A DNA stretch of 64,000 nt from Hyphomicrobium album (GTDB lineage Bacteria; Pseudomonadota; Alphaproteobacteria; Rhizobiales; Hyphomicrobiaceae). The position numbers and the translations under genes were made by a program. This document shows positions 1 through 64,000 of this stretch, one piece after another (within the stretch, counting starts at the first letter, position 1; each line of letters begins with the position of its first letter). Below the pieces are notes generated by a model, which worked only from the letters and a program-made list of their open reading frames with translations, was not told the DNA's origin and made no database searches. The DNA lies in NCBI RefSeq assembly GCF_009708035.1, contig NZ_WMBQ01000001.1, forward strand, positions 2,423,501-2,487,500, given 5' to 3'.

Positions 1-392
1 AAGGCGACGCGGCCGTGGCTCTCGCCCGTCAGCGCCACCGAGCGGTCGGCGATGCGTACGAGGCGGAAGCTGGTGTCGAGATTGTAGACGCTGCCCGATG
101 AGTTGCCGTCGATCTGCACCAGGGTAGGCGTCAGCGACTCGCGGATGACGATCTCGAGACGATAGACGGGCTGGGCCGCGAGGCCGCCGCCGGTCGACTG
201 GTAGATCAGCTCGTTGCGCAGGCGCTGACCGACGCGGCCTGGAATGGGCGCAACTTCGAGTTCTTTGAGCTTTTCACTGAGCTCGGCGCCACCGACGATG
301 GCGCTGGAGGCGTACATTGGCCGGAAACCGGAATCGCCGCAGCCGGCCACGAGCATGGATGCCGCAGCACACGCGAACACAACCCGGATCAT
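1..392 (-). CDS. lptE: LPS-assembly lipoprotein LptE (partial, N-terminal part)
   Basis: The frame stays open to the window edge, giving about 130 N-terminal residues. LptE is the outer-membrane lipoprotein that plugs the LptD barrel during lipopolysaccharide delivery. The start at 392 gives a short signal peptide ending in a lipobox (VAGC, Cys18) followed a few residues later by FRPMY, a signature seen just after the acylated cysteine in alphaproteobacterial LptE. A GAGGG sits directly before the ATG. It begins 43 bp after the leuS stop on the same strand, matching the common leuS-lptE-holA order, so co-transcription is likely. The C-terminus is not visible. Confidence 0.85.
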   Translation of the reverse strand, partial: MIRVVFACAAASMLVAGCGDSGFRPMYASSAIVGGAELSEKLKELEVAPIPGRVGQRLRNELIYQSTGGGLAAQPVYRLEIVIRESLTPTLVQIDGNSSGSVYNLDTSFRLVRIADRSVALTGESHGRVA

Positions 393-435
393 CCCTCGGC
401 GGCGAGCCTTCAAGCGCCGTCCCCCGTGCTCGTCC

Positions 436-3060
436 TCAAACGACGACGTTTACAATCTTCTGAGGCACAACGATGACCCGCTTTGCCGGCCGTCCCTCGA
501 GGGCCCTCTGCACCGGCTCAAGCCTGAGTGCAGCGGCCTCGATTTCCCCGGAATTGGCTGTTCGGGCAATCGTTAACTCATCCCGTCGCTTACCATTCAC
601 CTGTACGGCAATGGTGATCGTATCGTCAACGAGCAACGCCGGATCGACCTCCGGCCAGGCCTGATTGGCGAGCAGTGTGTTGTATCCGAGCCGCGCCCAG
701 CATTCCTCGGCCAAATGCGGCATCATTGGGCCGATCGTCTGCACCAGAAACTCGAGCGCCTCGCGCTGGGCCCAGGCGAAATCTTCCCCCGCTTTCCCCA
801 AGGCCCCACCCAGAACATTTGTGAACTCGTAGACCTGGGCAACGGCCACATTGAAGCGCAGGCCCTCGATGGACCGGGCCACCTGGTCGAGCGCCTTGTG
901 CGACGCGCGGCGGAGCGCCATTGCCTCGGGGCTGAACGCCGCCGGCATGGGCGTGCCCTTCGGGGCGGCGCTGTCGGCGCCCTGATCGACGAGGCGCCAG
1001 ATGCGCTGGGCGAAGCGGCGGGCTCCGTCGACGCCGACGTCCGTATAGATGACGTCGCGCTCCGGCGGGCTGTCGGACAGCACGAACCAGCGCGCCACGT
1101 CGGCGCCGTAGCGGCTGACAAAATCGTCGAGATCGACGGTGTTCTTGCGCGACTTCGACATCTTCTCGACCGAGCCGATCGTCGCCGTGTCGCCGGTCGA
1201 GATCTCGATCGCGCGGCGCGTGGCCCCCTCGCCCTCGATGCGCACCTGGGCCGGCTGCAGCCAGCCGCCGCGGCGCGACTTGTAGGTCTCGTGGGTGACC
1301 ATGCCCTGCGTGAACAAGGCGGCGAACGGCTCGCGCACGTTCTGATTCAGCTTCAGGTGACCGGTGTCGCACAGCGCGCGCGTGAAGAAGCGCGAATAGA
1401 GCAGGTGCAGGATCGCGTGCTCGATGCCGCCGATGTACTGGTCGACCGAAAGCCAGTAGGCGGCCTCCGTTTTGTCGACGGGCGTCTTGGCGTGCGGGGC
1501 GGTAAAGCGCACGAAGTACCACGACGAGTCGACGAACGTGTCCATGGTGTCCGTCTCGCGACGCGCCTCGCCCCCGCACGACGGGCACTTCACGTGCTTC
1601 CACGTCGGGTGACGGTCGAGCGGATTGCCGGGCTTGTCGAACGTCGCGTCCGTCGGCAGCTCCACCGGCAGGTCGGCATCCGGCACGGGGACAGTGCCGC
1701 ACTTCTCGCAGTGGATGATCGGGATCGGGCAGCCCCAATAGCGCTGCCGCGAGATGCCCCAGTCGCGCAGGCGGTAGTTCACCTTGCGGGTGCCGGCCGG
1801 CTTCTTGCCGAGCTTCGTCTTTTCCAGGCGCCCGGCGACTTCCTCGAACGCCGCCTTGGTGTCGAGGCCGTCGAGGAACGACGAGTTGATCATCGTGCCG
1901 TCGGCGTCGAACGCCTTGTCCTTGATGGCGAACGTCGCGGCGTCCTCGCCCGGCGGCAGGATCACCGGCTTGAACGGCAGATCGTACTTGCGCGCGAAGT
2001 CGAGGTCGCGCTGGTCGCCCGCCGGGCAGCCGAAGATGGCGCCCGTGCCGTAGTCCATGAGGATGAAGTTCGCGACGTAGACCGGCAGCGTCCAGTCCTT
2101 GTCGAACGGATGCACGGCGCGGATGCCGGTGTCGAAGCCCTGCTTCTCGGCCGTCTCCAATTCGGCGACGGACGTGCCCATGTGGCGGCACTCCTCGCAG
2201 AAACGGGCGAGGTCGGGGTTGTGTTTGGCGGCCGCGGTCGCCAGCGGGTGGTCGGGCGCTACGGCGACGAACGCCGCGCCGAACAGCGTGTCAGGCCGCG
2301 TCGTATAGACCTCGACCTCGGACTCGCCCTTGGGCGCCGTTTTCTTGTCGAGGGCGAAGCGCACCAGCATCCCGTCGGAGCGGCCGATCCAGTTCGCCTG
2401 CATCAGGCGCACCTTCTCCGGCCACTTGTCGAGGTTCTGCAGCGCTTCCAAGAGCTCGTCGGCATATTCGGTGATCTTGAAGAACCACTGGGTCAGCTCG
2501 CGCTGCTCGACGAGCGCGCCCGAGCGCCAGCCGCGGCCGTCGATCACCTGCTCGTTGGCGAGCACGGTGTGGTCGACCGGGTCCCAGTTCACCTTCGAGG
2601 CCTTGCGGTAAGCGAGGCCCCGCTTCAGCATGTCGAGGAACAGCTTCTGCTGATGCCGGTAGTAGTCCGGCGAGCAGGTGGCGATCTCGCGCGACCAGTC
2701 GAGCGACAGGCCCATCGACTTGAGCTGCCGCCGCATGGTGTCGATGTTCTGGTAGGTCCACTCCGCCGGGTGCACCTTGCGCTCCATGGCGGCGTTCTCC
2801 GCCGGCATGCCGAACGCGTCCCAGCCCATGGGGTGCAGCACATTGAAGCCCTTGGCGCGCTTGTAGCGTGCGAACACGTCGCCCATGGTGTAGTTGCGCG
2901 AGTGGCCGACGTGGATGCGCCCCGAAGGATATGGAAACATCTCGAGGACGTAGCACTTCGGGCGGCCGTCCTCGTGAGAGGCGCGGAAGATGTCCGCCTT
3001 CTCCCAGGCTTCCTGCCAGTGTTTCTCGCGTTCGGGCGCGTCGTAGCTTTGATTGGCCAT
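436..3060 (-). CDS. leuS: Leucyl-tRNA synthetase
   Basis: Class I aminoacyl-tRNA synthetase that charges tRNA-Leu in the cytoplasm. At 874 residues it has normal bacterial length. The HIGH-type signature is HVGH at residues 50-53 and the KMSKS loop is intact at 633-637; the CP1 editing insert, a zinc-like CxxC segment ([11 protein letters not shown]) and the anticodon-binding C-terminal region ending [10 protein letters not shown] are all present. The start at 3060 gives the family's usual N-terminus. The gene is divergent from the yggS-type gene, with 79 bp for both promoters. Nothing is truncated or unusual. Confidence 0.98.
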
Positions 3061-3139
3061 ACGGCGTTGGACTTTCGGAATTTAGCGGCTTTGAGCGGCG
3101 TAATGAGCCTTAAAGCACCATTGGGGTCAAGGCGGTCGG

Positions 3140-3820
3140 ATGACACCGGAAGCTGAAACGGCGGCCCGTCTTGCCGAGACCCAGCTGCGGATTGCCCTGG
3201 CGGCGGAAGCGGCCGGGCGCGCGGCGGCCGACGTCCGCCTCATCGTCGTGTCGAAAACCTTCGGCGCGGCAGAGATCATTCCCGTGCTCGCTGCTGGTCA
3301 GCGCATCTTCGGCGAGAACCGGGTGCAGGAGGCGAAAGCCAAGTGGCCGGCGCTGAAGGCCGAGTATCCCAACCTCGAGCTGCACCTGATCGGCCCGTTG
3401 CAGTCGAACAAGGCGAAGGAGGCGGTCGAGCTGTTCGACGCCATCCACTCCATCGACCGGGAAAAGATCGCCCGCGCGCTCGCCGAGGAGATGAAAAAGC
3501 AGGGCAGGCGGCTGGAACTGTTTGTGCAGGTCAACACCGGCGAGGAGCCGCAGAAGGCGGGCGTGCCGCCGAGCGAGCTCCCGACTCTGCTGGCCCTGTG
3601 TCGCGACGAGCTGCAGTTGGAGATCACCGGGTTGATGTGCATCCCCCCCGTCGACGAGGAGGCGGCGCTGCACTTTGCCTTCCTCGCCAAGCTTGCGGCC
3701 GAGAACGGCCTGGCAGGACTCAGCATGGGCATGAGCGACGACTTCGAGACGGCCGTCGCTTTCGGCGCCACGCATGTCCGCGTCGGCTCGGCGATTTTCG
3801 GCTCGCGTCCCAATCCCTGA
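3140..3820 (+). CDS. yggS: YggS/PROSC-family pyridoxal-phosphate homeostasis protein
   Basis: A 226-residue single-domain alanine-racemase-like TIM barrel that binds PLP without known catalysis; the family buffers PLP and affects amino-acid homeostasis. The PLP lysine is Lys39 in the VVSKTF strand, followed by FGENRVQEA, LHLIGPLQSNK, the SMGMSDDFETA motif and GSAIFG near the end, all family hallmarks. It starts 79 bp from leuS on the opposite strand and ends about 95 bp before the next gene, so it is probably monocistronic. The start codon follows an AAGGCGG sequence. Confidence 0.93.
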   Translation: MTPEAETAARLAETQLRIALAAEAAGRAAADVRLIVVSKTFGAAEIIPVLAAGQRIFGENRVQEAKAKWPALKAEYPNLELHLIGPLQSNKAKEAVELFDAIHSIDREKIARALAEEMKKQGRRLELFVQVNTGEEPQKAGVPPSELPTLLALCRDELQLEITGLMCIPPVDEEAALHFAFLAKLAAENGLAGLSMGMSDDFETAVAFGATHVRVGSAIFGSRPNP

Positions 3821-3914
3821 AGTTTTCCAACGCGATTTACGGGCGTGCGGATTGCGGGCGCGCTGCCGGTGCTAGGCTTCTGCAACTTGATTCGCATGGA
3901 CCTGGAGGCAGACG

Positions 3915-4802
3915 ATGACCGCAGCTGCAGCCCGCGTTAACGCCAGGGCCGATGCCGCCGCCGCCGACGCGGCAAACGATGCGCGCGGCGAGGTGACGAA
4001 GATCCCCGGCGTGTCGAAGGCGATCGCCGCCAAGGCCGTCAAAAACGGCTACTACCACTTCATCGTCGACATCTGGATTACCGACTTCAATTTCACGGAG
4101 TTTGGCCTCTACAAGCGCACGCGCAATCGCGCCAAGTCCCGCCAGTTCACCTCCGACATGGACATCTTCGCCGAGGTCATCGAAGGCGGCGAGCGCACCG
4201 GCCTCATCGGCTACCGCGAGGATCTGTGGGAGAAGGCGGAAAGCGTCGACAAGCGCCTCGTCTTCAAGCTGTTCAACGAGTCGTTGAACTGGCGCGCGAC
4301 GATGGATCTGATGATCGGGCGGTCGCTACAGCAGACGATTGCCTCCCGCGGCATGCCGGTGATGACCTACTCGGTCAATACGGACGAGGACAACTTCATC
4401 GTCTACCTCGAGCGGTCGGCCAACAAGTGGCCGCTGCTGCCCGAGAATTTCGGCTTCTTCATTGTCGGCTCGGACGGCAAGCCCGCCTTCTACCGGATCA
4501 AGCGCGACCTCATCAATTTCGGCGGCGACTATACCTTGTACGACGAGCGGGGGAAGAACGTCGGCCACCTCGACGGCAAGGTCTTCTCCATCGGCGGCAA
4601 GTGGAAAGGCAAGGTCAAGGTCGAGCACGCCGACCGCCGGCTGATCACCGTTCTGCAGCTATTCAGCGCCCTGCAGATCTTCAATGCCGACTGCCGCCGC
4701 CACATGAAGCGGCTGTGGAAGGACGTTGGCAGGGGCAAGGTCCGGCCGGCGCTCGATGCGCAGGAATTCGACCTGTACAAGAACCCGCGCCGGGTGCGCT
4801 GA
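3915..4802 (+). CDS. Uncharacterised protein with a LURP-one/Tubby-like C-terminal part
   Basis: A soluble 295-residue protein with no signal peptide or membrane segment. The first 30 residues are Ala-rich. Residues 180-250 read as alternating beta strands with GKPAFYRIKRDL, YTLYDERGKNVGHLDGKV and GGKWKGKVKVE, which resembles the phospholipid-scramblase/LURP-one fold pattern of a stored 'form, then modify' beta barrel; this assignment is from memory of the pattern and is weak. The start at 3915 follows CTGGAGG. A GC-rich inverted repeat lies after the stop at 4838-4858. I do not recognise a function, and no neighbour suggests one. It precedes the lone ammonium transporter gene on the same strand. 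Confidence 0.6.
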   Translation: MTAAAARVNARADAAAADAANDARGEVTKIPGVSKAIAAKAVKNGYYHFIVDIWITDFNFTEFGLYKRTRNRAKSRQFTSDMDIFAEVIEGGERTGLIGYREDLWEKAESVDKRLVFKLFNESLNWRATMDLMIGRSLQQTIASRGMPVMTYSVNTDEDNFIVYLERSANKWPLLPENFGFFIVGSDGKPAFYRIKRDLINFGGDYTLYDERGKNVGHLDGKVFSIGGKWKGKVKVEHADRRLITVLQLFSALQIFNADCRRHMKRLWKDVGRGKVRPALDAQEFDLYKNPRRVR

Positions 4803-4837
4803 CCACACTCAGGTTGCGACCTTGTTGATCCGCCCTC

Positions 4838-4858
4838 GGAGCCGTTGACGGCGGCTCC
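4838..4858 (+). other. GC-rich inverted repeat after the 3915 gene
   Basis: GGAGCCG pairs with CGGCTCC across a 7-nt loop. No T-run follows, so it is a weak candidate for a factor-dependent terminator or an mRNA-protecting stem. Confidence 0.3.
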
Positions 4859-4959
4859 GGGTTGCGTCTCTCTATCCGTAATGCTGCTCGAACGGGCAAA
4901 TGCCCAGCGAAGCGGCACATTCGACTGGATCAGAACCAGTCCGGGGATGGGGGATTGCG

Positions 4960-6174
4960 ATGCAAGGAGCCGACGTATTTTTCCTATTGATGGGCGCCAT
5001 ACTCGTTTTCGCGATGCATGGGGGCTTCGCATTTCTTGAGACCGGCACGGTTCGCCACAAGAACCAGGTCAACGCGCTGGTCAAAATCCTGGTCGATTTC
5101 GCCGTTTCGACCGTCTTCTATTTCCTGATCGGCTACACGGTCGCCTATGGGGTCGGCTTCTTTGCAGCCGCACCGGCGATCTCCGGCGGCGCTCCCGGAT
5201 ACGAAGCGCAGGGCTACACGCTCGTCCGCTTCTTCTTCCTTTGCACCTTCGCGGCGGCGGTTCCCGCGATCATCTCGGGCGGCATCGCCGAGCGCGCCAA
5301 GTTCGCGCCGCAGGCGATCGCGACGGCCGCCCTTGTCGGGCTCTTCTATCCACTGCTGGAAGGCGTCTTCTGGAACGGCAACTTCGGCCTGCAAGAGAGC
5401 TTCTTCAACGCGCAGCTCGGCGCGCCCTTCAAGGATTTCGCCGGCTCGATCGTCGTGCATGCCTTTGGCGGTTGGGCGGCGCTAGGTGCCGTCCTCATGC
5501 TCGGACCTCGCCTCGGCCGCTACGAGGGACGCGGCATGGCGTCTGCGCCCTCGTCGATTCCGTGGCTCGCCATGGGCTCCTGGCTGCTGTGCATCGGCTG
5601 GTTCGGCTTCAACGTGATGAGCGCGCAGCGGCTGGAAGCCGTGTCCGGCCTCGTCGCTATCAACTCATTGATGGCGATGTGCGGCGGTATCATCGTTGCC
5701 TACATCATCGGCGATAACGATCCGGGCTTCGTGCACAACGGCGCGCTCGCCGGCCTTGTTGCCGTATGCGCCGGCTCCGACGTCATGCATCCGCTCGGGT
5801 CGCTGTTTGTCGGCGGCGTCGCGGGCGCGATCTTCGTGCAGATGTTCCAGGTGTCGACCATCAGATGGAAGATCGACGACGTGCTCGGTGTGTGGGCCCT
5901 GCACGGGCTGTGCGGCCTATGGGGCGGCATCGCCTGCGGAATTTTTGGGCTGACGGCGCTCGGCGGCTCCGGCGGTGTGACATTCGCCTCGCAGCTCGTT
6001 GGATCGCTGCTCGGCGCAGCCTACGGTTTGGCGGTAGGTGTCGCCGTTTACGGCCTCCTGAAGTTTACGGTCGGCATTCGCCTGACAGCCGACCAGGAAC
6101 ACCGCGGCGCCGACCTGACGATCCACAAGATCAGGGCCAATCCGGAGGAGGACGTGCGCACCTTCGGCACGTAA
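4960..6174 (+). CDS. Ammonium transporter, Amt family (lone copy)
   Basis: An inner-membrane ammonium channel of 404 residues with about eleven hydrophobic segments. The twin pore histidines of the family are kept (His167 in IVVHAFGGWA, His315 in GVWALHGLCG). The start at 4960 is preferred over an in-frame ATG at 4900 because it begins right before the first membrane helix (MQGADVFFLLMGA) and has GGGGGA just upstream; the longer form would add 20 polar residues. It lacks the cleaved signal peptide of the second transporter in this window (45846) and has no glnK beside it and no recognisable sigma-54 site upstream. The two copies may therefore be controlled differently. Confidence 0.93.
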   Translation: MQGADVFFLLMGAILVFAMHGGFAFLETGTVRHKNQVNALVKILVDFAVSTVFYFLIGYTVAYGVGFFAAAPAISGGAPGYEAQGYTLVRFFFLCTFAAAVPAIISGGIAERAKFAPQAIATAALVGLFYPLLEGVFWNGNFGLQESFFNAQLGAPFKDFAGSIVVHAFGGWAALGAVLMLGPRLGRYEGRGMASAPSSIPWLAMGSWLLCIGWFGFNVMSAQRLEAVSGLVAINSLMAMCGGIIVAYIIGDNDPGFVHNGALAGLVAVCAGSDVMHPLGSLFVGGVAGAIFVQMFQVSTIRWKIDDVLGVWALHGLCGLWGGIACGIFGLTALGGSGGVTFASQLVGSLLGAAYGLAVGVAVYGLLKFTVGIRLTADQEHRGADLTIHKIRANPEEDVRTFGT

Positions 6175-6178
6175 ATCG

Positions 6179-6206
6179 GAGCCTGCCCGAACATTGGGCA
6201 GGCTTT
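6179..6206 (+). terminator. Hairpin terminator of the lone amt gene
   Basis: GCCTGCCC (6181-6188) pairs perfectly with GGGCAGGC (6196-6203) over a 7-nt loop, followed by TTT. It starts 4 bp after the amt stop codon. The T-run is short. Confidence 0.6.
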
Positions 6207-6339
6207 GGATAACCCACGTATTCGGTGGATAACTTCCGCATACGGCATTGTTTGCCGGATGACGTCTGATGGCCGCGTGATACGACCGCCTGGTTGTATG
6301 ACGTAGTCAGACAGTTATTCAGCGACAGTGAGGTAAGTC

Positions 6340-6540
6340 ATGTCGGGTGATAAGACGTCTCAACGTGCAGCAGCCATCGCCTCCAAGGCGTTGCAGGACC
6401 CCAAGTCCCTTACATCGGAAGAAGTTCAGACCCTCGCGGCCTCGGTGCTGAGCCAGCCCGCAAATCAGGGTCAGCAAGGCCAGCAGAAGGGCCAGTCCCA
6501 GCAATTCCAGGGACAACCTCAGGGTCAGCAGAAGAAGTAG
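6340..6540 (+). CDS. Small Gln-rich orphan protein
   Basis: A 66-residue protein. The N-terminal half (SQRAAAIASKALQDPKSLTSEE) resembles short proteins of mobile or accessory regions that carry an SKALxDP-like helix; the second half is a low-complexity GQQ/GQS tail ending in KK. A GAGG lies 8 bp before the ATG. There is no signal peptide or membrane segment. Its last 131 bp are antisense to the end of the gene on the other strand. Function unknown. Confidence 0.55.
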   Translation: MSGDKTSQRAAAIASKALQDPKSLTSEEVQTLAASVLSQPANQGQQGQQKGQSQQFQGQPQGQQKK

Positions 6541-6808
6541 GCTCGGCTTCTTCGACTAGTCTTTCGATCGAAATTACGCAGCGAGTGGGTATCGTCATGA
6601 TCCCACTCGCTTGTGCGTTGAGGGCATTGTCGAGATCGCCGACGCTCTGGCACAGCACCTTGATGTCGGCGTCGTCCTTCAGGAGCCAGCCGACCGTGGC
6701 GCACTCGATGGCCCGGGTTTGCGGGAGCTGCGAGATATGCCTCCATGCCGGGATCGGCTGCGCGCTGTCCTCCCAACGGATGATGACCAACGGGCAGTCT
6801 CTCTTCAT
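6410..6808 (-). CDS. Small orphan protein with an antisense-overlapping tail
   Basis: A 132-residue protein. Residues 1-95 look like a compact folded domain with a start LVIIRWEDS, a central ATVGWLLKDDADIKVL and a late MTIPTRCVISIERL, a pattern I associate with short uncharacterised proteins common in proteobacterial accessory regions. After EEAEPT the frame runs on for about 40 low-complexity residues that are simply antisense to the Gln-rich gene at 6340-6540. The real family probably ends near residue 95, so the tail may be a recent read-on after loss of a stop. Function unknown. Confidence 0.5.
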   Translation of the reverse strand: MKRDCPLVIIRWEDSAQPIPAWRHISQLPQTRAIECATVGWLLKDDADIKVLCQSVGDLDNALNAQASGIMTIPTRCVISIERLVEEAEPTSSADPEVVPGIAGTGPSAGLADPDLRAGSAPRPRGSELLPM

Positions 6809-6897
6809 CGGCGTCCCAGGCTGATTCGCGCTGGTCGAATCATAACAGGCGTCGCGCCGCGAGCTGTGATTCTGCGGATACGCTCGGCGAAATAGCC

Positions 6898-8229
6898 TCA
6901 GCTCGCGCGGGCGGCCTTGGCGCGTTTGCGTGGAGCGCCGCTGGCCGGTGCGGCGGGAGGAGCATCGTCGGCCGCCGTGTGATCATCGAGGCCCGAGAGA
7001 ATCGCGCGGGCTCTCCCCTCGATCGCTTGCGTGACCTGCTGCATCAGCGGATGCGCGCCGGCCGGCATCGCGGCGACGTCGGCGGCGGCGTTCTTCGCTT
7101 CGGCGAGCGCGCCCTTTGCCAGGGCCTCGACGCGCGCGATGAGGCGCGGCGCGTTGAGGCCGACGTCGGCAGCGAAGCGCTGCCAGTGGCGCCGCTTCAG
7201 GTGCTCGCCGCGGGTCTTGCCGGCGATCTTCTGCGCCATGTTGCGCGTCACGTGCTCCCAGGCGAGCCCGCACATCACGTCGTAGATCGGCGCCAGCTTG
7301 AACCCCTTGCCGGAGATCATCATCGAGTAGTTCTTGGCGTGCGCGTCGGTGTTGCAGGCGAGCACGTTGAAGACGACGTAGTCGAGCAGGTTGACGACGT
7401 CGGGCGCCTGCATGGCGTTGCGCGTCACCGCGAAGATCTCGGCGAGGGTAGGCCCGGGGATGCCGGTCTGGTTCGACTCGTATTTGGCCGACGGCGGCTT
7501 GCCGAGCGCCTGGCAGAAATCCTCCTGGTGCAGGCGCCGCCAGCGGCCCTGCTGCTCGATGCGGTCGTAGCGCTTGACCATCAGGTAGGTGCGCTTGCCG
7601 GCTTTGCCGGTCGTCACCTCAGGCGTGTTGAGGCCGAGGCGCTTGGCGAGCACCAGGCACAGCGCCTCGTTCTGCACGCCGCCGAACAGTCGCTCCGCAT
7701 CCGGTTTCAGGATCCACGTCGACGGCGCGCCGTTGATCGGCACGCAGATGCGGTCCTTGGCGTCGACGGCGACGCCGAGCTTCGTCTGCACGCCGGCGAG
7801 CGACATCGACACGCCGTCTTCGCCGACGAGAAATGGCTTCGACGGCAGCTCCTCGAGGATTTTCTCCAGCGCCTTGTCGTTCGGCACGGGGCGCCAGTCG
7901 GCGGTCGAGGTCGTGCCCGGCTTGCCGATCGACAGCGCGCCGGCCGTGTCGCGGCCGAGCTCGGCCAGGATGCCGATGACGTCCTCAGGCGCGGCGCCGA
8001 GCTGCAGGCCGATGGCGCGCAGCTGCGTCGACTCCGGCAGCAGGTTCGCCGCCCAGGGCAGGAACAGCTTGGGCGGCACGCGGCGCGGCGACAGCGGCAT
8101 CAGCAGCGACAGCGGAAAAGCGCCGCGCGTCGACAGCCAGATGGGCGCGTAGGTGAAGCTCGGGCCGTCGGCATGCACCGCGATGGTGCCGACCCTGCGG
8201 TTCTCGTAGTAGACCGCGATCTCAGCCAC
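6898..8229 (-). CDS. hipA: HipA-family Ser/Thr kinase toxin
   Basis: A 443-residue kinase of the HipA type, whose characterised members phosphorylate aminoacyl-tRNA synthetases or other translation proteins and cause growth arrest. The N-terminal subdomain (1-100) contains LPWAANLLPE. The flexible loop SLAGVQTK has Ser143 at the place of the autophosphorylated serine. Catalytic elements are intact: Lys175 (WILKPD), the NTDAHAKN loop at 293-300 with Asp295, and Asp317 of APIYDV. It overlaps the upstream hipB frame by 8 bp, typical of translational coupling in a toxin-antitoxin pair. The Ala/Pro/Arg-rich last 30 residues are an extension without family matches I recognise. Confidence 0.93.
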   Translation of the reverse strand: MAEIAVYYENRRVGTIAVHADGPSFTYAPIWLSTRGAFPLSLLMPLSPRRVPPKLFLPWAANLLPESTQLRAIGLQLGAAPEDVIGILAELGRDTAGALSIGKPGTTSTADWRPVPNDKALEKILEELPSKPFLVGEDGVSMSLAGVQTKLGVAVDAKDRICVPINGAPSTWILKPDAERLFGGVQNEALCLVLAKRLGLNTPEVTTGKAGKRTYLMVKRYDRIEQQGRWRRLHQEDFCQALGKPPSAKYESNQTGIPGPTLAEIFAVTRNAMQAPDVVNLLDYVVFNVLACNTDAHAKNYSMMISGKGFKLAPIYDVMCGLAWEHVTRNMAQKIAGKTRGEHLKRRHWQRFAADVGLNAPRLIARVEALAKGALAEAKNAAADVAAMPAGAHPLMQQVTQAIEGRARAILSGLDDHTAADDAPPAAPASGAPRKRAKAARAS

Positions 8230-8563
8230 GGCCGTCGTCCTCGAGATCGGGGAGGTCGTCGCTGAGGTCGGGCAGCAGGGCGTTGTCGTCGTCGTTGTTG
8301 GCGCTCATCAGGTCGAACGGACGCAGGCCCACCGCCGCCGCTACGACGAGCGCGCGGCCGAGCTGGCAGGATGCTTTGCCTGCCTCCAGCTCGAGGATGA
8401 AGCGGCGGCCGACCCCGGTGGCCAAGGCCAAGTCGTCCTGGCGCATCTTCAGGGCTTCGCGCCGCTCGCGCACCAGCGCACCGAAGTGCTTGGCCTGGGT
8501 GCCGGCGGCGGTTTCGACGTCGGATTTCGGGCGGTCGGAGATACGTTCGGATTGGCTGGCCAT
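8222..8563 (-). CDS. hipB: HipB-like XRE-family antitoxin and autorepressor
   Basis: A 113-residue protein with a Cro/C1-type helix-turn-helix at about residues 29-85 (ALVRERREALKMRQDDLALATGVGRRFILELEAGK compressed here to its family pattern). The tail from residue 90 is very acidic (repeated Asp), an arrangement that could contact HipA. It lies immediately upstream of hipA and overlaps it. Three spaced palindromes precede its start and are the natural candidates for its operators. HipB proteins normally bind HipA and repress their own promoter as a complex. Confidence 0.9.
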   Translation of the reverse strand: MASQSERISDRPKSDVETAAGTQAKHFGALVRERREALKMRQDDLALATGVGRRFILELEAGKASCQLGRALVVAAAVGLRPFDLMSANNDDDNALLPDLSDDLPDLEDDGRG

Positions 8564-8582
8564 GAGCGCCTCGGCTGCGATG

Positions 8583-8596
8583 TTCCCGCTCGGGAA
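8583..8596. promoter_or_regulatory. hipBA operator candidate O1
   Basis: TTCCCGCTCGGGAA: 6-bp arms around a 2-bp centre at 8589.5. It lies 19 bp before the hipB start codon, inside the predicted 5' leader. Confidence 0.75.
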
Positions 8597-8630
8597 GTTA
8601 TGGCGGGATTCGCGGCTTTAGGCGAGCCGT

Positions 8631-8648
8631 TGTTCCCGTTCGGGAACA
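8631..8648. promoter_or_regulatory. hipBA operator candidate O2
   Basis: TGTTCCCGTTCGGGAACA: perfect 8-bp arms, centre at 8639.5, exactly 50 bp from O1. It overlaps the predicted -10 box and start point, so binding here would block transcription. Confidence 0.8.
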
Positions 8649-8673
8649 TATGGCGCCGAAACGACGGCTTCAA
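8645..8673 (-). promoter_or_regulatory. Predicted hipBA promoter
   Basis: On the minus strand TTGAAG (8673-8668) and TATGTT (8650-8645) are separated by 17 bp. Each box matches the sigma-70 consensus at 4 of 6 positions. The -10 box lies partly within palindrome O2. Confidence 0.5.
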
Positions 8674-8681
8674 GGGTAAAA

Positions 8682-8697
8682 GTACCCGCTCGGGAAC
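8682..8697. promoter_or_regulatory. hipBA operator candidate O3
   Basis: GTACCCGCTCGGGAAC: same palindrome with one mismatched pair, centre at 8689.5, exactly 50 bp from O2. It lies just upstream of the predicted -35 box. Confidence 0.7.
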
Positions 8698-8753
8698 ACC
8701 GAAGCCACGATAGTGCGGTCGCCCGCGTCATTCGGGGTGCGGAACGATAGGGA

Positions 8754-9356
8754 CTACCGAGTCGTGGGCTTTGCGCGTGGCTGAAGACTGTCTGGAAGCT
8801 GCGTTGTCCGCCCAAATCGGGCATGGGCGCTAGCCGTCTTCCGCACCTCGCTTTCAAGCACGAGAATCCGATCACGAACCTTAGCTAGGTTTTCGATGGG
8901 CTCTGGCGTCGCCGTGAAATATCCAAAGCCGTGGTCATCACTCTTGGACAGGAACACTGCGCCGTCCCTTGAGCGCGTGAACCACAGTCCATGTGCATAG
9001 TCATTGCGCGCTGTCCGCAACGCGCTGTATTCGGAGAGTAGCCCGTCGTACTCGTCGCCAAGTTGGGCATTGTTCGGCGACATCTCCAAGAGTTCACGAA
9101 GAACGTCGTGGCGGATGTTTGGATTGCGGAGAGTGCGGTAGACGTAGCCAGCGGTGCGTTCGTCTTGTAGCCCCAGAAGTATGGAAAGCAGTTGGGGCAT
9201 CGCCGTTTCGAGGTGCTCAAACGCCGAGATTATGTTGGCTAGCAGCGCTCCGTATTTTTCGTTGGTAAGTGCGCACGTGTAGGCCTCGCCTCCGGGTGGG
9301 CCGCCGTTAAGGTCTATCTGCCACTTATAGCGGCGCTTTTTGCGAGGCGTGTTCAT
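8754..9356 (-). CDS. HEPN-like protein with RX4H motif
   Basis: A 200-residue, mostly helical soluble protein. Residues 117-122 read RNDYAH within the segment LRTARNDYAHGLWF. This fits the RX4-6H signature of HEPN ribonucleases, where a polar residue follows the arginine; the long helices before it (ANIISAFEHLETAMPQLL) fit the HEPN bundle. The start at 9356 is chosen because the further upstream reading to 9554 has Pro/Ser-rich low-complexity content antisense to another frame. It lies upstream of hipBA on the same strand, 190 bp away, and its start codon overlaps that of the divergent gene at 9355. HEPN domains act in toxin-antitoxin and phage-abortive systems; whether this one is catalytic is unknown. 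Confidence 0.6.
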   Translation of the reverse strand: MNTPRKKRRYKWQIDLNGGPPGGEAYTCALTNEKYGALLANIISAFEHLETAMPQLLSILLGLQDERTAGYVYRTLRNPNIRHDVLRELLEMSPNNAQLGDEYDGLLSEYSALRTARNDYAHGLWFTRSRDGAVFLSKSDDHGFGYFTATPEPIENLAKVRDRILVLESEVRKTASAHARFGRTTQLPDSLQPRAKPTTR

Positions 9357-9585
9357 GGCCAATCCAAAAGACAAAAAACAGACGAATGAGTCGATGGAGC
9401 GCATGAATGAAACGCTCAAGGCAGCATTGAACACGCTGCCGCGGAAGCACAATAACGAGCCGAAGCGGCGCGGCGATGTGGAAGAATCGCCACCGCCCAA
9501 GGGCGGTGAAGCGAAAGGCGAAGTGCGAGAGCGCAGGATAAGCTCTTGCACCACCCAGTGCCTTCACCACAGTCTGCTGCACTGA
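9355..9585 (+). CDS. Small charged protein, divergent partner of the HEPN-like gene
   Basis: A 76-residue, strongly charged protein (MANPKDKKQTNESMERMNET at the start, then a Lys/Arg/Glu-rich stretch) with no hydrophobic segment. The ATG shares the CATG tetranucleotide with the HEPN-like gene's ATG on the other strand. A GAGG lies 8-9 bp upstream. The first 45 residues could form one amphipathic helix; the rest looks disordered. It might be an antitoxin-like partner, but only position suggests this. It could also be non-coding. Confidence 0.42.
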   Translation: MANPKDKKQTNESMERMNETLKAALNTLPRKHNNEPKRRGDVEESPPPKGGEAKGEVRERRISSCTTQCLHHSLLH

Positions 9586-9609
9586 CGGTGAAACACGGAA
9601 GGATATTTT

Positions 9610-9825
9610 ATGTGGCTTGAGCTCACGCAGGTTTCTGGAAGTCGGATTTTCGTCAACACGGATCTTGTGATTAGCTTTGAGGGTTTTGGAGACAAGGGTT
9701 CAACCCTGCGATTTACAGTTGGAGGTGGGCCGCACGACGTTAACGTGCAGGAGACCCCCGACATGATCGCCAAGCGAACTGGGTCTAGGAGGGCGGGCGG
9801 CGCTAGGCGCGCCAAATCGAAATAG
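9610..9825 (+). CDS. FlbD-like small beta-rich protein
   Basis: A 71-residue protein. The first 50 residues (MWLELTQVSGSRIFVNTDLV, then a short insert, STLRFTVGGGPHDVNVQETP) follow the FlbD pattern of a small SH3-like barrel. FlbD proteins are best known from flagellar operons, but stand-alone copies occur in accessory regions. No flagellar gene is nearby. The last 15 residues are Arg/Lys/Gly-rich and could bind nucleic acid. GGAAGGAT precedes the start. Function here unknown. Confidence 0.6.
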   Translation: MWLELTQVSGSRIFVNTDLVISFEGFGDKGSTLRFTVGGGPHDVNVQETPDMIAKRTGSRRAGGARRAKSK

Positions 9826-9921
9826 AGCAGCGCAAGTAGGCGCCGTCACAAAGACGACCTTGAGTTGCCGGTTAGGCCGCCAATGGATCCAAGGATTGCG
9901 GATCGGCGAGAGTCACCACAG

Positions 9922-9937
9922 GTTCCCGATCGGGAAC
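9922..9937. promoter_or_regulatory. Orphan operator-like palindrome P1
   Basis: GTTCCCGATCGGGAAC is a perfect 16-bp palindrome, centre 9929.5. It has the same arms as the hipBA palindromes but no hipB gene next to it. Confidence 0.75.
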
Positions 9938-9971
9938 ATTTAGTCGGATGTCGACCGTCGCGGGCACCAAA

Positions 9972-9987
9972 GTTCCCGATCGGGAAC
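9972..9987. promoter_or_regulatory. Orphan operator-like palindrome P2
   Basis: An identical copy of P1, centre 9979.5, exactly 50 bp from P1, the same spacing as between the hipBA palindromes. Confidence 0.75.
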
Positions 9988-9998
9988 CTCCGAGGGGA

Positions 9999-10034
9999 TG
10001 CAAGCGCGTGCAATCGCACTGCAAAGCGCTGCAA
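9999..10034 (+). repeat. Four helically phased TGCAA direct repeats
   Basis: TGCAA starts at 9999, 10009, 10020 and 10030, steps of 10, 11 and 10 bp, so all four face the same side of the helix. An inverted copy, TTGCA, follows at 10045-10049. The 9826-10065 gap otherwise holds only palindromes P1 and P2. Confidence 0.6.
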
Positions 10035-10065
10035 TTTGACGTGTTTGCACGCCGAGGCGAAGTGA

Positions 10066-10590
10066 TCAGCGGATGCCGAACTCGTTGAAGCACTGGCGCA
10101 TGTAATCGCACCGGTGCGAGCCGGAGAAGTGCATCGCATCGCCCTTGGCCGGGGAGATGAATTGGCAGATCTCCTCGACGCCGCCCGGCGACAGCCAGCC
10201 TTGGCGGCGACCGCGCTGCACGGCGAAGCAGTCGGCGGTTTCCTCGTCGGGACCGCGGAACTGGTGGCCGCACTCGTGCGAGTAGATCCACAGCTTCACC
10301 GGCGTCGTCACGCGCGACAACAGCCGCATGTTCATGATCAGAAAGCCGGGATAGGCGGCGCCGTAGTCGTCGAGGTTGTTGTCGATGACGGTGGGGCGCG
10401 TGCCGCAATAAAGCTTGATGCCGTCGAGCTTGAACTCGCCCGCCGGGATGATCGTCGCCTCGCCGTTGGTGTGGGAGATGTACTCCTCCGGCGACGGCGA
10501 CTTGGGGTCTTGCGCCAAGGCCCAAGGCGGCGTTGCCAGCAGTACGATCAGGCCCCAGGCCAAGCGGCGCGCGCCGCGGCGGATGATCAT
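10066..10590 (-). CDS. Exported zinc-protease-like protein (HECGH)
   Basis: A 174-residue protein with an N-terminal signal peptide (basic start, hydrophobic core, cut probably after ALAQ near residue 27). The mature part has HECGH at 105-109 and an ExxAD motif at 116-120, the pattern of gluzincins where the Glu is the third zinc ligand. Six cysteines (62, 107, 121, 142, 161, 167) suggest disulphides in the periplasm. The start at 10590 is preferred over an in-frame start at 10632 because it places the signal peptide at the N-terminus. The protein is shorter than M48 peptidases, and the substrate is unknown. Confidence 0.65.
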   Translation of the reverse strand: MIIRRGARRLAWGLIVLLATPPWALAQDPKSPSPEEYISHTNGEATIIPAGEFKLDGIKLYCGTRPTVIDNNLDDYGAAYPGFLIMNMRLLSRVTTPVKLWIYSHECGHQFRGPDEETADCFAVQRGRRQGWLSPGGVEEICQFISPAKGDAMHFSGSHRCDYMRQCFNEFGIR

Positions 10591-10709
10591 CGCAATCTCT
10601 TGGAGTTCCCGGCCCCTAATGGACCCTACCATGGCGCCGTTTAGGGCCTGTTACAAGCGCCGCGCGGTAACGCCCGTGAATGGCTGTGCGTGGCGCGGTC
10701 AAGGCCCGG

Positions 10710-11126
10710 TCAGTCGCCGGCCGCGGCCTCGATCCGCTCCATGTCGGCATCGGAAAAGCCGAAATGGTGCCCGACCTCGTGGACGAGGACGTGGGTCACG
10801 ACCTCGCCCAGCGTGACGTCGGAATTGGCCCACTCGTCGAGCAGCGGTCGGCGATAGAGAAACACCATGTCGGGCTGCTGCGGTACGTCGAGCAGGCTCT
10901 TCTTGTCCAGGCTGACGCCGTGATAGAGGCCGAGGAGGTCGAAGGCGTCGTCGATGCCAAGTGCGTCCAGTACCTCGTCGGTAGCGAAGTCATCGACGCG
11001 GATGAGGAGATCGCCGGCCGGTGCACGGAACGCTTCCGGCAGCCGCGCCCACGCCGCCTGCGCCAGCTCCTCGAATGCGGCGAGGTCGGGGGCGCTGACG
11101 CACTGCCAATCGATCTTTTTCTGCAT
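10710..11126 (-). CDS. Small cytosolic metallopeptidase (DUF1025/zincin-like)
   Basis: A 138-residue protein of the short zincin family common in proteobacteria and actinobacteria. It has HEVGHHFGFSD at 116-126, the HExxHxxGxxD zinc site, placed near the C-terminus as usual for the family. There is no signal peptide. It follows the methyltransferase gene with a 2-bp gap and probably ends the operon that starts at the LysR gene (12840). Substrate unknown. Confidence 0.88.
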   Translation of the reverse strand: MQKKIDWQCVSAPDLAAFEELAQAAWARLPEAFRAPAGDLLIRVDDFATDEVLDALGIDDAFDLLGLYHGVSLDKKSLLDVPQQPDMVFLYRRPLLDEWANSDVTLGEVVTHVLVHEVGHHFGFSDADMERIEAAAGD

Positions 11127-11128
11127 GG

Positions 11129-11926
11129 CTAGCTCGGCTTGCGCGCGACGATGATGGCTTCCTGCAGGGTGAAGACGAGCTCGCCGTTCTCCTCGCGCGG
11201 GCGCAGAAACGTGCGCAGGAGATCGTCGTTGAACAGCATCGACTTCAGGACCTCGACCGTTTCAGGCGTGCAGCGCATGCGCTCCGTCCACGGCACGAAG
11301 GCGATGTGCTGGTCGAGCAATTCCGAAGTTATGGCAGTGAAACCGGTCTTGCTCATCAGCGCCAGCCACTCCTCCAGCGACAGGGCACGCGCGTGACTTG
11401 GATCGCGCGTCCTCTCGAACGTGTTGAACGTCCGCGCCGCATTGAGGGCTTCCGCGGGCGTCGCCAGCGGCAGCATCTTTTCGTCGGGGCTGACGTTGTC
11501 GACGAGCGCGAAGAAGCCGCCCGGCTTCATGACGCGGAAGCTATCGGCGACGAACGCGGAAACGTCGGGGAAGTGATGCGCGGCGAGGCGGCAGGTGACG
11601 AGGTCGAAGCTCGAATCTGCGAATGACAGCTTGCCAGCCTCGCCCTTCGCCGTTTCGACATTGGTGAGCCCGCGCGCGGCGGCAAGTTTCTCCGTTTCGC
11701 GCAGCATCGCGTCGGTGATGTCGGAGGCGACGACACTGGCGACGAGCGGCGCGAACGCCAGCGCCGTGTGGCCTGCTCCCGTGGCGACGTCGAGCGCGCT
11801 CCACTCGCGCTGAGTTGGCACCAGCGCAACGAGCCGCGCCAAGCTTGGCCCGCTCGCGTGCACGGCCGACGTCGCGTAGTCGGCTGCCGCCACGCCGAAC
11901 TGCTTCTGCACCAGCGTTTCGTTCAT
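11129..11926 (-). CDS. Class I SAM-dependent methyltransferase
   Basis: A 265-residue protein. SAM-binding motif I is ALDVATGAGHTAL at about residues 44-56, followed by VVASDITDAML (motif II), a DLVTCRLAAHHF post-II segment and a VMKPGGFFALVD motif III region, a pattern like the UbiE/Methyltransf_11 group. The substrate cannot be deduced. Its start overlaps the LysR stop by 4 bp and its end is 2 bp from the metallopeptidase, so the three genes are probably one operon. Confidence 0.9.
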   Translation of the reverse strand: MNETLVQKQFGVAAADYATSAVHASGPSLARLVALVPTQREWSALDVATGAGHTALAFAPLVASVVASDITDAMLRETEKLAAARGLTNVETAKGEAGKLSFADSSFDLVTCRLAAHHFPDVSAFVADSFRVMKPGGFFALVDNVSPDEKMLPLATPAEALNAARTFNTFERTRDPSHARALSLEEWLALMSKTGFTAITSELLDQHIAFVPWTERMRCTPETVEVLKSMLFNDDLLRTFLRPREENGELVFTLQEAIIVARKPS

Positions 11927-12840
11927 GTACGCTCCAGTTGTTTTTGCTCGGACGCGGCCGACGCCGCCTGACGGCGCTCGCCGTAGCGGCTAGCGAATTC
12001 CTGGCGCACGAAGGTTGCGAACTCGTCCGTCACGGGCGAGCGTCCGGTACGGCGCAGGTGCATGTTGATGCAGAAGGGCGGTAGCGGCGGCAGACCATCG
12101 TCGGCCTCCAGCACCGTCAAATTGGACGGCACCGCCGACAGCAGCATCGGCGCGATCGCCGTGTCGGCGTAGAGCGTCGCTTTTACCGCGTCGAGCACGC
12201 TCGCCTCGCAGACCGGGCGCCAATCCCGCCGGACGCTTACCAGCGATGCGATGGCGGAAGCGCGGAAGGCGCAGTTGGGACTGCCGAACGAGACCGGCAA
12301 CGGATGGCGCAAATGCGCCTGGCCGCCCGGCGCGCCGACCCAGACCAGCGGGTCGCGCAAGAGTAGCTCGGCGCCCTTGGGCGTGTCCTTCTGTGTGGTC
12401 AGTGCCACGTCGAGCTCACCCTGATCCAGGGCGGCGAGCAGGTCGACGGTGATTCCGGACGTGAGCGTTACTTGTACGCGCGGCCAGGCGCGATCGAAGC
12501 GCTTCAGCACCGGCGGAATGTTGGGCTCGACCACGTCGTGCGGCACGCCCACCCGGATCACGCCCTCGTAGTGGGGGCGGCTCATGAGGCCCCAGAGCGC
12601 ATCGTTGACGGTGAGCATGGCGTGCGCGTGCGGGAGCAGGCGCTCACCGTCGGCGGAGGTGCGCAGCGCGCGGTTGGTGCGGTCGAAGAGCTCTACACCG
12701 AGCAGCTCCTCCAGACGCTTCAGCTGCTGGCTGACCGCCGCCTGCGTGAGGCTCAGCAAGTGCGCGGCGCGGGTGACGCTGCCGGTCTCGACGACCGCCA
12801 CGAAGGCGCGCAGCAGGCCGACATCGATGTTGCGGGTCAT
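11923..12840 (-). CDS. LysR-family transcriptional regulator
   Basis: A 305-residue protein with a winged HTH in residues 3-62 (LLRAFVAVVETGSVTRAAHL, then LSLTQAAVSQQLKRLEELLG) and a periplasmic-binding-like effector domain. A GGGAGGG precedes the start. It faces the DUF1127 gene across 115 bp containing a perfect inverted repeat (12886-12906) suited to LysR binding. It overlaps the downstream methyltransferase gene by 4 bp. Effector unknown. LysR proteins usually repress themselves and activate the divergent gene. Confidence 0.93.
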   Translation of the reverse strand: MTRNIDVGLLRAFVAVVETGSVTRAAHLLSLTQAAVSQQLKRLEELLGVELFDRTNRALRTSADGERLLPHAHAMLTVNDALWGLMSRPHYEGVIRVGVPHDVVEPNIPPVLKRFDRAWPRVQVTLTSGITVDLLAALDQGELDVALTTQKDTPKGAELLLRDPLVWVGAPGGQAHLRHPLPVSFGSPNCAFRASAIASLVSVRRDWRPVCEASVLDAVKATLYADTAIAPMLLSAVPSNLTVLEADDGLPPLPPFCINMHLRRTGRSPVTDEFATFVRQEFASRYGERRQAASAASEQKQLERT

Positions 12841-12885
12841 GGCGAACCCTCCCGGGTCTCATAACGGGACGTAATGCCGAGCATA

Positions 12886-12906
12886 ATAAACATTCGATTT
12901 GTTTAT
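12886..12906. promoter_or_regulatory. Candidate LysR operator
   Basis: ATAAACA and TGTTTAT form a perfect 7-bp inverted repeat around TTCGATT. It contains the T-N11-A pattern of LysR sites and lies between the divergent LysR and DUF1127 starts. Confidence 0.6.
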
Positions 12907-12955
12907 GGAAGCACCGACCCTAGATACCGCTGCGAGACCTCAGCGGGAGACGAAA

Positions 12956-13183
12956 ATGAGCGCGGCAGCGGATTGCGGCAAGGCCCGGCAGAATGGGCGC
13001 GGGTGGGCAGGCGGATACCTGTTCGAGGTCGTCGCTTTCGTGCAGCGCGCCGGCGCGGTGGCCCGTCAGCGGCGTGAGCTTTTGCGCCTGGAAGATTCCG
13101 CGCTCAAGGATTTCGGCGCATCGCGCGCCGACGCCTGGAACGAAGCCGGCAGGCCCTGGTGGGACCTGCCGAAGGATTGCTAG
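12956..13183 (+). CDS. DUF1127-family small protein
   Basis: A 75-residue protein with the DUF1127 core at residues 39-68 ([20 protein letters not shown], then WNEAGRPWW). Members are short, basic, common in Hyphomicrobiales and sometimes bind RNA or affect stress and phosphate responses. The start at 12956 follows GGGAGACGAAA; an upstream in-frame start at 12899 lies within the operator candidate and is less likely. Its last 4 bp overlap the leuC end on the other strand. Likely controlled by the divergent LysR protein. Confidence 0.8.
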
Positions 13184-14595
13184 GTGTTCGCGCCGCTCCA
13201 GGAGCGGATATCGACGAAGTGCCCCTCGATGGCCGCTGCTGCCGCCATGATCGGTGACAGCAAATGTGTCCGGCCGAGGCGACCCTGGCGGCCCTCGAAG
13301 TTGCGGTTCGACGTCGAGGCGCACCGCTGCTGCGGCTTCAGCTGGTCCGGGTTCATGCCGAGGCACATGGAACAGCCCGGCTCGCGCCATTCGAAGCCGG
13401 CATCCTTGAAGATCTTGTCCAGACCCTCCGCTTCCGCCTGCGCCTTTACCAGGCCGGAGCCCGGCACGATCATCGCGTAGGCGAGACGGTCGGAGATCTT
13501 CTTGCCCTCGACGATCTTGGCGACCGCGCGCAGATCCTCGATGCGGCCGTTGGTGCACGACCCGATCCACACCACGTCGAGCGGGACGTCGGTCATCTTC
13601 GTTCCGGGCTTGAGGCCCATGTAGTCGAGCGCGCGCTGCATCGAGGCGCGCTTGTTCTCGTTGTCGACCTTTGCCGGATCGGGCACGACGCCGGTGATCG
13701 AGACCACGTCTTCCGGGCTCGTGCCCCAGGTGACGATGGGCGGCAGCTTCGCCGCGTCGAGCTTCACAATGGCATCGAAGTGGGCGCCCTCGTCCGTGTG
13801 CAGCGTCTCCCAGTAACGCATGGCGATATCCCAGGCGCCGCCCTTCGGCGCCTTCGGACGGCCCTTGATGAACTCGTAGGTTTTCTCGTCCGGGGCAATC
13901 ATGCCGGCGCGCGCCCCGCCTTCGATCGACATGTTGCAGACCGTCATGCGGCCTTCCATCGACAGCGAGCGGATGGCTTCGCCCGCGTATTCGATGACGT
14001 GGCCGGTGCCGCCGGCGGTGCCGATCTCGCCGATGATGGCGAGGATGATGTCCTTGGCGCCGACCCCGGCCGGCAGCTTGCCGTCGACGGCGACGAGCAT
14101 GTTCTTCGCCTTGCGCTGGATCAGCGTCTGCGTGGCGAGCACGTGCTCGACCTCGGACGTGCCGATGCCATGCGCCAGCGCGCCGAAGGCGCCGTGCGTG
14201 GAGGTGTGGCTGTCGCCGCAGACGATGGTCGTACCCGGCAGCGTAAAGCCCTGCTCGGGGCCGACGACGTGGACGATGCCTTGGCGCTTGTCGAGCTCGT
14301 TGTAGTACTCGACGCCGAAGTCGCGCGCATTGGTGGCGAGCGTCTCGACCTGGATGCGGCTGTCGTCGTCGTCGATGCCCTTGGTACGGTCGGTGGTCGG
14401 CACGTTATGGTCGACGACGGCCAGCGTTTTCTCCGGCGCGCGTACTTTGCGACCCGTCATGCGCAGGCCCTCGAAGGCCTGCGGGCTCGTCACCTCGTGG
14501 ACGAGATGGCGGTCGATGTAGAGAAGGCATGTGCCATCGTCCTGGCGCTCGACCACGTGATCTTCGAAGATCTTGTCGTAGAGTGTCTTAGCCAT
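13180..14595 (-). CDS. leuC: 3-Isopropylmalate dehydratase, large subunit
   Basis: An aconitase-family enzyme that, with LeuD, isomerises 2- to 3-isopropylmalate in leucine synthesis. At 471 residues it has typical length. [4Fe-4S] cysteine contexts are IGSCTNGR and [26 protein letters not shown] and the ending [18 protein letters not shown] are family signatures. The start at 14595 ([10 protein letters not shown]) is preferred over 14607. LeuD is 40 kb away (55311) and leuB lies at 29044, so the pathway is not an operon here. The 202 bp upstream show no Leu-rich leader peptide that I could find. Confidence 0.97.
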
Positions 14596-14797
14596 GCCGT
14601 GTCTCATCTCGATGGGCCATTGGAGCAGCCAGCCGCGCGGAATGCCACCCCTCGCGCCCCAGCCGGGGCCGGTCCGCGAAGGTGGAATTGGGTGCTTCTT
14701 AGCCGCCGATGCTCAAGAAACTGACCGTTAGATAGCGTCTTGCTCCGCCGCCTGCAAATCCTGCGTCAACTGGTTGGCGGCGGGTCGGCGAGCCGGG

Positions 14798-15688
14798 TCA
14801 GAACTTCCACTGGCGCGCTTGGGCGACGAGGAAATCGCGCAGTACCTGCACCTTTTTGGAGGATTTGAGCTCCTCGGGGTAGCAAAACAGGATCGGCAGG
14901 GTCGGCGGGTCGATCTCGGTCAGCACCGGCACCAGGTCCGCCTCGTTATCGGTCATGTAGTCCGGGATCATGCCGATCCCGATGCCGGCGCGGATCGCGT
15001 AGCGCAGCGCCACCACGCTATTGGCGCGGAAGGCGGGCTCACGCGGGCCTTTGCCGTCGCGCCCCGCGGTCTCGATCCAGGTGATCGCGGTCAAGTGCTG
15101 AGCCGGCTGGCCACTATAGGACACGATGCTGTGGCCTTCGAGCTCGTCCAGGGTCTTCGGCGCGCCGAAACGGCGCACGTACTGCGTCGATGCAAACGCG
15201 CGGACGCGGCTCGTGAAAAGCATGCGGCGGATCAGGTCCGAATGCGGCGGCTCGCGCGTCCAGATGGCGACATCTGCCGCGCGCATGCCGATGTCGACCT
15301 GGTCGTCGTTGAGGGAGAGCTCGATGCGGATCTCCGGATAGAGATCCTGGAACTGCCGCAGGCGCTGCGTCAGCCAGATCGTGCCGAAGCCGACCGGCGC
15401 CGTGATGCACAGCTCGCCCGAAGGTTTCGACGTCGTATCGGAGAGCAGCGTCTCGGCGGTGTGGAGCTTGTTGATCACGTCCGAGGTCGTGCGATGCAAG
15501 AGCTCGCCCTGCTCGGTGAGCACGAGGCCGCGCGCGTGCCGATGGAACAGCGACACCTTCAAATCGCGCTCTAAGGCCGATACTTGACGGCTCACGGCCG
15601 ACTGGCTCATGTGCAGCGCGTCGCCGGCGTGCGTGAAGCTCCCCGCTTCGGCGGCCGCGTGAAAGATCCTGAGCTTGTCCCAGTCCAT
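14798..15688 (-). CDS. lsrB: LsrB/VtlR-type LysR-family regulator
   Basis: A 296-residue LysR protein with the N-terminus MDWDKLRIFHAAAEAGSFTH and the segment LFHRHARGLVLTEQGELLHR, closely like the LsrB (Sinorhizobium, redox and LPS control) and VtlR (Brucella, control of a small RNA and DUF1127 genes) proteins as I remember them. The start at 15688 is chosen from this match; an in-frame ATG at 15736 adds 16 atypical residues. As in Sinorhizobium, trxB is close by (17168), though here two genes lie between. LsrB activity depends on cysteines; the effector is unverified here. Confidence 0.82.
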   Translation of the reverse strand: MDWDKLRIFHAAAEAGSFTHAGDALHMSQSAVSRQVSALERDLKVSLFHRHARGLVLTEQGELLHRTTSDVINKLHTAETLLSDTTSKPSGELCITAPVGFGTIWLTQRLRQFQDLYPEIRIELSLNDDQVDIGMRAADVAIWTREPPHSDLIRRMLFTSRVRAFASTQYVRRFGAPKTLDELEGHSIVSYSGQPAQHLTAITWIETAGRDGKGPREPAFRANSVVALRYAIRAGIGIGMIPDYMTDNEADLVPVLTEIDPPTLPILFCYPEELKSSKKVQVLRDFLVAQARQWKF

Positions 15689-15875
15689 GAAGCGGGTTCC
15701 GCTAGAGATGCTCGGGCAGGGTGCCGAGGCCTGCAAAATTGGCCGGAAACGTCGACGGCGCGGCCTTTGCTGCGCTGCAACTTAGACCACCACCCCAAGC
15801 ATGAATAGGGCGACCGGGGGGCGCAGCCCATATATGCGGGTGCAACCCAAATCTGGAATCAAAGGAAGGCTTGAG

Positions 15876-16745
15876 ATGAAGTCTGTCGGTATCGCAGCGG
15901 CACTTGTCGTCGCAGGGTCATTGTTCGGCACCGCCGCCGCCCAGCCGACCGTGCTGTGGGAGACGAGCGGACTGAAGACGCCGGAGTCGGCGCTGCCCGT
16001 GCCGGCTGAAGGGTTCGCCTACGTGAGCAACGTGGCCGGCAAACCGACCGACAAAGACGGCAATGGCTTCATCTCGAAGGTGTCGCTCGCCGACGGCAAG
16101 ATCATCGCGCTCGAATGGGCGAAGGGAATGGACGCGCCAAAGGGCATGGCCCTCGCCGGCGGCAAACTCTACACGTCCGACATCGACAAGCTCGTCGAGA
16201 TCGAACCGGCAACCGGCAAGGTTGTTGCCAAGTACGAGGCACCCGGCTCGCAGTTCCTCAACGACGTTGCCGCCGATGCGCAGGGGAACGTGTATGTTTC
16301 CGACTCAAGCGCCAGCACGATCTGGAAGCTGACCGCCGGTAAGCTCGAGAAGTGGATCGACGACAAGGCGCTGAAGTTCCCCAACGGCTTGCACGTGGCG
16401 GGCGACAAGCTGATCGTCGCGGCCTGGGGCCCACCTGGAACTTCCGATAAGGCGGCGGCCTCACCGTCGAACCTCGTCGAGGTGAACATCGCCGACAAGT
16501 CGATCAAGGATCTGGGTGACGGTACGCCCGTCGGCAACCTCGACGGCATCGAGCCCGACGGCAACGACTACATCGTCTCGGACTGGGTGGCCGGAAAGGT
16601 GTTCCGCATCGCCAAATCGGGCAAGGCCGAGCTGATTCTCGATCTCGACCAGGGCACCGCCGATATCGGCTACGTGCCGGATCAGAAGCTGCTGCTCATC
16701 CCGATGATGATGAGCGACAAGCTCATCGCCTACCGCGTGCAGTAG
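15876..16745 (+). CDS. Exported SMP-30/gluconolactonase-like beta-propeller protein
   Basis: A 289-residue protein with a signal peptide cut after about residue 22 (TAAAQ). The mature part has repeated strands such as GNVYVSDSSASTIWKL, FPNGLHVAGDKLIVA and VGNLDGIEPDGNDYIVSDW, the pattern of six-bladed SMP-30/NHL-type propellers. The start at 15876 follows AAAGGAAGG; earlier in-frame starts would spoil the signal peptide. A good hairpin terminator follows the stop. The ligand or lactone substrate cannot be told from the sequence. Confidence 0.8.
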   Translation: MKSVGIAAALVVAGSLFGTAAAQPTVLWETSGLKTPESALPVPAEGFAYVSNVAGKPTDKDGNGFISKVSLADGKIIALEWAKGMDAPKGMALAGGKLYTSDIDKLVEIEPATGKVVAKYEAPGSQFLNDVAADAQGNVYVSDSSASTIWKLTAGKLEKWIDDKALKFPNGLHVAGDKLIVAAWGPPGTSDKAAASPSNLVEVNIADKSIKDLGDGTPVGNLDGIEPDGNDYIVSDWVAGKVFRIAKSGKAELILDLDQGTADIGYVPDQKLLLIPMMMSDKLIAYRVQ

Positions 16746-16753
16746 GTGGCAGC

Positions 16754-16783
16754 GGCGCGCGGCAACCCCGCGCGCCTCTTATT
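16754..16783 (+). terminator. Terminator after the propeller gene
   Basis: GGCGCGCGG (16754-16762) pairs with CCGCGCGCC (16768-16776) over a 5-nt loop, followed by TCTTATT. Confidence 0.7.
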
Positions 16784-16789
16784 CTGCCG

Positions 16790-17059
16790 TTATTGGCCCG
16801 GCGCCGGGGCGACGTCCTCTCTAAGCTCCTTCTGTGCTTCCTCGCCAAGCACCTTCATCATCGGGCCGACGACGAGATCACCCGATGGCGAGTCCTGGCT
16901 TGGCTCTGCGCACTGACCCGTGCTCGCGTCATAGAGACCGTTCTTCGCGGCGCAATCCGCTGCACCATCGTGGCTGGACGCAGGTCCGTCCCCCGCGTGC
17001 ACGGCCGGCATTGAAAGCGCAAGGCAAGCGGCCACGCAGACGCACTTCCAGAATTTCAT
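16790..17059 (-). CDS. Small exported protein of unknown function
   Basis: An 89-residue protein with a signal peptide (MKFWKCVCVAACLALSMPAV, cleavage near HAG at about residue 23). The mature part is short, acidic and has two cysteines (CAAKNGLYDASTGQC), which may form a disulphide loop. GGGGGA precedes the ATG. It is convergent with the propeller gene and lies downstream of trxB on the same strand. No family recognised. Confidence 0.65.
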   Translation of the reverse strand: MKFWKCVCVAACLALSMPAVHAGDGPASSHDGAADCAAKNGLYDASTGQCAEPSQDSPSGDLVVGPMMKVLGEEAQKELREDVAPAPGQ

Positions 17060-17167
17060 TGAAGTCCCCCATATCGGTTAGTGCGATTGGCTTCGGTAAG
17101 CCGTATTAGCGACGGCGGAGGTTTCCTACCGCCTCACGGCATTCTGATGGCCGATCCGTCTAGGCCG

Positions 17168-18181
<1,014 letters not shown>

Positions 18182-18363
18182 CTAAGATTGGGCTGCACTT
18201 AGACCTGTACAAGTGCCAAGGTCAATGCACGCCAGCCGCCAAGCTGGGGGCAGACGACGGCCCTGCAATCTCCGCCGTTAAGCTGATGCCGCGCCACACG
18301 TTGTCCGCTCGAGCCGTGCTACGCTAGCCTGGGGCTGGGGAGCCAAGGGACAGGGTTCGCGTC

Positions 18364-19449
18364 ATGTCGAAAGTGACAACGAGTGTGTTCGGCGCGTTGG
18401 ACGACGCCTGGACGAGCGTCTGCTGGCCGCTCATCGGTCTCCTCAACTTCTTCTTCCGCCCCGACCCCCAGACGGGCGCCGTCGCGCTATGGAAGGTGGC
18501 CCTGTGGCTCGCCGCCAACACGGCCATCCTCTATTTGGCGGTCACGGGCCTCAACACCCAACCGCTGTTCTGGACTCTGGCCGTATTCCTCATCGTGCAC
18601 ATCCTCATCATCTCCGGCAGTCTGCGGATCATGTACGAGGAGAAGCGGGTGATGGAAGGCGCCATGGCCGCCGACAAGATGACGTTCTCGGCGCTTGACG
18701 CCGTCAACAACGTGCCGATCCTCGCTTCGTCCACCGTGTTCTACGTGCTCGGATTGGCGGCACTGATCCAGACGGTGGAGCACACCGGTTTGGCGCAGAT
18801 CCTCCGCAACCGGCCGACGCTAAATCATGAGTACGGCGAATACCTCGCCTGCGTCCTGAATGAGGTGCCGATCGTCACCTCGGTTCTCAACGCGTGGGCC
18901 AACCTCGTCGACCTATCCGACAACATGAGCGCGCAGATCGTCTACAACGGCTGGACCGGCAACGCTGTGCGCCTGATCATCGTCGTGACGCTCTCGATTA
19001 TCGTCGTGCGCGCCCTGCTGCTGCGGTTGACGCAATGGAGCCATCAGCTGTCGATGGCGCATGCCCTGGAGAACGGCACCGTCAGCCCGGAAAGCGTGAA
19101 GAAGCGCCTTGTGCGCGTGCCAACCACGCTGAACAACCACTTGATGCGCACGGCGCTGACGCATCCCGACACCGCCGTGCGCCGGCGGGCGCTCGCCGCC
19201 ATGGCGCGGCTCGAGGTTCCGAACTTTGCGCGTGAGTTCCTCGAGAAGCTCGGCCAACACATCGAGCGCGATCTGGGTCTGGCACACATCCGCGAGACGC
19301 TCGCCGCCATGAATGCCACCGCGCGCGAGAGCATGGCGGGCGAACTCACTTCGGTAATCGAGAAACAGATGCTGTCGATCAAAGATGCGATCGACATGCA
19401 GACCAAGCAGCGGTTGCAAGAGCTGCGCTCGATCCTGACGCGCGCCTAG
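18364..19449 (+). CDS. Uncharacterised membrane protein with a long helical tail
   Basis: A 361-residue protein. About four hydrophobic segments lie near residues 40-60, 66-88, 117-137 and 203-222. The part from about 230 to the end is soluble and helical; it includes HPDTAVRRRALAAMARLEVP, which looks like one HEAT-type repeat, and it ends in a coiled-coil-like region. No family is recognised. It is followed 26 bp later by the KgtP-like carrier gene on the same strand, so they could be co-transcribed. Confidence 0.65.
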   Translation: MSKVTTSVFGALDDAWTSVCWPLIGLLNFFFRPDPQTGAVALWKVALWLAANTAILYLAVTGLNTQPLFWTLAVFLIVHILIISGSLRIMYEEKRVMEGAMAADKMTFSALDAVNNVPILASSTVFYVLGLAALIQTVEHTGLAQILRNRPTLNHEYGEYLACVLNEVPIVTSVLNAWANLVDLSDNMSAQIVYNGWTGNAVRLIIVVTLSIIVVRALLLRLTQWSHQLSMAHALENGTVSPESVKKRLVRVPTTLNNHLMRTALTHPDTAVRRRALAAMARLEVPNFAREFLEKLGQHIERDLGLAHIRETLAAMNATARESMAGELTSVIEKQMLSIKDAIDMQTKQRLQELRSILTRA

Positions 19450-19474
19450 AAGATTTGTCGGAGTAACGGGCGAC

Positions 19475-20806
19475 ATGCACGATCGGGTAGCGGGCGTTTC
19501 GACCAGCGAGCCGCCCGAGACCGGGCTTGCCGACACTGCACGGCGCCTGAAGGCCATCTTCGTAGGCTCGGCCGGTAATCTCGTCGAGTGGTTCGACTTC
19601 TACGCCTACTCGGCATTCGCGCTCTACTTCGCCAAGTCGTTCTTCCCTTCGGAAAGCCAGACGGCGCAGCTGTTGAACGCCGCGGCAATCTTCGCTGTCG
19701 GCTTCCTGATGCGCCCCTTCGGCGGCTGGCTGTTCGGCCACGTCGCCGACCGGCACGGACGGCGTCTGTCGCTCACCATTTCGGTTTTGATGATGTGCGC
19801 GGGCTCGCTCATCATCGCGGTGACGCCGACCTACGCGACCATCGGCATCGCAGCGCCCCTGGTCCTTCTGTTCGCACGGCTGGTGCAGGGCCTGAGCCTC
19901 GGCGGCGAGTACGGCACCAGCGCAACATACCTGAGCGAGGTCGCACACCCCGAGCACCGCGGCTTCTACTCGAGCTTCCAGTACGTGACGCTCATTGGTG
20001 GCCAGCTGCTCGCCATGCTCGTCCTGCTGTTCCTGCAAAAGCTTCTGCTGACGCCCGAGCAGCTCGATGCGTGGGGCTGGCGCATACCGTTCTTCATTGG
20101 CGCCTGCCTCGCCGTCGTCGTCTACTTCATGCGGCGCGACATGCACGAGAGCGAAGCCTTCGTTGAGGCCCAGGCACGGGGCGTGAGCGAAAGCCCTCTG
20201 AAAGGATTGCTGCGTCACCCGCGCGAGGTGGCGATCGTCGTCGGGCTGACACTCGGCGGCACGGTCGCCTTCTACACGTACACGACGTACATGCAGAAGT
20301 TCCTGGTCAACTCCGTCGGGCTGTCGAAGGATACGTCGACCGTCATCGCGGCGAGCACCCTGTTCTTTTACATGTGCCTGCAGCCAGTTGTCGGCGCGAT
20401 CTCGGACATCGTCGGCCGGCGCCCCGTGTTGTTGACCTTCGGCGTGTTGGGCACACTTTTGACCGTTCCGATTCTCACCGCCTTGCAGAACACCGACAGC
20501 GCCTGGACGGCCTTCTTCCTCATCATGGGCGCGCTGGTGATCGTCAGCGGCTACACCGCAATCAACGCGGTGGTGAAGGCTGAGCTGTTTCCGACCGGCG
20601 TGCGCGCCATGGGCGTGGGATTTCCCTACGCGATCACCGTGGCGCTATTCGGGGGTACCGCCGAATACGTGGCGCTGTATCTCAAGGAAATCGGACACGA
20701 GTCCGCCTTCTTTTGGTATGTGACCGGCTGCATTGCAGTGTCGCTGGCCGTGTATGCCTTTATGCGCGACACCCGTCTTCATAGCGCCATGGAACAGTCG
20801 CGGTAA
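19475..20806 (+). CDS. kgtP: MFS metabolite:H+ symporter, KgtP-like
   Basis: A 443-residue major-facilitator carrier with about twelve membrane segments. The stretch GNLVEWFDFYAYSAFALYFA, then GFLMRPFGGWLFGHVADRHGR and ARLVQGLSLGGEYGTSATYL, is very close to the 2-oxoglutarate permease KgtP and the wider metabolite:H+ symporter group; the MFS loop motif (GHVADRHGRR) is intact. 2-Oxoglutarate is the best substrate guess, other dicarboxylates are possible. GGAG lies before the start. Confidence 0.85.
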   Translation: MHDRVAGVSTSEPPETGLADTARRLKAIFVGSAGNLVEWFDFYAYSAFALYFAKSFFPSESQTAQLLNAAAIFAVGFLMRPFGGWLFGHVADRHGRRLSLTISVLMMCAGSLIIAVTPTYATIGIAAPLVLLFARLVQGLSLGGEYGTSATYLSEVAHPEHRGFYSSFQYVTLIGGQLLAMLVLLFLQKLLLTPEQLDAWGWRIPFFIGACLAVVVYFMRRDMHESEAFVEAQARGVSESPLKGLLRHPREVAIVVGLTLGGTVAFYTYTTYMQKFLVNSVGLSKDTSTVIAASTLFFYMCLQPVVGAISDIVGRRPVLLTFGVLGTLLTVPILTALQNTDSAWTAFFLIMGALVIVSGYTAINAVVKAELFPTGVRAMGVGFPYAITVALFGGTAEYVALYLKEIGHESAFFWYVTGCIAVSLAVYAFMRDTRLHSAMEQSR

Positions 20807-20889
20807 AAGGTAGAGGGCGCGGGCGGTCTGGCGTCATCAAGCGCAACGCGCGCCGGCAGTGGGCGCTGGGGACTTCGAGGCTGACACGT

Positions 20890-21630
20890 ATGGCGACGTT
20901 GAGCGACATACCAGCGCTGCGACTCGGCAGGCTTTTCGGCATACCCATCTTTGTTGACGTCACCTTCCTACTCGCTGTCCTCACCATCTTTTTCGGCGTG
21001 GTGCGGCGCCAGTTCCCGAGCCTTGCGGACTACGGCATCGTCGTCTTGCTGGTGACGGCGGGCGTGTTCCTGTCGATCCTCACTCATGAGCTTGGGCATG
21101 CGCTTGTGGCGCGCCGGTTCGGGCTCTATGCCGACGAGATCCGCATCGGCGGGTTTTACGGCCTCGCGATCTTGGCGGGCTCGCCGGCGCGCCGCATCGA
21201 CAGCATTCTCATCCTGCTGGCGGGGCCGCTCGCCAACGCCATCAACTCCATTCTGCTGCTCCTAGCCCTTGGGATGCCGACGCTTACGGATTCGCTTTAC
21301 CTCGGCACTCCCATGTTTGCCTCGCCGGCCACCGACGTTCCGGTGTTGCGCGTTTCGCTTCAGTGGCTCGCCTACGTCAACGTGGGCATCGTGATTTTCA
21401 ATCTGATGCCGGCGTTTCCCCTGGACGGCGGGCGCATCGCCCGCCTGCTCCTCGGCAACGTCCTCGCCGACGCCGCAGCGGTGCGCCTCGTTGCGGGTGC
21501 CGGCCTCCTCATGGGGGTATGGAGCGTGTTCGGAATTGCCAGCTATCCGGCTCTCCTCCTGGCCGGACCTATGCTCGCGCTGGCCAACTACGCCATCTGG
21601 AGGGGCGAACTGGCGGCGCCGGCGGATTAG
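20890..21630 (+). CDS. Site-2 protease family (M50) membrane metalloprotease
   Basis: A 246-residue intramembrane metalloprotease homologue. The zinc motif HELGH is at residues 66-70 inside a hydrophobic segment, and the second site NLMPAFPLDGGR lies at 171-182 with Asp179 as the expected third ligand. About five to six membrane helices; no PDZ or CBS domain, so it is one of the short forms. Such proteases usually cut membrane-bound regulators, but no partner gene is adjacent. Confidence 0.88.
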   Translation: MATLSDIPALRLGRLFGIPIFVDVTFLLAVLTIFFGVVRRQFPSLADYGIVVLLVTAGVFLSILTHELGHALVARRFGLYADEIRIGGFYGLAILAGSPARRIDSILILLAGPLANAINSILLLLALGMPTLTDSLYLGTPMFASPATDVPVLRVSLQWLAYVNVGIVIFNLMPAFPLDGGRIARLLLGNVLADAAAVRLVAGAGLLMGVWSVFGIASYPALLLAGPMLALANYAIWRGELAAPAD

Positions 21631-21756
21631 GCAGCTGCTAGCCGAGGAGCAGGCCGGCTAATTTGCCCGCTTAAGGATCAGGGGCGGAGTGGCCCCTATC
21701 GGTTTTCAAGCTTCTGTGCTAGGTCCGCGCATCTTTTGCAGCGCACAAAGTGACTG

Positions 21757-23580
21757 ATGAAGCTCAGAAACATCGCGATTATCGCCCACGTCGACCATGG
21801 CAAGACCACGCTTGTCGATGAATTGCTCAAGCAATCCGGCGCGTTCCGCGAGGGCCAGCGCGTGGCTGAGCGCGCGATGGATTCGAACGACCTCGAGCGC
21901 GAGCGCGGCATCACCATCCTCGCCAAGTGCACGTCGGTCGTCTGGAAAGACACGCGTATCAACATCGTCGATACGCCGGGCCACGCCGACTTCGGCGGCG
22001 AGGTCGAGCGCATCCTCAACATGGTCGACGGCGTGGTCGTGCTGGTGGATGCCTCCGAAGGTCCGCTGCCGCAGACGAAATTCGTCGTCTCCAAGGCGCT
22101 GAAGCGCGGCATGCGTCCGATCGTCGTGGTCAACAAGATCGATCGTCCCGACGAGCGCCATCAAGACGTTCTGAACGAGATCTTCGATCTGTTCGCCAAC
22201 CTCGACGCGACCGACGAGCAGCTCGACTTCCCGGTGCTGTACGGCTCGGGCCGCAACGGCTGGATGGCGCTGGACCCCGCGGGTCCGCAGGACAGCCTGG
22301 CGCCCATGTTCGACCTGGTGCTGGCGCACGTGCCGCCGCCGACCGTCGAGCCCGGCCCCGTCCGCATTCTGGCGACGACGTTGGAAGCCGACCCGTTCCT
22401 CGGGCGCATTCTCACCGGCCGCATCAGCTCCGGCGTGCTGAAACCGGGAATGCCGCTCAAGGCGCTCAATCGCGACGGCGACGTCGTCGAGAATTTCCGC
22501 GTGCAAAAGGTGCTGGCGTTCCGCGGTCTCGAGCGCACGCCGGTCGACCAGGCCGAAGCGGGCGAGATCGTTGCCATTGCCGGCATGAGCGATGCGACGG
22601 TCGCCGACACCCTGTGCGATCCGTCGGTCGAGGCGCCGCTGCCGGCACAGCCTGTCGATCCGCCGACCCTTTCGATGACCTTCCGCATCAACGATGGGCC
22701 GTTCGCCGGCCAGGAGGGCGACAAGGTGCAGAGCCGCGTCATCCTCGAGCGGCTGATGAAGGAGGCCGAGCGCAACATCGCGATCAAGGTCACGGTGTCC
22801 GACGACAAGGACGCCTTCGACGTCGCCGGCCGCGGTGAGCTGCAGCTCGGCATCTTGATCGAGAACATGCGCCGCGAAGGCTTTGAGCTCACGGTCTCGC
22901 GGCCGAAGGTCGTCTACAAGACGGACGCGGACGGCAACAAAATCGAGCCGATCGAGGAAGTCATCATCGACGTCGATGAGGGCTTCAGCGGCGTCGTGGT
23001 GCAGAAGCTGTCCGAGCGCAAGGGCGAGCTGCTCGAAATGCGGCCCTCGGGCGGGGGGCGCCAGCGCATGGTGTTCCACGTGCCGACGCGCGGCCTGCTC
23101 GGCTACCAAAGCGAACTCCTGTCCGACACGCGCGGCACGGCAGTTATGAACAAGTTGTTCCACGACTACGCGCCATTCAAAGGCGAGATCGCAGGGCGCC
23201 GTACCGGGGTGCTCATCTCGAACTCGGCCGGCGAAGCGGCGGCATATGCAATCTTCAATCTGCAAGATCGCGGACCATTCATGATCGGCGCGCAAACGCG
23301 CGTCTACGAGGGCATGATCGTCGGCGAGCACACGCGCGACAACGACCTCGAAGTCAATGTCGTCAAAGGCAAAAAGCTGACCAACGTACGTGCGTCGGGC
23401 AAGGACGAGAATGTGTTGCTGACGACACCGATGAAGCTCACGCTCGAAAAGGCGATGAGCTACATCACCGACGAGGAGCTCGTCGAAGTCACTCCGAAAT
23501 CGATTCGTCTGCGCAAGCGCTGGCTCGATCCGAACGAGCGCAAGAGAATGGAACGCGCGCGCGATCGGGAAGTCGCGTAG
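21757..23580 (+). CDS. typA: Translational GTPase TypA/BipA
   Basis: A 607-residue ribosome-binding GTPase needed for ribosome assembly and growth under stress. G motifs are clear: HVDHGKTTL (G1), ERGITI (G2), [14 protein letters not shown] (G3) and NKIDRPD (G4). Domain V and the C-terminal region with [15 protein letters not shown] and [13 protein letters not shown] are family-specific. Length is normal and the start [16 protein letters not shown] is canonical. Confidence 0.97.
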
Positions 23581-23655
23581 CCAATTTCGCTTTGTGCGGC
23601 GCAAAACCGGCGTGTTATAGCGGTATGCGTGGCACTCAACGGAGGAGGAACTTCC

Positions 23656-23913
23656 ATGAAAAAGTTCGCATGCATTGCACTCGCCTTGACGCTTTGTGGT
23701 GGCGCAGCACTTGCCGACTCCAAGCCCGCAGAGGACGAGGCCGGCAAGATCAAGCAGACGCTTTCGGACTGGGGCTGCGAGGGCGGCACCTTCGAGAAGG
23801 AGACTGAAGCGTCCGGCATGTTCGAGGCTGACGACGTAAAGTGCAAGGACGGCAATCAGTACGACGTCAAGCTCGACGGCAGCTTCAAGATCATCTCCAT
23901 CACTCGCGACTAA
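23656..23913 (+). CDS. Small exported PepSY-like protein
   Basis: An 85-residue protein with a signal peptide (MKKFACIALALTLCGGAALA). The mature part has a helix followed by strands ending YDVKLDGSFKIISITRD, the pattern of a single PepSY-like domain, a fold often found as a protease inhibitor or in envelope proteins. Two Cys (WGC and VKC) may pair. The start at 23656 is preceded by GGAGGAGGAAC; an upstream in-frame start at 23629 is unlikely. An inverted repeat follows. Confidence 0.75.
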   Translation: MKKFACIALALTLCGGAALADSKPAEDEAGKIKQTLSDWGCEGGTFEKETEASGMFEADDVKCKDGNQYDVKLDGSFKIISITRD

Positions 23914-23943
23914 ATCGCGAAGCGCGCGGCATTCATCAAATGG

Positions 23944-23968
23944 CGCCGGCCGATACCATCGGCCGGCG
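23944..23968 (+). terminator. Hairpin after the PepSY-like gene
   Basis: CGCCGGCCGAT and ATCGGCCGGCG form an 11-bp perfect stem with a 3-nt loop. Only a short mixed T-run follows, so it may be factor-assisted. Confidence 0.5.
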
Positions 23969-24032
23969 TAATCGTTTCCGGACCGGCGTCGCGCCTGCTA
24001 TTCAGGCCATCAGCGTGCAATGAGGCGATGCG

Positions 24033-25376
24033 GTGAGCGGCAAGCTTCCCCAATTCAAGGACACGACGAAGGTTGCGCCCATCACCTGGCCGGAAGGCGT
24101 GACGCCGCCGGCGGAATTCATTCGAGCCGTCGACTTCGCTCGCAATGACGAAGGCCATCTGTTCGTCACCGGCCGCGCGGGAACAGGTAAATCGACGCTG
24201 TTGCGCGCCTTGCGTGACCACATTGAGGACGAGTCGGTCGTGCTGGCGCCGACCGGGTTGGCGGCGGTCAACGTCGGCGGCCAGACGATCCATTCGTTCT
24301 TCGGATTCCCCCCGCGCCTCATTGGTCCCGACGATATCCGGCGCAGCCGCAACGGCCGAGTGATGCGCAAACTGAAGGTGATCATCATCGACGAGGTGTC
24401 GATGGTGCGTTCCGACCTGATGTGGGCGATCGACCAGTCGCTGCGCGTCAATCGCGGGCGCCCGCGCGAAGCGTTCGGCGGGGTGCGGCTGATCCTGTTC
24501 GGCGATCTCCACCAGCTACCGCCTGTCGTTCAGGGCGACGTCGCCGAGCACCTCGAAAGTGAGCACGGCGGGCCGTTCTTCTTTCAGGTGTCGTCGCTGA
24601 ACGAGGGTGCGGGGGTTTCGCTGCTCGAGCTCGAGCAGGTGTTCCGCCAAAGCGACGAGACGTTCGTGCACGTGCTCAATCGCGTTCGCGACGGCGACGT
24701 GACGGAGGAAGACCTCGAGGCACTCAACGAGCGCACGCATCCGATCCGCACGTTGAGCGAAGGCGATCCCTACGTCATCCTGACGCCCACGAATGCAGCG
24801 GCGCAGCGCATCAACATGGCCTTCCTCGATGCGCTGCACACGGCCGAACATACCTATGAGGCCGGGATCACGGGCGAGTACTCGGACTCAGCGCATCCGA
24901 CCGATGCCAGCCTCCTCCTCAAGGAGGGCGCCAAGGTGATCCTGCTGCGTAACGATCCCGACAAGCGCTGGGTGAACGGTACCATCGCCCGCATCGCGCG
25001 GCTGGAGGACAAGCGTGTCTGGATCGAGCTCGACGGCAAGACGCATGAGATCGAGCAGGTGTCGTGGGAGGCGCGGCGCTATGCCTACGATCAAACCGCT
25101 GAGAAGATCGTCGAGAACGTCACCGGCACGTTCCGTCAATTTCCCCTGCGATTGGCCTGGGCGCTCACAATTCACAAGTCGCAAGGGCTGACACTCGAAA
25201 AGGTCTATATCGATCTCGGGCGCGGGACGTTCGCCCACGGCCAGGCTTACGTTGCACTCTCCCGCTGCCGGTCGCTGGGAGGCTTGGCGCTCGCGCGGCC
25301 GCTGCGGCCGGCCGATATCCTGTTCGACCGCACCGCCATGGGCTACCGGGAAAAATTTCCCCGGCTACCGACTTAA
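24033..25376 (+). CDS. Pif1/RecD-like superfamily 1B DNA helicase
   Basis: A 447-residue helicase of the short bacterial Pif1-like type. Walker A is TGRAGTGKS (46-54), motif Ia LAPTGLAAVNVGGQTIHSFF, Walker B IIIDEVSM (117-124), and the C-terminal UvrD-like part has LAWALTIHKSQGLTLEKV and YVALSRCRSLGGL. The start is a GTG at 24033. Such enzymes unwind forked or G-quadruplex DNA. It is a single gene with no replication partner nearby. Confidence 0.88.
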   Translation: MSGKLPQFKDTTKVAPITWPEGVTPPAEFIRAVDFARNDEGHLFVTGRAGTGKSTLLRALRDHIEDESVVLAPTGLAAVNVGGQTIHSFFGFPPRLIGPDDIRRSRNGRVMRKLKVIIIDEVSMVRSDLMWAIDQSLRVNRGRPREAFGGVRLILFGDLHQLPPVVQGDVAEHLESEHGGPFFFQVSSLNEGAGVSLLELEQVFRQSDETFVHVLNRVRDGDVTEEDLEALNERTHPIRTLSEGDPYVILTPTNAAAQRINMAFLDALHTAEHTYEAGITGEYSDSAHPTDASLLLKEGAKVILLRNDPDKRWVNGTIARIARLEDKRVWIELDGKTHEIEQVSWEARRYAYDQTAEKIVENVTGTFRQFPLRLAWALTIHKSQGLTLEKVYIDLGRGTFAHGQAYVALSRCRSLGGLALARPLRPADILFDRTAMGYREKFPRLPT

Positions 25377-25477
25377 ATTTCGCTGACGCGAAACCGTTTG
25401 GCCGCGACCGCGTTGCTAACCATCAGAGCCCTCAACACAATATGCTCCGCTAGGCGGTTTGGTGCACCGCAGCATTA

Positions 25478-25497
25478 TTTTGTTGCGCCGCACAAAA
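25478..25497. promoter_or_regulatory. Palindrome upstream of the phasin gene
   Basis: TTTTGT and ACAAAA flank TGCGCCGC. It lies about 107 bp before the phasin start. Phasin genes are usually repressed by PhaR at TGC/GCA-rich sites, so this is a candidate operator. Confidence 0.4.
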
Positions 25498-25603
25498 AAT
25501 CGGATATGGTAGGGCCTCGGTAATGCTCTTCGGAGCCTATGCAACTGCCACCGGTTTTGCGCCGACTGTGCCCCAGCGGCCTTATGCGATTATGGAGAGA
25601 AGA

Positions 25604-26059
25604 ATGAACGATCAATTCGCCCGCCAGGCGCAAGACATGTTCGCCGCTGCCAAAGAGGCGCGCATCCCCGAGAACGTGAAGGCTTTTGCCGAGGAGAGCG
25701 TCGCCAAGACGCGTGACGCCTACACCAAGATCAACGCCGCTACGCAGGACAGCGTGAAGGCCGTCGAGGAGATCGTTCTGGCCGCCCAGGCCGGCGCCAA
25801 GTCGTTCGGCGAGAAGTTCCTGCATGCCGCGACGCTGAACGCCGAGGCTGCTTTTGACGCCGCCGAGGCGATGGCCAAGGCCAAGACGCTCCCCGAGGTT
25901 GCCCGCGTGCAGGCCGACTACTTCAAGCAGCAGCTTGCCACCGCCTCCTCGCAAACCAAGGAATTCTTCGAGCTGTCGAGCAAAATCAGCCGTCAGACGC
26001 TCGAGAGCATGAATTCGGCCGCCAGCAAGAGCTTCGAGCAGTTCAAGAAGGTTGGCTAG
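25604..26059 (+). CDS. Phasin family protein
   Basis: A 151-residue helical protein that coats polyhydroxyalkanoate granules. It shows the phasin pattern: DMFAAAKEARIPENVKAFAE at the start, a central Ala-rich amphipathic part, and ARVQADYFKQQLATASSQTK near the end. The start at 25604 is chosen because GGAGAG lies just upstream; earlier in-frame starts add an unrelated leader. A strong terminator follows. No PHA synthase gene is in the window. Confidence 0.88.
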   Translation: MNDQFARQAQDMFAAAKEARIPENVKAFAEESVAKTRDAYTKINAATQDSVKAVEEIVLAAQAGAKSFGEKFLHAATLNAEAAFDAAEAMAKAKTLPEVARVQADYFKQQLATASSQTKEFFELSSKISRQTLESMNSAASKSFEQFKKVG

Positions 26060-26098
26060 GCCACTAGTCGACTAGGATAAGCGGCGGGTTGCGGCACC

Positions 26099-26131
26099 AA
26101 GGGGTCGCGGAGGATGCTCCGCGGCCCCTTT
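26099..26131 (+). terminator. Phasin terminator
   Basis: A 14-bp stem (AAGGGGTCGCGGAG with CTCCGCGGCCCCTT, one G-U pair) and a GATG loop, ending in a short T-run. Confidence 0.75.
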
Positions 26132-26241
26132 GCCGTAGCCTCCAGCCCTACTTTCAGCAAATCTGGTTCGCAGGATGCGGCGTCTGGCTTAGTCTAGGCC
26201 ATAGTGGCGTTGCGAGTGGCGTTGAGAGCGTAAGTACAGTC

Positions 26242-26748
26242 ATGCTGGGTGAGAGTTCACACTGCGAGATTCGGCCCGGCGTCCCTGCCGATGCCCGAGC
26301 CCTGAGCGAGATCTTCCGCGCCAGCTGGAGCGGCGCCTATCGCGGCATCATCCCGCATTTCCACCTCGACGGCATGATCGAGCGACGGACGCCGGATTGG
26401 TGGAGCACGACCATCAAGTCGGGTGGGCTGCTCGTGCTGCAAGTCGCGGGCGTAGTCGCGGGCTATGCCACGCTCGGCGCGGCTCGCGCCCAGGGTCCCT
26501 ACGAGGGCGAGATCTACGAACTGTACCTGTTGCCGACGCACCAGGGCGTCGGCCTCGGCGAGCGGCTGTTCGAGGCATGCCGCTACCATCTCGACGGCCG
26601 TCAATTGCGCGGTCTCATCGTCTGGGCGCTGGCCGACAACGAGATGGCCGGCGATTTCTATCGCCGCCGCGGTGGGCGCCCGGTCGGTGCGACCTCCGAG
26701 CGCTTCGGACGCGCCAAGCTGAAAAAGATCGCCTTTGCATGGGACTGA
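26242..26748 (+). CDS. GNAT-family N-acetyltransferase
   Basis: A 168-residue protein. The acetyl-CoA loop is HQGVGLGERLF, following the strand EIYELYLLP; the C-terminal NEMAGDFYRRRGG is typical. The N-terminus EIRPGVPADARALSEIFRAS matches the usual GNAT beginning, which supports the start at 26242 over an upstream frame opening. Substrate unknown. The gene stands between the phasin and dapB genes. Confidence 0.85.
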   Translation: MLGESSHCEIRPGVPADARALSEIFRASWSGAYRGIIPHFHLDGMIERRTPDWWSTTIKSGGLLVLQVAGVVAGYATLGAARAQGPYEGEIYELYLLPTHQGVGLGERLFEACRYHLDGRQLRGLIVWALADNEMAGDFYRRRGGRPVGATSERFGRAKLKKIAFAWD

Positions 26749-26873
26749 CCGCATAGCCCCCGACAGCCGGTGCGGCGGTGCAGCAGGGGGCCGGATGCCG
26801 GCTTAGCCTTCCTCATCGCCCCGGGTGTTGCTATATCGCGGCGCACTTCCTTCGATCGACTCGAGGTTCTCGA

Positions 26874-27668
26874 ATGAAAGTCGCCGTCATGGGCGTTGCG
26901 GGGCGCATGGGCCAGGAGCTCGTGCGCGCGGCGCACGCGGCCGGCTGCGGCATCGTCGGCGGGGTGGAGCGAGAAGGGTCGCCGGTCATCGGCTCCGACA
27001 TCGGCTTGGTCTCCGGCTTGCCGCCACTCGGGGTGCCGGTCACCTCTGACGCGATCGATGTCATCTCCCGCTGTGATGGCATTCTGGATTTCACCACCCC
27101 CAAGGCCACGGTCGAGTTCGCCGGTCTCGCTGCCAACGCCCGCGCCGTGCACGTCATCGGCACCACCGGATTGAGCGCGGAGGACGAGGCGCAGATCGCC
27201 GCCGCCGCCCGGCACGCGCCGATCATCAAGGCTGGCAACATGAGCCTCGGCGTGAACCTGCTGGTGGCGCTCGCCCGGCGCGTGGCCGAGGCGCTGGATG
27301 AGGATTTCGACATCGAGATCGTCGAGATGCATCACCGCGACAAGGTTGACGCCCCCTCGGGCACGGCGCTCATGCTGGGTGCGGCGGCCGCCGAGGGACG
27401 CGGCATCGATCTGGGCAAGCGCGCGGTGAGGGCTCGCGACGGGCACACCGGTCCCCGCCAACGCGGCGATATCGGCTTTGCCACCTTGCGCGGCGGCAGC
27501 GTGGTCGGCGACCACCGGGTGATCTTCGCGGGCGCCGGGGAGCGCGTGGAATTGGTCCACGTCGCCGGCGACCGCTCGATATTCGCGCGCGGGGCGGTGA
27601 AGGCTTTGCAGTGGGGCTACGGCAAGGCGCCGGGTCTCTATTCGATGTCCGACGTGCTGGGGCTGTGA
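26874..27668 (+). CDS. dapB: 4-Hydroxy-tetrahydrodipicolinate reductase
   Basis: A 264-residue NAD(P)H-dependent enzyme of the lysine/meso-diaminopimelate pathway. The nucleotide-binding start is [17 protein letters not shown], the GTTGLS segment, the catalytic [16 protein letters not shown] and the C-terminal [12 protein letters not shown] are all present. Its TGA overlaps the GTG start of gpmA by four bases (GTGA), so the two are probably translationally coupled. dapF and asd of the same pathway are also in this window. Confidence 0.97.
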
Positions 27669-28363
27669 ACGTGGAAGTGCGTCCCGTAGTCGCGAACGAT
27701 CAGCGCTCCCACACCCTGGTGCTCGTCCGCCATGGCGAGAGCGAGTGGAACCGGCGCAATCTATTCACCGGCTGGTGCAATCCCGACCTCACGGAGAAAG
27801 GCCTCATCGAGGCTCTCGTCGCCGCGCGCATGCTGCGCAGCCGCGGCATCGTGTTCGACGTCGCCTATTCCAGCCAGCTGAAGCGCGCGCAGCGCACGCT
27901 CGACATCATTCTGTCGGAGCTCGGCCAGGACAAGATCCCCATCCACTTCGACGAGGCGCTCAACGAGCGGCACTACGGCGATCTGTGCGGGCTCAACAAG
28001 GACGAGGCGCGCGAGCGTTGGGGCGAGGAGCAGGTCGAGATCTGGCGGCGCAGCTACGATATTCCACCGCCCGGCGGCGAAAGCCTCAAGGACACGGAAG
28101 AGCGCGTCATGCCCTACTACGACACCCACATTTGGCCCGACCTGCAGGCCGGCAAGAAGGTGCTGCTGGTGGCGCACGGCAACTCGCTGCGCGCGCTGAT
28201 CATGAACCTCGAGGGATTGACCGGCGAGGAGATCCTGAGCCGCGAGCTCGCAACCGGTGCGCCGATCGTCTACCAGCTCGGATCGGACGGCCTGCCGACC
28301 GAGCGCAGCGACCTCTTGCCGGCGCGCAGCATCGACGCTCCGCCCGAAGACAAGATCGTTTGA
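27665..28363 (+). CDS. gpmA: 2,3-bisphosphoglycerate-dependent phosphoglycerate mutase
   Basis: A 232-residue glycolytic enzyme of the histidine phosphatase superfamily. The phosphohistidine is His23 in [31 protein letters not shown] and [13 protein letters not shown] complete the active site. The GTG start at 27665 overlaps the dapB stop; a GTG at 27671 in the same frame is an alternative. Length is within the normal range. The dapB-gpmA pair is common in Hyphomicrobiales. Confidence 0.94.
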
Positions 28364-28374
28364 GGTAGCTCGCG

Positions 28375-28962
28375 ATGGCATTCAAGGATTTGGTCGAGGC
28401 GATCGACAGCGACAAGACGGGCCGCGACCGCTTGATAGCCGTCTATATCGGCGTTCTCGCCGTGTTGCTCGCGGTCTGCGGTGTCGGTGGCGGCAACGCC
28501 ATGAAGGACGCCACCGCCCGCAACATCGAGGCGGCGAACATCTGGGCATTCTTCCAGGCCAAGAACATTCGCCGCCACGAGCTGCGGCTGCAAATCGCCG
28601 AGTTCGAGGTAATGCTCGCCAGCCGGCCGGACATGCCGCCGGCAGCGCGAACGCTCGTCGACGAGAAGCTGAAGAAGTATCGAGCCGACGAGGCGCGGCT
28701 GACTTCGGAGCCGGACACGGGCGAGGGTGTTGAAGAGCTGAAAGTCAGGGCGAAGTCGCTCGAGACGCAGCGCGACAGGGCAATGGTCAAGGATCCCTTT
28801 TTCGACTACGGCCAGGCACTGCTGCAGATCGCCATCGTCCTAGCTTCCGTCGCCATCATCACGGGCGGCACGGTGCTTCTCCTACTGAGTGGCCTGCTCG
28901 CCGGCTTGGGCACCCTGTCGACGCTCAACGGCTTCCTCCTGTTCTTTGCCGGATCGTTCTAG
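28375..28962 (+). CDS. DUF4337-family membrane protein
   Basis: A 195-residue protein with one hydrophobic segment near residues 22-40, a central coiled-coil-like region (residues 50-135) and two more segments near the C-terminus. The stretch VKDPFFDYGQALLQIAIVLA is the family signature of DUF4337. Function unknown in the family. It starts 11 bp after gpmA and may be part of the same transcript. Confidence 0.8.
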   Translation: MAFKDLVEAIDSDKTGRDRLIAVYIGVLAVLLAVCGVGGGNAMKDATARNIEAANIWAFFQAKNIRRHELRLQIAEFEVMLASRPDMPPAARTLVDEKLKKYRADEARLTSEPDTGEGVEELKVRAKSLETQRDRAMVKDPFFDYGQALLQIAIVLASVAIITGGTVLLLLSGLLAGLGTLSTLNGFLLFFAGSF

Positions 28963-29043
28963 CGCCGGCACCCTTGCCGCAGCCGGACCGAGCGGCTAGC
29001 ACTACCGCGCATTTCGTCCACCTCTCGCCAGGCCCTTCCGCGC

Positions 29044-30156
29044 ATGACCACGTACAATCTGCTTCTGCTCCCCGGTGACGGCATCGGCGTCGAGACCATC
29101 GCCGAGGTCGAGCGCATCGTCGACTTCTTCAACAAAGCCGGGAAGGTCAAGTTCGCAACCGAGACGGACCTGGTCGGCGGAGCGGCTTATGACAAGCACG
29201 GCGTCGCCATCACCGACGCGGCGATGGACAAAGCGCAGAAGGCTGACGCGGTGATTTTCGGCGCCGTTGGCGGCCCCAAGTGGGATGGCGTACCCTACGC
29301 GGTGCGTCCCGAGGCGGGCCTGCTGCGCCTGCGCAAGGACTTGGGCCTTTTCGCCAACCTGCGGCCGGCGATCTGCTATCCGGCGCTCGCCGACGCCTCG
29401 TCACTGAAGCGCGAGCTGGTCGAGGGCCTCGACATCATGATCGTGCGTGAGCTGACCGGCGGCGTCTACTTCGGCGAGCCGAAGGAAATCGTCACGCTCG
29501 AGAGTGGCGAGAAGCGCGCCGTCGATACCCAGGTCTATACGACGTCGGAGATCGAGCGCATCGCCAAGGTCGCCTTCGACCTTGCGCGCAGGCGCGGCAA
29601 CAAGGTGCACTCGGCCGAGAAGCGCAACGTGATGCGCACGGGCGTCCTGTGGAACGAGGTCGTCACGGCGACGCACAAGTCGTACGCGCCGGACGTCAAG
29701 CTCGAGCATATCCTCGCCGACAACTGCGCCATGCAGCTCGTCCGCAATCCGAAGCAGTTCGACGTGATCGTCACCGACAACTTGTTCGGCGACGTGTTGT
29801 CCGACGAGGCGGCGATGGCGACCGGCTCGCTCGGCATGCTGCCGTCTGCTTCGCTCGGCGCGCCGGACGCAAAGACCGGCAAGCGTAAGGCGCTCTACGA
29901 GCCCGTGCATGGCTCGGCGCCCGACATCGCCGGCAAGGGGCTCGCCAACCCGATCGCCACCATCGCCTCGTTCGGCATGGCGTTGCGCTACTCCTTCGAC
30001 ATGGGCGAGGAAGCCGATTTGCTCGACAAGGCGATTGCCAGCGTGCTCGCGGCCGGCCTCCGCACCGGCGACATCATGCAGCCGGGCATGAACAAGGTCG
30101 GCACCGCGGAGATGGGCTCCGCCATCCTCGAACAGCTGCGCAAACTGGCTGCCTGA
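29044..30156 (+). CDS. leuB: 3-Isopropylmalate dehydrogenase
   Basis: A 370-residue beta-decarboxylating dehydrogenase of leucine synthesis. It begins [20 protein letters not shown]. The NAD/substrate region has [15 protein letters not shown], the catalytic Tyr is in [27 protein letters not shown] binds metal, and [20 protein letters not shown] is the usual late signature. The gene is alone, away from leuC and leuD. No truncation. Confidence 0.97.
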
Positions 30157-30197
30157 CGTCCGCCGCCCCTTCGAAAGCGGCGAACTCGAGTTCTGGG

Positions 30198-30584
30198 TCA
30201 ATTTGGCTGGCGCAAATCCCTGACACTTTGAATGCCACAGGCGACTTCAGAGCCGGTCAGGATGTCATCCTCATTCTCAGCGCAGAGGGCCATCGCGGCG
30301 ATGGCAAAGTCCGTGATGAAAGTGCGGTATTCTGTGGGCGAGAGCTTGCCGTCGTGATCGGAATCGTAAGCCGTCAATGTTTCATTGTTCGTTAGTTCTG
30401 GCAGTTCGACCGGGTCGAGATAGCCGTCGTGGCTGCGGTCACGCGCGGCAAAGGGCACTTGCTCCAATTTGTAGTCAGTTAGCTCATCCAGTGTGACCTT
30501 GCCGTCGCCATTTGCGTCAACTGCCGCAACGGCACCAGTAGATGCGAGCAGTGCAAAAATCATAAAGGGCAGAATCTTCCTCAT
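30198..30584 (-). CDS. Exported EF-hand calcium-binding protein
   Basis: A 128-residue protein with a signal peptide (cut near AVAA, residue 20). Three EF-hand loops are visible: DANGDGKVTLDE, a weaker DRSHDGYLDPVE and DSDHDGKLSPTE, each with Asp at position 1 and Glu at 12. A C-terminal pair of cysteines (LCAENEDDI and VACGIQ) could form a disulphide. The ATG at 30584 follows GGAGGGGG; a GTG directly upstream is less likely. It is convergent with leuB. Confidence 0.8.
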   Translation of the reverse strand: MRKILPFMIFALLASTGAVAAVDANGDGKVTLDELTDYKLEQVPFAARDRSHDGYLDPVELPELTNNETLTAYDSDHDGKLSPTEYRTFITDFAIAAMALCAENEDDILTGSEVACGIQSVRDLRQPN

Positions 30585-30777
30585 CACCCCCTCCTGCCCG
30601 GGTCGGCGATCCTACCGGGCGCATCAATTGCTTGATCGGTCATTCCTACGGCACCGAGTGGCGTTTGCAAACTGACCCACTAGCTCGGACCCCTTGCAAG
30701 GTGGCACTACGGCGGTTAAGTGACAGCCGGGCGAGATGCGGCAAGCGCCGCAGCCTCTTGGGAAATCGGGTCTGACG

Positions 30778-31806
30778 ATGGGTTATAAGGTCGCCGTAGT
30801 CGGCGCCACGGGCAACGTGGGCCGCGAAATGCTGAACGTGCTCGCCGAGCGCGAGTTTCCGGCCGACGAGGTCTACGCCATCGCCTCGCGCCGCTCGGTC
30901 GGGACCGAGGTGTCGTTCGGCGACCGCGAACTCAAATGCCATGACCTCGAGCAGTTCGACTTCTCCAAGGTGGACTTCTGCCTGATGTCGGCCGGCTCCG
31001 CCGTGTCCAAGGAGTGGTCGCCCAAGATCGGCGCCAAGGGCTGCATCGTCATCGACAACTCGTCGTACTGGCGCTACGACCAGGACGTGCCGCTGATCGT
31101 GCCGGAAGTGAACGCGGCGGCGGTCGCCGGCTATACCAAGAAGAACATCGTCGCCAACCCGAACTGCTCCACCGCGCAGCTCGTCGTGGTGCTGAAGCCG
31201 CTGCACGACGCAGCGAAAATCAAGCGCGTCGTCGTCTCGACCTACCAGTCCGTCTCCGGCGCCGGCAAGGAGGCCATGGACGAGCTGTGGCGCCAGACCA
31301 AGGGCATCTACGTGCCCGGCCAGGGCGTCGAGCCGAGCAAGTTCCCCAAGCAGATCGCTTTCAACTGCATTCCTCAAATCGACGTCTTCATGGAGGACGG
31401 CTACACGAAGGAGGAATGGAAGATGATGGTCGAGACGAAGAAGATCCTCGATCCAGCCATCAAGCTGACGGCGACCTGCGTGCGCGTGCCGGTGTTCGTC
31501 GGCCACTCGGAGGCGGTGACGATCGAGTTCGAGAAGGCCATTAGCCCCGAGGAGGCACGCGCCATCCTGCGCGAGTCTCCTGGCATCATGGTCGTCGACA
31601 AGCGCGAGCCAGGCGGCTACGTGACGCCGGTCGAGGCAGCGGGCGAGTACGCCACCTACGTGTCGCGCATCCGCGAGGATGCGACCGTGGAGAACGGATT
31701 GTCGCTGTGGGTGGTGTCCGACAACCTCTTGAAGGGCGCGGCGCTCAACACGGTGCAGATCGCCGAGACGCTCATCAATCGCAAGCTGATGCCGAACGCC
31801 GCCTGA
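30778..31806 (+). CDS. asd: Aspartate-semialdehyde dehydrogenase
   Basis: A 342-residue NADP-dependent enzyme at the branch point for lysine, threonine and methionine. The nucleotide-binding start is VAVVGATGNVGREML, the catalytic Cys is in NPNCSTAQLV, QIDVFMEDGYTKEEWKM follows, and CVRVPVFVGHSEAV is the substrate-binding region with His. The start at 30778 gives the canonical N-terminus; a frame opening at 30736 would add 14 unrelated residues. Confidence 0.97.
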   Translation: MGYKVAVVGATGNVGREMLNVLAEREFPADEVYAIASRRSVGTEVSFGDRELKCHDLEQFDFSKVDFCLMSAGSAVSKEWSPKIGAKGCIVIDNSSYWRYDQDVPLIVPEVNAAAVAGYTKKNIVANPNCSTAQLVVVLKPLHDAAKIKRVVVSTYQSVSGAGKEAMDELWRQTKGIYVPGQGVEPSKFPKQIAFNCIPQIDVFMEDGYTKEEWKMMVETKKILDPAIKLTATCVRVPVFVGHSEAVTIEFEKAISPEEARAILRESPGIMVVDKREPGGYVTPVEAAGEYATYVSRIREDATVENGLSLWVVSDNLLKGAALNTVQIAETLINRKLMPNAA

Positions 31807-31824
31807 CGCGCGGCGACGGCTGGT

Positions 31825-32286
31825 CTAATCAGCCTTGCCGGCGCCGTTTGCCTGCAACTTGCCGAGCGCTTTCACGATCTGATTGAGATCCTGCAGGAAG
31901 CGCTCGCGCTGCGCTCCGGGCAGCACGCCAAGGATCCGGTCGTCGACGCGCCGCGCGAGAGGATCGGCCGCTTTGAGCACCTTCCAGCCCTCGTCGGTGA
32001 GCTTCACCGAATAGGCGCGCGCGTCCTCTTTGGTGCGCCGGCGCTGCAGGAGTCCCTTTTTCAGCATGCGCCGCACGATGTCGGCGAGAGTCGAGCGGTC
32101 GACGCCGGTCTTCTCTACGAGAAGCGTCTGGCTGACGCCCTCGTTCAGTGAAACCGCGACGAGCACCGCGTACTGTCGCGGCGTCAGATCGCCGGCGACC
32201 ATTTCACCCTGGAAGATATCGCTGGCGCACTGGCCGGCCCGATGCAGCAAATGAATCGGGGATCGCTCCAGTTTTCCGCCGGCCAT
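31825..32286 (-). CDS. MarR-family transcriptional regulator
   Basis: A 153-residue winged-helix protein. The DNA-binding part runs LTPRQYAVLVAVSLNEGVSQ, then TLLVEKTGVDRSTLADIVRRM and a basic wing, LLQRRRTKEDARAYSVKLTD. The dimerising helices are at both ends. The start at 32286 follows AGGGG; the frame is open far upstream, but that part is low quality. The 257 bp before it hold no clear gene or palindrome, and no target gene is obvious. Confidence 0.88.
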   Translation of the reverse strand: MAGGKLERSPIHLLHRAGQCASDIFQGEMVAGDLTPRQYAVLVAVSLNEGVSQTLLVEKTGVDRSTLADIVRRMLKKGLLQRRRTKEDARAYSVKLTDEGWKVLKAADPLARRVDDRILGVLPGAQRERFLQDLNQIVKALGKLQANGAGKAD

Positions 32287-32543
32287 ATCGCGTCCCCTGT
32301 GACGTGTCATGATTGCAGTCAAAGGAGGGGCATGTGCGAAGCATCGACCTGTGCGACGCTCCGGTTCCCCCGCCCACCTTCGCCTATGTGGAATAGGTTG
32401 CGCTTCGATTTGGAGAAAATACCAGTTTTCAGCGTTCGTCCAGAACAAAAGGACGGCGCTCAGCGGCGGTGCGCAAGAATATTGGGGGATATACTTCGAC
32501 GGCAGACAGTCTGCACAAAGACGATAGTTCTGCCTCGCAGGAC

Positions 32544-33140
32544 TTAGTCTGCGGGTATCTCGTGTGCTTTCAGCAAACCTATTTGCGACAACGCGAAAAC
32601 CATCGTTAGCGGCATGATGGCAAAGACCTTGAAGCTGACCCAAGTATCTGTCGACACCGTGCGCCAGACCACCTCGTTGAGCACAGCCAGGAATGTAAAG
32701 AAGCACGCCCAGCGGAGCGTCAATTTGCGCCAGCCGTCCTCGTTCAGGCGAAAGACTTCGCCAAACACGACCTTCAACAGCGAGTGACCGGCGAACAGTC
32801 CGCCAAAAAGCGCGGCGGCGAACAAGGCATTCACGATCGTCGGCTTGATCTTGATGAAGTGGTCATCCTGCAGCCAAAGGGTCAGGCCACCGAATACGAC
32901 GACACAGGCTCCGGAGATGAGCGGCATCACCGGGATACGGCCGAACATGAAGCGCGAGGCGATCAGCGACACGATCGTTGCGACCATGAAGACGCCGGTA
33001 CCCCAGAAGATCCCGGCGCGCGCGTTGACGATGAAGAAGACGACCAGCGGGCCGATTTCGACAGCGAGCTTTAGGAGTTGCGCTTGCGTTGCCGACGCAG
33101 TTTCAGGCTTGTTGGTTGCTTCGTCGGCCATAGTTCCCAT
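32544..33140 (-). CDS. yciB: Septation protein A / YciB family (canonical copy)
   Basis: A 198-residue inner-membrane protein with five to six hydrophobic segments. Family signatures are EIGPLVVFFIVNARAG at the N-terminus and DDHFIKIKPTIVNALFAAAL in the middle, then NEDGWRKLTLRWACFFTFLA and TDTWVSFKVFAIMPLT. YciB affects cell division and envelope synthesis. It matches the usual alphaproteobacterial copy best. The start at 33140 or 33131 cannot be decided. It is preceded 26 bp upstream by a diverged paralogue. Confidence 0.9.
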   Translation of the reverse strand: MGTMADEATNKPETASATQAQLLKLAVEIGPLVVFFIVNARAGIFWGTGVFMVATIVSLIASRFMFGRIPVMPLISGACVVVFGGLTLWLQDDHFIKIKPTIVNALFAAALFGGLFAGHSLLKVVFGEVFRLNEDGWRKLTLRWACFFTFLAVLNEVVWRTVSTDTWVSFKVFAIMPLTMVFALSQIGLLKAHEIPAD

Positions 33141-33166
33141 CCCAATTTGTCGGCGTCGCGATGTGC

Positions 33167-33925
33167 TTATCCGTGATTGATTTCACGGATGTCCGATTTT
33201 GCGGGCCCGCTGCGCTCACCGGCGCTTACTGGCACCCTTCCCGATCCATTGGCGGCGCCGATCTGTGGACGCTGACCGTTCGAGGCCGTGCTCGTGCCAG
33301 CAGGCGTGCTGGGCTCGGGGATTCGGTACCGCTGCATCAGGCGCGTCAGGTAATACGCGTAAAGGCCCGACAGCGGCATGATCAGCGCGACCTTGAAGGC
33401 GATCCAGATCCCCACCCCGTCCATCTGGAGCCCGAGGATGTCATAGACTCGCTCGTCCTTGAAGCCTAGGCGCACCGCCTCGTTGGCGAACGCCGTAAAG
33501 ACGAAGAACCAAGCGAAGTTCCAAGTGAACTTGTCCCAACCCTCCTCGGTGTAGTGGAAGGTCTTCTCGAACACGTACTTGAAGAAGTTGCGCTTGAAAT
33601 AGAGGCCGCCGAACAGGAATGCGGCGAACATCGCGTTGAAGATGGTGACCTTGATCTGAACCCACATCGGATCGTGGGTGATGATTGTGAGGCCGCCGAA
33701 CACGACGGTGACGGTCGACGCAATCAACGGGAAGATCGGCAGGCGTCGCAGCACCAACAGCATGGCGACAATGGCGACAACCGTGGAAATGATAAGCGCC
33801 CACGTGCCGGCCGCGATACCGTACATGGCGTTGACGATGAACATCAGCACCAGCGGACCGAACTCGCTGAGGATGTTCACGGCCTGCTCGGCGTTGAAGG
33901 GCATCAATCGCTTCAGGGCGCTCAT
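33167..33925 (-). CDS. Diverged YciB-family paralogue
   Basis: A 252-residue protein related to the next gene: EFGPLVLMFIVNAMYG, HDPMWVQIKVTIFNAMFAAF, TEEGWDKFTWNFAWFFVFTA and WIAFKVALIMPLSGLYAYYL align with the YciB pattern. It differs by carrying about 45 extra polar, likely disordered C-terminal residues rich in Pro, Gly, Ser and Asn. It sits directly after ftsY, where one yciB is usual, so this looks like tandem duplication with divergence. Its special role is unknown. Confidence 0.88.
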   Translation of the reverse strand: MSALKRLMPFNAEQAVNILSEFGPLVLMFIVNAMYGIAAGTWALIISTVVAIVAMLLVLRRLPIFPLIASTVTVVFGGLTIITHDPMWVQIKVTIFNAMFAAFLFGGLYFKRNFFKYVFEKTFHYTEEGWDKFTWNFAWFFVFTAFANEAVRLGFKDERVYDILGLQMDGVGIWIAFKVALIMPLSGLYAYYLTRLMQRYRIPEPSTPAGTSTASNGQRPQIGAANGSGRVPVSAGERSGPAKSDIREINHG

Positions 33926-33994
33926 GTGCCGGGGGTCGTCCTTCTCGCTTCGGTTGCGTCTAGCAGCGTGTTTAAGTGTCCCGCGTCACCGCGG

Positions 33995-35020
33995 CTAGCT
34001 CCCTGCGATCGCCTGGGCGAATTCGCCGGCGTCGAAAGGCTGTAGATCGTCGATGCTTTCCCCCACACCGATGGCGTGGACGGGTATGGCGTGCTTGGCG
34101 GATATGGCAACGAGGATGCCACCGCGGGCGGTGCCGTCGAGCTTGGTCATCACCAAGCCGGTGACACCCGCCCGCTGGCGAAATACCTCGACTTGCGAAA
34201 GCGCGTTCTGCCCGGTGGTCGCGTCGAGGACGAGCAGGACGTCGTGTGGGGCGCTTGGATCGACTTTACGAAGGACGCGGACGATTTTCGCCAGTTCCTC
34301 CATTAGCCCTTCCTTGTTCTGCAGGCGCCCGGCGGTGTCGACGAGCAGCACGTCGGCGCCGTCATCGCGGGCCCGGGTGAGCGCGTCGTAGACGAGACCC
34401 GCCGCATCGGCGCCGACGGCGCCGGAGACGACGCTCGCGCCCGTGCGCTTGCCCCAGATGCCGAGCTGATCGATCGCGGCGGCGCGGAACGTGTCGGCGG
34501 CCGCGAGCATCACTTTCTTGCCTTGGCCGCGGAACTGAGCAGCGAGTTTGCCGACGGTCGTCGTCTTGCCGGTGCCGTTCACGCCGACCATGAGTATGAC
34601 GTGCGGCTTGTGCGTGCCGTCGACGACGAGAGGCCTGGCAACGGGTGCGAGAGCGCGCTCGACCTCGGCCTTCAAGACCGCGCGCACGTCGTCGGCGCTG
34701 ATGTCCTTCTCGAAGCGGCCCTTGCGAAGGGCAGTGATGATGTTCTCCGCGGTGTCGACGCCGAGGTCGGCTTCGATCAGCACGTCCTCGAGATCATCGA
34801 GGGTGGCCGCTTCGAGCTTTTTCTTCGTGAAGATGCCGGTGATGCCGTCGGACAGTTTCGTCGACGTCTTGCCGAGGCCCTGTTTGAGGCGGCTGAACCA
34901 TCCGGCCTTCGCGGACGCTTGCGGTTCCGCCCCGGCGGACGGCGCCGAGTCCGGCCCGGGTTCATCGGCGCGCTTGCCGCCCCAAAGCCGTCCCAATGCG
35001 CCCTGCGTCTTGCTGCTCAC
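33995..35020 (-). CDS. ftsY: Signal recognition particle receptor FtsY
   Basis: A 341-residue SRP GTPase that docks Ffh-ribosome complexes at the membrane. The acidic A domain is short (about 45 residues). G motifs: GVNGTGKTTTVGKLA, AADTFRAAA, DTAGRLQNK, and TKLDGTARGG. It overlaps the end of mtaB by 4 bp (35017-35020), so it is translated from the same mRNA. Its partner Ffh is encoded in this window at 39941. Confidence 0.97.
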   Translation of the reverse strand: MSSKTQGALGRLWGGKRADEPGPDSAPSAGAEPQASAKAGWFSRLKQGLGKTSTKLSDGITGIFTKKKLEAATLDDLEDVLIEADLGVDTAENIITALRKGRFEKDISADDVRAVLKAEVERALAPVARPLVVDGTHKPHVILMVGVNGTGKTTTVGKLAAQFRGQGKKVMLAAADTFRAAAIDQLGIWGKRTGASVVSGAVGADAAGLVYDALTRARDDGADVLLVDTAGRLQNKEGLMEELAKIVRVLRKVDPSAPHDVLLVLDATTGQNALSQVEVFRQRAGVTGLVMTKLDGTARGGILVAISAKHAIPVHAIGVGESIDDLQPFDAGEFAQAIAGS

Positions 35021-36273
35021 GCCAGGACCTCACCGGAGAGACGCTGACCATCGTGACCGGTGACGCGCGCGCGCAGCATCGAACCGGCGGCGATCGCGGG
35101 CGGCAGTCGCATTTCGGCGAACTGGCGCGTGCGGCCGACGCCGCCCCGCTCGGCGAGAAGCTCAACCTCCGCGCCGCTGTGCGCGTCCAGAAAGCGCGCG
35201 AGTGCGCCGGTGCCTTTGGTGCGCAAGCGCCCTGCGCGCTCCTTGGCGACCTTGCGCGGGACCTGCGGCATGCGGGCCGCGGGCGTGCCAGGGCGCGCCG
35301 AGAAGGGAAATACGTGCAGATATGTGAGATCGCATTCGTCGACGATGCTGAGCGAATTCTCGAACATCCTGTCGGTCTCGGTCGGGAAACCGGCGATAAA
35401 GTCGGCGCCGAAGACGGTATCGGGCCGCATGCGGCGAACGTCGCGGCAGAATTGAACCGCGTCGGCGCGGCTGTGCCGCCGCTTCATGCGCTTGAGGATC
35501 ATGTCGTCGCCTGCCTGCATCGACAGATGCATATGAGGCATCAGGCGTTCCTCTTCGGCGATGGCACGCAGCAGGTGCGTATCGGCCTCGACCTGATCGA
35601 TCGAGGAAAGGCGCAGGCGCTCGAGCTCCGGCACGAGCTTGAGGATCTGGCGCACGAGATATCCAAGCGAGGCATCACCAGGCAGGTCGCCGCCGTACGA
35701 GGTGATGTCGACGCCGGTCAGCACCACCTCGCGGCAACCGCGCTCGACGAGGCGGCGGATGTGCGCCACGACCTCGCCGGCCGGCACGGAGCGCGAAGGT
35801 CCGCGGCCGTAGGGGATGATGCAGAAGGTGCAGCGGTGATCGCAACCGTTCTGGATCTGCACGTAGGCACGCGTGCGCGTCCCATAGCCGTCAATCAGAT
35901 GCCCGGCTGTCTCGCGCACGCTCGTGATGTCGTCGACCTGCACGCGCTCCGAGCCGACGGTCGAAAGTCTGGCGAACGTTTCGGGCTTCAGCTTCTCGGC
36001 ATTGCCGACGACGTGATCGACCTCGTGCATCGCCGCGAAGCGCTCAGGCTCGATCTGCGCGGCGCAGCCGGTGACGATGATGCGCGAAGAGGGATGCGCG
36101 CGGCGGAGCTTGCGGATCGTCTGGGTTGCCTGCCGCACCGCCTCGCTCGTCACGGCGCAGGTGTTGACGATGACGGCGTCATCGAGCCAGGCCTCGAGCG
36201 CGTTCCGGCGTATCACGTCGGACTCATAGCCGTTGAGCCGGCAGCCGAGCGTTATGATGATGGGGTCGGCCAT
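35017..36273 (-). CDS. mtaB: tRNA t6A37 methylthiotransferase
   Basis: A 418-residue radical-SAM enzyme that converts t6A to ms2t6A at position 37 of ANN-decoding tRNAs. The N-terminal cluster-binding cysteines are in TLGCRLNGYESD, VNTCAVTSEA and VTGCAAQ; the radical-SAM triad is in GCDHRCTFCIIPYGRG (CxxxCxxC). A TRAM-like C-terminus follows. It overlaps ftsY and lies 131 bp after dapF on the same strand, the usual alphaproteobacterial order. Confidence 0.95.
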   Translation of the reverse strand: MADPIIITLGCRLNGYESDVIRRNALEAWLDDAVIVNTCAVTSEAVRQATQTIRKLRRAHPSSRIIVTGCAAQIEPERFAAMHEVDHVVGNAEKLKPETFARLSTVGSERVQVDDITSVRETAGHLIDGYGTRTRAYVQIQNGCDHRCTFCIIPYGRGPSRSVPAGEVVAHIRRLVERGCREVVLTGVDITSYGGDLPGDASLGYLVRQILKLVPELERLRLSSIDQVEADTHLLRAIAEEERLMPHMHLSMQAGDDMILKRMKRRHSRADAVQFCRDVRRMRPDTVFGADFIAGFPTETDRMFENSLSIVDECDLTYLHVFPFSARPGTPAARMPQVPRKVAKERAGRLRTKGTGALARFLDAHSGAEVELLAERGGVGRTRQFAEMRLPPAIAAGSMLRARVTGHDGQRLSGEVLA

Positions 36274-36404
36274 TATCGCTCAGCAAGCCTCGGGAGCCTC
36301 GGATACGCGCGACGATAGCCGATCCGCGCGAGGAGAGCGTGGTGCCAACGGGCTGTCCGGCCGGTTAATTCTCGTGCGGTCATAAAGGACAACTTTGTCG
36401 TTCG

Positions 36405-37271
36405 CTAGACGGGGGCGCGCGACAGAGTATCCGGCGCCAGCGTGCCTTCAAACTCGAGCTCGGCCGGACCGGACATCAGGATGTGATCATTTTCGGCCCA
36501 TTCGATGAATAACGGCCCGCCGGGGAGCTCTACGGTTACTTTTCGGTCGGTCAGCCCCTTGCGCGCTGCAGCCACGGCGGCGGCGCAGGCGGCCGTGCCG
36601 CAGGCCTTTGTGAGCCCGGCGCCACGCTCCCACGTGCGGAGCTTCAGGCTGTTGCGTGATGTGACTTGCGCGAGCGAGATATTCGCCCGTTCGGGAAAAA
36701 TCGGGTGGTTCTCCAGCAGCGGGCCGAAGCGTCCGAGGTCATGCGCGTTAACGTCGTTGACCCAGAAAATGGCGTGCGGATTGCCGACGTTGACCGCCGA
36801 TGGGGTGTGCAGAACGGGCGCGTCGATGGGACCGATCTGCAGCTCGATGCCGGTCGTGTCCTCGAACGGCTCGGCAAGTGGGATCGCTTCCCAGTTGAAG
36901 CGCGGTCGGCCCATGTCGATCGTGATGCGGTTGGCTCCGTCGACCTTGGCCTTCAGCAGGCCGGCGTTCGTTTCGACGCTGACCTCCGAGCGCCCGGTCT
37001 CTTCCGCGGCGAGGAGCGCGATACAGCGCGTGGCATTGCCGCAGGCGCTCACCTCCGAGCCATCCGCATTGAATATGCGCATGAACACGTCGGCCTTCTG
37101 TGACGACTCCATGACAATGACTTGATCGCATCCGATTCCGCGATTGCGATCGCCGAGTCGCTGCGCATCCTCTGGCGCGATCGACAGCGGTCGGGTGCGC
37201 GCGTCGAGCACGACGAAATCGTTGCCGAGGCCGTTCATCTTTCGAAAGGGGATGCTGGCGGCGTCCGTCAT
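36405..37271 (-). CDS. dapF: Diaminopimelate epimerase
   Basis: A 288-residue cofactor-free epimerase making meso-diaminopimelate from the LL form. The two catalytic cysteines lie in SACGNATRCIA and in TKACGTAACAAAVAA; GNPHAIFWV is also typical. The start at 37271 is preferred over 37298 because MTDAASIPFRKMNGLGNDF matches the family N-terminus. The gene is divergent from the sugar dehydrogenase gene with a 54-bp gap. Confidence 0.96.
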   Translation of the reverse strand: MTDAASIPFRKMNGLGNDFVVLDARTRPLSIAPEDAQRLGDRNRGIGCDQVIVMESSQKADVFMRIFNADGSEVSACGNATRCIALLAAEETGRSEVSVETNAGLLKAKVDGANRITIDMGRPRFNWEAIPLAEPFEDTTGIELQIGPIDAPVLHTPSAVNVGNPHAIFWVNDVNAHDLGRFGPLLENHPIFPERANISLAQVTSRNSLKLRTWERGAGLTKACGTAACAAAVAAARKGLTDRKVTVELPGGPLFIEWAENDHILMSGPAELEFEGTLAPDTLSRAPV

Positions 37272-37325
37272 GCGACCATATATGGCCCGGGGCCTCAAAA
37301 AGACAATCGAACGGAGAAACAGCGG

Positions 37326-38477
37326 ATGACGAGCAACGCCCTAAGGAGCTTCGTGTTTTTGATCATCGTCGGCTTCTGTACCGCGGCGCAGCCGGCATTG
37401 GCCGTCATCACCGACGCGCCTGCTCCAGCGAAGCCCAGCAAAATCAAGGTCGAAACCTTCGCCTCTGGGCTCGAGCACCCCTGGGGCATGCAGTTTCTCC
37501 CCGACGGCCGTCTGTTGGTAACCGAGCGGCCCGGCCGCATGCGCATCGTCACCAAGGATGGCAGGCTGTCTCCGCCGCTTGCGGGCGTTCCCGAGGTTGC
37601 GGCGGAAGGTCAGGGTGGCCTGCTCGACGTTCTGTTGGCTCCCGACTTCGCCAAGAGCCATATCATCTATTTCTCGTACGGCGAGCCGCGCGACGAGGGC
37701 AAGAACGGCACGACCGTGGCGCGCGCCAAACTCGTGTTCGACGGCGACGGCGGCAAGCTCGAGGACGTCAAGGTGATCTTTCGGCAAGAGCCTGCCGCGA
37801 AGAGCGCCCATCACTTCGGCTCGCGCCTCGTCTGGGCGAAGGACGGCACGCTGTTCGTGACGACAGGCGAGCGCAACGTCCTGCGCGATCAATCGCAAAA
37901 TCCGGCAAACGACATCGGCAAGGTTATCCGCATCAACGCCGATGGGACGATTCCTTCGGACAATCCGAAGCTCGAAGGCTGGGCGCCCGAGGTTTGGTCG
38001 ATCGGCCACCGCAATATGCAGGGCGCGGCGTTACGGCCTGAGACCGGAACGCTCTACGTCGTGGAGCACGGCGCGCAGGGCGGCGACGAGCTGAACCATC
38101 CCGAGGCCGGAAAGAACTACGGTTGGCCGGTCATCACCTACGGCATCGACTATTCGGGCGAGAAGATCGGCGAAGGCAGCGAAAAGGCAGGCATGGAGCC
38201 GGCGGTCTACTATTGGGTGCCGTCGATCGCCACGTCCGGCCTCGCATTCTATGACGGCGATCTGTTTCCTGACTGGAAGGGTAACGCCTTCGTTGGCGGG
38301 CTCGCCGGCACGCAAGTGCAGCGACTCGTGCTCGAAGGCGACGAGGTCGTTGCTGCCGAGACGCTGCTCGATGATCAGGGTAAGCGCATCCGCGATGTCA
38401 GGCAGGGCCCCGATGGCGCGCTATGGCTGCTAACCGACGACTCGGGCGAGGTGTTGCGCGTCACGCCGGAACAGTGA
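37326..38477 (+). CDS. Exported PQQ-dependent aldose sugar dehydrogenase (GDH-B/YliI-like)
   Basis: A 383-residue protein with a signal peptide cut near residue 26 (QPALAV). The six-bladed propeller shows LEHPWGMQFLPDGRLLVTER, GGLLDVLLAPDF, HHFGSRLVWAKDGTLFVTTG and WSIGHRNMQGAALRPETG, the usual glucose/sorbosone dehydrogenase signatures, including the His and Arg that hold PQQ. It acts in the periplasm. The start at 37326 is preferred because it places the signal peptide at the N-terminus. Confidence 0.9.
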   Translation: MTSNALRSFVFLIIVGFCTAAQPALAVITDAPAPAKPSKIKVETFASGLEHPWGMQFLPDGRLLVTERPGRMRIVTKDGRLSPPLAGVPEVAAEGQGGLLDVLLAPDFAKSHIIYFSYGEPRDEGKNGTTVARAKLVFDGDGGKLEDVKVIFRQEPAAKSAHHFGSRLVWAKDGTLFVTTGERNVLRDQSQNPANDIGKVIRINADGTIPSDNPKLEGWAPEVWSIGHRNMQGAALRPETGTLYVVEHGAQGGDELNHPEAGKNYGWPVITYGIDYSGEKIGEGSEKAGMEPAVYYWVPSIATSGLAFYDGDLFPDWKGNAFVGGLAGTQVQRLVLEGDEVVAAETLLDDQGKRIRDVRQGPDGALWLLTDDSGEVLRVTPEQ

Positions 38478-38491
38478 ACTAGGCCGGCGCG

Positions 38492-39322
38492 TCAGTTATT
38501 CGACGGCGTGGTCGAGTTGTCGCCGCTGAAGCCCTGCTGCAGACCGCGTGCGCGGTCGAGGCCGCGAGCATTCGTGAAATTGGCCCCCTCGAGCACGGCG
38601 CCGGTGAAGTCGGCGCCTGCCAGATCCGCACCGGTGAAATCCGCGCCTTTGACGTTGGCGTGGGCAAGATTTGCTCCGCGCAGATCGGCGCGCGTGAACT
38701 TGGCATACTTGGCGACGCTGCGGCTCAGGTTCGCATCGCGCAGGATCGCAGCGGAAAAATCACTGCCGGTGAGCTCCGCGCGGCCTGTAATCAGTTCTTC
38801 GCTGCGCGGGTCCTTCGGCCCGAAGCGTGCGCCGGTGAGATCGGCGCCCCGGAAGTTCACGAGGTCGAACCGTCCGCTCAGGTGCGAACCCGCAAGACGC
38901 GCGCCAGCGAACGTCGGCACCTCGCTGCTCGCGGCCTCGAGCGACGAGAAGATGTTTGGCCGCAGAATCGTCGCCTGAGCCAGGTTGGCATCGGCGAAGT
39001 TGGTCTTCGTGATGGTGACGCGGTCGAGCACGGCGCCGGCCAAGTTGGCTTTGGCTAGATTGGCGCCGGCGAGATCCGAGCCGAACAGCGTCGCTCGCGC
39101 GAGATTGGCACCCTTGAAATCGACGCCCGCGAGGTCGAGCCGGCGCAAGTCCTTGCCCGATAGGTCCGGCGCCGAGCCGGGCGCGGCCTTGAACAGCGCG
39201 CTCACCACCTCGCGCGTCGTCAGATCGGCGGCCCACCCGGGAGAGTCGGCAGCGAGCAGCGGCAGCGCCACGAGAACCGCGAGCCCCGTCTGCCGGCAGC
39301 CTAATCCGTTGCGCCTGCGCAT
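38492..39322 (-). CDS. Exported pentapeptide-repeat protein
   Basis: A 276-residue protein with an Arg-rich start and a signal peptide ending near GWA. From about residue 45 nearly all of the chain is built from A(D/N)LxX repeats, e.g. ANLARATLFGSDLAGANLAK and FTGADLAGADFTGAVLEGAN, which form a right-handed quadrilateral beta helix. A non-repeat insert (FGPKDPRSEELITG) breaks the array. Cytoplasmic pentapeptide proteins can mimic DNA, but this one is exported, so that role is unlikely. GGAGG precedes the chosen start. Function unknown. Confidence 0.85.
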   Translation of the reverse strand: MRRRNGLGCRQTGLAVLVALPLLAADSPGWAADLTTREVVSALFKAAPGSAPDLSGKDLRRLDLAGVDFKGANLARATLFGSDLAGANLAKANLAGAVLDRVTITKTNFADANLAQATILRPNIFSSLEAASSEVPTFAGARLAGSHLSGRFDLVNFRGADLTGARFGPKDPRSEELITGRAELTGSDFSAAILRDANLSRSVAKYAKFTRADLRGANLAHANVKGADFTGADLAGADFTGAVLEGANFTNARGLDRARGLQQGFSGDNSTTPSNN

Positions 39323-39465
39323 TGTCTGGCCTCCATCAATGCCGAACCATCGCCTGCACTCGAGCCTTTGACAATGTCGCTGCCACTGCACCGGTAAGCA
39401 GTCCGTGACAAACGGCTGCCCGATTTTTCGGAACCCTGGCGGAATGCTGCGACTTGAGGATAATC

Positions 39466-39483
39466 GCCGGGGCTAGCCCCGGC
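39466..39483. other. 18-bp perfect palindrome
   Basis: GCCGGGGCTAGCCCCGGC lies 8 bp before the start of a small frame. As RNA it would form a 7-bp stem with a CUAG loop next to the start codon; as DNA it could be a binding site. Confidence 0.35.
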
Positions 39484-39490
39484 CCATCCA

Positions 39491-39724
39491 ATGAGCGCTG
39501 CCATGACCGACACAGCCTACGCCCCGCTTTCCCGCCCGAGCCGCCGGCTCCTGCTGCTGTCCTTCGTCGCGCCGCGACCCTGCCACTGCGGGGGCTGCAT
39601 TTGCCTCACCCCGCCGGAGCGCCGCGCCCTGCGCCGGGTTTACCGGATCGCCCGCAAATGGCGTCGCCAGCAGCGCCGCCGGGTCAGGGCCATAGCCCGG
39701 GCGCGCGCCGCAGCCCGTGCCTAA
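39491..39724 (+). CDS. Small Cys- and Arg-rich protein (doubtful)
   Basis: A 77-residue frame. It has CHCGGCIC around residue 31-38 and then a run of Arg/Ala helices (RRALRRVYRIARKWRRQQRR), giving a very basic tail. The cysteine cluster could bind a metal. There is no good ribosome-binding site. It lies 216 bp before ffh on the same strand. No family recognised; it may be non-coding. Confidence 0.3.
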   Translation: MSAAMTDTAYAPLSRPSRRLLLLSFVAPRPCHCGGCICLTPPERRALRRVYRIARKWRRQQRRRVRAIARARAAARA

Positions 39725-39754
39725 GCCGGTTCAGGGCCCCCGGATTGCCCAAGG

Positions 39755-39784
39755 TTGACACGTCCTAGCCCCTACGGGCATTGT
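39755..39784 (+). promoter_or_regulatory. Possible promoter of the ffh operon
   Basis: TTGACA at 39755-39760 (perfect -35) and CATTGT at 39779-39784 (weak -10), spaced by 18 bp, 157 bp before ffh. Confidence 0.3.
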
Positions 39785-39940
39785 CCGCCCCAATCACGAC
39801 GGCCCTGACTTCAGAGCCGCCGCCCTGCCCGCGCCTTAGGCGTCGAGGCCGGGAGGTCAACACCCGCCAGCGCGTTGCGCCCGCGGGTGCGATTTTCGTT
39901 TGCGCCTGTGGATCTCCCGCAGCGCCGGTGAAGGAAGAGC

Positions 39941-41524
39941 ATGTTCCAATCGCTGTCAGATCGCCTGTCCGGCATTCTCGACAAGCTGACGCGTCGCGGC
40001 GCGCTCACCGAGAGCGATGTCGGCGAGGCGATGCGCGAAGTGCGCCGCGCCCTGCTCGAGGCCGACGTGGCGCTCGATGTCGTGCGCGACTTCATCGACA
40101 AGGTGAAGGCCAAGGCGATCGGCCAGGAAGTGCTGCGCTCGATCACTCCCGGCCAGATGGTCATCAAGATCGTCAACGACGAGCTTGTCGCCATGCTCGG
40201 CTCCGAGGGGTCGACGATCGACCTCCACGCCACGCCGCCGGTGGCCATCATGATGGTCGGCCTGCAGGGCTCTGGCAAGACGACGACGACGGCTAAGATC
40301 GCCAAGCGGCTCACCGACCGCGACAAGAAGAAAGTGCTGATGGCATCGCTCGACGTGCGCCGTCCGGCGGCGCAGGAGCAGCTCCGCGTGCTCGGCGAGC
40401 AGACGAGTGTCGACACGCTGCCGATCGTCGCCGGGCAGACGCCGCAGCAGATCGCCAAGCGCGCCGTCGATGCCGCCAGGCTCGGCGGCTACGACGTGGT
40501 GCTGCTCGACACCGCCGGCCGCATCCATATCGACGAAGAGCTGATGCGCGAATCCGTCGAGGTGCGCGACATCGCGCGCCCGCACGAGACGTTGCTCGTC
40601 GCCGACAGCTTGACCGGCCAGGACGCGGTCAACGTCGCCAAGGCGTTCGACGAACGCATCGGAATCACCGGTATCGTGCTGACGCGCGCCGACGGCGATG
40701 CACGCGGCGGCGCCGCGCTGTCGATGCGCGCCGTCACCGGCAAGCCAATCAAGCTGCTCGGCGTCGGCGAGAAGTGGGACGCCCTGGAGGACTTCCATCC
40801 GGCCCGGGTCGCCTCGCGCATCCTCGGCATGGGCGACGTCGTCACGCTCGTCGAGAAGGCGGCGCAGACCATCGACGCCGAGAAGGCGACGAAGATCGCC
40901 GAGAAGATGAAGAAGGGCATCTTCGATCTCGACGACATGGCCGAGCAGCTCAAACAGATGCAGCGCATCGGCGGCATGTCGGGCGTGCTCGGCATGATGC
41001 CCGGTATGGGCAAGATCAAAGCGCAGATCGCCGACGCGAACCTCGACGACGGCATCCTCAAGCGTCAGCACGCGATCATCACGTCGATGACGCCGCAGGA
41101 GCGCCGCAACCCGAAGGTGCTCGACGCGCGCCGCAAGCGGCGCATCGCGGCAGGTTCCGGCACCAAGGTCGAGGACGTCAACAAGCTCGTCAAAATGCAC
41201 CGGCAGATGGCGGACATGATGAAGAGCCTCGGCCGCAACAAAGGCATGCTCAATCGCCTCGTCGGCGGTCCCGGCCGCGGTGCCGCGCCGAGCGAAGCCG
41301 AGATGGCAGCGATGCAGGACGAGCTCGCCAGGCTCGATCCGAAAGCGCTCGAGCAACTGCCGCAAGATTTGAAAGACGCGCTGCCCAAGGGGCCGCCGGG
41401 CAAAGGCATGCCCGGTTTTCCCGGAGGCATGCTGACGAGGCTCCCCGGCCTCGGCTCCGGCCTTCCTGGCCTGGGCGGCGCCGGCCTACCGAAATTCCCC
41501 GGCTTGCCGGGAAAGAAGAAGTGA
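39941..41524 (+). CDS. ffh: Signal recognition particle protein Ffh
   Basis: A 527-residue SRP54 GTPase that binds signal sequences and 4.5S RNA. The NG domain has GLQGSGKTTTTAKIA, LDVRRPAAQEQL, DTAGRIHIDEE and TRADGDARGG. The Met-rich M domain follows (MKKGIFDLDDMAEQLKQMQR, MGKIKAQI, RKRRIAAGSGTKVEDVN). The last 50 residues are an unusual Gly/Pro/Leu-rich tail (GLPGLGGAGLPKFPGLPGKK), known as variable in this family. It heads a group with rpsP and rimM. Confidence 0.97.
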   Translation: MFQSLSDRLSGILDKLTRRGALTESDVGEAMREVRRALLEADVALDVVRDFIDKVKAKAIGQEVLRSITPGQMVIKIVNDELVAMLGSEGSTIDLHATPPVAIMMVGLQGSGKTTTTAKIAKRLTDRDKKKVLMASLDVRRPAAQEQLRVLGEQTSVDTLPIVAGQTPQQIAKRAVDAARLGGYDVVLLDTAGRIHIDEELMRESVEVRDIARPHETLLVADSLTGQDAVNVAKAFDERIGITGIVLTRADGDARGGAALSMRAVTGKPIKLLGVGEKWDALEDFHPARVASRILGMGDVVTLVEKAAQTIDAEKATKIAEKMKKGIFDLDDMAEQLKQMQRIGGMSGVLGMMPGMGKIKAQIADANLDDGILKRQHAIITSMTPQERRNPKVLDARRKRRIAAGSGTKVEDVNKLVKMHRQMADMMKSLGRNKGMLNRLVGGPGRGAAPSEAEMAAMQDELARLDPKALEQLPQDLKDALPKGPPGKGMPGFPGGMLTRLPGLGSGLPGLGGAGLPKFPGLPGKKK

Positions 41525-41557
41525 ATCTTGATAACAACTGACTGAAGGAATGAAGCA

Positions 41558-41944
41558 ATGTCCGTGAAGATCCGCCTGTCGCGCGGCGGCGCCAAGAAGC
41601 GCCCCTACTACTACGTCGTCGTCGCCAACACGGCCTCGCCCCGCGACGGCCGCTACATCGAGCAGATCGGTACCTTCAACCCGATGCTCAAGAAGGACGA
41701 CGAGACGCGCGTGAAGCTCGAGCTCGAGCGCTGCAAGTACTGGCTCTCGGTCGGCGCCCAGCCGACGGACCGCGTCGCCCGCCTGCTCGACGCCGCCGGG
41801 CTGATGAAGCGCACGGCCTCGAACAACCCCGAGAAGTCGAAGCCGAAGAAGAAGCGCCTGGAGCGCGAGGCGGCGCAGGCCGAGAAGGCGAAGAAGGCTG
41901 CCGAGGCCGCCGCTGCTGCCGCCGCCGAGCCCGCCGCCGAGTAA
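41558..41944 (+). CDS. rpsP: 30S ribosomal protein S16
   Basis: A 128-residue ribosomal protein. The core (residues 1-80) has [34 protein letters not shown] and [15 protein letters not shown]. The last 45 residues are a Lys/Glu/Ala tail, common in alphaproteobacterial S16. AAGGAATGAAGCA precedes the ATG. It lies 33 bp after ffh, the conserved order. Confidence 0.97.
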
Positions 41945-42038
41945 GGCCGCAATCGGCGCGTGCCGCTAACCCGGCGTTCAATCCTGCCGTGTCAAATTCT
42001 CCTCGCGCGGGGCATCGGCCTCGCCGAGGGGGACCGAC

Positions 42039-42398
42039 ATGCTCGAGGACGGTATCTACGGGTTGCGTTTTGCGGCATCGCACGACGGCGAGCCGGCTGA
42101 CGGCAGCGGGCTCGCGGTTCTGCGCGATGGCAAGGTGCTGGGCTCCGACCCGCTGGGGGCGGTGTTCACCGGCACCTACGAGTTCGACGCGGCGCGCCAG
42201 CTCAATAGGGTGCGCCTGCGCCTCGACGTGCCACCCGACGGCGTGCTCGTCACCGGTTTTTCCGCCGGGGCAACGGGCGCCACGTTGGACATCGCCGGCG
42301 CGTTCTCCGGATCGGCGGCCGACACGACGGCCTTCATCCAGATTGCCGGCGCGCCGGTCGGGGTGCAGATCAGGTATCTTGGACCGCTGCCAAACTGA
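42039..42398 (+). CDS. GrlR-like small regulatory-domain protein
   Basis: A 119-residue beta-rich protein. LEDGIYGLRFAASHDGEPAD, then GLAVLRDGKVLGSDPLGAVF and TGTYEFDAA follow the pattern of the GrlR family, first described as a negative regulator of type III secretion in enteropathogens; similar short proteins of unknown role are widespread in alphaproteobacteria. It has no signal peptide. It sits inside the rpsP-rimM interval, 21 bp before rimM, so it is probably co-transcribed with translation genes. Confidence 0.7.
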   Translation: MLEDGIYGLRFAASHDGEPADGSGLAVLRDGKVLGSDPLGAVFTGTYEFDAARQLNRVRLRLDVPPDGVLVTGFSAGATGATLDIAGAFSGSAADTTAFIQIAGAPVGVQIRYLGPLPN

Positions 42399-42419
42399 CT
42401 TGGCGATCAACGGCTGGTG

Positions 42420-42968
42420 ATGAGCGGAAACCCTCAGCGCATACTCCTTGGCCGCATCGTCTCGGCGCACGGCATCCGCGGAGAGGTCGTCATCGACAGC
42501 TTCACGGGCGCGGCCGAGGACATCGCCGCCTACGGGCCTCTCGCTACCGAGGATGGTCGGAACCTCGATATCAAGCTGGTGCGCACGACGCCGAAAGGCG
42601 GCGTCATCGCGCGCGTCGCGGGCGTTGCCGACCGCAACGGGGCGGAAGCGCTGCGCGGCACGGCGCTGTACGCTCAACGCGGACAACTGCCCGAGCCGGA
42701 GGAAGGCGAGTTCTACTACGAGGATCTTGCCGGCCTGCGCGCCGACAACGAAGCCGGCGAGCGCATCGGCCAGGTCGTGGCGGTGCAGAACTACGGCGCC
42801 GGAGATCTTCTAGAGGTGCGGCTCGAGGGCCAACGCGCGACCGAGCTGATTCCGTTCACCGACGCGTTCGTTCCGGTCGTCGACGTGGCGGGCGGGCGCG
42901 TCGTCGTGGTGGTGCCGGTATATGACGCCGATGCTGACGACGCCGCTGCCGAGGATGAACCCGACTAG
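42420..42968 (+). CDS. rimM: Ribosome maturation factor RimM
   Basis: A 182-residue protein that helps mature the 30S head by binding S19. Signatures are LGRIVSAHGIRGEVVI at the N-terminus and EFYYEDLAGLRADNEAGERIG before the PRC-barrel, then VPVVDVAGGRVVV. The ATG at 42420 is preferred over a GTG one codon upstream. Usually trmD and rplS follow; here a monooxygenase gene ends on the opposite strand, overlapping the rimM stop by 3 bp. Confidence 0.95.
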   Translation: MSGNPQRILLGRIVSAHGIRGEVVIDSFTGAAEDIAAYGPLATEDGRNLDIKLVRTTPKGGVIARVAGVADRNGAEALRGTALYAQRGQLPEPEEGEFYYEDLAGLRADNEAGERIGQVVAVQNYGAGDLLEVRLEGQRATELIPFTDAFVPVVDVAGGRVVVVVPVYDADADDAAAEDEPD

Positions 42969-44200
42969 GCCGGCTCGCCCTTGAGGAGGCGTGGGACCTC
43001 GCCTGTCAGGCCCGCCGCCTCGCTGACGAAGAACCGCTTCAGCGCCGGGATGCGGTCGACGACGCCGAGCCCCACCTCGCGTACCGAGCGCAGCAGCGGG
43101 ACATCGCTGGCAAACAACCGGTTGATGCCGTCGAACGTCGCGGCGGAGACGGCCGAGTCGAAGCGCCGCCAGCGTTCGTAGCGCGCGAGGGCCTGCGCGT
43201 CGCCCGCCTCGAACCCCAGACGCACCGCGTCGGCGACCACCTCCACCAGCGCGGCGACATCGCGGAATGCCAGATTGAGCCCCTGCCCCGCCAGCGGATG
43301 CACGCCGTGCGCCGCGTCGCCGACGAGCGCGAAACGCGGCGCGACGTAGCGGCGGGCGAGATGCAATTGCAGCGGCCACGATTGCCGCGGTCCGTCGAGC
43401 GCGATCGCGCCGAGCTTACCGCCGAACCGCTTGTCGATCTCCGCCAGAAAGCCAGCGTCGTCGAGCGCCATGATCCGTTTCGCCTCGCCCGCGTCCTCCG
43501 TCCAGGTGATGCAGGCGCGGTTGCCCGTGAGCGGCAGGATGGCGAACGGGCCGTTCGGCAGGAAGTGCTGCACGGCGCGGGCGCCGTGCGGACGCTCGTG
43601 GCGGACGGTGGTGACGATGCCCGTCTGCGGGTAGGCCCAGCCGATGACCTTGACGCCGGCGGCGTCGCGCAGCGGCGACTTGCGCCCGTCGGCGGCGACG
43701 ACCAGTGAGCTGGTGATCGTGCGCCCGTCAGCGAGCGTAATGCGCGCGCCGGTGTCGTCCGCGGTGAAGCCGGTCGCTTCGGCGGGCGCCAGCAGGGCGA
43801 TCGAAGGATGGTTCTTCGCCTTTGCCTGCAGCGCGGCGGTGAGCGGCCCGACCGGCACGATGTGCGTGGCGGGCTCGCCGGCGGTGGTGGCGTTGTCATA
43901 GCTGAGGAGCACCGGACGCACCCCGGAGTCGAGGCTCGTGTCGGTGATGTCGATGCCCTCGACCGGCTGGGCTTCAGGTGCGATCGCCGGCCAGACCCCC
44001 ATCGCTTCCAGCAGGTGCCGCGACGCCGCCGACAGCGCGAAGGCGCGGGCATCGGCGGGCATGGAAGCCGGCGCGGCGCGATCGATGACGGCGACCCTGA
44101 GCTCGGGCCCGAGCGCATCGCTCAGCGCGCCGGCAAGCGCCAGCCCGGCGAAGCTCGCGCCGGAGATTGCGACATCATAGCGGGCGGCTTCTTGCGTCAT
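42965..44200 (-). CDS. FAD-dependent monooxygenase of the UbiH/UbiF/Coq6 family
   Basis: A 411-residue flavoprotein hydroxylase. It has the N-terminal Rossmann motif YDVAISGASFAGLALAGALS, the middle DG motif LVVAADGRKSPLR, and the GD motif RFALVGDAAHGVHPLAGQGL with NLAFRDVAALVE, matching ubiquinone-ring hydroxylases. Which ring carbon it hydroxylates is not decidable here. It is convergent with rimM. Confidence 0.9.
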   Translation of the reverse strand: MTQEAARYDVAISGASFAGLALAGALSDALGPELRVAVIDRAAPASMPADARAFALSAASRHLLEAMGVWPAIAPEAQPVEGIDITDTSLDSGVRPVLLSYDNATTAGEPATHIVPVGPLTAALQAKAKNHPSIALLAPAEATGFTADDTGARITLADGRTITSSLVVAADGRKSPLRDAAGVKVIGWAYPQTGIVTTVRHERPHGARAVQHFLPNGPFAILPLTGNRACITWTEDAGEAKRIMALDDAGFLAEIDKRFGGKLGAIALDGPRQSWPLQLHLARRYVAPRFALVGDAAHGVHPLAGQGLNLAFRDVAALVEVVADAVRLGFEAGDAQALARYERWRRFDSAVSAATFDGINRLFASDVPLLRSVREVGLGVVDRIPALKRFFVSEAAGLTGEVPRLLKGEPA

Positions 44201-44306
44201 CTCTCGTCAGGGGATCTAGGCTAATTTGCGAGGCTGAAGAGCGCCTTACGGCGCGCTAACCTACGCCACCCGTGCCCAGCCTGCCACCTCTGAACCGCGA
44301 GGCCCG

Positions 44307-45206
44307 ATGCCAGACGACAATCCCGCGCCGCAGAGCGCGCTCGACGCGCTCCTCGCCACGCTCGACCTCGAGCGGTTGGAGGACAACCTGTTCCTGGGCG
44401 CGCGGGGCAACGAGGGTTGGCAGCGGGTGTTCGGCGGGCAAGTTCTCGGCCAGGCGCTGATGGCCGCCGCCCGCACCGTCGACGCGGAGCGCTCGGTCCA
44501 TTCGCTGCACGGCTATTTCCTGCTCGCCGGCGACCCCTCGCGGCCTATCGTCTACGACGTCGAGCGCATCCGCGACGGCGGCAGCTTCACCACGCGCCGC
44601 GTGAAGGCGATCCAGCACGGGCGGCCGATCTTCTCGATGAGCAGCTCGTTTCACAAGGCGGAGCCGGGCTTTGACCACCAGTCGGAAATGCCCAAGGTTC
44701 CCCAGCCGGAGGAGCTCCCCAACCCCAAGGATCTCATCGCCGGGCTCATCGATGCCCTACCACAGTCGATGCGCAGCTACTGGAGCCGCGAGCGCCCCAT
44801 CGACATGCGCGTCGTCGACGTGTCGCGCTACCTCACCCGCGACAAGAAGGCCCCCCTGCAACACATTTGGATCAGGGCCAACGGCAAGCTGCCCGACGAC
44901 CCGGCCATCCACCAGGCGGTGCTTGCCTACGCCTCGGACTTCACGCTGCTCGACACGGCGCTGATTGCCCACGGCAAGCTGTTGTTCGATGCGGACGTAC
45001 AACTCGCCAGCCTCGACCACGCACTTTGGTACCACCGGCCGTTCCGCGCCGATGAGTGGCTCCTGTATGTGCAGGACAGCCCCAATGCCTACGGAGCGCG
45101 GGGCTTTTGTCGGGGCAGCATCTTTACGCAGGAGGGCACGCTGATCGCCTCCGTGGTGCAAGAGGGCCTGATGCGGCAGCGCCGCTCGGCATTCGTGCCC
45201 AATTGA
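44307..45206 (+). CDS. tesB: Acyl-CoA thioesterase II
   Basis: A 299-residue double-hotdog thioesterase that hydrolyses medium- and long-chain acyl-CoA. LERLEDNLFLGARGNEGWQR, VFGGQVLGQALMAAARTVD and HSLHGYFLLAGDPSRPIVYD form the first hotdog; the second includes LLDTALIAHGKLLFDADVQL, ASLDHALWYHRPFRADEWLL and RGFCRGSIFTQEGTLIASVV. Length is standard. An inverted repeat overlaps its stop codon. Confidence 0.95.
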   Translation: MPDDNPAPQSALDALLATLDLERLEDNLFLGARGNEGWQRVFGGQVLGQALMAAARTVDAERSVHSLHGYFLLAGDPSRPIVYDVERIRDGGSFTTRRVKAIQHGRPIFSMSSSFHKAEPGFDHQSEMPKVPQPEELPNPKDLIAGLIDALPQSMRSYWSRERPIDMRVVDVSRYLTRDKKAPLQHIWIRANGKLPDDPAIHQAVLAYASDFTLLDTALIAHGKLLFDADVQLASLDHALWYHRPFRADEWLLYVQDSPNAYGARGFCRGSIFTQEGTLIASVVQEGLMRQRRSAFVPN

Positions 45207-45233
45207 TGGGCACTCGCCAACAAATGCCCATCA
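45204..45233. other. 9-bp inverted repeat overlapping the tesB stop
   Basis: TGATGGGCA and TGCCCATCA are perfect complements separated by 12 nt. The first arm contains the tesB TGA. No T-run follows, so it is a weak terminator or a protein site in the glnK upstream region. Confidence 0.4.
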
Positions 45234-45272
45234 GATAGGCAGATATACGGCGCCCAGCAGGCGGTCGCCTGA

Positions 45273-45785
<513 letters not shown>

Positions 45786-45845
45786 GCGGGCTTAGTCCGT
45801 CAGGACACGGTCCAAGTACTACTGGAAGGGAAGGGGAGTTTCAGG

Positions 45846-47168
45846 ATGAACTTCAACGGACTAAGAAAGCTGGCAGCAACCGCGTCCGCGGCGGCTGCAC
45901 TCTACGCCGGATCTGCACTTCCGTCGCTGGCACAGGACGCACCGCCGCCGACGCTCAACTCTGGCGACACGGCGTGGATGCTCGCCTCCACCTGTCTCGT
46001 GCTCATGATGGCCATCCCCGGCCTGGCACTGTTCTACGGCGGCATGGTCCGCAAGAAGAACGTGCTGTCGGTGCTCATGGCGACGTTCGCCACCATCTGC
46101 CTTCTGTCGGTCATCTACATGGTCGTAGGCTACTCGCTGGCCTTCACCACCAACGCCAATGAAGGCTACCAGCCTTACATCGGCGGTCTCGACAAACTCC
46201 TCCTCGCCGGCGTCGGCAAGGATAGCCTGACGGGCACGATCCCCGAATTGGTGTTCGTCTGCTTCCAGATGACCTTCGCCATCATCACTCCGGCGCTGAT
46301 CATCGGCTCGATCGTCGATCGCATGAAGTTCTCGGCCCTCCTGATCTTCATGGCCGCCTGGATGCTTCTCGTTTACATCCCGGTCTGCCACTGGGTGTGG
46401 GGCGGCGGCTTCCTCTCGGCCGACGGCGTTCTCGACTTCGCCGGCGGCACGGTCGTTCACATCAACGCCGGTATCGCCGGTCTTGTGGCCGCCCTGGTTC
46501 TTGGCCGCCGCACTGGCTACGGCACCGAGAGCATGGCTCCGTTCAACCTCGTTCTGACGCTCATCGGCGCCTCGCTGCTGTGGGTCGGCTGGTTCGGCTT
46601 CAACGCCGGCTCGGCTGTCGCTGCCAACTCGACTGCCGGTGTCGCCATGATGACGACGCAGGTTGCCACCGCCATGGCGGCGCTCGCTTGGATGTTCTCC
46701 GAGTGGCTCGTCCACGGTAAGCCGAGCCTGCTCGGCATCGCTTCCGGCGCCATCGCCGGTCTCGTTGCCATCACGCCGGCTTGCGGCTTCGTCGATCCGA
46801 AGGGCGCGCTGGTCATCGGCGCGGCTGCCGGCGTCGGCTGCTACATCTGCTCCACGGGCGTGAAGAAGATGCTGGGCTACGACGACAGCCTCGACGTCTT
46901 CGGCGTCCACGGCGTGGGCGGCATCATCGGCGCCATCCTGACGGGTGTGTTTGCCGCTGAGGCCTACGGCGGCAAGGCCGGTCTGCTCGAGGGCAACTTC
47001 GCGCAGGTTCCGATCCAGGTGTACGGCGTCCTCGCCACCGTTGCCTGGTGCGCCATCGCCACCTTCGTCATCCTGATGGTCCTGAAGTTCACGATCGGCA
47101 TTCGCGTCAGCGAGGCCGCCGAGGTCGAAGGCCTCGACGTCGCGCTGCACGGCGAGTCCGTTCAGTAA
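45846..47168 (+). CDS. amtB: Ammonium transporter AmtB (glnK-linked)
   Basis: A 440-residue inner-membrane ammonium channel with a cleavable signal peptide (ALPSLAQ, near residue 30). Pore histidines are His205 (TVVHINAGIAGL) and His355 (VFGVHGVGGIIGA), and CHWVWGGGFL is typical. It follows glnK and is closed by two hairpins. It is clearly a different subtype from the lone transporter at 4960, which has no signal peptide. Confidence 0.97.
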   Translation: MNFNGLRKLAATASAAAALYAGSALPSLAQDAPPPTLNSGDTAWMLASTCLVLMMAIPGLALFYGGMVRKKNVLSVLMATFATICLLSVIYMVVGYSLAFTTNANEGYQPYIGGLDKLLLAGVGKDSLTGTIPELVFVCFQMTFAIITPALIIGSIVDRMKFSALLIFMAAWMLLVYIPVCHWVWGGGFLSADGVLDFAGGTVVHINAGIAGLVAALVLGRRTGYGTESMAPFNLVLTLIGASLLWVGWFGFNAGSAVAANSTAGVAMMTTQVATAMAALAWMFSEWLVHGKPSLLGIASGAIAGLVAITPACGFVDPKGALVIGAAAGVGCYICSTGVKKMLGYDDSLDVFGVHGVGGIIGAILTGVFAAEAYGGKAGLLEGNFAQVPIQVYGVLATVAWCAIATFVILMVLKFTIGIRVSEAAEVEGLDVALHGESVQ

Positions 47169-47175
47169 GGCTCCT

Positions 47176-47208
47176 GCAGGCCGCGCGCTCTCACGGCGCG
47201 CGGCCTGC
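47176..47208 (+). terminator. GC-rich hairpin after amtB
   Basis: GCAGGCCGCGCG (47176-47187) pairs perfectly with CGCGCGGCCTGC (47197-47208), extended by one further pair. A mixed T-run (GTCTTCTC) follows. Confidence 0.7.
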
Positions 47209-47252
47209 GTCTTCTCCCGAGCGTGCGCCTTCCCCTAGGCGCGCTCTAAACT

Positions 47253-47291
47253 CGGCCCGGTGCTTCGGCATTCCGGGCCGTTTTTTATTTT
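47253..47291 (+). terminator. Intrinsic terminator of glnK-amtB
   Basis: CGGCCCGG (47253-47260) pairs with CCGGGCCG (47273-47280) and is followed at once by TTTTTTATTTT. This is the best intrinsic terminator in the window. Confidence 0.9.
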
Positions 47292-47306
47292 CTCAGATGA
47301 TCGCTG

Positions 47307-47855
47307 CTAAGGGCGCACGCTGACGACGGCGTTGCGCTTCACCGCCTGCAGCAGGCGCTCGAGGTGCGGGCGAGCGAGCGCGACGCATCCTTCCGTCGGC
47401 AACATGCCCGGCCGCGCAACGTGCATGAACACGGCGCTGCCGCGACCCTTCACACGCGGACGGTCGTTGTAGCCCATCACGACGACGAGGTCGTAGAGCC
47501 CGTCAGCACGCCACATCTCCTCGGCGCTCACCGGATAGGGATGGCGAACGGGGCGGTTGTAGTTGCGATCTTGGGTGGTATCGCACCAGCCGTCGCCCGG
47601 GCGCAGCGGCGTGAGGCTCAGCCGCGTCTGCGGCCGGCGCAAGCGGTCCGGCCGATAATAGGCTGACCGCAGTGGAAAATCGCCGGTCGGGGTGGCGCCG
47701 TCCCCCTCTCGCTTGCCGGAGCGCCGACCGGTCCGGCCCAGAGCGCACGGGAAGCGCAGGTTGCCGTAGCTGACCACGCCGCGGGTGGCCCCCGCCGATA
47801 GGCTTCTCACGACGATTTTAGGGGCCTGCTGGGGGCTGCCACCCTGGGTCTTCAT
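47307..47855 (-). CDS. L,D-transpeptidase-family protein (YkuD-type)
   Basis: A 182-residue protein with a variant YkuD active site: His145 in FMHVARPGMLPTEGCVAL with the catalytic Cys157. The strand ATPTGDFPLRSAYYRPDRL is also typical. There is no signal peptide or membrane segment, so it is either cytoplasmic or exported by an unseen route, which is odd for a peptidoglycan enzyme; a longer start upstream was not found. The gene is divergent from cenR across 114 bp, and both serve the envelope. Confidence 0.85.
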   Translation of the reverse strand: MKTQGGSPQQAPKIVVRSLSAGATRGVVSYGNLRFPCALGRTGRRSGKREGDGATPTGDFPLRSAYYRPDRLRRPQTRLSLTPLRPGDGWCDTTQDRNYNRPVRHPYPVSAEEMWRADGLYDLVVVMGYNDRPRVKGRGSAVFMHVARPGMLPTEGCVALARPHLERLLQAVKRNAVVSVRP

Positions 47856-47969
47856 TGGAGGTTCCCGGCGCGCGTGCTATTCGCTTCCCGTCAGATAAAG
47901 CCGGCATGGGCCGCGGCCAAGGACTTTGCAGCCTCTCCGGCAGTATCCGAGCGGGAGCAAGATACGAAT

Positions 47970-48656
47970 ATGAGCACTGCCCGACGCGTCCTCATCGTCG
48001 ACGATGATGAGGAGCTGCGCGAAACCCTCAAGGACCAGCTCATCCTTCATGACGAGTTCGAGGTGCAGACCATCGGCACCGCGTCGAAGGGCATGGAGCT
48101 CGCCAAATCCGACCACTACGACCTCGTCGTCTTCGACGTGTCGTTGCCCGACATGGACGGACGTGAGGCGGTTCGCCTGTTGCGCAAGTCCGGCTTCAAG
48201 ACGCCGATCGTCATGCTGACGGGCAACGTGTCCGACGCCGACCAGATCCTCGGCCTCGACGCCGGCGCCAACGATTACGTCACCAAGCCGTTCAAGTTCG
48301 CCGTGCTGTTGGCGCGCATCCGCGCGCAGCTGCGTCAGCACGAGCAGAGCGAGGACGCCGTATTCGCGATCGGGCCGTATACGTTCAAGCCGGCCTCCAA
48401 GCTGCTCATCAACGACAAGGGCACGAAGATCCGGTTGACTGAAAAGGAAACATCGATCCTCAAGTACCTCTATCGCTCCGGCGACAAGGTCGTGTCGCGC
48501 GACACGCTCCTGCACGAGGTGTGGGGCTACAACGCCGGCGTGACGACGCACACGCTCGAGACGCACATCTATCGCTTGCGGCAGAAGATCGAGAAGGACC
48601 CCTCGAGCGCCGAGCTGCTGGTGACCGAGACCGGCGGCTATCGGCTGGTGCCCTGA
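47970..48656 (+). CDS. cenR: OmpR-family response regulator, CenR/OtpR type
   Basis: A 228-residue two-domain regulator. The receiver has DDDEEL, phospho-acceptor Asp56 (LVVFDVSLPDMDGREA), LTGN and VTKPF. The C-terminal winged helix has RLTEKETSILKYLYR and TTHTLETHIYRLRQKIEKDP. The receiver-HTH linker EDAVFAIGPYTFKPASKLL recalls CenR of Caulobacter (essential for envelope integrity) and OtpR of Brucella. The following cNMP-binding gene matches the Brucella otpR-cpk order. The start at 47970 is chosen as the receiver beginning; earlier in-frame starts lack homology. Confidence 0.87.
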   Translation: MSTARRVLIVDDDEELRETLKDQLILHDEFEVQTIGTASKGMELAKSDHYDLVVFDVSLPDMDGREAVRLLRKSGFKTPIVMLTGNVSDADQILGLDAGANDYVTKPFKFAVLLARIRAQLRQHEQSEDAVFAIGPYTFKPASKLLINDKGTKIRLTEKETSILKYLYRSGDKVVSRDTLLHEVWGYNAGVTTHTLETHIYRLRQKIEKDPSSAELLVTETGGYRLVP

Positions 48657-48844
48657 GACTTCTCCACAGCCCAAGTGGACATCATGTGGATGCAGCGCGC
48701 CGCTGTTGTGCGCCGGTCCTAGTAGCCTGCTCCGAATCAATTGAAGTTGCCCCAGATTCTGCGCATCCGCCGCGCCGGTCGCGATGTGGATGGCGTGGTG
48801 ACAAGTCATGCGTTCGGATCAGCCGCTCAACGCAACGGTCGCCA

Positions 48845-49336
48845 TTGGAACTCTTTGCAGGATACCTCGCGGTGCTGCCCCTGTTTCGCGGGCTCACCCC
48901 GCTGCAGTTAGCCGGCATCGCCCGCCGCGCAGATCGGGTCTCCTACAGCCCCGGCGCCACCATCATCGAAGAGAACGGGATTGCCGAGGCGGCCATACTC
49001 GTCATCAAAGGGACGGCAGCACGGGTGAGCGGACCCGAGCTTGAGGGCCGGTCCGAGCCGGTGATCGCCGGCTCGCTGCTGGGCGAGGCCGGTATGCTGG
49101 TGGAGACCACCTACGGCTCCACCGTGGTCGCACGGACGGCGGTGCGGGCGGTACACATCACCCGCGACGCCTTGCACGCCCAAATGCTGGAAGATCCCGA
49201 TCTGGCCGGCCGGCTGGCTGAGAACCTTGGCCGGCGCTTGGCCGCCTTCGCCGAGGAGCTCCGCAGCGTGGACGCACGCCTCGCGGGTCCCGCGCCGAAA
49301 CCTATCGCGGCCGAGCCGGAAGCAACTGCAGCCTGA
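48845..49336 (+). CDS. Cyclic-nucleotide-binding-domain protein
   Basis: A protein of about 163 residues, with a cNMP-binding jelly roll: YLAVLPLFRGLTPLQLAGIA, then SYSPGATIIEENGIAEAAIL, VIKGTAARVS, GSLLGEAGMLVETTYGSTVV and ARTAVRAVHITRDAL. The phosphate-binding cassette is GEAGML; the usual arginine after it is replaced, so cyclic-nucleotide binding is uncertain. There is no DNA-binding domain. The start is unclear: the frame has only a TTG (48845) near the domain, while the nearest ATG (48808) is in another frame. It resembles the Cpk protein next to OtpR in Brucella. Confidence 0.72.
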   Translation: MELFAGYLAVLPLFRGLTPLQLAGIARRADRVSYSPGATIIEENGIAEAAILVIKGTAARVSGPELEGRSEPVIAGSLLGEAGMLVETTYGSTVVARTAVRAVHITRDALHAQMLEDPDLAGRLAENLGRRLAAFAEELRSVDARLAGPAPKPIAAEPEATAA

Positions 49337-49352
49337 GGCCGGCCTTCCGAAC

Positions 49353-49389
49353 GAAAAAACGCCCAACCCCGGGGGGAGGGGTTGGGCGT
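49353..49389 (-). terminator. Intrinsic terminator for minus-strand lolA transcript
   Basis: ACGCCCAACCCC (49359-49370) and GGGGTTGGGCGT (49378-49389) form a perfect 12-bp stem; read on the minus strand the stem is followed by a run of six T (49358-49353). It lies about 240 bp after lolA. A second small stem (TGCCGG/CCGGCA, 49411-49430) precedes it. Confidence 0.75.
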
Positions 49390-49626
49390 CGAGAGCGCTT
49401 TCGCGCGTGGTGCCGGGAGGGAAGCCGGCACCCCAGGTGATGTCTTTCGGCTAGACGGGGGGCACTACCGATACAGGGTGACACCACCTGACTGACTTGA
49501 GTTAAGCGCAAAGGCCCGAAGTTCAATAGAGCCGGGGGCCGGACTTCACAAAAATGTTACCAGAGCGGCCGGGGTTTTCCCCAGCCTGCTGTTGCCAAGA
49601 GTCCGAACAGCCACAGTGGCTGGCGT

Positions 49627-50394
49627 TCAGGGCATCGTCATCGGGCGCCCGATGGTTTGAATCTTGAACAGCGCCGCATCGAGTTCGCCGCTCTTGGTCA
49701 GGTCCGAGACCTGCACCCGGGTGTCCAATCCCTGGGCGTCTTTGGTCACCCATTCCTTGAGTTCAAGGTTGGGCTTCGTCGACAGGAACAGTTTGATTTG
49801 ACCAGGGGTGTCGGGGTTCTTGTCGACCAGCCCGACGACCAGAAGGTCTTCCGATTCCTGCACTTCCATGATCTTCGCGTCGCGCACGAGGTCGACGTCG
49901 GAGCGCAGCAGCAGCCGGAACGGGGTGTCGTCGAGCGCCACCCGGTCCTCGTTGTTGAGGTCCAGATCCTGGATGGAAAGGTAGTGGCCGTCCGACACGA
50001 CGATCTGCCGCGAGGGCCGCGCATAGTCGAAGCGGAAACGGCCAGGGCGCTTGACGTAGAACTTGCCCTTCATTTTCTTGTTGTCCGCACCCGTCTGCAC
50101 GAAGTTGCCTTGCAACGTATTGATCTCGCTGAAGTAGCTGGAGACCTTGTGCACGAGCTCGGTCTGGTGGGGATTGAGCGTCATGGCTTCGCCGGGCTTG
50201 GCCGGCGCGACTTCTGCGTTCCACGCAGAGCTCGAGCCCGGAGACGGCGGATCACCGGCTTTGGGTGGAGATGCCGGCATCGGTGCCGGCACATTCAGGG
50301 GCTTGGCGGCGTCCTCGGCGGCGGCGCCCGCAGGCCCCGTCAGCAGACCAAGGGTTGCCATTGCCGCAACCGCGACTGCTCTCAGCTCCTGCAT
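49627..50394 (-). CDS. lolA: Outer-membrane lipoprotein carrier protein LolA
   Basis: A 255-residue periplasmic chaperone that takes lipoproteins from the inner to the outer membrane. The signal peptide ends near GAAAED. A Pro-rich linker of about 45 residues precedes the LolA fold, which shows SSYFSEINTLQGNFVQTGAD, GKFYVKRPGRFRFDYARPSR and VSDGHYLSIQDLDLN. The linker is longer than in enterobacteria but common in Hyphomicrobiales. It lies 125 bp after ftsK on the same strand, the usual order. Confidence 0.93.
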   Translation of the reverse strand: MQELRAVAVAAMATLGLLTGPAGAAAEDAAKPLNVPAPMPASPPKAGDPPSPGSSSAWNAEVAPAKPGEAMTLNPHQTELVHKVSSYFSEINTLQGNFVQTGADNKKMKGKFYVKRPGRFRFDYARPSRQIVVSDGHYLSIQDLDLNNEDRVALDDTPFRLLLRSDVDLVRDAKIMEVQESEDLLVVGLVDKNPDTPGQIKLFLSTKPNLELKEWVTKDAQGLDTRVQVSDLTKSGELDAALFKIQTIGRPMTMP

Positions 50395-50519
50395 GGGCCC
50401 CCGAGATCTCCCGAATCGTCAGAAATCTTGCCTTTGATAGAATATCCGCGCGCGCGCGTGAACTCCCAGCCAGCGCTCATCGCCGAACAATGCGTCTACA
50501 TGTTGGCGGGGGTGCCCGT

Positions 50520-53132
50520 CTAGCCGGCAGCGGCGCGTGCGGCCGCGCCATCGCGGCCGGTGATGAGGATGTCGCGGCGGCCGGTGCTGTTCGCCGGGCC
50601 GATCAGGCCCTCGCTCTCCATCCGCTCGATCAGGTCGGCGGCGCGGTTGTAGCCGATCGATAAGCGGCGCTGGATGTAGCTGGTCGACGCCTTGCGGTCG
50701 CGCAGCACGATGGCGACGGCCATGTCGTAGAGGTCGTCGTCGCTCGTCGGGCGGCCTTCCGCGGCCGCGCCTTCGGTCGTGGCCGGCGTATCGGTAATGC
50801 CGTCGACATAGTGCGGCGTGCCCTGCTGGCGCAGCGCCTCGGTGATGCGCTCGACCTCCTCGTCGGAGACGAACGGTCCGTGGGCGCGGACGATCTGCCC
50901 CATGCCGAGCGAGTAGAGCATGTCGCCGTGGCCGAGGAGCTGTTCGGCTCCCTGCTCGTTGAGGATGGTTCGACTGTCGATCTTCGACGCGACCTTGAAA
51001 CTGATGCGTGCCGGAAAGTTCGCCTTGATCGTGCCGGTGACGATATCGACCGAGGGACGCTGCGTGGCCATGATCAGGTGGATGCCGGCGGCGCGCGCCA
51101 TCTGCGCCAGGCGCTGCACGGCGCCCTCGATCTCCTTGCCGGCAACGATCATCAGGTCGGCGAACTCGTCGACGACGACGACGATGTACGGCATCGTATC
51201 GGCCGGTAGGTCTTGCTGCTCGTAGACGGCTTCGCCGGTGCTCTCGTCGAAGCCGGTCTGCACCGTGCGCGTGAGAAGCTCACCGCGGCTCTGCGCCTTG
51301 CGGACGCGCGTGTTAAAGGCCTCGATGTTGCGCACCGACAGGGCGGCCATGCGCTTGTAGCGCTCCTCCATCTCGGCGACGGCCCAGTTGAGCGCCGCGA
51401 CCGCTTTGTGCGGATCGGTGACGACCGGCGTCAGCAGATGCGGAATGCCGTTATAGACAGACAGCTCCAGCATCTTCGGGTCGATCATCAGCAGGCGGCA
51501 CTCTTCCGGCGAACGGCGGAAGAGCAATGACAGCACCATCGCGTTGATGCCGACGGACTTGCCCGAGCCGGTGGTGCCGGCAACGAGCAGATGCGGCATG
51601 CGCGCGAGGTCGGCCACGATCGGTTCACCGCCGATCGACTTGCCGAGCGCCATCGGCAGCACCGCGTCGGACGTGCGGAATGCATCGGCTTCGAAGATGT
51701 CGCGCAGGTAAACGGTCTCGCGCCGCACGTTGGGCAGCTCGATGCCGATCACGTTGCGGCCGGGAACCACGGCGGCGCGCGCCGAGGTGACGCTCAGCGA
51801 CCGGGCGATGTCTTCGGCGAGCGCCACGACGCGCGATGACTTCGTGCCGCGCGCTGGCTCGAGCTCGAACAGGGTGATGACGGGACCGGGCTTGATCTCG
51901 CGCACCTCGCCCTTGATGGAGAAGTCGGCGAGCACTTCCTCGAGAAGGCGCGCCGTGCCGCGCAGAACCGACTGGGTGAAGGTCGGTCCGGCCTTCGAGA
52001 CCGGCGGCCGGCGCAAAAGGTTGAGAGACGGAGGGCGATAGCTACCGCTGGCACGCACCTGCGCCAGCCCGGCGAACAGGCTGCCGCGCTTCGCCTTGGA
52101 CTTCGCGGGAGCCGGCTTGTCCTCGTGCTCGAGGGGCAGCTCGACGACTTGCGGTGTTGGCGGGCGCTCCGCGTTGGCGGGTGCGAAGCGGCGAGCGATG
52201 GCGCGGCTTTCCGCGTCGGTATCGTTGTCGAAATCGATGTCGCGGCCGCTGGGCAGATCGTCGCGGGCTTCGGCGGCCGCTGGCGTTCCGGCCTTGCGCG
52301 CGATCGCTTGCGCGAAGGCGGCCTGGATGACCGGGTTCGGACGCTCGAAGGCGGCGGGGCCAGGAAGGAAGGGTTCGCGGCGCGTCGGCGCGAACGCCGG
52401 CTCGCCGTCGGTGGCGTAGCGCGGACGCTGAGCGGCAGCGGCTGCTGCCGCGGCGGGCTCGAAGGCCACGGTCACTTTGGCGAAGTGTTGCGCCAGCCAC
52501 TCGGGCATCAGCCCACCGCGGCGACGTGAAATGCGCTGGCTGCGCTCGATCAACCGGTTGAGGTCGTCACGCTCCAGGCCGACGCTGTATCCCAGCATCG
52601 CGAAGCCGGTGAGGAAGTAGGCAAGGCCGGCGAGCGGCATCGCGTTGCCGGCGCCGACGACATCGAAGACCGTGGCGGTGAGCTTGTAGACCCAGTCGCC
52701 GACGATGCCGCCGAAGCTGTGCCCGAACGGCCAGCCGGGCGACAGCGGCAGCGCGGCAAAGCCGGCGGCGAGCAGCAGCACGGCGAGCGGGAATAGGCTG
52801 GTCTTCTTCCGATTGGCGGAGACGCGCTCGGTGAGCATCAGCTCGAGCCCCCAGAACATCGGGGCGAGCAGCAGGAACACGCCGGCAAATCCGAGGGTGT
52901 TGAGGAGTACGTCGGCGAAGATGGCGCCCAGCGAACCCAGTGCGTTCGTCGCGGCGCCGTCGGCGGCGTGCGTCAGGCTGGGGTCGGATTGGGACCAGGT
53001 GAGGAGGCTAGCCCAGGCTGCAGCGACGCAAGCCAGGACAAGCAGCCCTCCGGCGCGGATCAGCCATCCGATCAGCCTTTCTTCCAACGCAGGCGGAAGC
53101 AGGCGTCTCGGGTCTTGCGACTCGAGCGGCAT
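50520..53132 (-). CDS. ftsK: DNA translocase FtsK
   Basis: An 870-residue division protein that moves chromosome termini during septation. Four membrane segments lie within the first 190 residues; a short Pro/Ala linker follows. The motor has Walker A AGTTGSGKSVGINAMVLSLL (near residue 515) and the Walker B VVVVDEFADLMIVAGKEIEG region, then ATQRPSVDIVTGTIKANFPA. The C-terminal gamma winged helix (YIQRRLSIGYNRAADLIERM) reads the chromosome polar sequences. Length is typical for alphaproteobacteria. Confidence 0.96.
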   Translation of the reverse strand: MPLESQDPRRLLPPALEERLIGWLIRAGGLLVLACVAAAWASLLTWSQSDPSLTHAADGAATNALGSLGAIFADVLLNTLGFAGVFLLLAPMFWGLELMLTERVSANRKKTSLFPLAVLLLAAGFAALPLSPGWPFGHSFGGIVGDWVYKLTATVFDVVGAGNAMPLAGLAYFLTGFAMLGYSVGLERDDLNRLIERSQRISRRRGGLMPEWLAQHFAKVTVAFEPAAAAAAAAQRPRYATDGEPAFAPTRREPFLPGPAAFERPNPVIQAAFAQAIARKAGTPAAAEARDDLPSGRDIDFDNDTDAESRAIARRFAPANAERPPTPQVVELPLEHEDKPAPAKSKAKRGSLFAGLAQVRASGSYRPPSLNLLRRPPVSKAGPTFTQSVLRGTARLLEEVLADFSIKGEVREIKPGPVITLFELEPARGTKSSRVVALAEDIARSLSVTSARAAVVPGRNVIGIELPNVRRETVYLRDIFEADAFRTSDAVLPMALGKSIGGEPIVADLARMPHLLVAGTTGSGKSVGINAMVLSLLFRRSPEECRLLMIDPKMLELSVYNGIPHLLTPVVTDPHKAVAALNWAVAEMEERYKRMAALSVRNIEAFNTRVRKAQSRGELLTRTVQTGFDESTGEAVYEQQDLPADTMPYIVVVVDEFADLMIVAGKEIEGAVQRLAQMARAAGIHLIMATQRPSVDIVTGTIKANFPARISFKVASKIDSRTILNEQGAEQLLGHGDMLYSLGMGQIVRAHGPFVSDEEVERITEALRQQGTPHYVDGITDTPATTEGAAAEGRPTSDDDLYDMAVAIVLRDRKASTSYIQRRLSIGYNRAADLIERMESEGLIGPANSTGRRDILITGRDGAAARAAAG

Positions 53133-53147
53133 TTCGAACGTACTCTG

Positions 53148-54380
53148 TTACGCAAATACTACTACTAATCGTTCGAGCGCCTCTCCGACGGTCGCCGCGT
53201 CGCGGACCAAAGCCAGGCGCAGGTAGTTCGCTCCCGGATTGGTCCCATCGCGTCCGACTTGCGCCAGGAAGGCACCGGGTAGAACCTTGACACCTGCGCG
53301 TTGCCATAAGGTTACTGTTGCCTGAGCGGCGCCCCCAAAGTTGCTTACATCGAGCCACAGGAAGAACCCGCCGGCCGGTCGGCGGTAACCGTATTTGTTG
53401 CCGAGGACGAAGTCGCAGACCTCGTATTTTTGCCGGTAGGCGGCGCGGTTCGCCTCGACGTGCGTCTCGTCCGCCCACACTGCCGCCGACGCATGCTGGG
53501 TGGGACCCGGCATCTGCGGGGCGACCATGTTGCGCAGTTCGGCGAACGTCTCGATGAAGCCTGGGTCGCCGGCACAGAATCCCGAGCGCAAGCCGGGCAG
53601 GTTCGAGCGCTTCGACAGCGAGTTGAAGACGACGAGATTGGCAAAGCGATCCGGCGTTGTGGCGGCGACCTGCAGGGCGCCCGGCGGTGGCGCGGCCGAG
53701 TAGATTTCCGAATAGCACTCGTCGAAGAACAGCAGGAAGTCGTAGGTGCGCGCGAGCTCGAGCGCGCGGGCGATGTAAGCGGCGCTCGCCACTGCGCCCT
53801 GCGGGTTCGCCGGCGAGCAAAGGTAGAGTGCCACGGTGCGTTCGAGCAGCGGCCTGTCCTGCGCGAGCTCTTCGAGATCGGGCAGATGGCCGGTCGCCGC
53901 CGTGGCGTTGAGATAGACGGGCTCGGCGTTGGCGGCGAGCGCGCCGCCGATGTAGGCGCTGTAGTACGGATTGCACATCAGGATGGCCGGCTGACCGCGC
54001 ACCTGCTTGCGGCCGGCGGCGGGTAGCGCCGCAAGGAAAAGCCCTTCGCGCGAGCCATTTATGGGCAAAACTTCGCGCTCGGGGTCCGGCGCCGCAGCAC
54101 TTCCGTAGCGGCGCGCGGCCCAACCGGAAATCGCCTCACGCAGCTCCGTCGTGCCGCGGATGGGCGGATAGTTCGCATAGCTCGACGCTGCCTCGACGAG
54201 CCTGTCGACGACGAACGGCGGCATGGGCTCGCGTGGTTCGCCGATCGTCAGATCGATCGCCTCCGCATGACCTGCCGGCGTCGCGCCCAAGAGCTTGCGC
54301 AACTGCGTGAACGGCGACAGCACGGCGCCGCTGGTAAGCGCCGCGAGACCTGATGACGTAGTGCCGACGTGCGAGGACAT
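53148..54380 (-). CDS. Class I/II PLP-dependent aminotransferase
   Basis: A 410-residue aminotransferase. Motifs are IDLTIGEPREPMPPF, YPPIRGTTELREAISGW, SPANPQGAVAS, and the PLP-lysine region FNSLSKRSNLPGLRSGFCAG. The overall pattern is near the succinyldiaminopimelate aminotransferase (DapC) group, but the substrate is not certain; this gene next to ftsK is usual in Hyphomicrobiales. The start at 54380 is chosen; 54398 would add six residues. Confidence 0.88.
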   Translation of the reverse strand: MSSHVGTTSSGLAALTSGAVLSPFTQLRKLLGATPAGHAEAIDLTIGEPREPMPPFVVDRLVEAASSYANYPPIRGTTELREAISGWAARRYGSAAAPDPEREVLPINGSREGLFLAALPAAGRKQVRGQPAILMCNPYYSAYIGGALAANAEPVYLNATAATGHLPDLEELAQDRPLLERTVALYLCSPANPQGAVASAAYIARALELARTYDFLLFFDECYSEIYSAAPPPGALQVAATTPDRFANLVVFNSLSKRSNLPGLRSGFCAGDPGFIETFAELRNMVAPQMPGPTQHASAAVWADETHVEANRAAYRQKYEVCDFVLGNKYGYRRPAGGFFLWLDVSNFGGAAQATVTLWQRAGVKVLPGAFLAQVGRDGTNPGANYLRLALVRDAATVGEALERLVVVFA

Positions 54381-54531
54381 GGGCGGACCCTGAAGCATCG
54401 CTGCCCGACGCCAAGCAGCCCGCAGCCAAATACCGGCGGCGGGATGCAGCGTCTACAGGCAGAGATCTACAGTCTCGCGGCGTGCCAGCCGAGTTTGCGG
54501 CCCACGTTCGTCGCTAGGGTGCGCGGTCTGA

Positions 54532-54660
54532 TCAGGCGTGGGTGGCGGAATGCCCGGCAGAGACCACGGGGATGTTGCTGCCGAGGCGGAGCGAGCCGGT
54601 GCAGCCCGTTACGGCAACTGCTAGGGCGCCCAAAAGGACGGCGACGAGAACTCGGTACAT
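54532..54660 (-). CDS. 42-residue lipoprotein
   Basis: A very small gene read directly from the sequence: MYRVLVAVLLGALAVAVTGC is followed by TGSLRLGSNIPVVSAGHSAT and HA, then TGA. The signal peptide has a lipobox, VTGC, with the acylated Cys at position 20, leaving a mature lipopeptide of about 23 residues. GGAG lies 6 bp before the ATG at 54660. It is upstream of the aminotransferase on the same strand. Tiny entericidin-like lipoproteins of this size are known; this one shows no clear family. Confidence 0.6.
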   Translation of the reverse strand: MYRVLVAVLLGALAVAVTGCTGSLRLGSNIPVVSAGHSATHA

Positions 54661-54857
54661 ACGCATCTCCGAACACGAATTAGACAGCCAGGGGCCTGTC
54701 CCGGAGGGTGAATTCTTTTGGTTAAGAAAAGGTGGACGATTGGCCAGTTCGGCGCGGATTGGCGGGCGGGGCAGGATGCAGGTCTCGGATAAGGCCTGGA
54801 AATCCCCGTCACCGGTGGCCTGCCTTATGATCCCGGCAGCCCCGGAGCCTCACGCCC

Positions 54858-55289
54858 TTGCCCCTCTCCGACTACGCCCGCTGCCTGCTTTCGATCGCCG
54901 AGACGGTCCATTGCTGGCTCACCACGCTCGCCGGCCTGGACGAGGTGCGCCGGACGCGGGTTGCCGGCTACGCGGAAAAGATCGCGGCGACCCTAGAGCG
55001 GGCCGGGGAAGCCCTGCGCCATCTAGAGGCCGCACCGAGCGACCGCAGAGCCTGCGCGCAAGCGGTCCGTGAGCTTGGCCGCATCAGCGGCTACATCGAG
55101 ACGATGGTCGGCGCGCTGGAGCATCACCTTGACGGGCGCAAGCTGGCGGGGGTTAAAAGGCGCCTAGAGCTGCTTCGGCCGGGCGAGCTGCACAAAAGCG
55201 TGGTTGCCGGCCACAAGCCCATCCACCTGGATCGCCTGGCCTCGGCCGAGGGTTATTTCCGTGCCCTCGCGGACGGCCTCAGAATGTGA
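54858..55289 (+). CDS. Uncharacterised helical protein upstream of leuD
   Basis: A 143-residue soluble protein with a TTG start. It appears all-helical (LSIAETVHCWLTTLAGLDEV, AEKIAATLERAGEALRHLEA, SGYIETMVGALEHHLDGRKL) with no signal peptide or membrane segment. The start codon lacks a strong ribosome-binding site (GGAG about 13 bp upstream). It ends 21 bp before leuD and is likely co-transcribed. No family recognised. Confidence 0.55.
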   Translation: MPLSDYARCLLSIAETVHCWLTTLAGLDEVRRTRVAGYAEKIAATLERAGEALRHLEAAPSDRRACAQAVRELGRISGYIETMVGALEHHLDGRKLAGVKRRLELLRPGELHKSVVAGHKPIHLDRLASAEGYFRALADGLRM

Positions 55290-55310
55290 AGGCGCTGAAA
55301 GAGCGAGAGC

Positions 55311-55916
55311 ATGGACAAGTTCACCACCCTCACCGGAGTCGCCGCGCCGCTGCCGTTGCGCAACATCGACACGGACATGATCATCCCCAAGCAGTTCCTG
55401 AAGACGATCAAGCGCACCGGGCTCGGCAAGAGCCTGTTCTACGAGATGCGCTATGACGAGCAGGGCAAGGAGGTATCGGACTTCGTGCTCAATCAGCCGG
55501 CCTATCGCAAGGCGACGATCCTCGTCACCGGCGAGAACTTCGGCTGCGGCTCCTCGCGCGAGCACGCGCCGTGGTCGCTCCTCGACTTCGGCATTCGCTG
55601 CATCATCGCGCCGGACTTCGCCGACATCTTCTACAACAACTGCTTCCAGAACGGCATTCTGCCGATCAAGCTGCCGCAGGCAGAGGTCGACAAGCTGATG
55701 GACGACGCCGGCCGCGGCGCAAATGCGACCCTCACGGTCGATCTGGAAAGCCAAGAGATCCGCGGCCCCGACGGCGGCGTGATCAAGTTCGACATCGACC
55801 CGTTCCGCAAGCATTGCCTGCTCAACGGGCTCGACGCCATCGGCCTGACGCTCGAGAAGAAGCAATCGATCGAGAAGTTCGAGCAATCGGCGGCCACGGC
55901 GCGCCCGTGGCTGTAA
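55311..55916 (+). CDS. leuD: 3-Isopropylmalate dehydratase, small subunit
   Basis: A 201-residue swivel-domain subunit that pairs with LeuC. Signatures are [40 protein letters not shown] and [13 protein letters not shown]. Length is normal. It lies 40 kb from leuC, whereas in many bacteria the two are adjacent. The start is preceded by GAGCGAGAGC. Confidence 0.97.
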
Positions 55917-55967
55917 GACGACTTTCGAAGGCAAATCAAAAAATAAGCCAGGGAGGACAGCGGCACC

Positions 55968-56363
55968 ATGGCCAAGCCGATCCATATGATGGTGCGTGTG
56001 AACGAGGAGGCGCGCAGCGTCGACTTCTATCGCAAGGCATTCGGTCTGGAGATTTCCGAGCGCGTCGACTTCCCGGACTTCACGCTGATCTACATGAAGG
56101 GCGCGCAATCGCCGTTCGAGGTGGAGCTCACCGTCAACAAAGGACGCGCCGAGCCCTACTCACTGGGCGACGGCTACGGGCACATGGCGTTTGTCGTCGA
56201 TGACCTCGCCGCCGAGCACGCGCGCATGAAGTCTGTCGGGTTGGCGCCGAAGGACATCAAGCAGATGGCGCACGACGGCAAGCCGTTCGGCACCTTCTTT
56301 TTCATCGAGGATCCCGACGGCTATAAGATCGAGGTCCTGCAGCGCGGCGGCCGCTTCCAGTAA
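55968..56363 (+). CDS. VOC-family protein, glyoxalase I-like
   Basis: A 131-residue protein made of two beta-alpha-beta-beta-beta repeats. Probable metal ligands are His6 (KPIHMMVRV), Glu53 (FEVELT), His72 (YGHMAFVV) and Glu122 (YKIEVLQ), the glyoxalase I pattern. It may be a lactoylglutathione lyase or a relative. GGGAGGA lies upstream. A terminator follows. Confidence 0.85.
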   Translation: MAKPIHMMVRVNEEARSVDFYRKAFGLEISERVDFPDFTLIYMKGAQSPFEVELTVNKGRAEPYSLGDGYGHMAFVVDDLAAEHARMKSVGLAPKDIKQMAHDGKPFGTFFFIEDPDGYKIEVLQRGGRFQ

Positions 56364-56369
56364 AAAAGC

Positions 56370-56398
56370 AAAGAGCCCGCGCAACGTGCGGGCTCTTT
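56370..56398. terminator. Bidirectional terminator between VOC and small exported genes
   Basis: AAAGAGCCCGC (56370-56380) pairs with GCGGGCTCTTT (56388-56398) over a 7-nt loop. A/T runs on both sides suit both convergent transcripts. Confidence 0.85.
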
Positions 56399-56421
56399 AA
56401 TTTCGCGACGCAGTCCTGGCC

Positions 56422-56679
56422 TTACCAGTCGTAGTTCGACGAGTACTTCGGCGAGCGCAGCGACTTCGGAACTTTCTGCGGCCACTGCGCACCGAGATTG
56501 CGCAGGTAGGACGCCTCGCCCGGATCGCACCAGATGTTGCCGTAGAAGCCGAACGGACCATTGTACGGCTTGCAGTCGCTCCGCGGTGCGCGGTACGACC
56601 GGCCGGCTTCCGCCGACTGAGTGCCGACGACCGGCAGGATTGCTCCGGCCAGCAGCGCGGCGATGACAAGAGCACGCAT
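56422..56679 (-). CDS. Small exported protein of unknown function
   Basis: An 85-residue protein with a signal peptide (MRALVIAALLAGAILPVVGT, cleavage near AEAG). The mature part is basic and rich in Tyr/Trp with two Cys (SDCKPYNGPFGFYGNIWCDP), possibly a disulphide loop. The ATG at 56679 follows GGAGGGG, which is preferred over 56694. It is convergent with the VOC gene. No family recognised. Confidence 0.7.
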   Translation of the reverse strand: MRALVIAALLAGAILPVVGTQSAEAGRSYRAPRSDCKPYNGPFGFYGNIWCDPGEASYLRNLGAQWPQKVPKSLRSPKYSSNYDW

Positions 56680-56796
56680 ATTCCCCTCCGACACCTGAAC
56701 CTCATGCCGGATTTCCCGGCTGCCTTAAGGTTACCCGTCGGGGGTTGCTTTCACGCTTGGTGGGGCATGCGTGTTTGAAGCGAAATTCCGTCAAAT

Positions 56797-56843
56797 TGCA
56801 TGCATTTGCATCGAATGTGCATGCGCCTCATGAACCGGTGCAT
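56797..56843 (+). repeat. Cluster of five TGCAT motifs, partly helically phased
   Basis: TGCAT starts at 56797, 56801, 56807, 56818 and 56839. Leaving out 56801, the steps are 10, 11 and 21 bp, close to whole helical turns. It lies between the DUF2244 stop and the small exported gene, within the latter's upstream region. Confidence 0.45.
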
Positions 56844-56854
56844 GAACCTTCATT

Positions 56855-57424
56855 TCACGCCGATTTCACGTCGGGCCCGACGCGAGTCTGGGCGAGGGCG
56901 CCGGCGAGCACTTGGGAGACCTCGCGGCGCTCGTCGTCGGTGAGGAAGCGGCCGAACGCGAACTCGCGGCCGTGGGAGGTGAGCCGCAGGTCGTTGCGCC
57001 CTTGCGGTCCCTCGGCGAGGCGGACGCGCACCCAATAGGGATTGAAGTCGAAGCTCTCCCGGTCGCCCGAGGGATGCACGCGCGTGACCGTCAGCGTCTC
57101 GCGCGTCAGCTCGACGGTTTCATAGAGGCGCCCCGACCTGTAGTTGAGCCTGAACGCGACGTAGACCAGCGCGGCGTCGAGGCCGAAGAATCCCATGACC
57201 GGCCAGGCGCCCATCATCAGGAACACCATCCCGGTGACGAAGCTGACGCCGCCGACGGCGGACATGAGGATCAGAAAGCCGGTCGGTCCCAGCGAGCGAT
57301 GCGGATAGAGCACGACGCGAAACGGCCGGGGCGCATTCGAGGGCGCATCGGACGCAATGTCATGCGCAGCGGAATCCGGAGGGGGCGCGATCGGCGCTTG
57401 TTTTGGCTCCTGGTTTTCGCTCAT
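56855..57424 (-). CDS. DUF2244-family membrane protein
   Basis: A 189-residue protein. A disordered N-terminus of about 35 residues precedes FRVVLYPHRSLGPTGFLILM, then two hydrophobic helices, and a C-terminal soluble part with ETVELTRETLTVTRVHPSGD and ESFDFNPYWVRVRL, the DUF2244 signature. The family is alphaproteobacterial and often adjacent to nth, as here. Function unknown. Confidence 0.87.
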   Translation of the reverse strand: MSENQEPKQAPIAPPPDSAAHDIASDAPSNAPRPFRVVLYPHRSLGPTGFLILMSAVGGVSFVTGMVFLMMGAWPVMGFFGLDAALVYVAFRLNYRSGRLYETVELTRETLTVTRVHPSGDRESFDFNPYWVRVRLAEGPQGRNDLRLTSHGREFAFGRFLTDDERREVSQVLAGALAQTRVGPDVKSA

Positions 57425-57454
57425 GTGGCAAGCCTAGCGCGGGGGGCGGCCAAT

Positions 57455-58198
57455 ATGAAGACCCTTGGGAAAGCGACCAAGAGTGCGAAACCCGCCGGGC
57501 GCCACGGCCCGTCGTCGAAGCCGACGCGAGCGCCGGCCATGCCGCGGCGCACGCGGCTCAGCAAGCCCGCAATTGCCGAGATATTCCGCCGTCTCGAAGC
57601 CGCCGACCCGCATCCGAAGAGCGAGCTCGAGTACGTCAATCCGTTCACGCTGCTCGTTGCCGTCGTGCTGTCGGCGCAGTCGACGGATGCCGGCGTCAAC
57701 AAGGCGACGCGCGCGCTATTTAAGATTGCCGACACGCCCGAGAAGATGGTGCGTCTCGACGAAGCGGGAATCCGCGAGTTCATCAAGACGATCGGCCTCT
57801 ACCGCAACAAGGCGCGCAACGTGCTCGAGCTATCGCGCCAGCTTATCGCCAACCACGGCGGCAACGTTCCGCGCGATCGCGCCGCGCTCGAGGCCCTCCC
57901 CGGGGTCGGCCGCAAGACGGCAAACGTCGTCATGAACGTGGCGTTCGGCGAGCCGACGATGGCCGTCGACACGCACGTGTTTCGCGTTGCCAACCGCACC
58001 GGCCTGTCGCGCGGGCGCACGCCGCTCGAGGTCGAGGAGGACCTGCTGCGCGTCATTCCCGCCGAATATGCTTTGCATGCCCACCATTGGCTCATCCTGC
58101 ACGGCCGCTACGTCTGCAAGGCGCGCCGCCCGGAATGTCCTAGTTGCAGCATCCGTGATTTGTGCCTGTTCGAGGCTAAAACGCCGTGTTCAAACTGA
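57455..58198 (+). CDS. nth: Endonuclease III
   Basis: A 247-residue DNA glycosylase/AP lyase that removes oxidised pyrimidines. The helix-hairpin-helix LPGVGRKTANVV carries catalytic Lys154, Asp172 lies in VDTHVFRVANR, and the [4Fe-4S] loop is Cys221-x6-Cys228-x2-Cys231-x5-Cys237. A Lys/Arg-rich N-terminal extension of about 30 residues is present. The start at 57455 is chosen since the frame upstream is antisense to DUF2244. The gene is divergent from DUF2244 by 30 bp. Confidence 0.95.
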   Translation: MKTLGKATKSAKPAGRHGPSSKPTRAPAMPRRTRLSKPAIAEIFRRLEAADPHPKSELEYVNPFTLLVAVVLSAQSTDAGVNKATRALFKIADTPEKMVRLDEAGIREFIKTIGLYRNKARNVLELSRQLIANHGGNVPRDRAALEALPGVGRKTANVVMNVAFGEPTMAVDTHVFRVANRTGLSRGRTPLEVEEDLLRVIPAEYALHAHHWLILHGRYVCKARRPECPSCSIRDLCLFEAKTPCSN

Positions 58199-58457
58199 GG
58201 TAAGTCGGTCGACACAATATGTGATTGCTATAGAGGACTGCGGACTGCTTAGGCGTTAACGCCTCGCCTGACGAGCCGATGAAAGACGCTGGTTTATCAA
58301 GGGTCAGCCAGACGGCTCGCAGCCTCAAAGGTTACCGCGATCATCGAGATTTAGGTGAAAGCCCGCCGGCCGGCTTAAGCTACCGAATACGGATCGCTTC
58401 GTATCGTCCGCCTCATTGGGCCACAGACGTTTGCGTTGTGGAGGGGCACACTTTTCT

Positions 58458-60263
58458 ATGGGTAGAAAACCCGAAACCGCTCGTGCGGATTACGAGGCCG
58501 GGGATCCTCCGGATCACTTCACCGAAGGTCTACGCGCCGATCTGCTGTTGGAGCAGAAGCGCTCGCTCGAGCAGCTTAACGCTTGGTTCGAGATCGCACT
58601 CAACAACATGGTGCGCGGTCTCTCCATGTTCGACCGCGAGCAGCGGCTGATCGTCTGCAACAACAGCTATCGCCAGATATACTCGCTGCCCGAGGAGCTG
58701 ACGCGTCCCGGCACCCCGCTGACGGAGATCGTGAGCTATCACTTGCGTCACGAAAGCGGTCGCGAGCAAAGCGGGGAAGAAGCGAACTTCTCCAAGTGGC
58801 TGGACGATCACCTTGTGAAGATCGCGGTAGGCAGCCCGTTCTCGCAAGTTCAGCATCTGCGCTGCGGGCGCACCTTGCTCGTCACCTATCAACCGCTCGC
58901 CGACGGCGGCTGGGTCGACATCCAAGAGGACATCACCGAGAAGCGACGCGCCGAGGAGCGGATAGAGTGGCTCGCGCATCACGATGCGCTGACCGGCGTC
59001 GCCAATCGCTTCCACTTCCGCCAGACCTTCGAGAAGGCGTTGAAAGCGCTACCGAAAGGGCAGTCGCTGGCCCTGCACTGGATCGACCTCGATGAGTTTA
59101 AAGAGGTCAACGACACCTATGGCCATCCGATCGGCGATGCGCTTCTGAAGGCCGTGGCCCAGCGGCTGCGGGCCAGCATACGCAAGTCGGACTTCCTCGC
59201 CCGGCTTGGCGGCGACGAGTTCGCCATCATCCAGACCGGCGGTGGCCGCACGGAGCAGTGCGAGCGGTTGGCCAAGCGCGTGCTGGGGTCGATCGGCAGG
59301 ACCTACAACATTCTCGGGCAGCCGATCACGATCAGCGCCAGCCTCGGCATCGTGCGGGCGCCGGCGCATGGCAAGACGCCGGACGAGCTTCTGAAGAACG
59401 CCGATATCGCGCTCTACAACGTGAAAACCGCCGGCCGCCGCGGCTTTGAAATCTATCGCCGCGGCTGCGGACGTCACGTCGATGCACAGAGGCGCATGGA
59501 GGCCGACATTCAGGCGGCTCTGCGGCGCGAGCAGTTCGAGCTGCACTATCAGCCGATCCTCAGCCTGCGTACGCATCACGTGACGAGTTGCGAGGCGCTC
59601 CTGCGCTGGCAGCATCCGCGCAGCGGGCTGATCCCGCCCTCGGAATTTCTGCCGCTCGCCGAGAAGACCGGGGCCATCGTCGACATCGGACGTTGGGTGC
59701 TCACCCAGGCGTGCCACGACGTGACCCGCTGGGCCGAGGAGCTCACCGTCACGGTAAACCTGTCGCTGTTGCAGTTCGAGAGCGGCGATCTTATCAACGT
59801 CGTCAAGAAGGCGCTGGCCGATGCAGATCTCGCGCCGTCGCGGCTCGAACTCGAGATCAGCGAGGCGCTGATCGAACGCGACAAGGGCAAGATGCGCTGC
59901 ACGCTGGAGGAGCTGCATCGTATCGGCGTCGGCATCACGCTCGACAACTTCGGCAAGGCGACTGGCTCGCTTAGCTCGTTGCGCTCGTTCCCGTTCGACA
60001 AGGTGAAGATCGACAAGCGCCTGGTGCGGGAGATGCCCGGCCGCAATGAGAACGCGGCGATCGTGAAGGCCGTCGCCACGCTTGCCGACACGCTCGGCAT
60101 GACGAGCGTTGCGGAAGGCGTCGAGACGCTGGACGAGCTCAACACCGTGGTGCGCGCCGGCTGCAACAAGGCGCAGGGCTTCTACATCGGCCGGCCGGTG
60201 CCGGTGAGCGAGCTCGCCGCGGTGCTGTCGGAGTGCGCGCTGCGCCATTCGCACGCCGCGTGA
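58458..60263 (+). CDS. PAS-GGDEF-EAL protein for cyclic-di-GMP
   Basis: A 601-residue protein. A PAS-like domain (residues 40-160, NNMVRGLSMFDREQRLIVCN) is followed by a GGDEF domain with LGGDEFAI at 250-257 and an intact inhibitory site (RKSD, 242-245), so diguanylate cyclase activity is likely. The EAL domain has CEALLRW (378-384), NLS (434-436), LEISEA (464-469), KIDK (517-520) and AEGVET (552-557). However, the loop that is normally DDFGTGYSSL reads DNFGKATGSL (496-505): the second metal-binding Asp is Asn. The phosphodiesterase may be weak or dead. No membrane segment. The start follows GAGGGG. Confidence 0.92.
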   Translation: MGRKPETARADYEAGDPPDHFTEGLRADLLLEQKRSLEQLNAWFEIALNNMVRGLSMFDREQRLIVCNNSYRQIYSLPEELTRPGTPLTEIVSYHLRHESGREQSGEEANFSKWLDDHLVKIAVGSPFSQVQHLRCGRTLLVTYQPLADGGWVDIQEDITEKRRAEERIEWLAHHDALTGVANRFHFRQTFEKALKALPKGQSLALHWIDLDEFKEVNDTYGHPIGDALLKAVAQRLRASIRKSDFLARLGGDEFAIIQTGGGRTEQCERLAKRVLGSIGRTYNILGQPITISASLGIVRAPAHGKTPDELLKNADIALYNVKTAGRRGFEIYRRGCGRHVDAQRRMEADIQAALRREQFELHYQPILSLRTHHVTSCEALLRWQHPRSGLIPPSEFLPLAEKTGAIVDIGRWVLTQACHDVTRWAEELTVTVNLSLLQFESGDLINVVKKALADADLAPSRLELEISEALIERDKGKMRCTLEELHRIGVGITLDNFGKATGSLSSLRSFPFDKVKIDKRLVREMPGRNENAAIVKAVATLADTLGMTSVAEGVETLDELNTVVRAGCNKAQGFYIGRPVPVSELAAVLSECALRHSHAA

Positions 60264-60272
60264 AGTGCAGGG

Positions 60273-61049
60273 TTAGCCGGCGGGCCTCACGGCGATGCCG
60301 GCTTCCGCCATGTAGCGCTTGGCTTCCGAGATCGAGTGCGTCCCGAAATGGAAGATCGACGCGGCGAGCACGGCGCTCGCGTGGCCCTGCGTGATGCCCT
60401 CGACGAGATGATCGAGATTGCCGACGCCGCCCGAGGCGATGACCGGAATGGTGACGGCGTCGGAGACAGCGCGCGTCAGCTCGAGGTCGAAGCCGGCCTT
60501 GGTGCCGTCGCGGTCCATCGACGTGAGCAGGATCTCGCCGGCGCCGAGCGCAGTCACGTCCTTGGCGAATTGCACGGCATCGATGCCAGTCGGCGTGCGA
60601 CCGCCGTGCGTGAAGATCTCCCACCGGTTCGGCTCGTCGACCTGGGAGACGCGCTTGGCGTCGATGGCGACGACGATGCACTGGGCGCCGAACTTCTCCG
60701 ACGCCTCCTTGACGAACTGCCGGTTCTTCACCGCCGCGGTGTTGATCGACACCTTGTCGGCGCCGGCGTTGAGCAGACGGCCGATGTCCTCCACCGTGCG
60801 CACGCCGCCGCCGACGGTGAGCGGCATGAAGCAGCGCTCGGCCGTCTGCTCGACGACGTGGAAGATGTTGTCACGGTTCTCGTGGCTCGCCGTGATGTCG
60901 AGGAAGCACAATTCATCGGCCCCGGCGGCGTCGTAGGCGGCAGCCGACTCGACCGGGTCGCCGGCATCGATCAGGTCGACGAAATTGACGCCTTTGACGA
61001 CGCGGCCGTCTTTAACGTCGAGGCAGGGGATGACGCGGGTTTTCAGCAT
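60273..61049 (-). CDS. hisF: Imidazole glycerol phosphate synthase, HisF subunit
   Basis: A 258-residue TIM barrel cyclase for histidine synthesis. Catalytic acids are in [16 protein letters not shown] (first Asp) and in VVAIDAKRV (second Asp); the ends [11 protein letters not shown] and [14 protein letters not shown] are standard. It ends 9 bp before the end of the GGDEF-EAL gene. hisA lies further upstream on the same strand, but a three-gene cassette in the other orientation separates them. No hisE follows. Confidence 0.97.
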
Positions 61050-61195
61050 GCGCGATCGTTAGCGGGCGGCGGGCCGGCGGTCTAGGACTGATCGACATTC
61101 AGGGTTCCATCGTAGATGTTTGAGCGGTGGGGCAACGCCGGCTGAAAACGGGGCCCCCTGTGCTGAATGTCGCAGTCTGATCAGAGTTGCCCGCC

Positions 61196-62017
61196 ATGCC
61201 GTTCTATCGTGTCGAGGAAAACGACCTCGACTTCGCCGATGGTGTCGATTTCGCTCCAGACGACGTGCCGCGCGCCGTCGTCGCCGTCGGCGGCACCATG
61301 GTTACGAAAGGCATGGAGCTGGCCACGCACGCACACCGGAAAGCCGAGCTTATTCTGACCTTGCGGGGCGTCGTCAGGTGCGAAGCCGACCAAGGCGTCT
61401 GGATCGTGCCGCCGCGCTGCGCATTATGGATTCCCGACAATGTTCCCCACAGCGCGACCTTCGCCGGAGACGTCGAGGTCTACGTCCTGTTGGTCGAACC
61501 GGATGCGGCGCCGGTGCTGCCCAGGCAATGCTGCACGCTGTCGATCTCGCCGTTGCTGGAACGTCTGCTGCTGCACGTCACCCAGATTCCGCTCCTCTAC
61601 GATGTCGATGGCGCCGACGGCCGCATCGCCGCTGTTCTGCTCGACCAACTATCCCTGGCGCCGGTCGAGAAGCTCAACTTCCCGATGCCGGCCGACGCCA
61701 AGCTGCGCAAGATCGCCGCCGCGATGATGACCGAACCCTCCGACCGCGCGACGATCGACGAGTGGGCCCGGCGAATGGCCGTCGCTCCGCGGACCTTGAC
61801 CCGCGCGCTGAAACGCGAGACCGGCATGAGCTTCGGCCGCTGGCGCCAGCAGCTCCACATCCTCATTGCGCTGCAGCGTCTCGACCAGGGGGCGTCGGTG
61901 CAGAGCGTGGCGCTCGATCTCGGTTACGAGAGCGCGAGCGCCTTCGTCACCATGTTCCGCAAAGCCCTGGGCAAGCCGCCCGCCCGTTATCTGGCGGAAC
62001 GCCGGAACGCCGCGTGA
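61196..62017 (+). CDS. AraC-family transcriptional regulator
   Basis: A 273-residue regulator. The N-terminal cupin part (LATHAHRKAELILTLRGVVR, then WIVPPRCALWIPDNVPHSAT) is followed by two HTH units: TIDEWARRMAVAPRTLTRAL and VQSVALDLGYESASAFVTMF RKALGKPPARYL in family order. The ATG at 61196 is preferred over a TTG three codons upstream. It probably controls the following methyltransferase and flavoreductase genes. Confidence 0.9.
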   Translation: MPFYRVEENDLDFADGVDFAPDDVPRAVVAVGGTMVTKGMELATHAHRKAELILTLRGVVRCEADQGVWIVPPRCALWIPDNVPHSATFAGDVEVYVLLVEPDAAPVLPRQCCTLSISPLLERLLLHVTQIPLLYDVDGADGRIAAVLLDQLSLAPVEKLNFPMPADAKLRKIAAAMMTEPSDRATIDEWARRMAVAPRTLTRALKRETGMSFGRWRQQLHILIALQRLDQGASVQSVALDLGYESASAFVTMFRKALGKPPARYLAERRNAA

Positions 62018-62174
62018 TCGCTCGCCGCCTTCGGACAAATTCCCTTCGCGGGCCGTGACCAGAAATCGCAATTTATTGTCCCGTTGGCGGAATGCAGCCA
62101 TGCGGGCGATTGCGTATCCAGGCTCCGACGCTGACGGCGGGATGGGCCGCCGGCACGTTCGAGGGGACCGAAAC

Positions 62175-62867
62175 ATGGATTCAATCAGCAGCGGCGCGGT
62201 CGCGGAGGTTCTTCAGCGCCTCCATCAGGAAGCGGAAGCGACCGACGCGCCGCTGATGCAGACCCACATGAGCGAGGGGACCAATCTCGACGATGTGATC
62301 GGCCAGTTCATCGAAGCAGAGACCAAGGATTTGAAAGCGGTCTATGAGGGCCTCGCCGGCAATTTCCTGGCGGTTTCGCCGGAGTTCGGGCGATTCCTCT
62401 ACATGTGCGCCCGCAGCTGCCGAGCCAAGCGCATTGTCGAGTTCGGCTCCTCGATGGGAATTTCCGCCATCTACCTGGCGGCTGCGTTGCGCGACATGGG
62501 CGGTGGGCGCCTGATCGGGACCGAGCTCGAGCCTAGCAAGGCCGAGCGGGCACAGGCGAACGTCGCCGCCGCCGAGCTGGCCGATCTGGTCGAGATCCGT
62601 GTCGGCGATGCGCGGGAAACGCTCCAACCCGGCGTCGGCGGCGACATCGACATGGTGATGCTCGACGGCGCCTTCACCCTCTACCTTCCCATCCTCAAGC
62701 TGCTCGAGCCGCACCTGAGGCCCGGCGCGGTGATCATCGGCGAGAACGCGTTCGAGCAAGCGTGCGGCTACATCGAGTACGTGCGCGATCCGCAAAACGG
62801 GTATCTCTCGCTGCCACTGCCGTTCAATCCCAGCCGCGGCAACGAACTCACGGTGAGGACCAAGTGA
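62175..62867 (+). CDS. O-methyltransferase (class I, SAM-dependent)
   Basis: A 230-residue methyltransferase similar to the family-3 (catechol/caffeoyl-CoA-like) group. The helix before the SAM site is SPEFGRFLYMCARSC, motif I is IVEFGSSMGISAIYLAAALR, motif II is IGTELEP, and DMVMLDGAFTLYLPIL supplies the metal-binding Asp region. GAGGGG lies before the ATG. Its TGA overlaps the GTG start of the next gene (GTGA), so they are coupled. Substrate unknown. Confidence 0.88.
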   Translation: MDSISSGAVAEVLQRLHQEAEATDAPLMQTHMSEGTNLDDVIGQFIEAETKDLKAVYEGLAGNFLAVSPEFGRFLYMCARSCRAKRIVEFGSSMGISAIYLAAALRDMGGGRLIGTELEPSKAERAQANVAAAELADLVEIRVGDARETLQPGVGGDIDMVMLDGAFTLYLPILKLLEPHLRPGAVIIGENAFEQACGYIEYVRDPQNGYLSLPLPFNPSRGNELTVRTK

Positions 62868-63598
62868 CCGGCGCGGCGGCGCCGCCTCCGCCGGGTCGAT
62901 TGACGCTGACGTTGCTGCGATGGTTCATGCGTCCGGCGCGCGTTGCCGCAGTCGAGACGCTCTCGCCCCGCTTCCGGCTGGTCGATCTGGAAGGGGAAGC
63001 GCTGAGGCACATCGCTTGGACGCCTGGCCAAAAGGTCCAGATATCGATGGGCTCGGGCCTTAGCGCGCGGACCTACACGCCGATGTCGTGGGACGCCGAC
63101 AGCGGCAGGATGCGACTGCTCACCTTCGCGCATGGCGAGGGTCCCGGCAGCCGATGGGCAAGCGATCTGCGCGAAGGCGACACGTGCCAGTTCTTCGGTC
63201 CGCGCCGCTCTCTCGATCTATCGGGCCCCACTTTGGCCAGCCTTGAATCACCGGTGGTCCTGTTCGGCGATGAGACCTCGTTCGGCCTGGCGGCGGCGAT
63301 GGGTGCCGATCCGATCCATGTGTTCGAGGTCTCGGATGTCTCCGAGTCGCGGCCGGTGCTGGAGGAGATCGGTCTCGGCCAAGCGACGCTGATCGAGCGC
63401 AGCGCCGATGACGCCCATCTCGCCGCGGCCGAAGCACAGGTATTGCGCTTTGCCGCAAGCGGCGGCGTGCATTTCGTTCTTACAGGCAAGGCATCGTCGA
63501 TCCAGCGCGTGAACCGGGCCCTGCGAGCAGCCGGCGTCGTAGCATCGCGGGTGAAGACCAAGGCCTATTGGGCGCCGGGCAAAGTCGGTTTGGACTAG
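62864..63598 (+). CDS. FAD-binding siderophore-interacting-type reductase
   Basis: A 244-residue protein of the siderophore-interacting/ferredoxin-reductase type. The FAD-binding strand is ARTYTPMSWD (RxYTP pattern), followed by HGEGPGSRWASDLREGDTCQ and FFGPRRSLDL; the second domain has LFGDETSFGLAAAM and FVLTGKASSIQRVNRALRAA. It may reduce ferric siderophores or another small molecule. The GTG start overlaps the methyltransferase stop. The AraC-methyltransferase-flavoreductase set lies within the his region. Confidence 0.8.
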   Translation: MTGAAAPPPPGRLTLTLLRWFMRPARVAAVETLSPRFRLVDLEGEALRHIAWTPGQKVQISMGSGLSARTYTPMSWDADSGRMRLLTFAHGEGPGSRWASDLREGDTCQFFGPRRSLDLSGPTLASLESPVVLFGDETSFGLAAAMGADPIHVFEVSDVSESRPVLEEIGLGQATLIERSADDAHLAAAEAQVLRFAASGGVHFVLTGKASSIQRVNRALRAAGVVASRVKTKAYWAPGKVGLD

Positions 63599-63629
63599 AG
63601 CGTCGATGTCCCGGTAGAATTTGCGAGGT

Positions 63630-64000
63630 TCAGGTGGTCGCGGCGAGCAGGGCCAGGGCGGCTTTCGGGTCGATCCGGCCGTCGTAAAGCGCCCGGCCGG
63701 TGATCGCCCCTTCGAGCATCGCATACTCGGGCTGCAGCAAGGCTTTGACGTCGTCGATGGAGGCGAGCCCGCCCGAGGCAATGACGGGGATTTTCGTCGC
63801 CCGCGCCAGCTTGGCGGTGGCCTCGAGGTTGAGGCCCTTCAAGATACCGTCGCGCTCGATGTCGGTGTAGATGATGGCGGCGACGCCGGCGTCCTCGAAG
63901 CGCTTGGCCAGCTCCTCGCCGGTGAGCTCGGACGTCTCCGCCCAGCCTTCGACCGCCACCTTGCCGCCCTTGGCGTCGATGCCGACGGCGATGCGGCCCG
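63630..64000 (-). CDS. hisA: HisA, phosphoribosyl-formimino-AICAR-phosphate isomerase (partial, C-terminal)
   Basis: About 123 C-terminal residues; the gene runs past the window edge. The visible part starts [20 protein letters not shown], contains [17 protein letters not shown] (catalytic Asp of HisA), [19 protein letters not shown] and [20 protein letters not shown]. It is on the same strand as hisF, which lies 2.6 kb downstream beyond the AraC-methyltransferase-flavoreductase cassette. Confidence 0.95.

Follow-up and report, generated by a model that had tools for sequence, protein, structure and literature searches.

Two HipB-type operators set apart from hipB in Hyphomicrobium album: the probable far end of a hipBA operator row split by inserted DNA

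The hipBA locus and its five operators

The window (the whole stretch of 64,000 nucleotides of the Hyphomicrobium album genome analyzed here) encodes a hipBA toxin-antitoxin module accompanied by five copies of one palindrome, three of them before hipB and two at a distance (Table 1). Both genes match their Pfam families above cut-off; against TIGR03070, the window HipB scored 57.6 bits, under the cut-off of 71.65. Between sites 3 and 4 lie 1,224 bp holding a 200-aa gene and two small open reading frames (ORFs). An earlier note, made from the sequence alone, had described the distant sites as two identical 16-bp palindromes with a 50-bp step, and a motif scan of the window found GTTCCCGATCGGGAAC exact at both positions. 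It had also claimed arms and step in common with the hipBA operators, and the hipB side indeed has three copies (8582, 8632, and 8682), again with a step of 50 bp. The flanking genes are convergent as described, the plus-strand partner (9610-9825) being a short ORF without a family match above cut-off and the minus-strand partner the conserved neighbor gene.

Table 1. Features of the hipBA locus (positions within the window)
Feature	Position	Strand	Remarks
hipA, kinase toxin of the hipBA module	6898-8229	-	PF07804 and PF13657 above cut-off
hipB, helix-turn-helix (HTH) antitoxin	8222-8563	-	PF01381 above cut-off
Operator 1	8582-8597		Next to hipB start; one mismatch to motif; window scan
Operator 2	8632-8647		Exact motif match; window scan
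Operator 2-3 spacer, best candidate hipB promoter	8648-8681	-	TTGAAG, 17 nt, TATGTT; -10 overlaps operator 2
Operator 3	8682-8697		GTACCCGCTCGGGAAC, one mismatch to motif; window scan
Putative inserted DNA, ~1,190 bp net	8698-9921		Low GC, single-copy, not in the rows of five congeners
Cargo gene, 200 aa, HEPN-like by R-x4-H motif only	8754-9356	-	No Pfam, NCBIfam, or PADLOC family
Small cargo ORF, 76 aa, doubtful	9355-9585	+	No family
Small cargo ORF, 71 aa	9610-9825	+	FlbD match E 0.024, below cut-off
Operator 4, first of the reported pair	9922-9937		Exact
Operator 5, second of the reported pair	9972-9987		Exact; 78 bp from stop of 10066-10632
Conserved neighbor gene, marks far row end in relatives	10066-10632	-	In all 8 genus genomes searched

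At up to three mismatches, the window contains five sites against a mean of 0.55 in shuffled sequence, and five were reached in none of 100 shuffles. Across the genome (3,908,169 bases in three contigs), GTTCCCGNNCGGGAAC occurs exactly three times, always in the window (8632, 9922, and 9972), and three times with one mismatch (8582, 8682, and a lone asymmetric site on contig C2). Five of these six sites fall within 8582-9987, namely the three before hipB and the reported pair. Allowing two mismatches adds 25 sites, and the resulting total of 31 is below the 43 of a reversed control pattern, so the two-mismatch sites are at chance level. The palindrome is thus not common outside the hip locus; the earlier note had said that the opposite finding, a common palindrome, would speak against its reading. 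Its description of operator-type sites without an adjoining hipB likewise holds: the motif is exact, and the hipB start is ~1.36 kb away.

The operator class in bacteria and viruses

A pattern scan for paired copies of TTCCCGNNCGGGAA found at least 119 bacterial stretches, and four of the 119 listed belong to Hyphomicrobium congeners. A HipB-like ORF lies within 300 bp in 105 of those listed; in one more (L111), the HipB lies just outside the stretch, 76 bp away, where TIGR03070 places it next to the pair. This company of HipB in 106 of 119 listed stretches argues that the motif belongs to HipB. Of the 158 steps of less than 200 bp between exact sites in these stretches, 144 measure 49 or 50 bp. 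At no more than one mismatch, most stretches hold two or three sites (45 and 69 of 119), with four sites in 3 stretches and five in 2. The 105 HipBs share a recognition region, R-F-I/x-x-L-E-x-G-K (R in 98%, F in 99%, E in 100%, and K in 98%), which the window HipB also carries, and the genome encodes one strong HipB of this class, the next matches reaching 28 and 23 bits. These rows at hipB therefore resemble the window in motif, step, and HipB class; they differ in that most have two or three sites and none among the stretches listed is split by an insert. The window pair has the TTCCCGNNCGGGAA palindrome exact at both sites and the 50-bp step of the class, but not the adjoining hipB, the putative insert lying between; the ancestral row proposed below would have adjoined hipB.

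Thirteen of the 119 listed pairs, kept in that count, have no adjoining HipB. Four (L025, L118, L046, and L064) were rejected as lone pairs, being likely repeats or coding coincidences with steps of 46 or 52 bp or tandem copies; the other nine have steps of 49 to 51 bp. As a genome-level test for HipB, TIGR03070 was abandoned because it rang in 13/13 lone-pair genomes and 14/14 controls, and only its position beside a pair was used (L111). One lone pair, in a genome of the same family (G003; L142:6790-6853), precedes a gene of the Fic family (Fic_N, 1.7e-29; Fic, 7.8e-21) by ~150 bp; that gene is possibly under HipB control away from hipBA.

Similar arrangements are known from two other systems. 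The E. coli K-12 hipBA operator has the consensus TATCCN8GGATA, and in strain MG1655 (L235) four exact sites follow one another at center-to-center steps of 28, 39, and 28 bp. There, several palindromes follow one another before hipB, and the HTH dimer of HipB is reported to bind them (PMC8262856). The window is alike in having several palindromes in a row before hipB and unlike in sequence, in step (49-50 bp versus 28/39/28), and in that all E. coli sites stand in a single row before hipB. In Caulobacter crescentus, hipBA1 and hipBA2 are each preceded by regular, identical inverted repeats, and the available portion of that report mentions neither a split row nor a lone pair like those in the window (PMC7029023).

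Viral sequences gave the more surprising thread, which was unexpected. The same pattern retrieved 59 stretches from IMG/VR (L175-L233), with steps of 49 bp in 31, 50 in 20, 51 in 7, and 52 in 1; the step is thus 49-50 bp in 51 of 59, or in 25 of the 32 that remain once like spacers are collapsed. Control step ranges of 31 values each gave 10 stretches (66-96 bp) and 7 (14-44 bp), two of which also belong to the first set, and the reversed control pattern gave none. A HipB lies within 300 bp in one of the 59; the other 58 fetched stretches contain no HipA or HipB match. A search of the complete records behind 50 of the 51 pairs with a 49-50-bp step gave a marginal match in one of the 50 (E 7e-4), many of the records being fragments. 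The records inspected carry phage genes (terminase, portal, and head in L225; terminase in L222; single-strand-binding protein in L199), and in L210 a DNA polymerase and a ribonucleotide reductase flank the pair. Phages from several lineages each have a single pair, with a 49-50-bp step and A/T-rich flanks as in the bacterial rows. We do not claim that viral pairs are intergenic as a rule: a naive ORF of at least 60 aa covers 25 of the 51 with a 49-50-bp step, a crude division of coding from intergenic sites.

Two further observations concern these pairs. Four of the 51 (L186, L202, L230, and L232) are no more than 10 bp away from a tRNA gene, and three of these pairs sit in tRNA gene arrays, which comprise 24, 22, and 17 genes. 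This company is suggestive because Caulobacter HipA is reported to act on aminoacyl-tRNA synthetases (PMC7029023). Separately, six of the 10 viral stretches in the wide control range have steps of 71-72 bp (L236, L237, L239, L240, L242, and L243); these, the 28- and 39-bp steps of E. coli, and the 49-50-bp step are about one or two helical turns apart from each other, a spacing that would suit a requirement for one DNA face.

Among the papers listed in an open-access literature search, none described a split row or operator pairs of the HipB type in viruses. It is conceivable that HipB-type pairs lacking both hipB and a promoter form a class of their own, in which phages use them as sinks that draw HipBA to their own DNA, or to keep HipA inactive in an assembly on DNA, and so blunt HipA-caused arrest in the course of infection; the window pair would then be their equivalent on a chromosome and have the same physical effect. 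We offer this as a tentative proposal of low probability.

Operator rows in congeners and the inserted DNA

The genus set comprised eight genomes, that of the window included. Five congeners (G033, G035, G036, G038, and G039) share the order 10066-10632 gene, operators, hipB, hipA, within a wider common order of leuC, a methyltransferase-like gene, a zincin gene, the 10066-10632 gene, operators, hipB, and hipA; four of the five also gave a lysR match. In each, a single row of five or six operators runs between hipB and the orthologue of the neighbor gene. G036 and G038 have five sites each with at most one mismatch; G035 and G039 also have five, the fourth with two mismatches and the fifth degenerate (three and two mismatches, respectively); and G033 has six. 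All steps are 49-50 bp except one of 67 bp in G033, where the spacer between operators 4 and 5 (L137, reverse strand 7587-7637) has grown from 34 to 51 nt through an 18-bp piece that exactly matches the end of an insertion-sequence-like stretch nearby (about 10500 on the same strand). Beyond the row, the last operator lies 73 bp from the orthologous stop codon in G035 and G039, with no gene between. In G036 and G038, a small membrane-protein-like ORF, possibly a SemiSWEET, separates row and neighbor gene; in G033 the two are separated by ~2.9 kb of other DNA, part of it an insertion-sequence-like end.

The DNA between sites 3 and 4 of the window has the character of a foreign insert. The step from site 3 to site 4 is 1,240 bp, which minus one 50-bp step leaves 1,190 bp net. 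Its GC content is 56.8%, compared to 64.9% for the window, placing it in the lowest 0.5% of same-size segments, and only the insert region itself reaches GC that low. GC3 is 65% in the main cargo gene and 92% in hipA. No insert-like stretch occurs in the operator rows of the five congeners, and a search of the genome for a second copy gave only chance matches (E of at least 0.34). For the main cargo gene, the seven congeners gave no match and the other 95 genomes of the family three weak ones. Relatives were found at E 0.001 in 19 of 397 genomes of the order, the window's own counted, the best other sharing 32% identity. Four plasmid records, all from Bradyrhizobium, matched at 28%, and among viral contigs no match was confirmed.

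HEPN proteins, such as the HEPN ribonucleases, are defined by an R-x4-6-H motif, which the cargo gene carries as RNDYAH and which recurs in 13 of 14 distant homologous loci; a family profile match, the other mark of a HEPN protein, was missing above cut-off in Pfam, NCBIfam, and PADLOC. At 9352-9360, the cargo gene (minus strand) and the first small ORF (plus strand) begin on overlapping ATG codons (CATG), which casts doubt on one start or both. The right-hand join of the insert probably adjoins site 4, because the 34 nt to the left of that site score -14.7 and -15.8 on a matrix of operator spacers, at or below the lowest true spacers, compared to -1.7 for the 34 nt to the right of site 3.

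We propose, with a probability of roughly 0.8, that the pair represents the far end of the autoregulatory hipBA operator row, stranded by this insertion. The ancestor would have had an unbroken row of five operators at 50-bp steps running from hipB to the 10066-10632 gene; as in other rows of the class, operators would have stood on either side of the hipB promoter with further ones upstream. About 1.19 kb of foreign DNA, bearing the HEPN-like gene together with one or two of the small ORFs, would then have landed between operators 3 and 4, so that three operators stayed next to hipB and two next to the neighbor gene. The insertion reading draws on the gene order common to the five congeners, on the count, since the three plus two sites of the window equal the five of four relatives, and on the distance from last site to neighbor stop, 78 bp compared to 73 bp, an agreement that rests on the degenerate fifth sites of G035 and G039. 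The low GC and GC3 and the lack of a congener match for the cargo gene point to foreign origin, and the 18-bp piece in G033 gives a precedent for DNA entering a row spacer. Such a split row is ordinary in kind and unusual in form.

Against insertion, neither a target-site duplication nor terminal inverted repeats of at least 7 bp were found at the split, save the operators themselves; G034 and G037 have neither hipBA nor operator sites at the syntenic place; and, by eye, the sequence between last site and neighbor stop shows no visible conservation. Both sites of the pair are very probably bound by HipB to this day, either by itself or together with HipA, given their perfect match to the motif, the single strong HipB of the class in the genome, and its conserved recognition region. 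The stranded pair may now take part in looping repression over ~1.2-1.4 kb, soak up HipBA, or have no effect.

Other explanations and wider meaning

Whatever the origin of the pair, selection might today be keeping it as a sink for HipBA or as an anchor for a loop, a view compatible with a split row. Both of its sites are perfect whereas sites 1 and 3 are imperfect, and viral records contain pairs of the same geometry without HipB, which lend some indirect support to the decoy role suggested in the earlier note. However, a recent insertion alone would also leave perfect sites, the viral pairs have no link to this host, and none of eight named phages, related by one protein to two or three of the viral groups, carries a pair. 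We regard present-day selection as unlikely.

A less probable account makes the pair a separate copy, either a duplicated row unit or the promoter scar of a lost second hipBA locus, the latter a role that the earlier note had put forward. Compared with the second spacers of G035, G036, G038, and G033, the spacer within the pair scores 7-8, reached in none of 500 shuffles each, while against the fourth spacers, where these could be aligned, it scores -1, 2, and 0; spacer 1 of the window, in turn, resembles spacer 2 of G033, G036, and G038. This closeness to second rather than fourth spacers implies that row units were duplicated, lost, or moved, in keeping with the gain and loss of 50-bp units in the relatives' rows, and the pair could be such a copied unit. 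Yet no hipA or hipB remnant lies beside it, the surrounding ORFs belonging to the insert on the left and to the conserved neighbor gene on the right, and the genome gave a single strong HipB match. The distance to that gene fits an original row, and syntenic comparison shows one row here in five congeners, which the three plus two sites of the window match, so a scar of a second locus is not favored.

A HipB-controlled promoter of an unannotated RNA or gene at the pair is very improbable. In the class, the hipB-proximal spacer is the one that appears to hold the hipB promoter, as TTG stands at the -35 place in 52 of 96 such spacers, compared to 3 of the 96 when these are read in reverse and 7 of 63 other spacers. 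In the window, the operator 2-3 spacer combines this TTG with a matrix score of 10.6, which makes it the best candidate for the hipB promoter. The pair spacer has no such TTG in either direction; nor is a promoter expected in distal spacers. On the matrix built from 96 hipB-proximal spacers, it scores 4.7 and 5.4, above the lower quartile of true promoters (2.1) and below their median (7.5), and its A/T-rich ends could act as a -10 box. These shared ends carry most of the matrix score, however, and some distal spacers of relatives reach 8-11 and viral spacers have a median of 4.7, so that the -35 TTG count, 3/25 and 0/25 in the two directions for viral spacers, is the better discriminator. A scan for sigma-70-like sites gave none in 8400-10200, although it also missed the hipB promoter. 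No promoter is evident in the pair spacer. The Rfam matches at the pair were sub-threshold: mir-767, an animal microRNA family, matched both strands, at 28.6 and 27.7 bits where the cut-off is 90, and was rejected as an artifact of the palindromes. That the palindromes are transcription terminators, or another protein's sites similar by chance, can practically be set aside: they lie between convergent genes and could fold into hairpins, but no T-run follows them, a terminator scan found none there, and chance falls far short of explaining their identity to the hipB row in motif and step.

Read as the stranded end of one row, the pair would make this locus a natural experiment in toxin-antitoxin control, in which unbroken relatives serve as controls and the part played by distal operators becomes measurable. 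More widely, TTCCCGNNCGGGAA twice at 49-50 bp is a simple signature for recognizing hipBA rows in many phyla and for spotting virus genomes that have the operators but lack the antitoxin. If phages do use such pairs as sinks, these would be a counter, made of DNA only, to a growth-arrest system.
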